This document shows positions 1-49,853 of a DNA stretch of 49,853 nucleotides, one piece after another. Location: assembly GCF_016793285.1 (NCBI RefSeq), contig NZ_JAEUMO010000027.1, positions 1 through 49,853 of the forward strand, read 5' to 3'. Position numbers and translations under genes: made by a program. The notes under the pieces were generated by a model. The model worked only from the letters and a program-made list of their open reading frames with translations. It did not search any database and was not told the origin of the DNA. The stretch's first letter is position 1, and every line of letters starts with the position of its first letter. Source of the DNA: Phenylobacterium sp. GTDB lineage: Bacteria > Pseudomonadota > Alphaproteobacteria > Caulobacterales > Caulobacteraceae.

Positions 1-2655
<2,655 letters not shown>

Positions 2656-2702
2656 AGGGAAGTGTCCGTGAGGCGGCGATGGGCCCTTCGCCCGCCTTCA
2701 AA

Positions 2703-2716
2703 AAGTGCGCACTTTC
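2703..2716. repeat. Perfect 14-bp palindrome AAAGTGCGCACTTT
   Basis: AAAGTGC followed directly by GCACTTT lies between the end of the MDR gene (2790) and the secA start. On the reverse strand it is followed by two more T residues, so it could be a weak terminator for the upstream operon or an operator in the secA leader. The GAAAGTGG/CCACTTTC hairpin at 7718-7740 resembles it, suggesting a family of small intergenic palindromes. Function is unknown. Confidence 0.45.
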
Positions 2717-2789
2717 GGGGCGTGGCTGACTTAAGGACTGCCCCTCGTCAAGTCAACGCAGCGCCCCTGCGGCGCGAGGTCCGTGCGGC

Positions 2790-3920
2790 CTAGGTCCGCG
2801 AAGGGCGAACCAGGAACTTGCCGCCGGTGCTCTTCCTGCTGAAGGCGCGGATCGTGTCGGGGTCCAGCATCTCGCGGAGCGAGACCTCGGCGGCATAGGT
2901 GCTGCGGAAGGTGGTGGTGATCTCCGCGGCGATGCGGGCGCGCAACTCCTGGACGCGCGGCATCCCGGCCTTGCCGATGAAGCCGGTCAGGATCCAGCCG
3001 CCGACGCCCCAGGCCATCCCGTAGCTGCGCGCGAGTTCGGTCGGGCCGGGGTCGAGACCGCCGTAGAGGTAGACCTGCTTGTGGGTCGAGGAGCCGTAGC
3101 GGCTGTAGGCGCCGCCCTTGGCGGCCTGCGCCTGCTCCATGGCCGAGAGAATCTGGCTGGCCAGCGGGCCGCCGCCCACCGCGTCGAAGGCGAGGGTCGC
3201 GTCGGTGGCGGTCACGGCCGCCACGAGGTCGGTCATGAAGCTGGGCGCGCTGGTGTCGGCCACGTGCCCGGCGCCGAGGTCGCGCAGCATCTTCGCCTGT
3301 TCGGGGCTGCGCACGATGTTGACCAGGCCGACGCCGTCGGTGCGGCACACGCGCACCAGCATCTGGCCCAGGTTGGAGGCGGCGGCGGTGTGGACCAGCG
3401 CGGTATGGCCCTCCATCCGCAGGGTCTCGACCATGCCGAGCGCCGTCATCGGATTGGCGAAGGCCGCCGCGCCGTCGGTGGGATCGGTCCCCGGCGGCAG
3501 GGGCAGGACCATGGCGGCCGGCAGGGTGCGGTGCTGGACGTACATGCCGCCGCCGAACACCGAGACGGTGCGGCCCACGAGCGCCCGGGCGGCCGGGTCG
3601 GAGCCCGCCGCGACGACCACGCCCGCGCCCTCGACGCCGGTCGGCATCGACTGGCCGATGCGACCGGCCACGCCGGGCATCAGCGCCGGCGGGATCGTGG
3701 CGATGGTGACGCCGTCCCGGGCGCTGAGCGTCGAGAGGTCGGCGGGACCCAGCAGGATGCCCAGGTCGCCGGGGTTCACGGGCGCGGCCTCCATGCGGAC
3801 CACGACCTCGCCGTCGCCGGGCGGCCGGACGGGACCCTCGATCAACGAGAGTTCCAGCACGCCGTCGGCGCGGATCAGCGAGCGGAGTTCCAGCCCCGCC
3901 GCGCGAAGGTCCGCGCTCAC
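2790..3920 (-). CDS. MDR-family NAD(P)-dependent oxidoreductase (quinone reductase-like)
   Basis: A 376-residue medium-chain dehydrogenase/reductase. The N-terminal GroES-like fold contains APVNPGDLG and GVEGAGVVVAAG. A Rossmann half follows with VHTAAASNLGQ in the nucleotide-binding turn, then VNIVRSPEQ and AFDAVGG. I see no structural-zinc cysteine cluster, so it belongs with the zinc-independent quinone/enoyl reductases; the substrate cannot be read from the sequence. The start is GTG at 3918-3920, overlapping the TGA of the upstream secreted-protein gene (GTGA), which implies translational coupling. Longer same-frame extension upstream would overlap that gene extensively and is rejected. 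Confidence 0.85.
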   Translation of the reverse strand: MSADLRAAGLELRSLIRADGVLELSLIEGPVRPPGDGEVVVRMEAAPVNPGDLGILLGPADLSTLSARDGVTIATIPPALMPGVAGRIGQSMPTGVEGAGVVVAAGSDPAARALVGRTVSVFGGGMYVQHRTLPAAMVLPLPPGTDPTDGAAAFANPMTALGMVETLRMEGHTALVHTAAASNLGQMLVRVCRTDGVGLVNIVRSPEQAKMLRDLGAGHVADTSAPSFMTDLVAAVTATDATLAFDAVGGGPLASQILSAMEQAQAAKGGAYSRYGSSTHKQVYLYGGLDPGPTELARSYGMAWGVGGWILTGFIGKAGMPRVQELRARIAAEITTTFRSTYAAEVSLREMLDPDTIRAFSRKSTGGKFLVRPSRT

Positions 3921-4534
3921 GGGTCGCTCGGGTGCGGGGCGCGGGTGTAGGGGTCGTTCGGCCCGCCGATGCGCTCCAGGATCAGGTGGCCGTAGTCCGG
4001 CCGCGTCCAGTGCATCCGGCCCTTGTCGTCGAGCCAGCGGCGCACCTCGCGGTCCGTGCCCTTGGGCCGCAGGAAGAAAACCTTGTTCTCGTAGGAAGCC
4101 ACCGCGAAGATCGGGCTCTTGAAGTCGCGGACCGAGACGTCGTGGACGGCGTTCTCGTCGCTGCCGTCGGCGCGGGCGTCGGCGACCGTGCCGCCGCCCA
4201 TGTCCACGATGCGGTCGCCGCACTGCTCGATGCGCTCGACGTAGGTGGAGAAGCGCGACGAGGCGTCAGGCTTCGCGCCGTTGTGCTCCAGCACCTTCCA
4301 GATGCCGCGCAGGTCGGGCGCGCCGGCCACCAGCGGCTCTGTGCAGGTCGCGAGCACCGGTGGCGGGAAGGTGCGGCCGTAGCCGCGCGGGCCGGGCGGG
4401 GTGTGCGACACCGGGATGTCGCTCGCCATCACCATCTTCGCCGGAGCGGTGGCGGGCTTCTTCGCCTGCGCCGCCGCCGGCTGCGCTGCGCCCAGCGCCA
4501 GAATGCTCGTCGCAAGGACCCATGCCGGCCGCAT
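3917..4534 (-). CDS. Secreted hypothetical protein
   Basis: A 205-residue protein with a clear Sec signal peptide: MRP, a hydrophobic stretch, then AQPAAAQA as a likely signal peptidase I site near residue 23. The mature part has no motif I recognise. It is rich in Gly, Pro, Arg and Asp, with a segment ATCTEPLVAGAPDLRGIWKV and two cysteines that could form a disulfide. It is the first gene of a two-gene operon and overlaps the MDR oxidoreductase by 4 bp. A periplasmic role is inferred from the signal peptide only. Confidence 0.7.
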   Translation of the reverse strand: MRPAWVLATSILALGAAQPAAAQAKKPATAPAKMVMASDIPVSHTPPGPRGYGRTFPPPVLATCTEPLVAGAPDLRGIWKVLEHNGAKPDASSRFSTYVERIEQCGDRIVDMGGGTVADARADGSDENAVHDVSVRDFKSPIFAVASYENKVFFLRPKGTDREVRRWLDDKGRMHWTRPDYGHLILERIGGPNDPYTRAPHPSDP

Positions 4535-4583
4535 CGTCGCCTCCCGGGATTTTTCAGAACGGAAGCATAGTTCCGGTTCCTGT

Positions 4584-4596
4584 ACAACGGCGTTGT
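4584..4596. promoter_or_regulatory. Small inverted repeat ACAAC-GGC-GTTGT in a divergent promoter region
   Basis: This symmetric 13-bp site lies between the reverse-strand secreted-protein operon (start 4534) and the forward methyltransferase gene (start 4737). Its position, about 50 bp upstream of the operon start, fits an operator for a dimeric repressor. No regulator gene is adjacent, so the assignment is weak. Confidence 0.3.
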
Positions 4597-4736
4597 GGAC
4601 TTGGCCGAGCGGGTCGTCCTACGCTCGCCCCACTATGAAGGCCTAGCTCCGACATAAGCGCCGCGAGACATCGCCGGCCTCTGAGCCCCGCGCCCGCCGA
4701 CGGCGCGGACGTCTTCCTGTTTTCCCGAGGCTTTTC

Positions 4737-5501
4737 ATGCCCACCGACACGGTGACCAACCGCTACGGCGCCATAGCGGCCGAGATCTACGACATCGACA
4801 AACCCTGCTTCGCGCTGCCCGACACCGCCTTCCACCTGGAGCGGTTCCAGGGCTTTGCGCGCCCCATCCTGGAGCCGGCCTGCGGCTCGGGGCGGACGCT
4901 GCTCCCGTTCCTCCAGGCGGGGCTGGACATCGCCGGCTTCGACCCGTCGCCGGAGATGCTGGCCCGGGCGCGGGACCGTTGCGCGGAGGCGGGCTTCGCG
5001 GCGGACCTCGCAAAGGCCCGCTACGACGACTTCGCCTACGATCGGAGGTTCGGGGCCATCCTGATCCCGGTGGGCTCGTTCACGCTGATCGACGACTTCG
5101 CGGCGGCGCTGGCGACGCTCCGGCGCTTCCGGGAGCACCTGGAGCCAGGCGGGGTGCTGGTGATCGACCTGCAGGGCCTGAACTTCCTGGCGGGCGGCCA
5201 GCCCGACCGCCGGCGCTGGACGGCCCCGAGCGGCGACCTCCTGACCTGCGAGGGGATCCGCACCGCGACCGACTGGCTGCGCCAGCGCGCCGAGACCACC
5301 TACCGCTACGAACGCTGGCGGGACGGGACCCTGGTCGAGAGCCAGATCGACGTCATGGCCCAGCGCTACTGGGGCCTGGACGAGTTCCGGCTGGCCCTGG
5401 AGGCGGCGGGGTTCTCGGGCGTCACGGCCTGCGGCGGCTACGACCGCCGCCGCGGACCGCGGGCCGCCGACCGGGTCTGGACCTTCGAGGCGCTCGCTTG
5501 A
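4737..5501 (+). CDS. Class I SAM-dependent methyltransferase
   Basis: A 254-residue Rossmann-fold methyltransferase. Motif I is ILEPACGSGRTLLPF (residues 44-58), followed by FDPSPEMLARAR as the acidic loop that binds the SAM ribose, and ILIPVGSFTLIDDF as the motif IV region. The C-terminal half resembles small-molecule methyltransferases of the Methyltransf_25 type. The substrate is unknown. The gene is followed after 23 bp by the ankyrin gene on the same strand, so the two may be co-transcribed. Confidence 0.88.
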   Translation: MPTDTVTNRYGAIAAEIYDIDKPCFALPDTAFHLERFQGFARPILEPACGSGRTLLPFLQAGLDIAGFDPSPEMLARARDRCAEAGFAADLAKARYDDFAYDRRFGAILIPVGSFTLIDDFAAALATLRRFREHLEPGGVLVIDLQGLNFLAGGQPDRRRWTAPSGDLLTCEGIRTATDWLRQRAETTYRYERWRDGTLVESQIDVMAQRYWGLDEFRLALEAAGFSGVTACGGYDRRRGPRAADRVWTFEALA

Positions 5502-5524
5502 CGGCGGGAGGCCATGGCGGCGCT

Positions 5525-6271
5525 ATGCTCGCCATGGCCTCCAAGACCCGGCTTACGGACCTGGTGAAGGCGTTCGACACGGCCGCGATGCTGGCCGACC
5601 TCGACGCGAAGCCCGACCTGCTCGGCGTGCGCGACGAGCGGGGCCGCACCTGGCTCCACCTGATCGCCGCCCAGCCGGCGCAGGGCGACGCCGCCGGGGC
5701 CGCCGCCAGCATCGCGCTGGCCGAAGGGCTGATCGCGCGCGGGCTCGACATGGACGACGCGGCCTTCACCGAGGGGCCGGACGGCGCGTGGCGCGCGACG
5801 CCGCTGTGGTTCGCGATCTCGCGGGGCCGGAACCTGCCGCTGGCGGGCTGGCTGCTGGAGCGCGGCTGCGACCCCGACCACTGCCTGTTCGCCGCCGCGT
5901 GGAACCACGACGTCGAGGCGATCCGGCTGCTGCGCAGGCACGGCGCGCCGCTGCGGCCGGCGATCCTGCTGGAGGCGATCGGCTGGAGCCGCTTCGACGC
6001 GGCCGAGGAGTTCGTGCGCCAGGGCTGCGACCCGAACGCGGCGGGCGGCGACGGCCGCACGGCGCTGCACATGATGCTGAAGAAGGACAGCCCGCCCGAG
6101 CGGATGGCGGCGCTGATCGCGCTGGGCGCGCGGACGGATATCCCGGGGCCCGACGGGCGGACGGCGGCGGATATCCTGAGGCGGAAGAAGGACCCGGCCT
6201 ACCGGGCCCTCGCGGACGCCTCCTTACCTCCCCCGCGTAGCGGCGGGAGGGGGATCGCGCGCCAAGCGTAG
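5525..6271 (+). CDS. Ankyrin-repeat protein
   Basis: A protein of about 248 residues built from ankyrin-type helical repeats: RDERGRTWLHLIAAQ, ATPLWFAISRGRNLPLAGWL, DPNAAGGDGRTALHMML and GPDGRTAADILRRKKD. There is no signal peptide or enzymatic motif, so it is probably a cytoplasmic protein-protein interaction module. ATG at 5525 or 5534 could be used. The last 15 or so residues (LPPPRSGGRGIARQA) are encoded by the left arm of an intergenic repeat element at 6222-6420. The ancestral stop was therefore probably further upstream and the element has extended the protein. Confidence 0.8.
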   Translation: MLAMASKTRLTDLVKAFDTAAMLADLDAKPDLLGVRDERGRTWLHLIAAQPAQGDAAGAAASIALAEGLIARGLDMDDAAFTEGPDGAWRATPLWFAISRGRNLPLAGWLLERGCDPDHCLFAAAWNHDVEAIRLLRRHGAPLRPAILLEAIGWSRFDAAEEFVRQGCDPNAAGGDGRTALHMMLKKDSPPERMAALIALGARTDIPGPDGRTAADILRRKKDPAYRALADASLPPPRSGGRGIARQA

Positions 6272-6420
6272 CGAAGAGCGCGTGGTGGAGGGGGCAAGCG
6301 GCGCGCACCTAGAAAAAGGGGCGACCGCAGGCTCAGCGCCTGTGGCTCGCCCCCTCCACCATCGGCTCTTCGGCCGATGGTCCCCCTCCCGCCGTCGCTG
6401 CCGCGACGGGGGAGGTAAGG
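6222..6420. repeat. Large nested inverted repeat (REP/BIME-like element)
   Basis: Three arm pairs nest inside one another over about 200 bp: CCTTACCTCCCCCG (6222-6235) with CGGGGGAGGTAAGG (6407-6420); CGGCGGGAGGGGGA (from 6241) with TCCCCCTCCCGCCG (ending about 6394); and GGTGGAGGGGGC (from about 6285) with GCCCCCTCCACC (6349-6360). A smaller hairpin CGGCTCTTCGGCCG sits in the right half. It lies between the ankyrin and thiolase genes, which converge here, and it supplies the last codons of the ankyrin gene. It resembles palindromic mosaic elements and may act as a bidirectional terminator. Confidence 0.75.
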
Positions 6421-6429
6421 ACGCTCAGA

Positions 6430-7599
6430 TCAGAACACTTCGAACAGGCCGGCGCCGCCCATGCCGCCGCCGATGCACATGGAGACGACGACGTTCTTGG
6501 CGCCGCGGCGCTTGCCTTCCTGCAGGACGTGGCCCGAAAGGCGCGCGCCGGTCATGCCGAAGGGGTGGCCGATGGCGATGGAGCCGCCGTTGACGTTGTA
6601 CTTCTCCGGGTCGATGCCCAGCTTGTCGCGGCTGTAGAGGCACTGCGAGGCGAAGGCCTCGTTCAGTTCCCACAGGTCGATGTCGTCGACCTTCAGCCCG
6701 TGGCGTTCCAGCAGGCGCGGGATCGCGAAGACCGGGCCGATGCCCATCTCGTCGGGCTCGCAGCCGGCGACGGCCCAGCCCTTGAAGACGCCCAGGGGCT
6801 CGAGGCCGCGGCGCTCGGCTTCCTTGGCTTCCATGATCACCACGGCGGCGGCGCCGTCGCTGAGCTGGCTGGCGTTGCCGGCGGTGACGAAGTTGCCCGC
6901 ACCCTTTACCGGCTCGAGCTTGGCGAGGCCCTCGGCCGTGGTGTCGGGCCGGTTGCACTCGTCGCGGTCGACCACGTAGTCGACGACGGACTCGGCCTTG
7001 GTGGCCTTGTCGACGACCTTCATCTTGGTCTTCATCGGGACGATCTCGTCGGCGAACTTGTTCGACTGCTGGGCGGCGGCCATGCGCCGCTGGCTCTCCA
7101 GAGAATACTCGTCCTGATACTCGCGGCTCAGGTTGTAACGCTTGGCCACGATGTCGGCGGTGTCGATCATCGCCATGAAGATGTCGGGCGCGACCTTCAG
7201 CAGCTCGGGATCGTTGTTGTCGCGGCCCACGCCCATGTTCGGCATCGAGATCGACTCGACGCCGCCGGCGACCACGGCGTTGGCGCCGTCGTTGCGGACG
7301 TAGTTCGCCGCCATGGCGATCGTCTGCAGGCCCGACGAGCAGAAGCGGTTCACGGTCACGCCCGAGGTGGTGATCGGCAGGCCGCCGAGCAGGCCGGCCT
7401 GGCGCGCGACGTTGCCGCCGCCGTGGGCGACGTTGCCCATAACCACGTCTTCGATGGCGGCCGGGTCGAGGCCCGACTTGGCCACCGCATGGCGCACGGC
7501 GTGGGCGGCCATGGAGACGGTGGGGGTCATGTTGAACCCGCCCCGGCCGGACTTGGCGAGGCCCGTGCGGGCATAGGATACGACGACGGCTTCACGCAT
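6430..7599 (-). CDS. Acetyl-CoA C-acyltransferase (thiolase)
   Basis: A 389-residue thiolase that either condenses two acyl-CoAs or cleaves 3-ketoacyl-CoA, in fatty-acid beta-oxidation or related pathways in the cytoplasm. The nucleophilic cysteine is Cys87 in [13 protein letters not shown]. The catalytic His is in [16 protein letters not shown], the NEAF motif is in [11 protein letters not shown], and the C-terminal proton-donor Cys is in [12 protein letters not shown]. The start at 7599 is preceded by a good ribosome-binding site (GGGAGGA). Chain-length specificity cannot be judged; the sequence looks closer to fadA/FadI-type degradative thiolases than to biosynthetic PhaA. No partner hydratase/dehydrogenase gene is adjacent. 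Confidence 0.93.
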
Positions 7600-7717
7600 A
7601 GATTGGGTCCTCCCAACGATCGGATTTTTGAGACCCCGGTCGGCCCTCCGGGCGGTCGGCGGCAACCTTTGCATCCCAGGGCGGAAATGGCCAGCGCGCC
7701 CTCAGGCGAAGTGGGGC

Positions 7718-7740
7718 GCGAAAGTGGCTTCCACTTTCGC
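7718..7740. repeat. Perfect 10-bp stem hairpin between divergent genes
   Basis: GCGAAAGTGG, loop CTT, CCACTTTCGC. It lies in the 204-bp divergent intergenic region between the thiolase (start 7599) and the foldase (start 7804). It may be an operator or a member of the same small-palindrome family as 2703-2716. Confidence 0.5.
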
Positions 7741-7803
7741 CGACTGCGCTCTAGGGGACGGTCGGCCCGACGTGGCTTTCCACAGGCATGGAGCGGAGAC
7801 GGG

Positions 7804-8748
7804 ATGGCGCGCGCAACCGCTTGTCGCAGCCTCGGTATCGCGCTGGCGCTGGCGCTGGCGACCGCCGCGTGCGGCCGCGACGGCGGCGACAGCGCCCCGC
7901 CCGAGCGCGGCGACCGCGCGGTGGCCAGGGTGGACGGCAGGACCATCTGGACCTCGGACGTGAAGCGCGAGGCCGTCGCCCAGGGCCTGATCGGCGCGGG
8001 CGAGCCGCTGGACCCGTCGTCGGACCTGTTCCGCCAGATGATGGACGAGGTGATCGACCAGAAACTGCTGGCCGCCGAGGCGACCCGGCGCAAGCTGGAC
8101 AAGGACCCGCTGGCCCAGCGCCGCCTCGACGCCGCCCGCGACCGGGTGCTGGGCGACATGCTGGTGGAGCGGACCGTGTCGGACGCCGTCACCGAGTCCA
8201 ACATCCGCGGGCTCTACGAGGAACAGCAGAAGCTCGCGCGCCGCTCGGAGGAGATCCGAGCGCGGCAGATCGTGGTGGCGACCGCGGCCGACGCCGAACA
8301 GGTCAGGAAGCTGCTCGGAACCGGCGCCTCGTTCGAGGCGCTGGCGATGGAGCGTTCGCGCGACGCGGCCACGCGCTTCAACGGCGGCGACCTCGGCTAC
8401 TTCACCACCGACATCATGCCCGAGGCCTACGAGGCGGCGCTGAAGGACGCGAAGAAGGGCCAGTTGATCGGGCCGATCCCGGTCGAGGGCGGCTTCGCCC
8501 TCGTCCGCGTGGAGGACGTGCGCGAGGAGCAGCCGATCCCGCTCGACGCGGCGCGGCCGCAGATCGTGCGCTTCCTGACCTACGACCGGATCCGGGACCT
8601 GCTGGAGAAGTTGCGCGCAAAGGCCAAGGTCGAGGCCTTGATCAAGCCGGAAGCCGGGGCCAAGAAGCCGACCCCGCCCGCCGACGCCCCCAAGGCGCCG
8701 CCCGCCGCCCAACCTCAGACGCCCGCCGCCAAGGGAGCCCGCTCATGA
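7804..8748 (+). CDS. Parvulin-type peptidyl-prolyl isomerase (probable lipoprotein)
   Basis: A 314-residue SurA/PrsA-like periplasmic foldase. The signal sequence ends in LALATAAC, where Cys23 is a plausible lipidation site although the box is not canonical. A SurA-N-like helical segment follows (VARVDGRTIWTSDVKRE, then MMDEVIDQKLLAAEA). The rotamase domain starts near IRARQIVVATAADAEQ and includes FNGGDLGYFTTDIMPEAY and GPIPVEGGFALVRVED. The tail is Pro/Ala/Lys-rich. The gene overlaps argJ by 4 bp (ATGA). Association of a parvulin-type foldase with secA and argJ is something I recall from Caulobacter-like genomes, from memory only. Confidence 0.88.
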   Translation: MARATACRSLGIALALALATAACGRDGGDSAPPERGDRAVARVDGRTIWTSDVKREAVAQGLIGAGEPLDPSSDLFRQMMDEVIDQKLLAAEATRRKLDKDPLAQRRLDAARDRVLGDMLVERTVSDAVTESNIRGLYEEQQKLARRSEEIRARQIVVATAADAEQVRKLLGTGASFEALAMERSRDAATRFNGGDLGYFTTDIMPEAYEAALKDAKKGQLIGPIPVEGGFALVRVEDVREEQPIPLDAARPQIVRFLTYDRIRDLLEKLRAKAKVEALIKPEAGAKKPTPPADAPKAPPAAQPQTPAAKGARS

Positions 8749-10193
8749 GCCGTAAGCCCAAGCCCGCGGCGACCCCCAGGCGTGCGGCCAAGGCCGCCGC
8801 CAAGCCCGTCGAGGTGGTCGGCCAGACGCTGGAGCGCGCCTTCGACCCGCTGGCCAGCGCGATCAAGCGCGCGGCGCTGCGCCGGGCCGACAAGCTGGCG
8901 CACGCGTTCGATGCGCCCAAGGCGGCGGCCGCCACGACGGTCAAGGTCGACAAGGCGGCCATGCCGGTCTCGCCGCTGGCCGTGCCGTTCCCGAAGGTGA
9001 AGCCGATCCGCGGCGTCGTCATGGCGACCGGGCGCGCTGGGTTCTACAAGCACGAGCGCGACGACCTGCTGGTCATGAGCTTTCCCGAAGGCGCGAGCTG
9101 CGCCGGCGTGTTCACCCGCCACGGCGTGGGCTCGGCGCCCGTCGACTGGTGCAAGCGCCACCTGGAAGCCACCAAGGGCGAGGGCGTGAAGGCGCTGGTG
9201 GTCAACGCCGGCTGCGCCAACTCCTTCACCGGCCGTCCGGGCGCCGACGCCGTGCGCCGGGTGGCGGCGGGCGTCGCCAAGCGCTTCGACTGCCGTCAGC
9301 GCGACGTGATGGCCGCCTCGACCGGCGTGATCGGCGTGCTGCTGGACGACACCAGGATCGTGGCCCGGCTCCCCGACCTCGAAGGCAAGCTCGCCGACGA
9401 CGGCTGGGGCGGCGCGGCGCGCGCCATCATGACCACCGACACCTTCCCCAAGGGCGCCTACGCCGAGGCGAAGATCGACGGGGTCACGGTCCGCATCGCC
9501 GGTATCTGCAAGGGCTCGGGCATGATCGCGCCCGACATGGCGACCATGCTGGCGTTCGTGGTCACCGACGCGGCGATCTCGCCCCGGGCGCTGCAGGCCC
9601 TGGTGACGCTCTACACGCGCAACACCTTCAACGCCGTCACGGTGGACGGCGACCGCTCGACCAACGACACGCTGCTGCTGTTCGCCACCGGCGCCTCGGG
9701 CGCGCCGAAGGTCGGCCGCGCGGGCGAGCACCGGCTGGCCGACTTCCGCGACAAGCTGGAGGGCGTGCTGCTGGACCTGGCGCACCAGTTGGTCCGCGAC
9801 GGCGAGGGCGCGACCAAGTTCATCAAGATCACGGTCACCGGCGCCGAAAGCGTGGCCTCGGCCCGCAGGATCGCCCGCTCGGTCGCCGACAGCCCGCTGG
9901 TGAAGACCGCCTTCGCCGGCGAGGACGCCAACTGGGGCCGCATCGTCATGGCCGTGGGCAAGGCCGATGAGCCGGTCGACCGCGACAAGATGAGCGTGAA
10001 GTTCGGCCCGCACTGGGCGGCGCAGGACGGCCTCATCGCCAAGGGCTACGACGAGGCGAAGATGAGCGCCTACATGAAGAACCAGGAGCTCGAGGTGTCC
10101 ATCGACGTCGGCGTCGGCCGCGCCAGCTCCACCGTCTGGACCTGCGATCTCACCAAGCGGTACGTCGAGATCAACGGGGATTACCGCAGCTAG
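8745..10193 (+). CDS. argJ: Bifunctional ornithine acetyltransferase / N-acetylglutamate synthase ArgJ
   Basis: ArgJ recycles the acetyl group from N-acetylornithine to glutamate and can also make N-acetylglutamate from acetyl-CoA, in arginine biosynthesis. The chain self-cleaves before a nucleophilic Thr. The conserved site GMIAPDMATMLAF is present, predicting cleavage between Ala266 and Thr267. Other family signatures are VVNAGCANSFTG, STGVIGVLL, NTFNAVTVDGDRSTND and FAGEDANWGRI. At 482 residues it exceeds the usual length of about 400 because of an Ala/Lys/Pro-rich N-terminal extension of roughly 75 residues. The start overlaps the foldase stop (ATGA), so translation is probably coupled. 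Confidence 0.95.
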   Translation: MSRKPKPAATPRRAAKAAAKPVEVVGQTLERAFDPLASAIKRAALRRADKLAHAFDAPKAAAATTVKVDKAAMPVSPLAVPFPKVKPIRGVVMATGRAGFYKHERDDLLVMSFPEGASCAGVFTRHGVGSAPVDWCKRHLEATKGEGVKALVVNAGCANSFTGRPGADAVRRVAAGVAKRFDCRQRDVMAASTGVIGVLLDDTRIVARLPDLEGKLADDGWGGAARAIMTTDTFPKGAYAEAKIDGVTVRIAGICKGSGMIAPDMATMLAFVVTDAAISPRALQALVTLYTRNTFNAVTVDGDRSTNDTLLLFATGASGAPKVGRAGEHRLADFRDKLEGVLLDLAHQLVRDGEGATKFIKITVTGAESVASARRIARSVADSPLVKTAFAGEDANWGRIVMAVGKADEPVDRDKMSVKFGPHWAAQDGLIAKGYDEAKMSAYMKNQELEVSIDVGVGRASSTVWTCDLTKRYVEINGDYRS

Positions 10194-12079
10194 CGCCGCC
10201 AGGGCGCGACGCGGTCCGGCGGGTCGCCCAGGCGGTAGTTGGTGAAGCGCTTGTCGAAGACGGGGCCGTAGAAGGGGTCGGCGTCGAGGACGGGGCCCCA
10301 GCGTTCGCGCATCACGGCGACCTCGCGCGCGAAGCGGGCGGCGGCTTCCGGGGCGAGGTCCGAGCCGCGGCTGGCGCTCTCGTGGTGGTCGAGTTCGGCG
10401 TAGGGCGTCCAGACGATGTCGTAGCCCGCGGCGCGAACCTTCAGGCAGAGATCGACGTCGTTGAAGGCGACGGCCAGGCCGGCCTCGTCCATGCCGCCGA
10501 CCTCGTCCCAGACGGCCTTGCGGATGGCCAGGCACGCGGCGGTGACGGCGGAGACGTTGCGGGGGAGGACGAGGTGACCCTGGGCGCCGACGTGGTCGCC
10601 CGCCGCGCCGGCGTAGAGGTGGCCCGCGACCCTCTCGGCGACATCGCCGGTGCCCAGCACCACGCCGGCGTGCTGCAGCGTGCCGTCCGGGTAGTAGAGC
10701 TTGGCCCCGACCGCGCCGACGTTCGGGCGAACGGCCTGGGCGACCAGTTCGCCGAGCCAGCCGGGCTCCCGCACGGCGATGTCGTTGTTGAGCAGCAGCA
10801 GGACTTCGCCCCTGGCCTCGCGGGCGGCGATGTTGTTGAGGGCCGCGAAGTTGAAGGCCCCGGGCGCCGGCAGGACCCGCACGCGCGGGTCGGCCTTCAG
10901 GCGCTCGAACAGCGCCAGCGCGGCGGGCGCCTCGCTGCCGTTGTCGACGATCAGGAGTTCGAGCGGGGCGTAGTCGGTGTGCTTCAGCACGCCGTCGGCG
11001 ACGTGCGCCAGGAGTTCGGCGCGGTCGCGGGTGGGCACGACGATGCTGACCGGCGGCCGCGGGACGGGCAGGGTGCGTCGGACGCGGAGCCAGCCCTGCC
11101 TCCCGGGCAAGCGCTCGACGCTCGCCTCCTGCCCGGTGCGCTCCAGGTGCTCCTGCACGGCGCGGCGCGACGCCTCGGCGCACTGCTCGGCGCGGGCGCG
11201 GGAGTAGGAGCCCTGCCGGCCCTGCCAGCGCCAGTGGTAGAGCACCCAGGGGATGTGGCGGATGCGGTCGGTGCGCTCGGACGCGCGCAGCAGGAGGTCG
11301 TGGTCCTGGGCGCCGTCGAACGCCTCGCGCACGCCGCCCAGCGCCTCGACCAGCGCGCGGCGCATGACGGTGAGGTGGTTCACGGCGTTCACGCTGAGCA
11401 TCAGCTCGGCGTTCCAGTCGGTCTTGTGGGCGGGCTGCGAGCGGACGCCGCGCGCGTCGATCTTGTCCTCGTCGGAGAAGACGATGTCGGCGTCGGGGTG
11501 GGCGTTCAGCTCAACCGCCACCTCGTAGAGCGCGCGCTCGCTGAGCAGGTCGTCGTGATCGAGGAAGGCGACGAACGCGCCGGTCGCCAGCGCGAGCGCG
11601 GAGTTGGTGGCCGCCGCGATGCCGCCATTGGCGTCGCGGCGGACGATCCGGATGCGGGGCTCGGCGGCGGCGTGGGCCTGGAGCGCGGCCCAGACGGCCC
11701 CACCCGGCGAGCCGTCGTCGGCGATGCAGAGTTCCCAGTGCGGGTAGAGCTGGCCGCGGACCGACGCGATCGCCTCGTCCAGCAGCCGCAGGTCCGAGCG
11801 CCAGCAGGTCATGACGACGGAGATCAGCGGCCGGTCCGCCAGCCGGTCGATATGCGCGCGGATGGCGTCGCGGTCTTCGTCGGAGAGGGTGTCGTAGCGC
11901 TCGACCCAGGCGCGGTACTCGGCGTCGGTCTGCGCCTCGGGACCCACCACGCTGCGCACGAAGCGCTCGCCCCAGCGCGTCTTCGTCATCGCGACGGCGA
12001 GCGCATGCACCACCGCGTGGACCGGCGGCCAGCGGCGGACGACGCGGAGCGCGGCGGCGGTCGTGCTGCGGAAAGACAT
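10190..12079 (-). CDS. Tandem-domain family 2 glycosyltransferase
   Basis: A 629-residue protein with two GT-A (GT2) domains. The first begins at PLISVVMTCW (about residue 84), with DDGSP near 121 and a metal-binding LDHDD near 173-177. The second begins at PPVSIVVPTRDRAELL (about 342), with VDNGSEAP and LLLLNNDI near 427-434. The C-terminal WTPYAELDHHESASRG matches rhamnosyl/O-antigen-type GT2 proteins. It probably transfers sugars onto a surface polysaccharide or lipid carrier at the cytoplasmic face of the inner membrane. Its stop overlaps that of convergent argJ by 4 bp. No other polysaccharide genes are nearby. Confidence 0.88.
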   Translation of the reverse strand: MSFRSTTAAALRVVRRWPPVHAVVHALAVAMTKTRWGERFVRSVVGPEAQTDAEYRAWVERYDTLSDEDRDAIRAHIDRLADRPLISVVMTCWRSDLRLLDEAIASVRGQLYPHWELCIADDGSPGGAVWAALQAHAAAEPRIRIVRRDANGGIAAATNSALALATGAFVAFLDHDDLLSERALYEVAVELNAHPDADIVFSDEDKIDARGVRSQPAHKTDWNAELMLSVNAVNHLTVMRRALVEALGGVREAFDGAQDHDLLLRASERTDRIRHIPWVLYHWRWQGRQGSYSRARAEQCAEASRRAVQEHLERTGQEASVERLPGRQGWLRVRRTLPVPRPPVSIVVPTRDRAELLAHVADGVLKHTDYAPLELLIVDNGSEAPAALALFERLKADPRVRVLPAPGAFNFAALNNIAAREARGEVLLLLNNDIAVREPGWLGELVAQAVRPNVGAVGAKLYYPDGTLQHAGVVLGTGDVAERVAGHLYAGAAGDHVGAQGHLVLPRNVSAVTAACLAIRKAVWDEVGGMDEAGLAVAFNDVDLCLKVRAAGYDIVWTPYAELDHHESASRGSDLAPEAAARFAREVAVMRERWGPVLDADPFYGPVFDKRFTNYRLGDPPDRVAPWRR

Positions 12080-12133
12080 CGTGGCCGTGAGTTACCGGCC
12101 TTCGCGGCCATCCACTAGATGCGCGCGTCGGCG

Positions 12134-12225
12134 TCTCTCGATCACCACCAAGATCACCAAGACCACGAAGAGCCCCGGACAGCCGCGACGGCTTGGTGAG
12201 CTTCGTGCTCTTGGTGGTTGAGAAA
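12134..12225. repeat. CACCAAGA-type repeats in inverted arrangement
   Basis: The left part holds repeated ACCACCAAGA, CACCAAGA and CCACGAAG units. The right part, near 12191-12224, holds the complementary CTTGGTG, CTTCGTG and CTTGGTGGTTGAGA units, so the RNA can fold into a long imperfect hairpin. It fills the gap between the helicase stop and the glycosyltransferase start. Similar CACCAAGATCACCAAG units recur between genes in many high-GC bacteria, but I cannot assign a function. Confidence 0.5.
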
Positions 12226-12246
12226 CCCGCGCCTGCGGCGCCGTCC

Positions 12247-13689
12247 CTAGCGGTTCGACCAGACGCCGGTCGAGCCGCCGGAAGACCGGCCGCCGCCGCC
12301 GTGGCCGCCGCTGCGGCCTGCGCCGCCGCCACGGCCGCGACCGCCGCCGCTGCGGCCCGGGCCCTTGAAGGCGGGCTTGTCGCTGGCGGCGCGAACGGGC
12401 GCGCCTTCGTGGCGATGACCGCCGCCGCCGCCATTCCCGTGGTTGCGGTTGCGCTTCGGCTTGTTGCCGCCGCGGTTGGCGTTGGCGCTGCGGGTGTCGG
12501 CGCGTTCCGGACGGCCGCCCGGATCGGGCATGGCCGCGGTGGCCGCGCCCAGGTGGCGGTCGTTGCGGCGGTCGAAGCTGGGGATCCGCTGGCGGGTCAC
12601 CTTCTCGATGTCCTTCAGCAGGCTGCGCTCGTCGTCGGCGCAGAAGGCCACGGCCGAGCCGTCGGCGCCGGCGCGGGCCGTGCGGCCGATCCGGTGGACG
12701 TAGGCTTCCGGCACGTTCGGCAGCTCGAACTGCACGACGTGGCTGACCGCGTCGATGTCGATGCCGCGCGCGGCGATGTCGGTGGCCACCAGGGCGCGGA
12801 CCTCACCGGCCTTGAAGGCGGCGAGGGCGCGCTCGCGCTGGCCCTGGCTCTTGTCGCCGTGGATCGACACGGCTTCGACGCCGGCCTGCTCCAGGCCCTT
12901 GGCTACGCGGTCGGCGCCGCGCTTGGTGCGGGTGAACACGATCACGCGCTTGAAGCCGCCGTCGTCGAACAGTTCGGCCAGCAGGGCGCGCTTGCGCTGC
13001 TGCTCGACGAACAGGACCCGCTGGTTGATCCGTTCCACGGTGGTGGCCTGCGGGGTCACCGCGACCTTCACCGGGTTCGGGTTCAGGATCTCGCCCGAGA
13101 GCTTCTCGATCTCGCCGGGCATGGTGGCCGAGAAGAACAGGTTCTGGCGCTGGCGCGGCAGGAACTTCACGATCTTCCGGATCGGCACGATGAAGCCCAT
13201 GTCCAGCATCTGGTCGGCCTCGTCCAGGACGAAGGTCTCGACGCCTTCCAGCGTCATGGTCTTTTCGCCCAGGTGGTCGAGCAGGCGGCCGGGGGTGGCC
13301 ACCAGCACGTCGACGCCACCGGCCAGCGCGCGCATCTGGCCGCCGTACTTCACGCCGCCGAAGACGACGGCGACGGTGACGCCCATGTGCTTGCCGTAGG
13401 CCTTGAAGCTCTCGCCGATCTGGGTGGCGAGTTCGCGGGTGGGGGCCAGGACGAGGACGCGGGCGCTGCGGCGCGGGGCCGGCTTCTTGTTTTCGGCGAG
13501 GCGGTGGAGGATCGGCAGGGCGAAGGCTGCGGTCTTGCCGGTGCCGGTCTGGGCGATGCCCAGGATGTCCTTGCCCGCCAGCACGCCCGGGATCGCCTGG
13601 GCCTGGATCGGGGTCGGATTGACGTAGCCTTCGTCGGCCAGCGCCTTGAGCAGCGGCTTGGCCAGGCCAAGGTCGGTGAATTGAGTCAA
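12247..13689 (-). CDS. DEAD-box ATP-dependent RNA helicase (RhlE-like)
   Basis: A 480-residue DEAD-box helicase that unwinds RNA during ribosome assembly or mRNA decay. In order: the F-T-D-L-G-L leader and Q motif (PTPIQ, about 26-30), motif I AQTGTGKT (46-53), PTRELA, TPGRLLDHL, DEAD at 156-159, SAT at 187-189, then VIVFTRTKRGAD, ATDIAARGIDID and HRIGRTARAG. The C-terminal tail from about residue 400 is a Gly/Arg-rich RGG-like low-complexity region that probably binds RNA. The start appears to be TTG at 13689, because homology begins exactly at TQFTDLGL and no in-frame ATG is close. Confidence 0.95.
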   Translation of the reverse strand: MTQFTDLGLAKPLLKALADEGYVNPTPIQAQAIPGVLAGKDILGIAQTGTGKTAAFALPILHRLAENKKPAPRRSARVLVLAPTRELATQIGESFKAYGKHMGVTVAVVFGGVKYGGQMRALAGGVDVLVATPGRLLDHLGEKTMTLEGVETFVLDEADQMLDMGFIVPIRKIVKFLPRQRQNLFFSATMPGEIEKLSGEILNPNPVKVAVTPQATTVERINQRVLFVEQQRKRALLAELFDDGGFKRVIVFTRTKRGADRVAKGLEQAGVEAVSIHGDKSQGQRERALAAFKAGEVRALVATDIAARGIDIDAVSHVVQFELPNVPEAYVHRIGRTARAGADGSAVAFCADDERSLLKDIEKVTRQRIPSFDRRNDRHLGAATAAMPDPGGRPERADTRSANANRGGNKPKRNRNHGNGGGGGHRHEGAPVRAASDKPAFKGPGRSGGGRGRGGGAGRSGGHGGGGRSSGGSTGVWSNR

Positions 13690-13995
13690 ACGATGGTCTT
13701 TCGCGTAGGCGGAAGCGCGGCCTCAGGGTCATTCCCAGGGTCGCGTCAGCGCCGGTCTTTGGAGAAGCGCCCCGCGTGATGGGCGCGTCGGGTGAGAAAA
13801 CCTCACGGCGCTCGACAGGCTGAGCCTCAATTCTGAGGCCCCACGCGGCTGGAGCGCAGATAGCGTCCGGGAGGGACGCGAGCCGCAAATCGGGGTTTTG
13901 CGCGCCAAAGTCAACCCGGAAGGTCGGATTAACCACCTTCCGGGGTTCCATTTATCCGGGCGCCGCCGCAGGGTTTCCTACCGGAGGCTGTTCGA
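13690..13995. promoter_or_regulatory. 306-bp divergent intergenic region with a perfect 9-bp stem at 13916-13943
   Basis: This gap separates the helicase (reverse, start 13689) from the serine hydrolase (forward, start 13996). At 13916-13943 CCGGAAGGT and ACCTTCCGG flank a 10-base loop, a perfect inverted repeat 50 bp upstream of the hydrolase start and 227 bp upstream of the helicase start. It could be an operator, or a stem in a long helicase leader RNA; cold-shock helicases often have structured leaders. No coding sequence is convincing here. Confidence 0.45.
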
Positions 13996-15177
13996 ATGAA
14001 GCGTGTCGTCCTCGCGCTGCTGGCGGCGCTGGCGCTGGCTGCGCCCGCGTCTGCGGGGGCGCCGTCGAAGGTCGACCGTGCGCACATCGGCGACCTGGAG
14101 ACGCGGCTGTTGCCGGGCCGCATCCCGGTCGAGGGCGCGCAGTTCGAGACCCTGGGCGCCCGGATGGCGGCGCTGAAGGTGCCGGGTGTCAGCATCGCCT
14201 TCTTCGAGGACGGCAAGGTCCGCTGGGTGAAGACCTACGGCGTGGCCGACGCCGCGACCCGTCAGCCGCTGACGCCCGAAACGCGCTTCCAGGCGGCGTC
14301 GATGAGCAAGGCGGTGGCGGCGGCGGGCGCGCTCAGGCTGGTCGAGGCCGGGCGCCTCTCGCTGGACGGCGACATCGACGAGCGGCTGACCTCGTGGCGC
14401 GTGCCGGCGAGCGAGTTCACGGCGGTCGAGAAGGTGACGCTTCGGCGCCTGCTCAGCCACACGGCCGGCATGACGGTGAGCGGCTTCCCGGGCTACCGGC
14501 CCGACCAGGCCGTGCCGACGACGGTGCAGGTGCTGAACGGCGCCAGGCCCGCCAACACGCCCGCGGTGCGCTCCCAGGCCAGGCCGGGGAGCGCGTGGAG
14601 CTATTCCGGCGGTGGCTACACGGTGGCCCAGCTCGCCATGACCGACGTCTCCGGCGAGCCGTTCCCGGCCCTGCTGCACCGGCTCGTGCTGAGGCCCGCG
14701 GACATGACGCACTCGACCTTCCAGCAGCCCCTGGGCGCCGCGCTGAAGGCCGGGGCCGCCAGCGGCCACTTCGTCACCGGCAACCCGATCCCCGGCGGCC
14801 AGAACACCTATCCCGAGTACGCCGCGGCCGGCCTCTGGACGACGCCCGGCGACTACGCGCGCTTCGCGATGGCCTTGCAGCGGAGCCTGGACGGCAGGAA
14901 GGGCGCGCTCCTGCAACCCGCCTCGATCCAGGCGATGACGACGCCGGTGCTGAACGGGAACGGCCTGGGCGTGATCATCTCGCGCCGCGGCGGGCGGCTG
15001 GCCATGGAGCATTCGGGCTCGAACGTCGGCTTCAAGTGTACGTTCGTGGCCTTCCTCGACGGCCGCCGCGAAGGCTTTGTGGTCATGACCAACAGCGACA
15101 ACGGGGCGGCCCTGATCGCGGAGATCCAGCGCGCGCTCGCCACCAGCTACGGCTGGGGCGCCCCGCAGCAGCCGTAG
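13996..15177 (+). CDS. Secreted serine hydrolase, beta-lactamase/class C family
   Basis: A 393-residue periplasmic hydrolase of the beta-lactamase (PBP4*/EstB-like) family. A signal peptide (MKRVVLALLAALALAAPASA) is cleaved near residue 20. The nucleophile is Ser102 in SMSK (102-105). The second element is WSYSGGGYTVAQL, a Tyr-Ser-Gly in place of Tyr-x-Asn. The third is MEHSGSNVGF, His-Ser-Gly in place of Lys-Thr-Gly. These variants are usual in esterase or D-aminopeptidase members, so true beta-lactam hydrolysis is doubtful. It is monocistronic and converges on the M20 gene. Confidence 0.88.
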   Translation: MKRVVLALLAALALAAPASAGAPSKVDRAHIGDLETRLLPGRIPVEGAQFETLGARMAALKVPGVSIAFFEDGKVRWVKTYGVADAATRQPLTPETRFQAASMSKAVAAAGALRLVEAGRLSLDGDIDERLTSWRVPASEFTAVEKVTLRRLLSHTAGMTVSGFPGYRPDQAVPTTVQVLNGARPANTPAVRSQARPGSAWSYSGGGYTVAQLAMTDVSGEPFPALLHRLVLRPADMTHSTFQQPLGAALKAGAASGHFVTGNPIPGGQNTYPEYAAAGLWTTPGDYARFAMALQRSLDGRKGALLQPASIQAMTTPVLNGNGLGVIISRRGGRLAMEHSGSNVGFKCTFVAFLDGRREGFVVMTNSDNGAALIAEIQRALATSYGWGAPQQP

Positions 15178-15204
15178 AGTTCTGGCTCGGCTCAACCCCA
15201 CCCC

Positions 15205-15232
15205 GCTCGTCCCCGCATGCGCGGGGATGAGC
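15205..15232. terminator. Hairpin between convergent genes (terminator or REP)
   Basis: GCTCGTCCCCGC, loop ATGC, GCGGGGATGAGC form a nearly perfect stem between the stops of the serine hydrolase (15177) and the M20 gene (15236). There is no T-run, so it is either a bidirectional factor-dependent stop or a REP-type palindrome. Confidence 0.55.
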
Positions 15233-15235
15233 GGA

Positions 15236-16771
15236 TCACCAGCTCATGTCCGACAGCAGCGCCGCGTAGATCTCGATGCCGCGCCACAGCGCGTCCAGCT
15301 TCAGGTTCTCGTTCACGGCGTGCTGGTTGTTGTCGAAGTTGGCGATGGAGACGCCGACCATCGGGGCCTGCAGCGCGTCGACGACCTCCACCATGCCCGA
15401 ACTCGCGCCCACGGTCGGGATCTTGATCGGCGGATAGCCCACGGTGCGCTCGATGGCGGCGGCGACGGCCATGGCGGGCGGGCTGTCCACGGCGCTGCGG
15501 GTGGCGCGCGAGCCGCCCTGGTCCCACTCGATCTTCAGCACCCTGGGGTGCGCGCCGCGGGTCGCCGCGTCGGGCGTCTCGCGCACCAGCGTCCAGCCCT
15601 GGGCGGCGAGGTGGGCCTCGACGGCCTTCTTCACGCGCTCGGGGGTCTGGCCGGCGGCGAGGCGGATGTCGAACGAGGCGTCGGCCTCGGTGGCGATGGC
15701 GTTGGCCGCGTCGGGGCCGGTGTCGCCGCCGTGGATCGCGCGCACGTTCAGCGTGGTGGTCATGTAGCCGTCGACCAGGCGCGGCCCGCCGACGTTGCGG
15801 CCGATGGCGAGGTTCCGCTTCAGGCCGGTCTCGACGTCGGGCAGGGCGGCCAGCGCCGCCTTCTCGGCCGGCGACACCGGCTGGACGTCGTCGTAGATGC
15901 CGGGGACCAGGATGCGGCCGTCCTCGTCGCGCAGGCTCATGACGAGGTTCGCGATCATCACCGTCGGGCTGGGCGCCCAACTGCCGTAGTGGCCGTCGTG
16001 CAGCGGGCGGATCGGGCCGTAGACGGTGGTCTTGAAGCCCACGATCCCGCGGTTGCCGAAGTTGAGCTGCTGCCGGCCCGACTGGTGGACCGGGCCGTCG
16101 CCCATGATGATGAGGTCGGTCTTCAGCGTCTCCCTGTGCCGGTTCACCAGGGCGGCGAAGTGCGGCGAGCCCTGCTCCTCCTCGCCTTCCCACAGGACCT
16201 TGATGTTGACCGACGGCTTGCGGCCCGCGGCCTTCAGCGCGTCCATCGCCGAGAGCAGCGCCTGCACCGAGACCTTGTCGTCGCCGGCCGAGCGGCCGAA
16301 GAGGCGCCACTCCGGATCGAGCGGGCCGGCGCCCGCCTGCCAGTCCACCGCCTTCGCCTCGGGCAGCGCGGTTCGCATGGTCGGCTGGAAGGGATCGTTC
16401 AGCCAGCCCTTCTGGGCGATCGGCTGGCCGTCGTAGTGGGCGTAGAAGACGACGGTGCGCCGGGCGCCCTTGGTCTTCAGCTCCCCGAACACCGAGGGCG
16501 GCGTGTCGGGCTCGGCGTAGAGCTTCTCGGCGGTGAAGCCGCGGGCCTTCAGGAGGCCGGTGAGGTAGTCGGCGTTCTTCTCGATGTCGGCGACGTTGGT
16601 CGCCACGTTCGGCATCGCGAGCATCTTGATGAAGTCGGCGACGACCGCCTTCTCGTTCGCCTCGCGCCAGGCGCGGACCTCCTTCACCGGCGTCGCCGCC
16701 TGCGCCGCGCCCGCCAGCAGCGCCCCCACCAGCACGGCAGACGCCAGACCCATCCCCGGAACGCCACGCAT
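15236..16771 (-). CDS. Secreted M20-family zinc metallopeptidase
   Basis: A 511-residue exported M20/M28-like dipeptidase or carboxypeptidase. The signal peptide runs MRGVPGMG through GALLAGAAQA. Metal ligands are visible: His112 and Asp114 in FYAHYDG, Asp in GRSAGDDKVS (about 163), the Glu pair in LWEGEEEQGSP (about 194-198), Asp in IIMGDGP, and a C-terminal His in FDNNQHAVNEN. A dimerisation lid domain lies between. The probable role is hydrolysis of peptides in the periplasm. The start at 16771 is chosen because the signal peptide begins there; the frame stays open further upstream but overlaps mutT on the other strand. Confidence 0.9.
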   Translation of the reverse strand: MRGVPGMGLASAVLVGALLAGAAQAATPVKEVRAWREANEKAVVADFIKMLAMPNVATNVADIEKNADYLTGLLKARGFTAEKLYAEPDTPPSVFGELKTKGARRTVVFYAHYDGQPIAQKGWLNDPFQPTMRTALPEAKAVDWQAGAGPLDPEWRLFGRSAGDDKVSVQALLSAMDALKAAGRKPSVNIKVLWEGEEEQGSPHFAALVNRHRETLKTDLIIMGDGPVHQSGRQQLNFGNRGIVGFKTTVYGPIRPLHDGHYGSWAPSPTVMIANLVMSLRDEDGRILVPGIYDDVQPVSPAEKAALAALPDVETGLKRNLAIGRNVGGPRLVDGYMTTTLNVRAIHGGDTGPDAANAIATEADASFDIRLAAGQTPERVKKAVEAHLAAQGWTLVRETPDAATRGAHPRVLKIEWDQGGSRATRSAVDSPPAMAVAAAIERTVGYPPIKIPTVGASSGMVEVVDALQAPMVGVSIANFDNNQHAVNENLKLDALWRGIEIYAALLSDMSW

Positions 16772-16864
16772 CGAAGGACCCCGCTTCAGCTTCACGCCCG
16801 TTGTAGCGGCGTCGGCGCGGTTGGCGAGTTGCCTTTGCGGGCGGTCGCGGCCAAGGAAGCCCAC

Positions 16865-17269
16865 ATGACCAGACCGATGGTTCTCGTGGCCGCGGCCGCC
16901 CTTGTGGATACCGATGGGCGTGTCCTGCTGTGCCAGCGGCCCGAGGGCAAGCAACTGGCCGGGCTCTGGGAATTTCCGGGCGGCAAGGTCGAGCCGGGCG
17001 AGACGCCCGAGGCCTGCCTGATCCGCGAGCTGAACGAGGAACTCGGGATCACGGTGACGAAGGCGTGCCTGGCGCCCTTCGTGTTCGCCAGCCACGAGTA
17101 CGAGGCCTTCCACCTGCTGATGCCGCTCTACCTGATCCGGCGCTGGGAGGGCGCGGTGCGGGCGCTCGAGCACAAGGCCCTGGCCTGGGTGCGCCCCAAC
17201 GACATGGACGCTTACCCCATGCCGCCCGCCGACCCCCCGCTGGTCGCCTGGCTCAGGGACCTGATCTGA
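16865..17269 (+). CDS. mutT: Nudix hydrolase MutT (8-oxo-dGTP diphosphatase)
   Basis: A 134-residue Nudix enzyme, the right size for MutT, which removes 8-oxo-dGTP from the nucleotide pool. The Nudix box spans residues 40-62 and matches G-x5-E-x7-RE-U-x-EE-x-G-U exactly (G40, E46, R54, E55, E58, E59, G61). LWEFPGGKVEPGE and the C-terminal ALAWVRPNDM also match MutT. The TGA overlaps the ATG of the next gene (17269), so the two are probably translated together. Its proximity to argJ and secA resembles what I recall of Caulobacter gene order. Confidence 0.92.
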   Translation: MTRPMVLVAAAALVDTDGRVLLCQRPEGKQLAGLWEFPGGKVEPGETPEACLIRELNEELGITVTKACLAPFVFASHEYEAFHLLMPLYLIRRWEGAVRALEHKALAWVRPNDMDAYPMPPADPPLVAWLRDLI

Positions 17270-18270
17270 TGCTGCGCGGCGTGCTGCTTGCCGCCGCGCT
17301 GGCCGCGACGCCGGCGCACGCGGCGTGGCGGCACATCGACCTGCCGAAGGACGCCACCCTCCGCGCCGTGGCGGTGGCCGGGCCGCGGGCCTTCCGCGTC
17401 TCGGGTTCGAAGGGGACGCTCGGCGTCACCGACGACGGCGGCGCGACATGGCGGCTGGCGGCCGTGGCCGGCGGCGAGGCGCTCGACTTCCGTGGGCTGG
17501 CGGCCCTGGACGGCAAGACGCTGGTCGTGACCAGCGCCGGCGACGGCGCGGCGGGTCAGGCGCGGATCTACCGCAGCGCCGACGCCGGCGCGTCCTGGAC
17601 CCTGGCGTTCGAGACCAAGCTGCCCGGCAGCTTCCTCGACGCCGTCGCCTTCCGCGACACCCGGAACGGGCTCGTGCTGGGCGATCCGGTCGACGGGCGC
17701 TGGTTCCTGCTGCGCACCACCGATGGCGGCAAGACCTGGGTGCGCAGGCCCGGGCCGCCGGTCGAACCGGGCGAGGCGGCCTTCGCGGCCAGCAACGCGG
17801 CGCTGTTCCTCGGGCCGCGCGCCGAGATATGGATCGTCTCCGGTGGCCTGAAGACCGCGCGCATCTTCCACTCCCGCGACGACGGCGGGCAGTGGGACAT
17901 CTTCGACGCCATCCTGCCGGCCTCCGCCACGGCCGGCCTGTTCGGTGGCCTGGCGCTGGGCAAGGACCGCGCCGTGGTGGTCGGCGGCGACTACAAGAAC
18001 GAGCTGGCCGCCGGCGACGGCATCGTCATCGCCGAGGCGTTCGGCCTCTTCACGCCGCCGCACGAGGGAACGCCGCGCCTGCTGGAAGGCGTCGGCCGCC
18101 TGAACGCCAGGACCCTGATCGCCGTCGGCCCGCGCGGCACGTCGGTCAGCCGCGACGACGGCGAGACCTGGAAGCAGGTCGACCACGACGCCTTCCACGC
18201 CATCGCCTGCCGCGCCGGGACCTGCGTCGCCGCCGGCGCCAAGGGCAAGGTCGCCGTCTGGCGCGACTGA
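17269..18270 (+). CDS. Exported BNR/Asp-box beta-propeller protein
   Basis: A 333-residue protein with a signal peptide (MLRGVLLAAALAATPAHA). The mature part is a propeller with Asp-box (S/T-x-D-x-G-x-T/S-W) turns: TDDGGATW, SADAGASW, TTDGGKTW, SRDDGGQW and SRDDGETW. The fold resembles Ycf48-like or sialidase-type propellers, but no catalytic sialidase residues are evident, so it is likely a binding or assembly protein in the periplasm. It overlaps mutT by one base (TGATG). Confidence 0.82.
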   Translation: MLRGVLLAAALAATPAHAAWRHIDLPKDATLRAVAVAGPRAFRVSGSKGTLGVTDDGGATWRLAAVAGGEALDFRGLAALDGKTLVVTSAGDGAAGQARIYRSADAGASWTLAFETKLPGSFLDAVAFRDTRNGLVLGDPVDGRWFLLRTTDGGKTWVRRPGPPVEPGEAAFAASNAALFLGPRAEIWIVSGGLKTARIFHSRDDGGQWDIFDAILPASATAGLFGGLALGKDRAVVVGGDYKNELAAGDGIVIAEAFGLFTPPHEGTPRLLEGVGRLNARTLIAVGPRGTSVSRDDGETWKQVDHDAFHAIACRAGTCVAAGAKGKVAVWRD

Positions 18271-18330
18271 CCACGGCGCCGCCAGGCGAGGTGAGGCGGG
18301 CGCCGCTGCGAACTCTGGCCCGCTCGGTGT

Positions 18331-18362
18331 TCATGGGTGACCGGGACAAGCCCGGCCATGAC
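18331..18362. repeat. Intergenic palindromic repeat with CCGGG-ACAAG-CCCGG core
   Basis: The block TCATGGGTGACCGGGACAAG and the following CCCGGCCATGAC form an imperfect inverted repeat between the convergent propeller gene and lipoprotein gene. The GGGTGACCGGGACAAGCCCG unit resembles a short repeat found between genes in many alphaproteobacteria. It may work as a terminator. Confidence 0.5.
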
Positions 18363-18374
18363 GTTCAGATGAGA

Positions 18375-19277
18375 CTACAACCCCGCCCGCCGCGCCGGCC
18401 GCGTCGCCTCGACCACGCACCGGCCGGGGTCGGCCATGGCGTGGAGGCCCAGGCAGTAGATGTCCTCGTAGTGCGTGCCGGCGGCGGCGAGGCACTGGTG
18501 GTAGTTGAGCTTGGCGATCCGCAGGCACTGGCCGCTCCGGGGCTCCTGCATCAGCGACCGCGCCGCGCCGTCCTGGCCCAGCACGGTCAGCGCCGCCACC
18601 GCGACGCCGCGGGCCACCACCGGGCTCGCGCCGCCACGGCGCCCACCCTCGGCGATGGCGGCGGAGAGGCGCGCGCGGTCGGCGGGATCGGCGCGGTAGC
18701 CGGCCGCCTGCTTCACCGCCGCCAGCCGCTCGGCGGCCGCGGGGCCGGAGATCCGGGCGCGCGACCACGCCTGGTGCTGGACGCTGTAGGAGGCCTTGCG
18801 CACCCGCTGGCCGGCCGCGGCCAGGGCCTCGCCGCGGCGGGCCAGCGCGGCGTTGGCGCGGGCTGCCGCGGCGGTCGCGCCGGGCAGGCCCAGCGCCGCG
18901 TTCGGGTCGGCGGCCACGCGACGGGCCACGTCGCGGTTCGCGCGCACGGCGGCGACGAAGCCGGGTTCCTGCATGGCCGCCAGCGCGGCGTAGGCGATCA
19001 TGCCGGCCTCGAGCTGCCGGGGCTCGTAGCCGGCGGCGGTGCGCAGCCGCTGGCCGATTTCGGCCGGGTCGGCGAACGACGGGTCGATGGCGGCTGCGCG
19101 GCGCGTGTAGGCCTCGAAGGCGCTGGCCTGGCCGGCGAGGCCGACGTCCACATAGCCGCCACCGGGCGGCGACGGGCGCTGTGCCTGGCGCTGCGGCGGG
19201 GCCGAACGCGTGGCGCAGCCGGCGAGCGTGATGACGATGAGCGCAGCCGAAAGGCCGCGGGACAAGCTTGGGCGCAC
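18375..19277 (-). CDS. Hypothetical lipoprotein
   Basis: A 300-residue exported protein with a good lipobox, ITLAGC, at about residue 21. The mature part is Ala/Arg-rich and mostly helical. It ends in a Cys-containing segment (GQCLRIAKLNYHQCLAAAGT, then YCLGLHAM and GRCVVE) that probably forms disulfides. I do not recognise a characterised family. An outer-membrane or periplasmic role is inferred from the lipobox only. The gene stands alone between convergent and divergent neighbours. Confidence 0.78.
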   Translation of the reverse strand: MRPSLSRGLSAALIVITLAGCATRSAPPQRQAQRPSPPGGGYVDVGLAGQASAFEAYTRRAAAIDPSFADPAEIGQRLRTAAGYEPRQLEAGMIAYAALAAMQEPGFVAAVRANRDVARRVAADPNAALGLPGATAAAARANAALARRGEALAAAGQRVRKASYSVQHQAWSRARISGPAAAERLAAVKQAAGYRADPADRARLSAAIAEGGRRGGASPVVARGVAVAALTVLGQDGAARSLMQEPRSGQCLRIAKLNYHQCLAAAGTHYEDIYCLGLHAMADPGRCVVEATRPARRAGL

Positions 19278-19383
19278 GTCGAATACTCCCCCGACGAACC
19301 GCCCCCCAAGTGGCGCGAGCCTGGCCGCGAACGACCCGGCCTGCGCCGTGGCGGACTGTCGCGGCGACGTGGTTAGCGGAGTG

Positions 19384-20211
19384 TTACCGGGACGTGGGCG
19401 GCCCCGGCGCCCAGCCGGTGATGGTGAGGATCTCGAACGTCGCGGGGATGCGCCCGTCGGGGGTTCCGAAGCGCTCGGCGTAGAGTTCGAAGGCGCGGGC
19501 CAGCAGGCGCCGCGTCAGCGGCTTCGGGTGGCGTTCGGCCAGCACGCTGGTCTCGCCCATCTGGCGGAGGTCCGCGAGCAGCTTCAGGGGGTGTTCGTAG
19601 GTCACCGTCACGGTGTCGATGTCGGCGACCGGCTGCTGGAAGCCGGCGCGCTGAAGCAGGCTCGCGGCGTCCCGGGCGTCGGCGAAGGGCGAGACGCGGC
19701 TGCCGGCGCCCCCCAGGATCTCGGCCTCGGCGGCGACGAGGGACTGGCGCAGTTCCGTCAGCGTCACGCCGCCCAGGAAGGCGCCGATGAAGAGGCCCTC
19801 GGGCTTCAGCGCGCGGCGGGCCTGGATCAGCGCGCCGACCACGTCGTTGGTCCAGTGCAGGCCCAGCGTCGAAACGATCAGGTCCAGGCTCGCGTCGGCG
19901 AAGGGCAGGCGCTCGTCGTCGGCGACGAGGCGCAGGCCCGGGCGGCCCGCCAGCATGCGGTGCGAGAGATCGGCCTCCATCAGCACGCCGACCTTGCCGG
20001 GCGCCTCCTCCGCGAGGGCCTCGGCGAAGGCGCCGGCGCGCGCCGAGAGGTCGACGGCCAGCGGGAAGGACTTCATGATGGGCGCCAGGCGCCCGGCCAC
20101 GTCGATGGCGGCCCGGCGCTGGAGGAAATCGGCGTTCGCGAAGCCCGGGGCCGCGCGGTCCAGGCGCTTCCGGTGCAGGTTTCGGTCGAACAGTTTGGGC
20201 GGGGCGGCCAT
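19384..20211 (-). CDS. SAM-dependent methyltransferase, BioC/NDUFAF5-like
   Basis: A 275-residue methyltransferase starting MAAPPKLFDRNLHRKRLDRA, a hallmark of the alphaproteobacterial BioC/NDUFAF5-like group. Motif I is degenerate (AVDLSARAGAFAEAL). It continues with LPFADASLDLIVSTLGLHW and ARRALKPEGLFIGAFLGG, typical of the Methyltransf_11 fold. In mitochondria the related NDUFAF5 hydroxylates an arginine of complex I; the bacterial role is not settled. It is transcribed divergently from comF, 45 bp away. Confidence 0.85.
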   Translation of the reverse strand: MAAPPKLFDRNLHRKRLDRAAPGFANADFLQRRAAIDVAGRLAPIMKSFPLAVDLSARAGAFAEALAEEAPGKVGVLMEADLSHRMLAGRPGLRLVADDERLPFADASLDLIVSTLGLHWTNDVVGALIQARRALKPEGLFIGAFLGGVTLTELRQSLVAAEAEILGGAGSRVSPFADARDAASLLQRAGFQQPVADIDTVTVTYEHPLKLLADLRQMGETSVLAERHPKPLTRRLLARAFELYAERFGTPDGRIPATFEILTITGWAPGPPTSR

Positions 20212-20256
20212 TTGGAGCCGGAAAGAGACGATTTCGCCGAGACTTGGAAGCCCCGC

Positions 20257-20985
20257 GTGCAGGCGGCGTGGCGCGGCGCGCTCGACATGCTGTTCCCGCC
20301 GCAGGCGCTGGACGGCGGCCCACGGCCGCTGGCGGGCGGATTCACCGCCGACCGCTGGAGCCGCATCCGCTTCCTCGACGGGCCGGTCTGCGACGGTTGC
20401 GGGGCGCCGTTCGAGTTCGATCCGGGCGTGCGCTGCGCGGCCTGCCTGGCCAGGCCGCGGGCGTTCGATGCGGCCCGCGCGGCTTGCCTCTACGACGAGA
20501 CCTCGCGCGATCCGATCCTGCAGCTCAAGCACGCCGACCGGCTGGACCTCGCGCCGATGTTCGCCCGCTGGCTCAGCCGCACGGCGCGCGACCTGATCGA
20601 CGCGGCGGACGCCATCGCGCCCGTGCCGCTGCACCCGATGCGGCTGGTCGCGCGGCGCCACAACCAGGCCGCCGAGATCGCCCGGCCGCTCGCGAGGCTG
20701 ACCGGGACGCCCTACCTGCCCGACGCGCTGGTGCGCCGGCGGCGGACCGACACCCAGGCCGGGAAGTCGGGCTCGGGCCGCCGGCGCAACGTCGCCGCCG
20801 CGTTCGACGTGCCCGCGTCGCGCCGCCGGCAGGTGGAAGGCCTGCGCATCCTCCTGGTCGATGACGTGTTGACCACGGGCGCCACCGCGGAGGGCTGTGC
20901 GCGGGCGCTGAAGGCCGCCGGCGCCGCCCGCGTCGATCTGGCCGTGGTGGCGCGGGTCCAGGCGCCGCAGGGACTCACTATATGA
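20257..20985 (+). CDS. comF: ComF-family phosphoribosyltransferase-like protein
   Basis: A protein of about 242 residues with the ComF architecture: an N-terminal zinc ribbon (CDGCGAPFE and CAACLARP) and a C-terminal PRTase fold with LLVDDVLTTGATAEGC as the PRPP loop. ComF proteins are needed for DNA uptake in competent bacteria, although most Caulobacterales are not known to be competent. GTG at 20257 is chosen as start because a GGAAG ribosome-binding site precedes it by six bases; ATG at 20287 is the alternative. The TGA overlaps an ATG at 20982, the possible upstream start of the glutaredoxin gene. Confidence 0.88.
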   Translation: MQAAWRGALDMLFPPQALDGGPRPLAGGFTADRWSRIRFLDGPVCDGCGAPFEFDPGVRCAACLARPRAFDAARAACLYDETSRDPILQLKHADRLDLAPMFARWLSRTARDLIDAADAIAPVPLHPMRLVARRHNQAAEIARPLARLTGTPYLPDALVRRRRTDTQAGKSGSGRRRNVAAAFDVPASRRRQVEGLRILLVDDVLTTGATAEGCARALKAAGAARVDLAVVARVQAPQGLTI

Positions 20986-21017
20986 CTTCGCAACGCTGTC
21001 GGATTACCCAGGACGCC

Positions 21018-21278
21018 ATGAGCCAGGTCACGATCTACACAAAGCCGTATTGCCCCTACTGCATCCGCGCGCTCGACCTCCTGGAGCAGAAGGGCGTGGC
21101 GTTCACGCAGATCGAAGCCGCCTTCGATCCCGAGAAGCGCCAGGAGATGATCCAGCGCGCCCACGGCCGCGCCACGTTCCCGCAGATCTTCATCGGCGAC
21201 CGGCACATCGGCGGCTGCGACGACATGATGGCCCTGGAACGCGCCGGCGAGCTCGACCCCCTCCTGAACGCCGCCTGA
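21018..21278 (+). CDS. grxC: Glutaredoxin 3 (GrxC)
   Basis: An 86-residue dithiol glutaredoxin with active site CPYC in YTKPYCPYCIRALDLL, and the glutathione-binding TFPQIFIGD (cis-Pro) and GGCDDMMAL. It reduces protein disulfides and mixed disulfides in the cytoplasm. The start at 21018 fits the family length and follows an AGGA; an upstream ATG at 20982 would add 12 residues and overlap the comF stop. The next sequence downstream is the remnant of a carbon-nitrogen hydrolase. Confidence 0.95.
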   Translation: MSQVTIYTKPYCPYCIRALDLLEQKGVAFTQIEAAFDPEKRQEMIQRAHGRATFPQIFIGDRHIGGCDDMMALERAGELDPLLNAA

Positions 21279-21413
21279 TCGGGCGCGGCGATCGCCGAGC
21301 TTGACCGCGGCGAACCGGGCGTGCTTCTGGCCGACCTCCACCCCGCGGCGGCGGCCAAGACCCGCGCCGCGATCCCCGCCCTGGCCAATGCGCGAGCGTT
21401 TTCAGGTCCCTGA
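21279..21413 (+). pseudogene. C-terminal remnant of a carbon-nitrogen (nitrilase-family) hydrolase
   Basis: Immediately after the grxC stop, an open frame with no start codon reads IAELDRGEPGVLLADLH and ends AAIPALANARAFSGP before TGA (21411-21413). This closely resembles the C-terminal 40 residues of nitrilase-superfamily amidohydrolases (GPGVLTADID..., IPALANRRPF). From memory, a carbon-nitrogen hydrolase sits between grxC and the DUF1178 gene in related genomes. The sequence therefore looks like the scar of a deletion that removed about 85% of that gene and joined its tail to grxC. Confidence 0.7.
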
Positions 21414-21425
21414 GCCCCATCTCCG

Positions 21426-21857
21426 ATGATCCGCTACGCCCTCATCTGCGACGATGACCACGAGTTCGAGGGCTGGTTCGGCTCGTCCGGCGACTACGAC
21501 GACCAGCAGGCGCGCGGCCTGCTCGAATGTCCGGTCTGCGACTCCAGGGCCGTGCGCAAGCAGATCATGGCGCCCGCCGTCGCCGGCACGAAGCGCACCC
21601 TGCGCGATCCGGGCCCCGCGAAGATGCAGGCGATGATGATGGAGGCCGCCGGCCGCATCCGCGCCCACGTCGAGGAGAACTTCGACGACGTCGGCGACGC
21701 CTTCGCCAGCGAGGCCCGCGCCATCCACGAAGGCCGCGCCGAGGACCGCGGCATCTACGGCCAGGCCTCGCCGAAGGAGGTCCGCGACCTCATCGAGGAC
21801 GGGGTTCCCGTCGCGCCCCTCCCGCCCGAAGCGCCCGCCAAGACCGAGCTCAACTAG
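21426..21857 (+). CDS. DUF1178 family protein
   Basis: A 143-residue protein with the DUF1178 signature: MIRYALICDDDHEFEGWFGS, then LLECPVCDSRAVRKQIMAPA. The CxxC and an upstream Cys suggest a small zinc-ribbon. The C-terminal half is charged, ending PVAPLPPEAPAKTELN. The function of the family is unknown. The grxC, carbon-nitrogen hydrolase, DUF1178 order is a known neighbourhood, here with the middle gene reduced to a remnant. Confidence 0.9.
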   Translation: MIRYALICDDDHEFEGWFGSSGDYDDQQARGLLECPVCDSRAVRKQIMAPAVAGTKRTLRDPGPAKMQAMMMEAAGRIRAHVEENFDDVGDAFASEARAIHEGRAEDRGIYGQASPKEVRDLIEDGVPVAPLPPEAPAKTELN

Positions 21858-21919
21858 CGCCGCTTGCGGTGCGCCCGCCCCCGCGGCAATCTCCGATTGC
21901 GAAGGGTGGGGACCCGATC

Positions 21920-23890
21920 ATGAGCGTGTTGCGCGTACTCCTGGCGGCCGTGCTGGCGGTCTGCGCCTGGCCGCCTGCGGCGACGGCCGCGCCGTTGTCG
22001 GCCTACGGCGGCCTGCCGTCGATCGAGTCGGTCGACATCTCGCCGGACGGGTCGAAGCTGGCGATGATCGTGTCGGACGGACGCCAGATCAGCCTCGCGG
22101 TCCAGCCGCTCGACGGCGGCCCCGTCAAGACCTACGGCGTCGGCGAGGCCAAGGTCCGCGACCTCGACTGGGTGGGATCGGACTACCTGGTCATCACCAC
22201 GTCCCAGACCGGCGCGATCATGTATCTCTCCGGCCCGCGGCGCGAGCACTCGCTGGCGTTCTCGCTGGACCTGAAGAGCCAGAAGCTGGTGCAGCTCCTG
22301 GCCGAGTCGCCGTCGCGCGCCGCGACCGGCACCCACTTCCGCGACACCGCGAGCAATCGGATCTGGGCCTCGCTGCCGGTGCTGGCCGGGCCTCCCGAGG
22401 TGCGCACCATCGACGGCAAGCCGGTCCTGTTCCTCACGGGCATCGCCTTCGCGGAGAACTCGGGCGTCCTCACCAAGATCCGCGCCGATCCGCGGACCGG
22501 CGCGCAGAAGGTGGTCGAGGTGGGTTACGCCGACACCAACGAGATCCTGCTGGGGGGCGACGGGACGCCGGTCGCCAAGTCGGACTACGACACGCAGAGC
22601 GGCCGCTGGTCGCTGAAGCTGCGCCGCCCCGGCGGGGCCTGGAACGAGGCGCGGGTCGTGCAGGCGAAGTCCGAGCGGCCGTTCATCGTGGGCCTCGGAC
22701 GCGACGGCCAGTCGGTGGTGCTCGCCGAGATGGCCGACAACGGCTACGTGATCCGCGAGGTCTCGCCGGAGGGCGTCCTGGGCGATCCGCTGCCGGTGAA
22801 GGACGCCGACGGCGCGATCTTCGATCCCGACACGCACCGCATGATCGGCGTCTATGCGCTGGTCGGCGACGAGGACCGATACACCTTCTTCGATCCCAGG
22901 GACCAGAAGGTGTGGAATGCGGTGAGGGCGGCGTTCAAGGGCGAGCGCGTGCGGCTGGAGTCGTGGACGAGCGACCGGCAGAAGATCGTCGTCATGGCCG
23001 ACTCCGCGGTCGAGGGACCGGGCTATGCGCTGGTCGACCTCGCGACGCGCAAGGCCCAGTGGCTGGGGGCCCGCTATCAGAACGTGCTGCCCGAGGACGT
23101 CGCCGCGTCGCAGCCGGTCCGCTTCAAGGCCGGGGACGGGCTCGACCTCGGCGGCTACCTGACCCTGCCGCGGGGCCGGGACCCGAAGAACCTGCCCCTG
23201 GTGGTGCTGGCCCACGGCGGGCCGGCCTCGCGCGACACGCCCGGGTTCGACTGGTGGGCGCAGGCGATCGCGTCGCGCGGCTACGCCGTGTTGCAGGTGA
23301 ACTTCCGCGGGTCGGACGGCTTCGGCTGGGCGTTCACGCAGGCGGGCTTCGGCGAATGGGGCCGCAAGATGCAGACCGACCTCTCGGACGGCGTGCGCCA
23401 CCTCGCCGGCCAGGGCGTGGTCGATCCGAAGCGGGTCTGCATCGTGGGCGCGAGCTACGGCGGCTATGCCGCGCTGGCGGGCGCCACGCTCGACCCCGGT
23501 GTCTATCGCTGCGCGGCCTCGGTGGCGGGGCTGTCGGACCTGCGCCGCTTCGTCGAATGGTCGCGCGCCAAGAACGGCGTCGGCGCCCAGCGCTACTGGA
23601 CCCGGTTCATGGGCGCCGAAGAGCGCCGCGACCCGGCGCTCACCGAGATCTCGCCGGCCGCCCACGCCGGGCGCGCCAGCGGTCCGGTGCTGCTGGTCCA
23701 CGGGCGCGACGACACCGTCGTGCCGCTGGAGCAGAGCCGGATCATGGCCGACGCCCTGGAGAAGGCGGGCAAGCCGGTGGAGCTGGTCGTCCAGAAGGGC
23801 GAGGACCACTGGCTCTCCCGCGGCGACAGCCGCCTGGAGATGCTTACCGCCACCATGGCCTTCGTCGAGAAGCACAACCCGCCGAACTGA
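21920..23890 (+). CDS. Secreted S9-family (prolyl oligopeptidase-like) peptidase, copy 1
   Basis: A 656-residue exported serine peptidase. A signal peptide (MSVLRVLLAAVLAVCAWPPAATA) precedes a beta-propeller of about 400 residues and a C-terminal alpha/beta hydrolase domain. The catalytic triad is intact: Ser512 in IVGASYGGYAALAG, Asp598 in HGRDDTVVP, and His630 in GEDHWLSRG. The oxyanion/HGGP element is AHGGPASRDTPGFDWW. It probably hydrolyses short peptides in the periplasm. It begins a run of three paralogues on the same strand, 16 bp before copy 2, and lies 62 bp after the DUF1178 gene. Confidence 0.93.
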   Translation: MSVLRVLLAAVLAVCAWPPAATAAPLSAYGGLPSIESVDISPDGSKLAMIVSDGRQISLAVQPLDGGPVKTYGVGEAKVRDLDWVGSDYLVITTSQTGAIMYLSGPRREHSLAFSLDLKSQKLVQLLAESPSRAATGTHFRDTASNRIWASLPVLAGPPEVRTIDGKPVLFLTGIAFAENSGVLTKIRADPRTGAQKVVEVGYADTNEILLGGDGTPVAKSDYDTQSGRWSLKLRRPGGAWNEARVVQAKSERPFIVGLGRDGQSVVLAEMADNGYVIREVSPEGVLGDPLPVKDADGAIFDPDTHRMIGVYALVGDEDRYTFFDPRDQKVWNAVRAAFKGERVRLESWTSDRQKIVVMADSAVEGPGYALVDLATRKAQWLGARYQNVLPEDVAASQPVRFKAGDGLDLGGYLTLPRGRDPKNLPLVVLAHGGPASRDTPGFDWWAQAIASRGYAVLQVNFRGSDGFGWAFTQAGFGEWGRKMQTDLSDGVRHLAGQGVVDPKRVCIVGASYGGYAALAGATLDPGVYRCAASVAGLSDLRRFVEWSRAKNGVGAQRYWTRFMGAEERRDPALTEISPAAHAGRASGPVLLVHGRDDTVVPLEQSRIMADALEKAGKPVELVVQKGEDHWLSRGDSRLEMLTATMAFVEKHNPPN

Positions 23891-23906
23891 CGCAGGAGCG
23901 CCGCCC

Positions 23907-25820
23907 GTGAAGACCCTGCTCGCCGCCGTTCTTCTCCTGGCCCTGGCCGTGCCCGCCGCCGCCGCGCCGCTGGCGGCCTACGGCAAGCTGCCCTCGATCG
24001 AGCAGGCGACGATCTCGCCCAGCGGCCACGCCGTCGCCGTCGTGGTCACCGACGGCGAGCAGCGCACGGTGGTGGTGAAGGACCTGGCCTCGGGCGCGGT
24101 CACCCTTCGCGGCCTGCTCGGCGACAACAAGATCCGCAGCGTGCAGTGGGCCGGCGACAGGCATCTGGTCGTCGTCGCGTCGGCGACGCTCAACTCCTTC
24201 GACCTGCAGGACGGGTTCCGGGAGTGGTTGTTCGGCAGCACGATCGACCTGGCGACGAAGAAGCTGACGCCGATGATGCGCCGCTCGCAGAAGGCGGACA
24301 TGGCCACGATCTTCGATCTTCCGATCGTGCGGAACTACAAGGGCGAGCCCGCCGTCTTCGTGCAGGGCGTCATCTTCTCGGGCGGCCGCGGACACCTCTC
24401 GCTGTTCCGCATCGACCTGGCGACCGGCGGCGACCGGCTGGTCGCGGAGGGCACGGCGGACACCGTGGACTGGACCGTCGACTCCCAGGGCCAGGTTCTG
24501 GCGGAGGAGACCTACAATCCCGGCTCCGGCGAGTGGGCGCTCAAGGTCCACACGCCGGGCGGCTGGCGCCAGGCCGCCGCGGCGACGGCGAAGATCGACC
24601 GGCCGGTCATGGTCGGTCTCGGCCGCGACGGCGCCTCGGTGATCTACGGCCAGCGCGGCGACGACCGGCGCTGGGTCTGGCGCGAGATCGGGGCGGACGG
24701 GTCGCCGTCGGCCACGGCCATCGGCACGCTCGACAGTGCGAGCCCGATCCGTGCGGCGCTCGACGGCCGGATGATCGGCTACTACGCGCTGGCCGGGAAC
24801 GAGGACCGCTACACCTTCTACGACGCGGCCGACGCCAGGGCGTGGCAGGACATCGTCGCCGCCTACGGGGACGAGCGCGTGAACCTCGAGTCGTGGTCGA
24901 CGGACCGGCGCAGGATCGTCGTGCGGGTGGAGTCCGGGACCGAAGCGCCGCGCTACGCCGTCATCGACCTGGCCCAGCGCAAGGCCGAGTGGCTGGGCGC
25001 TCAGTACTTCGAACTCACGCCCGACGACCTGGCCCCGCGCGAACCGGTGACGTTCAAGGCGGCGGACGGCCTCAGCCTGAGCGGCTACCTCACCCTGCCC
25101 CGGGGCAGGCCGGCGAAGAACCTGCCCCTCATCGTCTTTCCGCACGGCGGCCCCGCGTCGCGCGACACGCCGGGGTTCGACTGGTGGGCCCAGGCGATGG
25201 CGTCGCGGGGCTACGCGGTGTTGCAGGTCAACTTCCGCGGTTCGGAGGGGCTGGGCCCCCGCCTGCTCGAAGCGGGCTTCGGCGAGTGGGGGCGCAAGAT
25301 GCAGACCGACCTCTCGGACGGCGTGCGCCACCTCGCCGGCCAGGGCGTGGTCGACCCCAGGCGCGTCTGCATCGTGGGCGCGAGCTACGGCGGCTATGCC
25401 GCGCTGGCGGGCGCCACGATCGACACCGGCGTCTATCGCTGCGCGGTCTCGGTGGCGGGCGTGGCCGACCTGAAGCGGCAGGTGGCGTGGTCACGGTCGC
25501 GCGGCGGCGCGAGCACGGGGCGCTACTGGAACCGGTTCATGGGCGCCGACACCGGCGAGGAGGACGTCCTGCCCCGCTACTCCCCGGCCGCCCTGGCCGG
25601 CAAGGCCGACGCCCCGATCCTGCTGATCCACGGCAAGGACGACACCGTGGTGCCGCTCGAACAGAGCCGCATCATGGCCGATGCGCTGCGCAAGGCCGGC
25701 AAGCCCGTCGAACTGGTCGTGCAGAAAGGCGCAGACCACTGGCTCTCCCGCGGCGACACCCGCCTGGAGATGCTCACCGCCACCATGGCCTTCGTCGAAA
25801 AGCACAACCCGCCGAACTGA
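23907..25820 (+). CDS. Secreted S9-family peptidase, copy 2
   Basis: A 637-residue paralogue of the preceding gene with the same order: signal peptide ending VPAAAAPLAAYG, propeller, hydrolase domain. The triad is complete: Ser493 in GASYGGYAAL, Asp579 in HGKDDTVVP, and His611 in GADHWLSRG. The HGGPASRDTPGFDWWAQ segment is conserved. GTG at 23907 is the start, seven bases after an AGGAG. Long stretches of the hydrolase half are identical to copy 1 at the nucleotide level, while the propeller halves differ more, a pattern suggesting gene conversion. Confidence 0.93.
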   Translation: MKTLLAAVLLLALAVPAAAAPLAAYGKLPSIEQATISPSGHAVAVVVTDGEQRTVVVKDLASGAVTLRGLLGDNKIRSVQWAGDRHLVVVASATLNSFDLQDGFREWLFGSTIDLATKKLTPMMRRSQKADMATIFDLPIVRNYKGEPAVFVQGVIFSGGRGHLSLFRIDLATGGDRLVAEGTADTVDWTVDSQGQVLAEETYNPGSGEWALKVHTPGGWRQAAAATAKIDRPVMVGLGRDGASVIYGQRGDDRRWVWREIGADGSPSATAIGTLDSASPIRAALDGRMIGYYALAGNEDRYTFYDAADARAWQDIVAAYGDERVNLESWSTDRRRIVVRVESGTEAPRYAVIDLAQRKAEWLGAQYFELTPDDLAPREPVTFKAADGLSLSGYLTLPRGRPAKNLPLIVFPHGGPASRDTPGFDWWAQAMASRGYAVLQVNFRGSEGLGPRLLEAGFGEWGRKMQTDLSDGVRHLAGQGVVDPRRVCIVGASYGGYAALAGATIDTGVYRCAVSVAGVADLKRQVAWSRSRGGASTGRYWNRFMGADTGEEDVLPRYSPAALAGKADAPILLIHGKDDTVVPLEQSRIMADALRKAGKPVELVVQKGADHWLSRGDTRLEMLTATMAFVEKHNPPN

Positions 25821-25825
25821 CGCCG

Positions 25826-27745
25826 ATGACCCGAAGCCTTCGCGCACTGCTCCTCCTGCTGGTCGCGGCGCTCTGCGCGGCGCCGGCGATCTCGGCGCCG
25901 CTGGAGGCCTATGGCCGCCTCCCGACGATCGAGGCGGTCACCGTCTCGCCCGGCGGCGGACGGCTCGCGGTGGTGGTCACGGATGGTGAACAGCGCAGCG
26001 TCGCCGTCCAGGACCTGGCCACGAGGACCTTCATTGCCCGCGCCGCCTTCGGAGACATTCCGGTCCAGGCCGTCCGCTGGGCCGGCGAGGGCCACCTGCT
26101 GATCACCACGGCGGTGAGGTTCGATTCGCCGCGGCTCGGCGGCGGCGCCCAGGACTGGCGGCGCGTGCAGGTGTTCGACGTCGCAGGCCAGAGGCTCCGA
26201 CCGCTGCTGGGCGACGCTGCGGCGGGCCTCAGCCACGTCCTGCGTGCGCCGATGGTGCGAACGATCGACGGGCGTCCCACGGTTTTCATCGAAGGCCTTC
26301 AGCCGGTCGAAGGCCTGGCGCGCGCCGCGGTCTACCGCGTCGACCTTTCGACGGGGAAGGCCGATGTCGTCCAGCCCGCGGTCGCCGACAGCGTGCGCTG
26401 GCTGGTCGATGGCCAGGGCCGGATCGTCGCCCGGCAGATGGCCGACCAGAAGACCCGGCGCGTGAGCATCGAGGTCCGGGCGGGCGACGCGTGGCGCCGG
26501 CTCTACTCGGCGGATGGCGACGACCGCGAGGGCGCCGCTCTGCTCGCGCTGGGCCGCGACGGGGCCTCGGTCGTCTACGTCGAGGAGCGGGCCGATGGGA
26601 CGCGCAACTGGCGCGAGGCTCCGCTCGACGGCGGCGCCGTCCGGACCATCGCGGCGCCGGCGCACCACCGGGCGGCCATCGATCCGCAGAGCGGACGGCT
26701 CCTCGGTCACGCGGGCTGGGACGGCGACGCCTACGACGTCGTCTACTTCGATCCCGCCGACGCCGCCGTCATGCATGGGCTGAAGGCGGCCTATCCCTCG
26801 CTCTTCACCCGCGTCGACTCCTGGTCCGACGACAGGCGGTTCGTAGCGGCGCTGATCGACACGCCCGGCCGGGCCCCCGCCTTCGTGATCTACGACTCCG
26901 TCGCGAAACGCGCCGACTGGATCGGGCCCGAGCATCGCGGTCTGACCGACGCCGACGTGGGCGTTCTCAGCCGGGTTCGCGTCAAGGCGTCCGACGGGCT
27001 CGAGCTCGCGGGATACCTCACGCGCCCGCCGGGCGCGCCGCAGGCGCGCGGGCTGCCCCTCATCGTCCTGCCGCACGATGAGGCCGCCGGGCGCGACACG
27101 CCCGAGTTCTACTGGTTCGCTCAGGGCATGGCCTCGCGCGGCTACGCCGTGCTGCAACTGAACTTCCGGGGGTCCGGCGGGCTCGGCGAGGCGCTGGAAA
27201 GGGCGGGCGACGGGCAGATCGGCCGCCGGATGCAGTCCGACCTCTCGGACGCCGTTCAGTCGCTTGCCGGCAGCGGCCTCATCGACCCCAGGCGGGTCTG
27301 CATCGTCGGCCGGGCCTACGGCGGCTATGCGGCGCTGGCGGGCGTCGCCCTGGAGCCGACGACCTATCGCTGCGCGGTGGCCATCGACGGCCTCTTCGAG
27401 CTGCGCTGGCCCAGGTCGTCGCGACCGTTGTCCGAGGCCGTGCAGGCCGGCGCGCGCCGGCGCCTGGGCGTGGACGGCCCCGACGATCCGCGCCTCGTGC
27501 AGTATTCGCCGGTCAGCCAGGCGGCGTCGGTGCAGGCGCCGGTCCTCCTCATCCATGAGCTGGATGCGCCGGCGTCGGCGCTGGAGGCGGGAGAGACTAT
27601 GGCGGCGGCCCTGCGCAAGGCCGGGAAGCCGGTCGAGTTGCTGGTGCAGCAAGAGGGCGCCAAGGGCCTCACGCGCGCGGCGGCCCGCCTTCAGACGCTC
27701 ACCGCCACCATGGCCTTCGTCGAAAAGCACAACCCGCCGAACTGA
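25826..27745 (+). CDS. Catalytically dead S9-family peptidase paralogue, copy 3
   Basis: A 639-residue third paralogue starting five bases after copy 2. The signal peptide (MTRSLRALLLLLVAALCAAP), propeller and hydrolase fold remain, and the frame is open throughout. Every triad position has changed: Ser to Ala497 (GRAYGGYAAL), Asp to Ala581 (HELDAPASA), and His to Lys613 (EGAKGLTRA). The oxyanion motif HGGPAS has become HDEAAG. The last 16 codons (TMAFVEKHNPPN end) match copy 2 exactly. It is either a pseudopeptidase with a binding or regulatory role or an early-stage degenerate copy; the intact frame over 640 codons argues for selection. Confidence 0.88.
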   Translation: MTRSLRALLLLLVAALCAAPAISAPLEAYGRLPTIEAVTVSPGGGRLAVVVTDGEQRSVAVQDLATRTFIARAAFGDIPVQAVRWAGEGHLLITTAVRFDSPRLGGGAQDWRRVQVFDVAGQRLRPLLGDAAAGLSHVLRAPMVRTIDGRPTVFIEGLQPVEGLARAAVYRVDLSTGKADVVQPAVADSVRWLVDGQGRIVARQMADQKTRRVSIEVRAGDAWRRLYSADGDDREGAALLALGRDGASVVYVEERADGTRNWREAPLDGGAVRTIAAPAHHRAAIDPQSGRLLGHAGWDGDAYDVVYFDPADAAVMHGLKAAYPSLFTRVDSWSDDRRFVAALIDTPGRAPAFVIYDSVAKRADWIGPEHRGLTDADVGVLSRVRVKASDGLELAGYLTRPPGAPQARGLPLIVLPHDEAAGRDTPEFYWFAQGMASRGYAVLQLNFRGSGGLGEALERAGDGQIGRRMQSDLSDAVQSLAGSGLIDPRRVCIVGRAYGGYAALAGVALEPTTYRCAVAIDGLFELRWPRSSRPLSEAVQAGARRRLGVDGPDDPRLVQYSPVSQAASVQAPVLLIHELDAPASALEAGETMAAALRKAGKPVELLVQQEGAKGLTRAAARLQTLTATMAFVEKHNPPN

Positions 27746-27885
27746 CGCCCGCGCGGGTGCGTTGATCGTGGTGAAATCGCGGTCTGCCGGGGGTTGTGTG
27801 ACCTCAATGCCACACTACATCGGGAGGGTCCGCAGGCCGTGCTCATCCGAGGCGGCCGGGGACGATCCGCCATCCGTGGGGACAC

Positions 27886-30471
<2,586 letters not shown>

Positions 30472-30481
30472 CGCGCCGGTT

Positions 30482-30529
30482 GCTCCCCCGCCGGGGGAGC
30501 TTCGCGTGGACCTCCCCCTGCGGGGGAGG
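30482..30529. repeat. Two adjacent CTCCCCC/GGGGGAG hairpins
   Basis: Hairpin 1: GCTCCCCCG (30482-30490), one base, CGGGGGAGC. Hairpin 2: CCTCCCCC (30511-30518), loop, GGGGGAGG. They fill the gap between the convergent clpB and lipoprotein genes. They share the CTCCCCC/GGGGGAG core with the element at 6222-6420, so they are probably the same intergenic repeat family, possibly acting as a bidirectional terminator. Confidence 0.6.
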
Positions 30530-30538
30530 GACCGCCGC

Positions 30539-31093
30539 CTACAGCGCCAGCGGCACGGTCCGGCCGCCGCGGACCACGACCCGCTTCATCAGGGCCATCG
30601 TGCCGCCCGGTCCGCCGACCGGCCGGACGATGGTGATCGCATACCAGGCGCCGTCGGCCAGGCCGCCGAACGCGAACTGGTCGGCGTCGTCGCAGGTGGT
30701 GCGCTTCACGTAGGGGCCGGCGTCTCCGGGCGGGGCGGCGGGGGTGCGCGCGCGGACCTCGTCGGCGGGCAGCGCCGCCCGTTCCGCCGAGCCGTAGAGC
30801 GCCGCCATCCGGCGCGCCGACCACGCGGTCTCGGGCGTCAGCACCACGGACGATCCGGCGCAGGTGTAGCGGGTGCGGCCCTGGGCATAGGCGACGCGGC
30901 CGGCGATGATGTTGCCGCCCGGCCGCTGCGACCAGGCGAAGTCGCCGGCGTTGAACTGCGCCGAGCCGCTCATCGGCGGGGGCGGCGGCGGGGGCGCGGG
31001 GCGCCCCCCGGGCGGCGGCGGCCCGAGGGTCGGGGTGCAGGCGGAGAGCAGGGCGGCGAGCCCGACGAGGCCGGGCAGGTGGGTGCGGAGCAT
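30539..31093 (-). CDS. Hypothetical lipoprotein with proline-rich linker
   Basis: A 184-residue protein with signal sequence and lipobox ALLSAC (Cys at about 19), followed by a Pro-rich linker (TLGPPPPGGRPAPPPPPPP) and a globular part with two cysteines and several Trp and Tyr residues. I do not recognise a characterised domain. It is presumably a membrane-anchored periplasmic protein. Confidence 0.75.
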   Translation of the reverse strand: MLRTHLPGLVGLAALLSACTPTLGPPPPGGRPAPPPPPPPMSGSAQFNAGDFAWSQRPGGNIIAGRVAYAQGRTRYTCAGSSVVLTPETAWSARRMAALYGSAERAALPADEVRARTPAAPPGDAGPYVKRTTCDDADQFAFGGLADGAWYAITIVRPVGGPGGTMALMKRVVVRGGRTVPLAL

Positions 31094-31200
31094 GGCGCCA
31101 TCTTATAGGCGAAGGCGGCGAAACCTTTCCATAGCTCCGTCACACGGGACGTCCTATCGTGGCCCGAGGCCGGGGGGTCTCATCGAGGAGAAAAACGGGA

Positions 31201-31377
31201 ATGGCCCACAAGTTCGAGATCTACAAAGACAAGGCCGGCGAGTTCCGCGTCCGGTTCAAATACAACTCCGAAGTCATCTTCGCGACCGAGGGCTACGCCT
31301 CCAAGTCGGGCGCAAAGGACGCGATCGAGAGCATCAAGAAGCACGTCGGCGGCGCCGAGGTCACCGAGGCGGAGTAG
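31201..31377 (+). CDS. DUF1508 (YegP-type) small protein
   Basis: A 58-residue protein with one DUF1508 repeat: MAHKFEIYKDKAGEFRVRFK, then GYASKSGAKDAIESIKKHVG. The family often occurs as tandem repeats (E. coli YegP has two), but this one has a single repeat. Its role is unknown; it may be stress-related. The start at 31201 follows GAGGAGAA (31183-31190). Confidence 0.9.
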   Translation: MAHKFEIYKDKAGEFRVRFKYNSEVIFATEGYASKSGAKDAIESIKKHVGGAEVTEAE

Positions 31378-31390
31378 GCTCGCGCCTCCC

Positions 31391-31409
31391 TTCCTCCCCG
31401 ATGGAGGAA
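31391..31409. repeat. Short TTCCTCC/GGAGGAA hairpin
   Basis: TTCCTCC, loop CCGAT, GGAGGAA lies 14 bases after the DUF1508 stop. The unit CCTCC..GATGGAGG is shared with the inverted repeat at 46278-46400. It may terminate the DUF1508 transcript. The 31378-31553 gap holds nothing else I can support. Confidence 0.45.
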
Positions 31410-31553
31410 GCGCCGGGGATGGAGGCGTGCGCAGGCCGGTGAGGGCGGGGATGCGGAGGCCTGGCGCCTCGCGCGCCCGCCGTCGGATCGGCGGTCGCGC
31501 CTCCACCCCAACCCGCCGCCGGGGCGGCGGGCCCTGCAGCAGACCGGCTCCCT

Positions 31554-31979
31554 TCAATCGTCGCCGCGCGGCTTGCCGCGCATGGCCTTTACGCCCGAGC
31601 GCTTGGACTTGCCCTCCAGCCGGCGCAGCTTCGAGGCGTAGGTGGGCCGGGTCTTCTTGCGCGGCGGGGGCGGCGGCTCGGCGGCCTTGCGGATGAGCTC
31701 CGTGAGCCGCTCCAGCGCCTCCTGCCGGTTCATCTCCTGCGAGCGGCTCGACTGGGCGACCAGCACCAGCACGCCCTCCAGCGTCAGCCGCGATCCCGCC
31801 AGCTTCTCCAGCCGCGCCGCCACATAGGGCGTCAGGCTCCGCGAGCCGCGCACGTCGAAACGCAGCTCGATGGCGGTCGAGACCTTGTTCACATGCTGGC
31901 CGCCGGGGCCCGAGGCGCGCACGGCCCGCACCTGCACCTCGTCGTCCTCCAGCACGATGGAAGGCGTGACCTCGATCAT
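31554..31979 (-). CDS. arfB: Alternative ribosome-rescue factor ArfB (peptidyl-tRNA hydrolase)
   Basis: A protein of about 141 residues with the release-factor GGQ motif in RASGPGGQHVNKVSTA (GGQ at 26-28) and a basic C-terminal tail (RPTYASKLRRLEGKSKRSG) that enters the empty mRNA channel. It releases peptides from ribosomes stalled on non-stop mRNA, a backup to trans-translation that is important in Caulobacter. MIEVTPSIVL at 31979 matches the family start; ATG codons at 31985 and 32024 are alternatives. The shorter start leaves room for the divergent promoter predicted at 32018-32046. Confidence 0.9.
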   Translation of the reverse strand: MIEVTPSIVLEDDEVQVRAVRASGPGGQHVNKVSTAIELRFDVRGSRSLTPYVAARLEKLAGSRLTLEGVLVLVAQSSRSQEMNRQEALERLTELIRKAAEPPPPPRKKTRPTYASKLRRLEGKSKRSGVKAMRGKPRGDD

Positions 31980-32017
31980 GCCCATCGGATGCCACGGTTC
32001 GCGGCGCGGCGCAGCCT

Positions 32018-32046
32018 TTGCCATTCGCGGCCGCGCAGGCTATGCA
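32018..32046 (+). promoter_or_regulatory. Predicted sigma-70 promoter of the leader-GNAT unit
   Basis: TTGCCA (32018-32023), a 17-bp spacer, and TATGCA (32041-32046). The predicted start of transcription at about 32053 coincides with the ATG of the leader peptide at 32054, which would make it a leaderless message. This is a prediction from sequence only. Confidence 0.5.
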
Positions 32047-32053
32047 GGGCGCC

Positions 32054-32131
32054 ATGCGCGGCTGTTTCGCCAATCTCGTACTCCTGATGCCGACCGCCTC
32101 CGGCGGGCCGGTGAGGGACGTCGTGCGCTAG
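32054..32131 (+). CDS. Putative attenuator leader peptide (25 aa)
   Basis: A short frame, MRGCFANLVLLMPTASGG and seven more residues ending at TAG (32129-32131). It contains a Leu-Val-Leu-Leu run, as expected for a branched-chain amino-acid sensor. It sits between a predicted promoter and a terminator (32162-32192). The segment CCGGCGGG, near 32100-32107 within its codons, is complementary to CCCGCCGG in the terminator's left arm, so an antiterminator can form. By analogy with ilv leaders of other bacteria this would couple transcription to Leu/Val supply. An in-frame ATG at 32042 is an alternative start. Confidence 0.55.
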   Translation: MRGCFANLVLLMPTASGGPVRDVVR

Positions 32132-32161
32132 CGAAACCAAGCCGCAGACCGACCGACCACC

Positions 32162-32192
32162 AGCCCCGCCGGGATCCGGACGGGGCTTTTTT
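32162..32192 (+). terminator. Attenuator-like intrinsic terminator
   Basis: AGCCCCG, a 12-base loop, CGGGGCT and a run of T residues form a classic intrinsic terminator on the forward strand, 30 bp after the leader peptide stop and 36 bp before the GNAT start. Its left arm can alternatively pair with CCGGCGGG in the leader. Confidence 0.7.
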
Positions 32193-32227
32193 CTGGCCCC
32201 GTCCCCCCGCAACCCGCGAGAAGGACC

Positions 32228-32731
32228 ATGAGCCAGCCGCCCGACATCGCCGTCCGCGCCGCCGAGCCCGCCGACATGGCGCAGGTCGCCGATGTGCTCG
32301 GCCGGCCGCGCGCCGTCTGGGGCACGCTGCAGACGCCGTTCGTCCCGGTCGCCCTGCGCGAGCACCGCTACGACGTCACCGATCCGAACGCCCGCCAGCT
32401 CGTGGCCGAGACCGGCGGGCGGGTGGTGGGTTGCATCGGCCTGCGCCGCGAGACGGCGCATCGGCGCAGCCACGTCGCCTCGATCGGCATGGCGGTGCAT
32501 GACGACTTCGCCGGCCGCGGCGTCGGCACGGCGCTCATGGCCGCCGCCGTCGACCTGGCCGACCGCTGGTGGAACGTCCGCAGGCTGGAACTCCACGTCT
32601 ACGCCGACAACGCGCGGGCCATCGCCCTCTACGAACGCTTCGGCTTCGAGCGCGAGGGCCTGTTGCGCGACTACGCCTGGAGGGACGGGGCCTACGCGGA
32701 CTCGCTCGCCATGGCCCGGCTGCGGCCCTGA
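32228..32731 (+). CDS. GNAT-family N-acetyltransferase
   Basis: A 167-residue acetyl-CoA-dependent acetyltransferase. The acetyl-CoA loop is FAGRGVGTALMAAAVDLA, preceded by HVASIGMAVHDD and followed by LHVYADNARAIALYERFGFE, typical of RimI/RimJ-like or phosphinothricin/amino-acid acetyltransferases. The acceptor is unknown. It is the first gene after the predicted attenuator and lies 125 bp upstream of ilvC on the same strand, so it could be co-regulated with branched-chain amino-acid synthesis. Confidence 0.87.
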   Translation: MSQPPDIAVRAAEPADMAQVADVLGRPRAVWGTLQTPFVPVALREHRYDVTDPNARQLVAETGGRVVGCIGLRRETAHRRSHVASIGMAVHDDFAGRGVGTALMAAAVDLADRWWNVRRLELHVYADNARAIALYERFGFEREGLLRDYAWRDGAYADSLAMARLRP

Positions 32732-32766
32732 GCGCGTGGAGGCCCTCTTGCGCGCCCCTCTCTTGA

Positions 32767-33876
<1,110 letters not shown>

Positions 33877-33923
33877 CTTGATCTTGCAGGAAAAATAAGG
33901 AATTCAGGAGCTTAGGAAGCCCG

Positions 33924-35435
33924 ATGCGTCGTGTGACTGCTACACATGATGCATCGGAGCAGCCTATGCCACCCGGCCTTATTCGACGCGGCGCACGGTA
34001 CTACATCCGGCGCCGCATCCCTCTCGACCTGATCGAGCACTACCAGACCAGCGCCGTCATGCGGGCGCTCGGAACGTCCGATTTCGCGGAAGCCAAGAAG
34101 CTCGTGATCCGGGCATGGCAGGCTTACGACGACGAATTCGACAGGGTTCGCGTCACGCTGAGCGCGACACCGCAGAAGGTGCCATCGGCGCTCTATGGCT
34201 CCCGTGAGGAGCAAGAGGCCGAAGAGGCTTATCGGCCCCAAGAAGAACAGATGTGGGAAGAAGAGCGGGAGCGGATCGAAGCCGATCCCGTGCTCAAGGC
34301 CAAGTCGCGTCTCGCGAAGGCGATCAACGCCGAAGCGGATCGTGCGGAGCTAGCCGAGCTTGCCCGATGGGGCGATGCGAAGGCTGAGGCCAAGGAGCCT
34401 GACAGCGAGAACCCAACGATCCAGCAGCTTCATGATCGGTGGGTGAAGGATCAGGAGCGCAACCCCTCGACCCTAAAGGGCATGAAGAGGGCGGTGGATC
34501 GCTTCGAAGAGGTGATCGGCAACAAACGCATCAAGGCCGTAGCCCGGCGCGACGCGACCAGTTTCACCGACAAGATGCGGACACCCGGCGTCGTGAGTGA
34601 AGAAGGCGTCAGCATCCCCAACATGAACACGACGCTCTCACTCCTGAGTGCGCTGTTCGGCTTCGCCGTGAAGCGCGATCTCATTGAGACCAACCCCTTC
34701 ACCGGCACGCAGTTGCAGGACAGCCGCAGGGCTAGGGAGAAGCGGCGCGAGTTCGACGCGTCAGCGCTGGCGGCGATCTTTGGGAGCCCGATCTACCGCG
34801 ATGGAGAACGCCCCGTAGGTGGGGCAGGGGAGGCGGCCTACTGGCTTCCGCTATTGGCGCTCTACACTGGCGCTCGGATCAATGAGCTATGCCAGCTTCA
34901 CCCTGACGATGTGACCGAGGAAGGCTACGTCGATCCAAAGGGTAAGAGCCTCAAGGCGTGGGTGATCCGTATTCAGCACGACAGAGCCAAGGGCCAGAGC
35001 GTGAAGACCGAAGGGAGCGAACGCCGCATCCCGGTTCATGCTGACCTGATCAAGCTCGGGTTCGTCCGATACGCTCAAGGCCAACGCGGGAAGGCGCTGC
35101 TGTTCGACAAGCTCACGTACTCGCCTGCTGACGAGAAGCTGTCGGGAAATTGGGGCCGCTGGTGGGGCCGACAGTTGCGCTCAGATTGGGGGGTGACCGA
35201 CGAACGCATGACGTTCCATTCGTTCCGGCACAGCTTCAAGCACTACGCCCGTCAGGCGCTCATTCCCGCTGACGTTCACAACGCTCTGACGGGGCATGAG
35301 ACCCGCAGCGCTGCCGACGCCTACGGCGGGCTGTCGTATCCGCTCTATCCCCTGGTCGAGGGCATGAAGCGGTACAGGGTGCCGGGGTTTGAACTTCCAG
35401 CACCCCCACCGAGCCTGAGGACGAAGGTTAGCTAG
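33924..35435 (+). CDS. Tyrosine recombinase / phage-type integrase
   Basis: A 503-residue site-specific recombinase, the likely integrase for the ilvC att site. The N-terminal LIRRGARYYIRRRIPLDLIE matches the DUF6538-type arm-binding region. A core-binding domain follows (about 180-270), then the catalytic domain with Arg318 (YTGARINELC), His432 and Arg435 (HSFRHSFK), His458 (LTGHET) and Tyr467 (ADAYGG). The pentad is complete, so the enzyme should be active. ATG at 33924 and 33966 both have ribosome-binding sites; the second excludes an 11-bp repeat that may be an arm site. It converges on the next gene, overlapping by 4 bp. Confidence 0.93.
   Translation: MRRVTATHDASEQPMPPGLIRRGARYYIRRRIPLDLIEHYQTSAVMRALGTSDFAEAKKLVIRAWQAYDDEFDRVRVTLSATPQKVPSALYGSREEQEAEEAYRPQEEQMWEEERERIEADPVLKAKSRLAKAINAEADRAELAELARWGDAKAEAKEPDSENPTIQQLHDRWVKDQERNPSTLKGMKRAVDRFEEVIGNKRIKAVARRDATSFTDKMRTPGVVSEEGVSIPNMNTTLSLLSALFGFAVKRDLIETNPFTGTQLQDSRRAREKRREFDASALAAIFGSPIYRDGERPVGGAGEAAYWLPLLALYTGARINELCQLHPDDVTEEGYVDPKGKSLKAWVIRIQHDRAKGQSVKTEGSERRIPVHADLIKLGFVRYAQGQRGKALLFDKLTYSPADEKLSGNWGRWWGRQLRSDWGVTDERMTFHSFRHSFKHYARQALIPADVHNALTGHETRSAADAYGGLSYPLYPLVEGMKRYRVPGFELPAPPPSLRTKVS
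33937..33947 (+). promoter_or_regulatory. Candidate integrase arm-type site (left)
   Basis: CTGCTACACAT lies 62 bases inside the left att repeat. An identical copy in the same orientation lies 61 bases inside the right att repeat (40911-40921). The symmetric spacing suggests integrase arm-binding sites. Confidence 0.4.
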
Positions 35436-36091
35436 GCGTCGCCGTTGGGCACGGCGTTGGCGTGCGGCGCGAGCGTGCTCGACTGATGCGCCGTGCCGCC
35501 ATCGGACCATGCGTTGAGCCGCGATCCGTCGAAGGCGGGGTTCCAGACTTGCTTGTCGGCAACCCGCGCCGTCGTGGAGACCTGGGAACTGTTGAGACCC
35601 ACATTGCTAGGGGCGGGCGCAGCGGCCTGCTGAGACGCAGCCGGTTGCGGACCTGACGCCGTGATGTGCTGATCCGCCATCGCGAAGCCAAGGGCCTGTT
35701 CGGTCGATGCCGCCGTGATGTCGCCGTTGGGAAGCTCGCCGTTCTTCTGTGCGACGACAACGCTATCCCGAGCGATCATCGGACCTAGGGCCGCAATCTC
35801 GCTGTCGTCACCCGTAGCGATGTAGGCGCTCAACGCCGTGTCGTACTTGGCGACGGTCTGGGGATCGCTGGCGTCTACGAGCCGAGTGATCTTGCCGAGG
35901 GAGTCGGCAAAGGCAGGCTGACCTGCAATGAAGTCGTTGAGGGCGCGCTGATAGGCGAGGCGGGGCGGATGCCCTGCGGCCTCGTAGTCCCGAGCCCAAG
36001 AGACCACCGTCTGCGCGTCATAGCCTTGGGCGTAGATGGTGCTCAGGGCGGCGTTGACCTTCACCCGCTGGCGTTGGGTTAGGCGGCTCAC
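35432..36091 (-). CDS. Hypothetical element protein (219 aa)
   Basis: A 219-residue protein I do not recognise. The first 110 residues are probably helical (LTQRQRVKVNAALSTIYAQG, then VVSWARDYEAAGHP). The rest is low in structure, rich in Ala, Gln, Ser and Asn, with a Pro/Ala linker. No signal peptide or enzymatic motif is seen. It is the last gene of a reverse-strand run; its start overlaps the upstream stop by 4 bp (36088-36091), and it overlaps the integrase end. It may be a phage-like accessory or structural protein. Confidence 0.65.
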   Translation of the reverse strand: MSRLTQRQRVKVNAALSTIYAQGYDAQTVVSWARDYEAAGHPPRLAYQRALNDFIAGQPAFADSLGKITRLVDASDPQTVAKYDTALSAYIATGDDSEIAALGPMIARDSVVVAQKNGELPNGDITAASTEQALGFAMADQHITASGPQPAASQQAAAPAPSNVGLNSSQVSTTARVADKQVWNPAFDGSRLNAWSDGGTAHQSSTLAPHANAVPNGDA

Positions 36092-36522
36092 AGCGTCACC
36101 TCACCGGCCAGGATGCGACCGGTCGCCAACCACCTTTGCTGTGCGATCCGCAAGCTGTCGTAGTGGATGGGAGCGCCAGCAGCCTCCCACTCGGCCAGGA
36201 CGGCGAGGGCCACGGTTCGCACCCGGTCCTGTTCTTCCTGATCAAGCTTGGCGTAGGTGTCAGGCCAGAGCCGACCATCGGAACGGGGATGACCAAGCAC
36301 CCTGTTCACGTGGTCGCGGTAGAAGCTCAGTTCCTCGCAGGCCGGTAGTTCGGCCCTTCGGCGAAACTCCGCCGCCTCTCCGCAGCGCAGATGATGCACG
36401 ACGGCCTCGCCATCCGGCTCACAGGCAAGGCGCAGTTCGTCCAGCGTCTTCGCCCACGGCGTCGGCTTCTGGCGGTTCAGTTCCTCTAGCCGCTCTTGCT
36501 TCCTGCTGCGCCGACGCTTCAT
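36088..36522 (-). CDS. Hypothetical element protein (144 aa)
   Basis: A 144-residue, strongly charged protein (start MKRRRSRKQERLEELNRQKP). Three cysteines are present (ACEPDG, LRCGEAAEF, PACEELSF), with a later helical region (EEQDRVRTVALAVLAEWEAAG). The family is unknown. It overlaps both neighbours by 4 bp, so the reverse cluster is tightly coupled. Confidence 0.62.
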   Translation of the reverse strand: MKRRRSRKQERLEELNRQKPTPWAKTLDELRLACEPDGEAVVHHLRCGEAAEFRRRAELPACEELSFYRDHVNRVLGHPRSDGRLWPDTYAKLDQEEQDRVRTVALAVLAEWEAAGAPIHYDSLRIAQQRWLATGRILAGEVTL

Positions 36523-37031
36523 GCCGCCACCGGCCCGCGCAGGTAGCCGCGCCGAAGGCTGATCAGGTATTCGTTGATGGCCTCGTAGGGATCGCCAGGG
36601 GCGAGCGCCATGATCTCCGCAGGGATGCGGTCAGGGTGCTTCTCGACAAGGTACATGAGCGCATCGGACGGCAGGGATTGGATGCCGGGGAAGGTCTGCG
36701 TCGTGTCGGCGGTCTGGTAGCCGTCGAATTGCTTCCGGGTGACGGTCACCGGGAACGCCAGCCTCAGAAGGTGGTCGTCACCTTCCTTGCGGACATGGAT
36801 GTCGGAGAACACAGCGAAGGCTGCATCACGGGCCGACTGCCGTTCTTGCTCCTGTGCGGCGTCTAGCCGGGTCTTAGCCTGAGCAAGATCCGATTGGAGT
36901 TGTCGGACCTTGGCCCGTGCCCCCGTCAGTCGTTCGTGCAGCGCCAGGTCGTCTTGAGCCTGGATAAGATCGTTCGTCAGGTTGGCGACCGTCAGAGCTA
37001 GCGCCCTGCGATCGGTGGTGGTCGTAGTCAA
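36519..37031 (-). CDS. Hypothetical coiled-coil element protein (about 170 aa)
   Basis: A protein of about 170 residues with a predicted coiled coil near residues 25-70 (ARAKVRQLQSDLAQAKTRLD) and a C-terminal globular part (LRLAFPVTVTRKQFDGY, then DALMYLVEKHPDRIPAEIMA). TTG at 37031 is chosen as start: it follows AAAGG at a good distance and leaves a 25-bp gap to the upstream gene, while the longer frame has a low-complexity Arg/Thr extension that is antisense-like. Function is unknown. Confidence 0.6.
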   Translation of the reverse strand: MTTTTTDRRALALTVANLTNDLIQAQDDLALHERLTGARAKVRQLQSDLAQAKTRLDAAQEQERQSARDAAFAVFSDIHVRKEGDDHLLRLAFPVTVTRKQFDGYQTADTTQTFPGIQSLPSDALMYLVEKHPDRIPAEIMALAPGDPYEAINEYLISLRRGYLRGPVAA

Positions 37032-37056
37032 TTCAGCCTTTCTGCTACGGCTACAG

Positions 37057-37335
37057 TTAGCGTTGCGCCCGCTTCTCGCGGAACTTGTTCGGGTCGTAGT
37101 GGTAGACCTTGCGCGGCTTGGGTTGCCGGTTGTCGGCGGCGTACATCGCGGCAATGACCTTGGCCGATGCGGTACGAGGACCGGGCGGCTTCCGCTGCGC
37201 ATAGTCGGGAAGGGGAAGACCCAGGAGTTCTAGGGTCGCTCGCAGGCCGATCATCACCCGACGATCCGCACCTACGAAGTAAAGCTCAGCCTCTCGGCTA
37301 TAGAGAACGTCATCAGCAACAGTGTGTGTCGCCAT
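37057..37335 (-). CDS. Small hypothetical element protein (92 aa)
   Basis: A 92-residue protein with a strong ribosome-binding site (AGGAG, five bases before the ATG at 37335). It is a basic protein ending PRKVYHYDPNKFREKRAQR, with RRVMIGLRATLELLGLPLPD in the middle. It is the first gene of the four-gene reverse cluster, so it should lie nearest the promoter. A DNA-binding or excisionase-type role is possible from size and charge only. Confidence 0.6.
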   Translation of the reverse strand: MATHTVADDVLYSREAELYFVGADRRVMIGLRATLELLGLPLPDYAQRKPPGPRTASAKVIAAMYAADNRQPKPRKVYHYDPNKFREKRAQR

Positions 37336-37547
37336 ACTGCTCCTACTAATGTGAATGGTTGGTCTGTTCAGTCCCAAAATATGAGACTGATGTAGTTAGA
37401 CTTACGGGCGGCCATCCGCCTAGAGAACCAGCTTAGAACTCAGTCGCGGCCTAACAGCGCCTAAGCTATCCGTCGATTTTGCCGTAGACGGATGACTAAG
37501 CTGGTTTTCTAGAGGGATGCTCCCTAGGTAATTCTCGTTATCCCGTT

Positions 37548-37565
37548 GATATATAATCATATATC
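37548..37565. promoter_or_regulatory. A/T-rich palindrome GATATAT-AATC-ATATATC
   Basis: A perfect 7-bp inverted repeat with a 4-base centre. It contains TATAAT (37552-37557) and so overlaps a possible -10 element on the forward strand, 15 bases upstream of the small frame at 37580. It fits a repressor operator or an origin-type unwinding sequence. Confidence 0.45.
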
Positions 37566-37579
37566 ACGAGGTGTTGAGC

Positions 37580-37714
37580 ATGTTGGAGTTTAGCTGGCCG
37601 GGTCCCCCCTACCCCCCGCGATCAGCTTTTCTGACTTTGGCGAATAGCGGCTCCCCGGCTCAACTTCGGCATCACGATGGGATCGCTACGCGGAGCTTGA
37701 GCCAACCGGGCTGA
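37580..37714 (+). CDS. Candidate small ORF (44 aa)
   Basis: An ATG seven bases after GAGGT opens a 44-residue frame (MLEFSWPGPPYPPRS...) ending at TGA 37712-37714. It follows the A/T-rich palindrome with its TATAAT box. Support is limited to the ribosome-binding site and promoter position; composition is ordinary and I recognise no family. Confidence 0.25.
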   Translation: MLEFSWPGPPYPPRSAFLTLANSGSPAQLRHHDGIATRSLSQPG

Positions 37715-37774
37715 CCATGCCGGACAAGCCGACACCCCCTATTGGTCACGTGTTTTTCGTCACCTCTGACGGCA

Positions 37775-37876
37775 TATGCCCGACGGTATCGATATCCGTC
37801 CGGGGACCTGTCCGGTCCTATGCCAGACGGTATCGAAAGCGCGGGTGCCTCGCGGCACTATGCTAGACGGTATCGA
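37775..37876 (+). repeat. Three direct iterons, TATGCYMGACGGTATCGA
   Basis: Copies at 37775-37792, 37819-37836 and 37859-37876 differ at only one or two positions within 18 bp. Their starts are 44 and 40 bp apart, about four helical turns, placing them on the same DNA face. The first copy continues into GATATCCGTC, making a partial palindrome around TATCGATA. Such iterons bind replication initiators, excisionases or partition proteins; no Rep or ParB gene is visible in the element. Confidence 0.75.
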
Positions 37877-38071
37877 AACTGTCCCGGCAGTTAAGTCCTT
37901 GTAATTGCGGGAATCTCCTCGCGTCGGCTCGCGTCGCCGGTATGCCGCAGGCCGTGGAATGCCCCGCTCACACCGAGCCCCAGAGAAGGCCGAGGAAGCC
38001 CCTCAAAGCCAGGGCGCCACTACCCTAGCGGAGCACCCCGCAAGGCCCGCCCACGGCCACGCCTGAGTCTC

Positions 38072-38650
38072 CTAGGCGGTAGCGGCGCAGTACCGTTTCA
38101 CCGTGGCGTCCGACAGGCCGAAGTGCTGGGCTGTCTGCCGGATGCTCGCCCCCTTCTCGCGCCGCCAGGAGACCACCGCAGCGGCGTCCTGAGCCTTCGG
38201 CCTCCCGAGGCTATCCTTCCCCCGGTGCGTCTTCCCGGTGGCCTCCAGCGCAGCCCTAGCCGCCGCTCGGCCCGCCTCCGTCCGCTCCCTGATCTTGTGG
38301 CGCTCCATGTCCGCGACCTGAGCCAGCACGGCTAGGATGATCTCGCCCACGCCCCGCCCGATCTGCCCTAGGCCGTGGATGTCCACCGTGACGCCGCTGT
38401 CGATCAGCTTCCGCACCGTTCCCTGTACGTCCAAGGCATCACGGCCTAGGCGATCCACGGCATAGACGCAGAGCGTGTCGCCCTTGCGCACCTGCTCTAG
38501 CAGCTTGGCGAAGCCGGGCCTGTCCGCAGCGAGCACGCCACCGCTAACGCCCTGGTCCGAGAACTCCTTGTCGAAGGTCCCGCCCATCGCGTGCCGTTGG
38601 GCTTCGATGCTCTGGTCTCCCGTAGAGACCCGGAAGTACGCGATCCGCAT
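38072..38650 (-). CDS. Serine recombinase (resolvase/invertase family)
   Basis: A 192-residue small serine recombinase. The nucleophile is Ser9 in AYFRVSTGDQS. Conserved RPGFAKLLEQVRKGDTL, AVDRLGRDALD and the E-helix region ILAVLAQVADMERHKIRERT follow. The C-terminal helix-turn-helix (GASIRQTAQHFGLSDATVKR) binds DNA. All catalytic Arg positions I can recognise are present. It is preceded by repeated CTAGCTCATAAG boxes, probably its own recombination or operator site. Its presence beside a tyrosine integrase suggests the element is composite or can resolve or invert a segment. Confidence 0.92.
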   Translation of the reverse strand: MRIAYFRVSTGDQSIEAQRHAMGGTFDKEFSDQGVSGGVLAADRPGFAKLLEQVRKGDTLCVYAVDRLGRDALDVQGTVRKLIDSGVTVDIHGLGQIGRGVGEIILAVLAQVADMERHKIRERTEAGRAAARAALEATGKTHRGKDSLGRPKAQDAAAVVSWRREKGASIRQTAQHFGLSDATVKRYCAATA

Positions 38651-38652
38651 GG

Positions 38653-38756
38653 CTAGCTCATAAGTTAGGGTTGCGCTTTCCCTAGCTCATAAGCCTAGCT
38701 CAATGGGCGCGTCAAGTAGGTTGTGAGCCATGGCGCATAACTTAGAACTTATGAGC
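38653..38756. promoter_or_regulatory. Repeated CTAGCTCATAAG boxes upstream of the recombinase
   Basis: CTAGCTCATAAG occurs at 38653-38664 and 38682-38693, a partial CTAGCTCA at 38695-38702, and the inverted CTTATGAGC at 38748-38756. The first copy starts three bases upstream of the recombinase start. Spacing and mixed orientation resemble a res-type site to which a resolvase binds, autoregulating its gene. The 38757-38904 stretch holds no other feature I can support. Confidence 0.6.
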
Positions 38757-38904
38757 GTGGTGCGCGTATCCAATCCGCGCCGTGCTGAGATGCCCGCAGC
38801 CTGTGTGAGCGTGCGTTGAGGCTATTCGATTGGCCTGTTCCGGTACGCGTACCAAGTCAGACTGCTGTTAGTCCGATCCCAGGAGCATTGGAGCCAACAC
38901 CGCC

Positions 38905-39009
38905 ATGATCGTTCTCGACCCGCCCGTCATCCACGCCGTTGCAGCCCTGGTCACCGCATTCGGGGTCGCGACCGCCGCCGTCATCTGGGCGCTCAGGCGG
39001 AAGCCGTGA
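38905..39009 (+). CDS. Small single-span membrane protein (34 aa)
   Basis: A 34-residue frame, MIVLDPPVIHAVAALVTAFG and then VATAAVIWALRRKP: one hydrophobic helix followed by a positive tail (inside-positive). A GGAG lies upstream, though somewhat distant. Its stop overlaps the GTG start of the methyltransferase remnant (GTGA at 39006-39009), the type of coupling seen between real phage genes. It may be a holin-like or accessory phage peptide. Confidence 0.45.
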   Translation: MIVLDPPVIHAVAALVTAFGVATAAVIWALRRKP

Positions 39010-39053
39010 CCATCGATCTGTTTTGTGGTGCAGGCGGACCCGGCATGGGGGTA
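39006..39053 (+). pseudogene. 5' remnant of a C5-cytosine DNA methyltransferase
   Basis: GTG-initiated translation gives VTIDLFCGAGGPGMG, which is motif I of Dcm-type C5-cytosine methyltransferases (DLFxGxGGxSxG, the SAM-binding loop). After about 16 residues the match ends abruptly and the rest of the frame, which is antisense to the next gene, has none of the later motifs (PCQ, ENV, QRRxR). The most likely explanation is a deletion that removed nearly all of a methyltransferase gene and joined its start to the neighbouring module. Confidence 0.6.
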
Positions 39054-39110
39054 ATGCCTGCTACTTTGTTGGATGAAGTCCCCTCGCATGAGTGCAGTGA
39101 TTTTAGGTCG

Positions 39111-39659
39111 CTACCTACAATGCGTCTTCAATATCTCTTCGACCCTCACCTGACATTGAAGCGCAGCAGCAAATACCATGAGCCCCGACTTTGGGCTGTG
39201 GTAGCCGCTAAACATATCCAACCCTTGAGTTTCTTCAAACCATGATTTTCCGACAGCGAAGGCGAGGTAGGAAGATTTAACGTCACTCTTCTCATGAAAT
39301 ATTCTGGCGTAGGCTTCGGCATCATCAAACATCGAAGACCAAATCATCTGCGCGTGATTGTCGCCGATCTCGATATGGTCGAAGCAGGCTACGATCTGAC
39401 TAAACATTGCCTCCCGCCATATCTTCATAAATTCGTTTGGCGACGGTCGAGAGACGTTCGCGCGCTTCAGATAGACATCCGCCCACACCCACGCCGCCGC
39501 CGCATAGAAGCGGATCACCTTAGCTGCTGTCGTTCTATTCGCGGCGAGCCACCGCAGATCATCGTCTTCTGCCGCGCCAGCATTGAAGGCGTCGCGCACC
39601 GCCGCTGTTAGAAGGCCGGCGACCTTCTCTGCGGTTACCTTCGATCCAAAGAGACCCAT
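39111..39659 (-). CDS. Hypothetical protein (182 aa), divergent to the nuclease
   Basis: A 182-residue cytoplasmic protein I do not recognise. It is largely helical with many aromatic residues (VIRFYAAAAWVWADVYLKRA, then EFMKIWREAMFSQIVACFDH). No signal peptide or catalytic motif is evident. Lower GC and different codon use mark it as foreign. It shares a 121-bp divergent promoter region with the nuclease gene at 39781, so it may be part of the same module (for example an immunity, adaptor or sensor protein), but this is inference from position only. Confidence 0.65.
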   Translation of the reverse strand: MGLFGSKVTAEKVAGLLTAAVRDAFNAGAAEDDDLRWLAANRTTAAKVIRFYAAAAWVWADVYLKRANVSRPSPNEFMKIWREAMFSQIVACFDHIEIGDNHAQMIWSSMFDDAEAYARIFHEKSDVKSSYLAFAVGKSWFEETQGLDMFSGYHSPKSGLMVFAAALQCQVRVEEILKTHCR

Positions 39660-39780
39660 CGCTTCCTCAGGCGGGTTTGTCGGCAGCTTTTCTCAAGCCG
39701 ACTAGCTGTGCAATGGGCAGTGGACGGAAAGGCTGAGGCGCCACATTGTTCGCGCTGGACGTGCAAGTTGGGGGGCGGAA

Positions 39781-40881
39781 ATGGATTTGGCGACAAGGCT
39801 CGCTGAGCTTCAAAAGCGTACCGTAGAGCATCGCGAGGTGCTGCTGACCGAGGAAGCCGCGAAGACAGCGCTCGTTATGCCGTTCATCCAGGCCTTGGGG
39901 TACGATGTCTTTAACCCGTCCGAGGTCGTGCCCGAATACATCGCCGATGTTGGCACGAAGAAGGGCGAGAAAGTCGACTACGCAATTTGCGGGGGCGGAA
40001 AAGTCAACGTCCTGATTGAGTGTAAGCCGTCGTCGGTGGAGCTAAACATCAATCATGCCGGACAGTTGTTCCGGTATTTTTCGGTGACGTCAGCCAGACT
40101 GGCAATCTTAACCAATGGCGTCGTGTACCAATTCTATTCGGACATCGAAGTTCCGAACAAGATGGATGACAAGCCATTCTTCACGTTCAGCATGGACGCG
40201 ATCAAGCCGACTGACGTAAAGACGCTGGAGAACTTCGCAAAGGCCAGCTTTGACATTGAGAAGATCGTCAAGGAAGCGGGCAACCTAAAGCTCCAAACTG
40301 TCCTGCGAAAGGAGTTGGAACGAGAATTTGCCGAGCCGTCAGACGAGTTCGTGAAGATGATGGCGCGCCGTGTCTACACCGGCAACGTCACCGCTGCGAT
40401 CAAGGACAACACGGCCAAGCTGCTCGTCAGTACCATTGCGACGATGGTTCGGGATATGGTGACGGATCGCCTGTCCTCCGCGCTGAATGCATCCACGCCG
40501 AAGCCCTCCGAAGCAGCCGGTGAGCCTGCACCGACAGAGGAAGAGATCATTACGACGCAAGAAGAGCTTTCGGGCTTCCATATCGTCCAGGCCATTGCGT
40601 CGAAGCTTGTTCATCCTAAGCGCGTCGTGATGCGAGACCAGAAGTCGTATTGCGCTGTGCTGCTAGATGACAACAATCGAAAGACGATTGCTCGCCTTCA
40701 CTTCAACGCCGCGACCGCAAAATATTTCGGAACGTTCGTGGAGAAGGACGAGACCCGACACCTAATCAGTGACCTCACCGACATCTACCAGCACGCCGCG
40801 AAGATCGAGAAGCGGCTAAAGGAACTGGAAGGGGCGGGGACCAAGGCCGCGAAAGGTGCGCCAGTAGCCGAAGGCGCATAG
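39781..40881 (+). CDS. PD-(D/E)XK restriction endonuclease-like protein (HsdR N-terminal / COG2810 type)
   Basis: A 366-residue protein whose first 170 residues match the type I restriction HsdR-N/type IV predicted endonuclease fold: TEEAAKTALVMPFIQALGYD, FNPSEVVPEY, then Asp66 in KVDYAI and Glu80-x-Lys82 in VNVLIECKPS, which make a complete D..ExK active site. RYFSVTSARLAILTNG and FYSDIE are also conserved. The C-terminal 190 residues include a FHIVQAIASKLVHPKRVVMR segment seen in phage-borne members. There is no helicase motor, so it is not a full HsdR. A nucleic-acid-cutting defence role is plausible but unproven; no intact cognate methyltransferase is present. Confidence 0.82.
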   Translation: MDLATRLAELQKRTVEHREVLLTEEAAKTALVMPFIQALGYDVFNPSEVVPEYIADVGTKKGEKVDYAICGGGKVNVLIECKPSSVELNINHAGQLFRYFSVTSARLAILTNGVVYQFYSDIEVPNKMDDKPFFTFSMDAIKPTDVKTLENFAKASFDIEKIVKEAGNLKLQTVLRKELEREFAEPSDEFVKMMARRVYTGNVTAAIKDNTAKLLVSTIATMVRDMVTDRLSSALNASTPKPSEAAGEPAPTEEEIITTQEELSGFHIVQAIASKLVHPKRVVMRDQKSYCAVLLDDNNRKTIARLHFNAATAKYFGTFVEKDETRHLISDLTDIYQHAAKIEKRLKELEGAGTKAAKGAPVAEGA

Positions 40882-40910
40882 CGTAACGCGCTTTCCAGGC
40901 GCTTCCCACG

Positions 40911-40921
40911 CTGCTACACAT
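40911..40921 (+). promoter_or_regulatory. Candidate integrase arm-type site (right)
   Basis: A second CTGCTACACAT, identical to 33937-33947 and in the same orientation, 61 bases inside the right att repeat. See the left copy for interpretation. Confidence 0.4.
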
Positions 40922-40982
40922 TCGGCCATCACATGCCGCACTTGGTCTCGCCTAAGTAGCTGATTTTCTTGATGTGACCTCC

Positions 40983-41013
40983 AAGAACAAGCTGGTCGAC
41001 ACCGCCCGCAACT
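40983..41013 (+). repeat. attR: displaced original 3' end of ilvC
   Basis: Thirty-one bases beginning AAGAACAAGCTGGT and ending ACCGCCCGCAACT, followed by AG to complete a TAG stop. In frame they still read [10 protein letters not shown]-stop but are detached from any start. GTC and GAC here match core codon preference, whereas the left copy has GTT and GAT. This is presumably the original chromosomal ilvC end. Confidence 0.88.
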
Positions 41014-41040
41014 AGGCGCGGCGCCAGCCTGAACGATCGA

Positions 41041-41070
41041 ACGGCCCGGGCGCGATCCCGGGCCGTTTTT
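41041..41070 (+). terminator. Intrinsic terminator, probably the original ilvC terminator
   Basis: ACGGCCCGGG, loop CGCGAT, CCCGGGCCGT and TTTT: a perfect 10-bp stem with a T-run, 26 bases after the displaced ilvC stop. It is now 7.2 kb downstream of the functional ilvC gene. Confidence 0.85.
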
Positions 41071-41159
41071 CGTCTGGCCCGCCGCCGGCGCGGGCCTGTC
41101 GCCGACTCTGCGCAACCTATGGCTCCGCCGGTCGTTACAGGCTTGACCAGGAGGGCCCC

Positions 41160-41276
41160 ATGCAGACGTTTCGGACCATGTGCAGGTTCCTGCGCCTCGG
41201 CCTGATGGTGGGGCTCGACCTGATCCGCCCCAGCCGCCCGGAGTACCGGCTGCCCGCGCGCTGGCTGGCGCGCTAG
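41160..41276 (+). CDS. Small basic protein (38 aa)
   Basis: MQTFRTMCRFLRLGLMVGLD and then LIRPSRPEYRLPARWLAR, with an ideal AGGAGG ribosome-binding site five bases before the ATG. It has a short hydrophobic helix with Arg on both sides and could sit at the membrane. It overlaps the stop of the convergent FAD protein by 4 bp. No family is recognised, but the ribosome-binding site is strong evidence for translation. Confidence 0.5.
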   Translation: MQTFRTMCRFLRLGLMVGLDLIRPSRPEYRLPARWLAR

Positions 41277-42892
41277 GCCGCCACCGCCTCACCGACGATA
41301 GACCGCGCCACCGCTTCGGCGACCTTGATGCCGTCGACGGCGGCCGAGAGGATGCCGCCCGCGTAGCCGGCGCCCTCGCCGGCCGGGAACAGGCCGCGCA
41401 CGTTCAGGCTCTGGAAGTCGGCGCCGCGGGTGATGCGGATGGGCGCCGAGGTGCGGGTCTCGACGCCGGTCAGCACCGCCTCCGGGTCGTCGTAGCGCGC
41501 GATCCTGCGGCCGAAGACCGGAAGCGCCTCGCGCATCGCCTCGACCGCGTAGTCGGGCATCACCGCGGCCAGGTCGGCAGGCCGCACGCCCGGACGGTAG
41601 CTCGGCGCCACCTGGCCCAGCGCGGTCGACGCGCGCCCGGCCAGGAAGTCGCCGACGAGCTGGCCCGGCGCGTAGTAGTCGCCGCCGCCGGCGACGAACG
41701 CCCGGCTCTCCAGCTCGCGTTGCAGGTCGATGCCGGCCAGCGGATGGTCGCCGGGATAGTCGGCCGGCGTGACGCCCACCACGAAGCCGGCGTTGGCGTT
41801 GCGCTCGTTGCGCGAATACTGGCTCATGCCGTTGGTGACGACGCGGTCCGGCTCCGACGTCGCGGCCACCACCGTCCCGCCCGGGCACATGCAGAAGCTG
41901 TAGACCGTGCGGCCGTTCGCGCAGTGGTGCGAGAGCGAGTAGGCGGCGGCGCCCAGGTCCGGATGGCCGGCGCAGGGGCCCAAGAGGGCGCGGTCGATCC
42001 ACGACTGCGGGTGCTCGATGCGGAAGCCGATCGAGAACGGCTTGGCCTCGATGTGGACGCCGCGGTCGTAGAGCGCCTGGAAGGTGTCGCGCGACGAGTG
42101 GCCAATGGCCAGGACGACGTGGTCGGCCTCCAGGAAATCGCCGGTGTGCAGGCGGACGCCGCGCACGCGGCGGCCGGCGTCGATCTCGATGTCGGCGACG
42201 CGGTGGCGGAAGCGGTACTCGCCGCCCAGGCTCTCGATCCTGGCGCGCATGGCCTCGACCATGGTCACCAGCCGGAAGGTGCCGATGTGGGGGTGGGCCT
42301 CGGTCAGGATCTCGGCCGGCGCGCCGGCGGCCACGAACTCGTTCAGCACCTTGCGGCCCAGGTGCCGCGGATCCTTGATCTGGCTGTAGAGCTTGCCGTC
42401 CGAGAAGGTGCCGGCCCCGCCCTCGCCGAACTGGACGTTGGACTCGGGGTCGAGCTCGCTGCGCCGCCAGAGGCCCCAGGTGTCCTTCGTGCGCTCGCGC
42501 ACCGCCTTGCCGCGGTCGAGGATGATGGGGCGGAAGCCCATCTCCGCCAGGATCAGCCCCGCGAACAGGCCGCAGGGCCCGGCGCCGATCACCACCGGGC
42601 GGAGCGGCAGGGCGGGCGGCGCGGCGGCGACGGGCCTGTAGGCGGTGTCCGGCGTCGGGCGAACGTGCGGGTCGCCGGCGAGGCGGCGGGCGACGTCGGC
42701 CTCGCCCCGGACCTCCACGTCCACGATGTAGACCTTCAGGATCGCGCTCTTCCGGCGCGCGTCGTGCGCCCGCTTCCACACCGACCAGCTCAGCAGGTCG
42801 GCCTCGCCCACGCCCAGGCGCGCCGCGACGGCGGCGGGCAGGGCCTGCGGCGCGTGGTCCAGGGGCAGCTTGAGTTCGGAGACGCGGAGCAT
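41273..42892 (-). CDS. NAD(P)/FAD-dependent oxidoreductase (COG2509-like)
   Basis: A 539-residue flavoprotein. After an N-terminal RNA-binding-like segment (LRVSELKLPLDHAPQALP, then LLSWSVWKRAHDARRK) comes the dinucleotide-binding VVIGAGPCGLFAGLILAEMG and LDRGKAVRERTKDT. Conserved NVQFGEGGAGTFSDGKL and the C-terminal GLFPAGEGAGYAGGILSAA are signatures of the COG2509 uncharacterised FAD-dependent dehydrogenases. The substrate is unknown. The start at 42892 (MLRVSELKL) matches the family; an ATG at 42919 would add nine residues. Confidence 0.9.
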   Translation of the reverse strand: MLRVSELKLPLDHAPQALPAAVAARLGVGEADLLSWSVWKRAHDARRKSAILKVYIVDVEVRGEADVARRLAGDPHVRPTPDTAYRPVAAAPPALPLRPVVIGAGPCGLFAGLILAEMGFRPIILDRGKAVRERTKDTWGLWRRSELDPESNVQFGEGGAGTFSDGKLYSQIKDPRHLGRKVLNEFVAAGAPAEILTEAHPHIGTFRLVTMVEAMRARIESLGGEYRFRHRVADIEIDAGRRVRGVRLHTGDFLEADHVVLAIGHSSRDTFQALYDRGVHIEAKPFSIGFRIEHPQSWIDRALLGPCAGHPDLGAAAYSLSHHCANGRTVYSFCMCPGGTVVAATSEPDRVVTNGMSQYSRNERNANAGFVVGVTPADYPGDHPLAGIDLQRELESRAFVAGGGDYYAPGQLVGDFLAGRASTALGQVAPSYRPGVRPADLAAVMPDYAVEAMREALPVFGRRIARYDDPEAVLTGVETRTSAPIRITRGADFQSLNVRGLFPAGEGAGYAGGILSAAVDGIKVAEAVARSIVGEAVAA

Positions 42893-43055
42893 GGCCGGCC
42901 TATGTAGCGGCCGTTCCACGCGCCCGCCACGGGCGCGTTACGTGGCGGCAAGTCCGTGATAGGCTGCGGCTTTCCGGGTTGAGTGGTCCGCCGCGACCCC
43001 GACGCCGTGCGCCGAGGCAGGGCCACCTCCCCGACAACGACCGGGAGGACGCCGC

Positions 43056-43922
43056 ATGGCCACCAGGAACCACGTCGAGAACCCCGCCGAGTTCATGCTC
43101 GAGAAACTCACCTGGGCGGTGCGCGACTTCGGGCGCCTGATCGTTCCGCACCCCGAGCGCCACGCCGGACAGGCCGTGCCCGACGTGCGGCGGATCGGCT
43201 TCGCCGACCTCAGGGACGCGCTCCGCGCCGGCGTGGCGGACATGGCGGCGCTGCGCGACGACATCCTGTTCGTCGCGCTGATCTATCCGCTGGCGGGCCT
43301 GGTGCTGGCCGCGGCGGCGGCGAACACGAACCTGCTCATGATGCTGTTCCCGCTGGCCTCGGGCTTCGCGATCGTGGCCCCGGTGGCGGCGACCGGCCTC
43401 TACGAGATGAGCCGCCGTCGGGAGCGGGGCGAGCGCGTCACCTGGATCGACGCTTTCAAGGCGTTCGGCTCGCCGGCCATCGGCTCGATCGTCGGCATGG
43501 GCCTGATCCTCCTGGCGCTGTTCGGCCTCTGGCTGGCGGTCGCCTACCAGATCGGCCAGGCCACCCTGGGCGGCGGCGCCCCGCCGACGCTCTCGATGTT
43601 CGCCCGCCAGGTGTTCGCCTCGCCGGCCAGCGCGCCGCTGATCGTCGGCGGCGTGGGCGCGGGCTTCCTCTTCGCGGCCGTCGCGTTCGCGATGAGCGTG
43701 GTGTCGATCCCGCTGCTGCTGGACCGCGACGTCGGCCTCTGGACCGCGATCGGGACCTCGCTGAAGGCGGTCGCCGCGAACCCCGGCCCGATGGCGGCCT
43801 GGGCGGGCATCATCGCCGCCGCGCTGGTGGTGGGCTCGATTCCGCTGCTGGTGGGCCTGATCCTGGTGGTGCCGATCCTCGGCCACGCGAGCTGGCATCT
43901 CTACCGCAAGCTGGTGGCGTAG
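43056..43922 (+). CDS. DUF2189 integral membrane protein
   Basis: A 288-residue inner-membrane protein with about six hydrophobic segments, including DDILFVALIYPLAGLVLAAA, LMMLFPLASGFAIVAPVAAT, IGSIVGMGLILLALFGLWLA and AWAGIIAAALVVGSIPLLVG. The DUF2189 pattern (GLYEMSRRRERGE, VSIPLLLDRDVG, GHASWHLYRKLV) is present. The function is unknown; the gene is a common single-copy gene in alphaproteobacteria and appears monocistronic. Confidence 0.88.
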   Translation: MATRNHVENPAEFMLEKLTWAVRDFGRLIVPHPERHAGQAVPDVRRIGFADLRDALRAGVADMAALRDDILFVALIYPLAGLVLAAAAANTNLLMMLFPLASGFAIVAPVAATGLYEMSRRRERGERVTWIDAFKAFGSPAIGSIVGMGLILLALFGLWLAVAYQIGQATLGGGAPPTLSMFARQVFASPASAPLIVGGVGAGFLFAAVAFAMSVVSIPLLLDRDVGLWTAIGTSLKAVAANPGPMAAWAGIIAAALVVGSIPLLVGLILVVPILGHASWHLYRKLVA

Positions 43923-43959
43923 GGGCCGGCGCGCGTTCGCCTCGGCCGATCCGCCGCCG

Positions 43960-45027
43960 TCAGCCGATCCACCCCAGCGCGCGCTGGAAGAGGCCCAGGG
44001 TCTGGCGGTGCAGCGCGTCGCCGGTGGCCTTCTCGGCCTTGCCGGCGGCGGCCCGCGCGTTCGTGCCTTCCAGGATGATCCCCAGCTTGTAGCAGGCCAG
44101 CACGCCGTACCAGCGCATGTGCGACAGGTCGCGCTCGGTCTGGCCGGCATAGCGCTCGACCAGCTCCTCGATGGTGGGGAAGCCGTCCCACGGCGTCACC
44201 GAGACCGTCCCGGCCTCGATGGCGTCCTTTTGCGGCCAGGTCGCCATCAGCCAGCCGAGGTCGAGCAGCGGGTCGCCCACCGTCGTCAGCTCCCAGTCGA
44301 CGATGGCCGCCAGCTCCGGCCCGTCGAAGCGGTACATCACGTTGGCCAGGTGATAGTCGCCGTGGATGATCCCCGGCGTGAAGGTCGCGGGCCGGTGCGC
44401 GTCCAGCCAGTCGCCGACCGCGTCCACGCCCTCGATCTCGCCCGGCCCCGCCCAGCCTTCGTACTGCGCATAGCTGGCGAGCTGCTTCTTCCAGCGGCCG
44501 ACCTGGCGCTCCAGGAACCCGTCGGCGCGGCCGAGGTCGGTCAGGCCCTTGGCGGCGTGGTCCACGCGGCCGAGCGCGGCGATGCCGTCGGCCAGCGCCA
44601 GGCCCATCCCGTGGCGCACCTGCGCGGAGCCCAGGTGCAGCGGCGGCAGGCCGACCGTGGCGTTGAAGCCGTCGATCGGCTCCATCAGGTAGAAGGCCGC
44701 CCCCAGCACGTCCTCGCCCGGCTCGGCGGCGATCAGGCGCGGGTGGGGGACGTCGGTGTCGGCGAGCGCCGCCAGCACCCGGGCCTCGCGGCGCATGGTC
44801 TCGCTGCCGTTCATGTGCGCGGCCAGCGGCGGGCGGCGCAGCATGAACCAGCGCCCGCCGCGGCGGAACTTCAGCAGGATGTTCTGCGTGCCGCCGGGCG
44901 GCCGCGCCGCCTCCTCGATGGGGCCGGATTCCAGGCCGCGGCCGTCCATCCAGGCGGCGAGGCGGTCGAGGTCGACCAGGCTGCGCCAGGCGTCCAGGGC
45001 GGGGTTCGCCGCATTTTGGGTCGCCAT
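43960..45027 (-). CDS. Phosphotransferase family protein (APH/ACAD10-like)
   Basis: A 355-residue kinase-like enzyme of the aminoglycoside phosphotransferase fold, subgroup near the kinase domain of ACAD10/11 that acts on hydroxyacyl-CoAs. The catalytic loop is IIHGDYHLANVMY (HGDxHxxN) and the metal-binding motif is AIVDWELTTVGDPLLDLGW. The N-lobe FMLRRPPLAAHMNGSETMRR holds the ATP-binding region. The start at 45027 has a GGGAGAGG ribosome-binding site. A perfect TATAAT (reverse complement of 45052-45057) overlaps the 16-bp palindrome shared with the divergent amidohydrolase. Antibiotic resistance is unlikely; lipid or xenobiotic catabolism is more plausible. Confidence 0.87.
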   Translation of the reverse strand: MATQNAANPALDAWRSLVDLDRLAAWMDGRGLESGPIEEAARPPGGTQNILLKFRRGGRWFMLRRPPLAAHMNGSETMRREARVLAALADTDVPHPRLIAAEPGEDVLGAAFYLMEPIDGFNATVGLPPLHLGSAQVRHGMGLALADGIAALGRVDHAAKGLTDLGRADGFLERQVGRWKKQLASYAQYEGWAGPGEIEGVDAVGDWLDAHRPATFTPGIIHGDYHLANVMYRFDGPELAAIVDWELTTVGDPLLDLGWLMATWPQKDAIEAGTVSVTPWDGFPTIEELVERYAGQTERDLSHMRWYGVLACYKLGIILEGTNARAAAGKAEKATGDALHRQTLGLFQRALGWIG

Positions 45028-45052
45028 GTCCGCCTCTCCCCGATTGTCAAAA

Positions 45053-45068
45053 TTATAGCGCGCTATAA
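45053..45068. promoter_or_regulatory. Perfect 16-bp palindrome TTATAGCGCGCTATAA (operator)
   Basis: TTATAGCG plus CGCTATAA, flanked by AAAA on the left and (after one base) TTTT on the right, sits exactly between the two divergent starts (25 bp from 45027, 27 bp from 45096) and overlaps -10-like sequences for both. It fits an operator for a TetR/GntR-type repressor that controls both genes together. No regulator gene is in the window. Confidence 0.65.
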
Positions 45069-45071
45069 GTT

Positions 45072-45089
45072 TTCTCCCGCAAGGGAGAA
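45072..45089 (+). promoter_or_regulatory. GCAA-tetraloop hairpin covering the amidohydrolase ribosome-binding site
   Basis: TTCTCCC, loop GCAA (a GNRA tetraloop), GGGAGAA. The right arm contains the AGGGAG ribosome-binding site for the ATG at 45096, so folding would hide it. It could damp or thermally gate translation. Confidence 0.5.
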
Positions 45090-45095
45090 CGCGCC

Positions 45096-46253
45096 ATGCC
45101 CGACGGCTTCATCCTCGAGATCGAGGAGCAGGTTGGCCAGCCGGTCGCTGCGGAACGCAAGCCCCAGGCGAAGACCCGCGACTGGCCCGCCGGCACGCGC
45201 ATCGTCTCGGCGGATTCGCACATGCTGGAAGGCGACCTCTGGATCGACCGCTTCCCGGCCGAGTTGAAGGACGCGGCGCCGCGGATGATCTTCAGGGACG
45301 GCGGCTGGGACCTCTCCATCGGCGGCAAGTCGATGACCCCGCAGCCCATCGCCCAGCACCTCTGTCAGGCGCTGGAATGCTATCCCGGGCTGACCGACGT
45401 GGACGCCCGGCTGGTCGACCTCGACGTCGAGGGGGTCGAGAAGGAGCTGATCTTCCCGCAGCGCCTGTTCGGCCTGATGATGTTCGGCGAGATCGAGAAC
45501 AAGCCGCACGTCTTCGGCGCCTACAACGAACACATCGCGCAGATGTGCGCCAAGGCGCCCAAGCGGCTCTATCCTGTAATGGTCCCGAGCTACTGGGACC
45601 CGGAGGCGGCGAAGGACAGCGTCGCCCGCTGCGCCGGGCTGGGGGCGCGGTGCCTGATGATCCCGCTGAAGCCCGGCAGGTTCGAGGACGGCCGGACGAT
45701 CCAGTACAACCATCCGCGCATGGACCCGCTGTGGGCCGCGGTCGAGGCCAGCGGCCTGCCGCTCGCCTTCCACATCGGCGAGGCGATCCCGACGGCCGAG
45801 GCGGGCGCCGTCGGCGTCTCGGTGCTGACCCAGATGCAGGGCTTCCGCCAGCAGTGGGCCCAGCTCACCTTCGGCGGCGTCTTCGACCGCTTCCCGGGCC
45901 TGCGCGTGGTGTTCGTGGAGGCGGGCCTGTCGTGGGTGCCCGGCATGCTCCACGACGCCGACATGATCTACAATTCCTTCCCCACCTCGGTGAACCCGAA
46001 GCTGGCCCATGCGCCGAGCTGGTACTGGCGCAACCACTGCTACGCGACCTTCATGACCGATCCGGTGGGGCTATCGATGATCGACCGCATCGGGGCCGGG
46101 ACCGCCCTGTGGTCGTCGGACTATCCGCACCAGGAGTCGACCTTCGGCTACACGCGCGGGGCCATCGAGGCGGTGTTCCGCGCGCTGCCGGTCGGGGACG
46201 CGCAGAAGGTGCTGGGCCTGACGGCCCTCGACCTCTTCCGGATGGACGACTGA
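45096..46253 (+). CDS. Amidohydrolase family protein (ACMSD-like)
   Basis: A 385-residue metal-dependent hydrolase or decarboxylase of the amidohydrolase-2 (ACMSD) type. The first metal motif is SADSHMLE with Asp40-x-His42, the D-x-H variant of H-x-H typical of this subfamily. A His in LAFHIGEA and the C-terminal Asp in LWSSDYPHQEST complete the site. It probably acts on an aromatic or cyclic carboxylate in catabolism. It is followed after 154 bp by the PhyH gene on the same strand. A hairpin sequesters its ribosome-binding site. Confidence 0.88.
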   Translation: MPDGFILEIEEQVGQPVAAERKPQAKTRDWPAGTRIVSADSHMLEGDLWIDRFPAELKDAAPRMIFRDGGWDLSIGGKSMTPQPIAQHLCQALECYPGLTDVDARLVDLDVEGVEKELIFPQRLFGLMMFGEIENKPHVFGAYNEHIAQMCAKAPKRLYPVMVPSYWDPEAAKDSVARCAGLGARCLMIPLKPGRFEDGRTIQYNHPRMDPLWAAVEASGLPLAFHIGEAIPTAEAGAVGVSVLTQMQGFRQQWAQLTFGGVFDRFPGLRVVFVEAGLSWVPGMLHDADMIYNSFPTSVNPKLAHAPSWYWRNHCYATFMTDPVGLSMIDRIGAGTALWSSDYPHQESTFGYTRGAIEAVFRALPVGDAQKVLGLTALDLFRMDD

Positions 46254-46277
46254 TGGCGCGGCGGCAGGAGATCGGCG

Positions 46278-46400
46278 CCCCTCCGCCTCGATGGAGGAGG
46301 GGAAGGGGTGGTGGTGTGGCTGCTGAGCGGACGGGCGGACATTGGTCGGCGCCGACCGGCGGGGCCTACGCCCGGCCATTCCTCCATGAAGGCGGAGGGG
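46278..46400. repeat. Inverted repeat between the amidohydrolase and PhyH genes
   Basis: CCCCTCCGCCTCGATGGAGG (46278-46297) pairs with the complement near 46380-46400 (19 of 21 bases). The 100-bp interior contains GGCGCCGACCGG and similar GC-rich sequence but no frame I trust. The unit GATGGAGG is shared with 31391-31409. It could reduce expression of phyH relative to the amidohydrolase. Confidence 0.55.
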
Positions 46401-46407
46401 AGGCTTC

Positions 46408-47202
46408 ATGAGCTTGAGGGAAACCTATGTCCGCGACGGCGTCGTCCACATCCCCGGCGCCCTGGACGCCGCCGCGCTGGCCGCCGCCGAGGCGGCCTGG
46501 ACCTGGAGCGTGGAGAACCCGGGGCCGCTGGCCTCGAACATCCGCACGCGCGGGTCGGACGCCACCTTCTACCAGGACCTCTACAATCCGAAGGTGCTGA
46601 CCGGCTACCGGGCCATGCTGGAGGCCTCGCCGCTCAGCGGGATCGTCGCGGGCCTCTGGGGCCGCGGCCCGGTCTGGTTCATGTACGAGCAGGTGTTCCT
46701 CAAGGAAGGCGGCGAGGCGCGCCGCACGCCCTGGCACCAGGACAGCTCCTACCTCGCCATCGCGGGCGAGCATCTGGCGGTGGCCTGGATCACCTTCGAC
46801 CGCGTCGCCAGGGCCGACTCGCTGGAGTTCGTGAAGGGCTCCCACCGCGGCCGGCTCTACAACGGCTCGCGCTTCGACCTCGACGACGACACCCTGCCCA
46901 CGCACCCGAATTCGTCGCTGCCTCGGCTGCCGGACATCGAGCGCGACCGCGGGGCCTGGGACATCGTCTCCTGGGCCGTCGAGCCCGGCGACCTGATCGT
47001 CTTCCACCCCAAGATGATGCACGGCGGGGCGCCCACCCACGAAGGCCAGCGCCGGCGCACGCTCACCCTGCGCTACTTCGGCGAGGACGCCGTCTACGAT
47101 CCCCGCGAAGGCGGCGCCGGCCCCCGCGTCGAAGGCTTCCACCAGCGCATGAAGGCGGGTGACCCCTTCCGCGACCCGGCGTTCCTGCGGCTGCACGGCT
47201 GA
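46408..47202 (+). CDS. Phytanoyl-CoA dioxygenase family protein (PhyH)
   Basis: A 264-residue non-haem iron, 2-oxoglutarate-dependent oxygenase. The iron facial triad is His110 and Asp112 (TPWHQDSSYL) and His205 (PKMMHGGAPT); Arg near 216 (EGQRRRTLTLRYF) is placed to bind 2-oxoglutarate. It hydroxylates small organic molecules or acyl-CoAs. With the upstream amidohydrolase and the divergent phosphotransferase it may form a catabolic cluster; the substrate cannot be read from the sequence. Confidence 0.9.
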   Translation: MSLRETYVRDGVVHIPGALDAAALAAAEAAWTWSVENPGPLASNIRTRGSDATFYQDLYNPKVLTGYRAMLEASPLSGIVAGLWGRGPVWFMYEQVFLKEGGEARRTPWHQDSSYLAIAGEHLAVAWITFDRVARADSLEFVKGSHRGRLYNGSRFDLDDDTLPTHPNSSLPRLPDIERDRGAWDIVSWAVEPGDLIVFHPKMMHGGAPTHEGQRRRTLTLRYFGEDAVYDPREGGAGPRVEGFHQRMKAGDPFRDPAFLRLHG

Positions 47203-47302
47203 GCGCGGCGTCCTCGGAGCGCGGCTTGTCCGCGACGCCGCCGCCGCGGGGCGCCGCCGGCCACCGGCTCCCGGATCCTCGTATGATGGACGAGCGATTT
47301 CC

Positions 47303-47331
47303 TTGACAGGCTGGCTCGTGTGTTCTACATA
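47303..47331 (+). promoter_or_regulatory. Strong sigma-70-type promoter, TTGACA-N17-TACATA
   Basis: TTGACA (47303-47308), a 17-bp spacer, TACATA (47326-47331). The expected transcription start, seven bases downstream, falls at or next to the ATG at 47339, so the message should be leaderless, which is common in Caulobacter. The -10 element lies inside the LexA-type box. Confidence 0.7.
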
Positions 47332-47336
47332 TGTTC
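47322..47336 (+). promoter_or_regulatory. LexA (SOS) box GTTC-N7-GTTC
   Basis: GTTC (47322-47325), TACATAT, GTTC (47333-47336). This exactly matches the direct-repeat LexA operator of alphaproteobacteria (Caulobacter, Rhodobacter, Rhizobium). It overlaps the -10 element and the predicted transcription start of the gene at 47339, where bound LexA would block transcription. Confidence 0.8.
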
Positions 47337-47338
47337 TT

Positions 47339-48085
47339 ATGCCGGACGCCCCGCCTCATCTGACGCCTGCGCGCATGGACGCGCTGATGTCGCTGATGGC
47401 CGAGGGCTGTGCGAGCGCCTTCGAGGCCGCCCGCGCGCGCATGGAGGCGGCTGAGGACAGCGCCGACTTCGAGCGCTGCGGCCGCATCGCCAACGCCTTC
47501 TGTGGCCGGGTCGGCGCGATCCTCCTGCTGAAGCAGCGCTTCGACCGCGAGCAGGCCGCCCTGGCCGAAGGCGCACGACAGCGCGCGGAGACCGCCGCCG
47601 GGCTCGCGAGCGTGGCGCGGGCGGCCGCCGTCAAGGCCCGCGGGTCCGAGGTCAGGACCCACTTCATCGGCTTCGCCTTCGACACCTTCCCCCGGGAAGA
47701 GGCGCATGAGGTTCTGGCGTGGGTCCGCGACTGGGTCCGCGAACACGCCGCCGACGACGACTTCGTCGACGCCCCCATCGAGACCGTCATCCAGCGCGTG
47801 ATCGACGACCTCGACCTCCCGCCCCATGGCGACCTCGGCTACGAGGACGAAGAGCCGGAGTTCGAGCCGGTGGAGGCCGCGTCGCCCGCGCCGCGCCCTC
47901 TGCGCGCGCCGCCGCGGGCCGCGATCGCCGAAGCCCCGGCCCCCGAGCCGGTCGCCGTCGCGGCCGAGCCCCCGCCGCCTGCGCCGCCGCCCCATCCGCC
48001 CGATCCGCCGCCCGAGCGGGGCTACATCCCTCCCTGGGAGCTGCTGAAGCCCGGCCAGATCTTCCCCGGCTCCTCCGGCTGGTGA
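47339..48085 (+). CDS. Hypothetical protein with predicted SOS (LexA) control
   Basis: A 248-residue cytoplasmic protein of unknown function. Residues 1-120 are helical (ARMDALMSLMAEGCASAFEA, then LKQRFDREQAALAEG); 120-165 include HFIGFAFDTFPREEAHEVLA and a second acidic helix. A Pro/Ala/Glu-rich linker (about 165-225) leads to a short conserved-looking tail ERGYIPPWELLKPGQIFPGS. The layout (folded domain, flexible linker, short terminal peptide) suggests a tail that docks on a partner. The LexA box and leaderless promoter predict DNA-damage induction. It could be a repair factor or division inhibitor; neither is shown by the sequence. Confidence 0.75.
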   Translation: MPDAPPHLTPARMDALMSLMAEGCASAFEAARARMEAAEDSADFERCGRIANAFCGRVGAILLLKQRFDREQAALAEGARQRAETAAGLASVARAAAVKARGSEVRTHFIGFAFDTFPREEAHEVLAWVRDWVREHAADDDFVDAPIETVIQRVIDDLDLPPHGDLGYEDEEPEFEPVEAASPAPRPLRAPPRAAIAEAPAPEPVAVAAEPPPPAPPPHPPDPPPERGYIPPWELLKPGQIFPGSSGW

Positions 48086-48229
48086 CCCGGCGCGACGCGC
48101 CCACGATCCCGAGCCACGACAGGCAAAGAGACCGCGAACGCGTCCGGGCCCCCCGGCCGCGCCGCTCGGTCGCGCCGTTCGTGTCCTTCGGGGTTCCGCT
48201 CCGCCCCTGAGCCGCCCCTGAGCCGCCGC

Positions 48230-49309
48230 TCAGTCGTCGCCCGGCCCGGCCCGCTTCTGCTTCATCCAGGCGCGCGCCGACTTGTGCCGGCTGATCCACA
48301 GCTTGCGGTTGGCCTGCGCCGCCTGCGGGTCCTCGCGGCGGTGCTCGTAGGCCAGCTCCGCCTGCAGCTTCTCGTAGGCCGCGAGCCGCTCCGGCGAGAG
48401 TTCGCCGGCGTCGAGCGCGGCGCGGACCGCGCAGCCGGGCTCGCCCTGGTGCCTGCAATCGGAGAAGCGGCACCGGCCCGCCAGCGCCTCGACGTCGTCG
48501 AACACCGCCGAGACGCCCTCGTCGGCGTTCCAGAGGCCGAGTTCGCGCATGCCCGGCGTGTCGAGGATCAGCCCGCCCGAGGGCAGCAGCACCAGTTCGC
48601 GGTGGGTGGTGGTGTGCCGTCCGCGCGCATCGTCCTCGCGGATCTCGCGTGTAGCCATCCGGGCTTCGCCGAACAGGGCGTTGAGCAGCGTGGACTTGCC
48701 GGCCCCCGACGAGCCCAGCAGAACGGCCGTCCGGCCGGGGGGCAGGTGGGCCGCGAGCGCGTCCAGCCCCTCGCCGGTCTTCGACGAGATGGCCAGCACC
48801 GGCGCGCCGGACGCGATCGCCCCGACCTCGGCCACCGGGCCCGCGACGTCGCCGGCGAGGTCGGCCTTGGTCAGCACCACGACCGGCTCAGCCCCGCTTT
48901 CGTAGGCGGTGGCCAGGTAGCGTTCGAGCCGGCGCAGGTTCAGGTCGGCGTTCAGCGAGGCGACCAGGAGCGCCACGTCGACGTTCGCCGCCACCACCTG
49001 CGCGCCGCCGCGCGTGCCCGAGGCCTTGCGGATGAACGCGGTCCTGCGGGGCAGCACCGCGTGGACCAGCGCCAGGGTCTCGCCCGGCCGGGCCTCGAGG
49101 GCCACCCAGTCGCCGGCCGTGGGGCGTTCGTCGTCGCTGAGGGATTTCAGCAGCGTGCCGGAGGCCCGTGCGTCGCGTTCGCCCTCGTCGGTGACCACGC
49201 GGTAGCCGCCGCGCTGCTGGACGACGATGCGGCCGGGGACGAGGCCGGCCGCGGCATGGGACGTGAAGTCGTTCTGGAGCGCGTCGCTCCAGCCGTAGGA
49301 TGTCAACAA
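48230..49309 (-). CDS. rsgA: Ribosome small-subunit biogenesis GTPase RsgA
   Basis: A 359-residue circularly permuted GTPase that checks late 30S assembly. The order is OB domain (20-95), then G4 TKAD (147-150), G1 GSSGAGKS (199-206) and G3 DTPG (250-253), with a zinc-binding Cys280, Cys285, His287, Cys293 cluster (CRFSDCRHQGEPGC). The tail is basic (RKLWISRHKSARAWMKQK). The start is TTG at 49309, eight bases after AAGGA; it gives MLTSYGWSDALQNDF, which fits homologues. A small frame with a perfect ribosome-binding site lies 75 bp upstream (49385-49438). Confidence 0.95.
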   Translation of the reverse strand: MLTSYGWSDALQNDFTSHAAAGLVPGRIVVQQRGGYRVVTDEGERDARASGTLLKSLSDDERPTAGDWVALEARPGETLALVHAVLPRRTAFIRKASGTRGGAQVVAANVDVALLVASLNADLNLRRLERYLATAYESGAEPVVVLTKADLAGDVAGPVAEVGAIASGAPVLAISSKTGEGLDALAAHLPPGRTAVLLGSSGAGKSTLLNALFGEARMATREIREDDARGRHTTTHRELVLLPSGGLILDTPGMRELGLWNADEGVSAVFDDVEALAGRCRFSDCRHQGEPGCAVRAALDAGELSPERLAAYEKLQAELAYEHRREDPQAAQANRKLWISRHKSARAWMKQKRAGPGDD

Positions 49310-49384
49310 TGGGGTTGTCCTTGGGTTCGATGGCCGTTCAGGCGTCGACCGCGGGGACCCCGCGCTGGCAGGTCCGGTTGCGCT

Positions 49385-49438
49385 CTAGGCAACGACAGCG
49401 GCGACGCAGCGAAGGGCTGCGCTGACAATCGGTGACAT
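49385..49438 (-). CDS. Candidate 17-residue leader or small ORF upstream of rsgA
   Basis: Reverse-strand ATG at 49438, preceded by an outstanding ribosome-binding site (GAGGAGGAGGT), reads MSPIVSAALRCVAAVVA and stops at TAG. It is too short for a normal enzyme; it could be a leader peptide that couples translation to rsgA or a small membrane-active peptide. The rest of 49310-49568 shows no gene. Confidence 0.4.
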   Translation of the reverse strand: MSPIVSAALRCVAAVVA

Positions 49439-49568
49439 ACGGACCTCCTCCTCTGCTGAACGGGCCGCCGGATCCTTCGTCCCGGGCCTTCGGCGGGGCC
49501 GCGGGACGCGCGGACCTTGGCGGCGCGGCTGCTTCGCGTCAAGAAGAGGGAGCCCAAGGAGTACGCGC

Positions 49569-49853
49569 ATGGCCGACGTCACCGTTACCGACAACACCGA
49601 GCGGAGCCGCTTCGAGGTGAACCTGGACGGCCACACGGCCTTCGCAGAGTACCGCCTGAAGCCGGGCCGCATCGTGCTGCCCCATACCGTCGTGCCGCCG
49701 GAGTTCGAAGGCAAGGGCGTGGCCAGCGCGCTCGCCCGCTACGCCTTCGGCCACGCCCGCGCGCAGGGCCTGAAGGTCGTGCCGACCTGCCCCTTCATGG
49801 CCGGGTGGGTGAAGAAGCACCCGGAGGAGCACGACATCGTCGATGCGACCTGC
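49569..49853 (+). CDS. GNAT-family (YidJ/GCN5-type) N-acetyltransferase, 3' end outside the window
   Basis: Ninety-five codons are visible, reading MADVTVTDNTERSRFEVNLD then TAFAEYRLKPGRIVLPHTVV, PPEFEGKGVASALARYAFGH and CPFMAGWVKKHPEEHDIV. This is the compact GNAT domain of the Gtn/YidJ type (about 90-100 residues) with acetyl-CoA loop EGKGVASALA. The reading frame is open to the edge, so the last few codons may be missing. The ATG at 49569 follows AAGGAG. Confidence 0.88.
   Translation, partial: MADVTVTDNTERSRFEVNLDGHTAFAEYRLKPGRIVLPHTVVPPEFEGKGVASALARYAFGHARAQGLKVVPTCPFMAGWVKKHPEEHDIVDATC

Follow-up and report, generated by a model that had tools for sequence, protein, structure and literature searches.

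The window, by which is meant the whole stretch of 49,853 nucleotides that was analysed, carries three S9 family genes (c1, c2 and c3) placed head-to-tail on the forward strand between a gene for a DUF1178 protein and clpB, with 16 bases between c1 and c2 and 5 bases between c2 and c3 (Table 1). A promoter scan, restricted to the sigma-70 type, found nothing. The layout of a DUF1178 gene, one to three S9 genes and clpB is conserved, both neighbours being found in 15 of the 19 fetched loci compared, with one or both missing from the stretch examined in the remaining four. Farther along the window, the G+C content drops from about 0.72 to 0.60-0.64 over positions 33924-42000, starting at an integrase gene (33924-35435, with DUF6538 and Phage_integrase domains) just after ilvC, a gene named by eye. 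A protein with a type I restriction R N-terminus (HSDR_N) is encoded at 39781-40881, and the region is probably an integrated element.

Table 1. Genes of the S9 array, its neighbours and the diagnostic residues of c3 (positions in the window)
Feature	Position	Strand	Remarks
DUF1178 gene	21426..21857	+	conserved on the left flank of the S9 array; PF06676, 172 bits
c1, S9 peptidase, 656 aa	21920..23890	+	triad intact: S512, D598, H630
c2, S9 peptidase, 637 aa, GTG start	23907..25820	+	triad intact: S493, D579, H611
c3, S9 pseudopeptidase, 639 aa	25826..27745	+	third tandem S9 gene
c3 hydrophobic N-terminus, probable Sec signal peptide (by eye)	25826..25897	+	residues 1-24; helix 2-17 in the model
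c3 residues 417-422, HDEAAG	27074..27091	+	aligned to HGGPAS; His-Asp common to the four clade members
c3 Ala497, nucleophile position	27314..27316	+	GRAYGG in place of GASYGG
c3 Ala581, Asp position	27566..27568	+	triad alignment
c3 Lys613, His position	27662..27664	+	triad alignment
clpB	27886..30471	+	conserved on the right flank of the S9 array; ClpB domains

In a first-pass annotation of this DNA, c3 had been described as a copy devoid of the entire catalytic triad and of HGGP, which we take to be the oxyanion element of S9 peptidases. The residue numbers given there for the three copies proved exact, and the replacement of HGGPAS by HDEAAG from residue 417 onwards was confirmed. By domain content, c3 belongs to the family: Pfam Peptidase_S9 (PF00326) scores 99.6 bits, compared with 156.8 for c1, 149.2 for c2 and a cut-off of 22.6, and the predicted model together with Foldseek gives the S9 domain order of an N-terminal beta-propeller followed by an alpha/beta hydrolase. 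The Ser-Asp-His triad and HGGP motif of an active S9 peptidase are both absent from it. Serine-peptidase catalysis by c3 consequently appears very unlikely, because the nucleophile, the general base and the oxyanion motif are all lost. Two narrower assignments were rejected, namely lasso peptide isopeptidase (NF033523), for which c3 scores 52.4 bits with a curated cut-off of 400, and dipeptidyl-peptidase Dpp5 (NF053518), for which c3 and c2 score 31.7 and 77.8 bits with a curated cut-off of 900.

Relatives were searched for in 101 Phenylobacterium genomes, some of them incomplete, at E<=1e-90. The gene family was present in 43 of these genomes and the c3 type in four, which implies that the active enzymes do not generally need c3; in the other 39 genomes with the family no c3-type copy was seen, and incomplete assemblies may hide some. 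The nearest relatives of c3 are those of genomes G085 (53% identity), G074 (50%) and G080 (46%), the last being identical (100%) to NZ_SCTC01000021.1 of Phenylobacterium sp. FW300_bin.35. The four proteins share 46-54% identity with one another, and no stop interrupts any of them. A check for orthologues of c3 with an intact triad returned none, since the three that were found all lack Ser and His, with G/D/W, G/D/R and G/D/D at the triad positions of G085, G074 and G080 respectively. Their nucleophile motifs read GQGYGG, GKGFGG and GEGYGG, and HD replaces HG in all four proteins (HDLPSE, HDGPAD and HDGPWG in G085, G074 and G080, in this order). The loss of the entire triad therefore stands for c3 and fails for its three orthologues, which all keep the triad Asp, c3 being the only one of the four to have lost it.

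A four-row profile of this group was run on 390 genomes of the bacterial family, with three candidates scored per genome, and only the four members, which are the profile's own rows, exceeded 1100 bits, the next match reaching 785.8; outside the bacterial family, the best match in 385 genomes across the class, again with three candidates scored per genome, was 542.8 bits. A careful tree of 54 rows joined the four pseudo genes in one clade with 100/100 support and a stem of 0.48, nested in a 22-row group with c2-like active genes. Support was still 100/100 once four motif blocks were removed (45 rows, nine outlying rows dropped). The pseudo gene closes the S9 array in each of the four genomes, with an active paralogue before it, and in G085 about 2.9 kb lie between it and clpB. 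Judging from the sequences, a third S9 copy is not always dead, because that of genome G011, which has three copies with intact triads, falls outside the pseudo clade and keeps its triad. The genome of the window is a draft of 271 contigs, and an assembly or sequencing artefact was considered; it was rejected since three other genomes carry this clade at this locus, and the differences of c3 are many separate substitutions and not an indel, leaving such an origin with practically no likelihood.

The 3' ends of the copies were also compared. The genes c2 and c3 have 49 identical bases up to the stop codon, plus CGCC beyond it (25772-25824 and 27697-27749), despite a protein identity of only 42-44%. 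Over the last 120 bases, c1 and c2 are 92% identical and copies 1 and 2 of G080 are 93% identical; the active-pseudo pairs of G085 and G074 are without such a 3'-end excess (0.72 and 0.63). By their sequence, the identical ends look like the outcome of local gene conversion between S9 copies.

An intact frame of 639 codons had been put forward at first pass as an argument against random decay. The frame is real, and at about 72% GC it is by itself weak evidence, as long open frames are cheap at this composition; an ORF of 717 aa is open antisense to c3. Neutral simulations starting from c3 with its own base composition (60 runs per identity level) gave a mean of 3.6 stops and a minimum of 1 at 73% identity, and a mean of 5.5 and a minimum of 0 at 54%. 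The case for a pseudoenzyme rests on the orthologues, the open frame being insufficient. The ease with which frames stay open would suit a dying gene, that is, a c3 which has lost catalysis and now drifts with its frame held open by the high GC, and so would the broken S9 copies seen at the same locus in relatives (an in-frame TAG in G031, an in-frame TGA in G063 and fragments in G010; L011, L100 and L103), which indicate that S9 copies do die between DUF1178 and clpB. However, the four genomes that share the c3 type are without stops where neutrality would give 3.6-5.5 per gene, and all four have replaced the Ser, the His and the Gly that follows the motif His.

Selection was assessed with a codon model of the MG94 type, using 9 rows of a 14-row alignment and 615 of its 650 columns. 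For the pseudo clade, omega=1 was rejected (lnL -7687.99 vs -7397.64), and the same was observed for its propeller (-8522.53 vs -8373.74, 149 log units), its hydrolase domain (-5314.95 vs -5165.07, 150 log units) and the c3 tip alone (-14265.87 vs -14247.90, a difference of 18.0). On the other tips, omega=1 was worse by 21.1 log units in G080, by 9.6 in G074 and by only about 2.1 in G085 (-14248.04 vs -14245.96). The stem branch, on which catalysis was presumably lost, gave a penalty of only about 2.0 log units (-14250.47 vs -14248.51), and neutrality is not clearly rejected there. Synonymous sites are saturated, as lengths of 11-20 for the branches fitted to the clade alone show; therefore, the rejection of neutrality is trusted and the omega values are not. 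In the joint tree, omega was 0.14 for pseudo and active genes alike in a fit that had not fully converged. Because the three-class model stopped short of full convergence (-14248.75 vs -14248.51 for one omega), no difference in omega between them is claimed. Pairwise NG86 estimates of dN/dS did not separate the groups, ranging from 0.28 to 0.52 over six pseudo pairs and from 0.17 to 0.50 over six active ones. The pseudo clade is nevertheless evolving faster than the species-matched active copies, with identities of 57-58% vs 72-75% in the hydrolase domain and 40-52% vs 51-61% in the propeller (three pairs each), which is a relaxation.

This faster evolution, together with the stem and the G085 tip, is what a dying gene would also display. 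Decay of c3 was rejected because its orthologues share the defect and because neutrality is rejected both for the clade and at the c3 tip, and we consider it highly improbable. The contrary reading already proposed from the sequence, that of a pseudoenzyme, is supported by the same two results, and the conclusion that c3 is a maintained pseudoenzyme is held with high confidence: purifying selection persists after the loss of catalysis in the clade, in both domains and at the c3 tip, its magnitude being unreliable and the stem and G085 tip marginal.

Residues specific to the clade were sought by comparing its four members with ten active relatives, the resulting counts being uncalibrated against another clade of like depth. 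Each of the four pseudo genes has a change or a gap at 26 alignment positions where the ten active relatives do not vary; these include the nucleophile and the residue preceding it, the His, the Gly that follows the motif His, a RYW..F stretch near 542-546, and K79, R81, T98 and E110 of the propeller (c3 numbering). Conversely, at 19 positions, among them Pro79, Arg191, Tyr307, Asp418 and Ala618, all four carry one residue that no more than one of the ten shares. These changes suggest that substrate binding may have altered along with catalysis. Cysteines 492 and 516, one on either side of the nucleophile elbow, are conserved throughout the 61 aligned sequences. AlphaFold2 run with 61 family sequences returned a c3 model with a strand-rich N part and an alternating C part (pLDDT 92.4, pTM 0.91, from an alignment of mostly active enzymes, which pulls the model toward their fold), and a c2 model with a pLDDT of 93.6 and a pTM of 0.92. 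Foldseek matched the c3 model best, along almost its entire length, with S9 peptidases such as 7c72, 7px8, 8wt1 and 5l8s; some of the solved structures are Ser-to-Ala mutants by their titles. The fold of c3 is predicted to be intact.

The pocket could in principle catalyse another reaction with other residues, for instance by means of the His417-Asp418 pair, which is fixed in the four clade members and whose HD arose separately in another gene of the genus (G016:C264). On the other hand, His417 is invariant anyway across the 61 aligned family members, and domain searches with c3 matched no family beyond S9 and related alpha/beta hydrolases, so that a new enzyme is given little probability.

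Loss of the nucleophile is not confined to the c3 clade. The triad was read in 108 fetched members, a set which does not give an unbiased rate, as the queries included pseudo proteins and fetched loci only were read. ORFs shorter than 560 aa were left out (fragments in G010, G031, G063 and G112), and eight more ORFs with matches below 560 aa were skipped, five of them cut by the locus end with full copies in the set and three being distant S9 genes of the window's own genome (L006-L008). Of the 108 members, 95 have Ser-Asp-His, 12 lack Ser at the nucleophile position and one (G081) is truncated ahead of its His. Outside the c3 clade, Asp stands in place of Ser in G016:C94, with HPGP, in G000:C138:7449-9386 (L004/L154) of the window's own genome, with GMDFGG and with the triad Asp and His kept, and in G021, G022 and G083 (L145, L148 and L156), with GHDFGG and with AGEGP or AGEAP in place of HGGP; Gly is found in G074:C29, in G120:C23 (Gly/Asp/Pro) and in G016:C264 (L153; Gly/Glu/Gln, with HDGP). 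The HDGP and GEGYG of G016:C264 are as in the c3 clade, yet the tree places this gene outside it, and the likeness would have arisen by convergence.

A tree of the members built by a quick method, which flags c3 for odd residue make-up, needs seven nucleophile changes. G000:C138 and G074:C29 both have Met before the nucleophile position and Ala after the motif and may represent one event, so the losses are counted as six or seven. All of them lie within Phenylobacterium; in other genera of the bacterial family, the triad is kept by all 50 genes fetched, which were chosen as those nearest the c3-clade profile and so are not a random sample. The lineage of G021, G022 and G083, at 87-92% identity, had an omega of 0.074 and rejected omega=1 by 220 log units (-3716.95 vs -3496.89), with an omega of 0.108 in four active relatives; it is a second pseudo lineage, younger than that of c3. 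In G021 and G022 its pseudo gene lies upstream of a paralogue whose triad is intact, and in G083 it adjoins an S9 paralogue. We see about an even chance that the secreted S9 peptidases of Phenylobacterium repeatedly turned non-catalytic, with six or seven independent losses, often from Ser to Asp or Gly and twice with HGGP changed to HD.., some under strong purifying selection, and that their scaffold has been recruited time and again as a periplasmic module for binding or regulation, of which c3 is the most degenerate long-lived case.

Regarding its function, c3 would be exported to the periplasm together with c1 and c2, judging by eye from its N-terminus, and would work there without cutting. 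Overall, we have fair confidence that c3 is a maintained secreted S9 pseudopeptidase, whose most likely role, without catalysis, is that of a partner or a binding protein; such a role fits a maintained fold with newly fixed residues. It may join enzymes of the c1/c2 type in an oligomer and tune them, or it may hold a peptide or protein ligand; the loss of propeller residues that are invariant in active relatives argues against the binding of the same substrate. The place of c3 in the array speaks for a partnership with active S9 enzymes. Its scattered distribution (four of 43) and an active neighbour of another lineage in G074, which groups with G100/G008 and not with c2 in the 54-row tree, argue against an obligate complex, and action through the active operon partners is put forward tentatively, at somewhat under even odds. 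A doubtful alternative is that c3 stands alone as a periplasmic binding or scaffold protein whose propeller-hydrolase cleft receives a new ligand, leaving c1 and c2 untouched. The changes in both propeller and triad and the 19 clade-specific residues would agree with this, as would the absence of a second adjoining S9 gene, among the matches listed, in five of the seven nucleophile-loss groups, and inactive animal homologues (DPP6 and DPP10) act on ion channels (PMC4350108 and PMC4873792). Against it, an active paralogue immediately precedes each of the four clade members in the same array. Whether as partner or as binding protein, c3 illustrates that automatic 'S9 family peptidase' labels can mislead.

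Among known proteins, the best sequence and structure matches of c3 are active S9 acylaminoacyl peptidases and carboxypeptidases of bacteria, archaea and mammals (8wt1, 5l8s, 7c72 and 7px8, for example), which have its fold and domain order. As a family these enzymes carry the Ser-Asp-His triad, which c3 does not. The inactive S9B homologues DPP6 (DPPX) and DPP10 (DPPY) resemble the c3 clade in combining a propeller and an alpha/beta hydrolase of family S9 with a replaced nucleophile and with changes at residues beyond it. According to PMC4350108, the nucleophile is Asp in DPP6 and Gly in DPP10 (GKGYGG), and DPP10 keeps His759 and Asp727; the orthologues of c3 have motifs like that of DPP10, and other members of the genus have changed Ser to Asp as in DPP6. 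This paper and PMC4873792 describe an S9 scaffold that serves without catalysis and whose activity is not restored when the Ser is put back. Unlike c3, which is bacterial and, by its N-terminus as judged by eye, presumably secreted, DPP6 and DPP10 are type II membrane-anchored animal proteins that bind Kv4 channels, partners that a bacterium would not be expected to offer, and unlike DPP10, c3 has lost all three triad residues. A BEM46-like pseudopeptidase of Trypanosoma brucei, S9-like and without predicted active-site residues as is c3, appears in PMC4376731 as a bioinformatic listing; it is eukaryotic and is likened to c3 by annotation alone.

A model for an inactive paralogue working beside an active one is provided by the bacterial M16B pairs SPH2681/SPH2682 and TTHA1264/TTHA1265, which, according to PMC12731061, are paralogous heterodimers where just one of the two chains has the zinc motif, the latter pair being encoded by neighbouring genes. 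The differences are that M16B is an unrelated metallopeptidase family, that the pair makes an active enzyme, and that genes of the c1/c2 type usually occur without c3. Two surveys bear on prokaryotes: the triad was highly conserved in all subtypes of prokaryotic prolyl oligopeptidases in 2014 (PMC4522959), and in 2008, of 966 serine proteases from five prokaryotic families, which may or may not include S9, 42 were counted as putatively inactive homologues (PMC2605481). No bacterial S9 pseudoenzyme was described among the matches listed in the open-access literature, at the level of titles and abstract openings. Taken together, inactive S9 homologues are a known kind, best known as DPP6 and DPP10 in animals, and what appears new, among the matches listed, is a bacterial clade that is kept in tandem arrays beside active paralogues and has one member without any triad residue, as well as repeated nucleophile losses in one genus. 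A single bacterial genus holds a long-lived pseudopeptidase at a fixed locus, with active paralogues adjoining, plus several independent losses, and the function of a non-cutting S9 scaffold becomes a testable question in bacteria.
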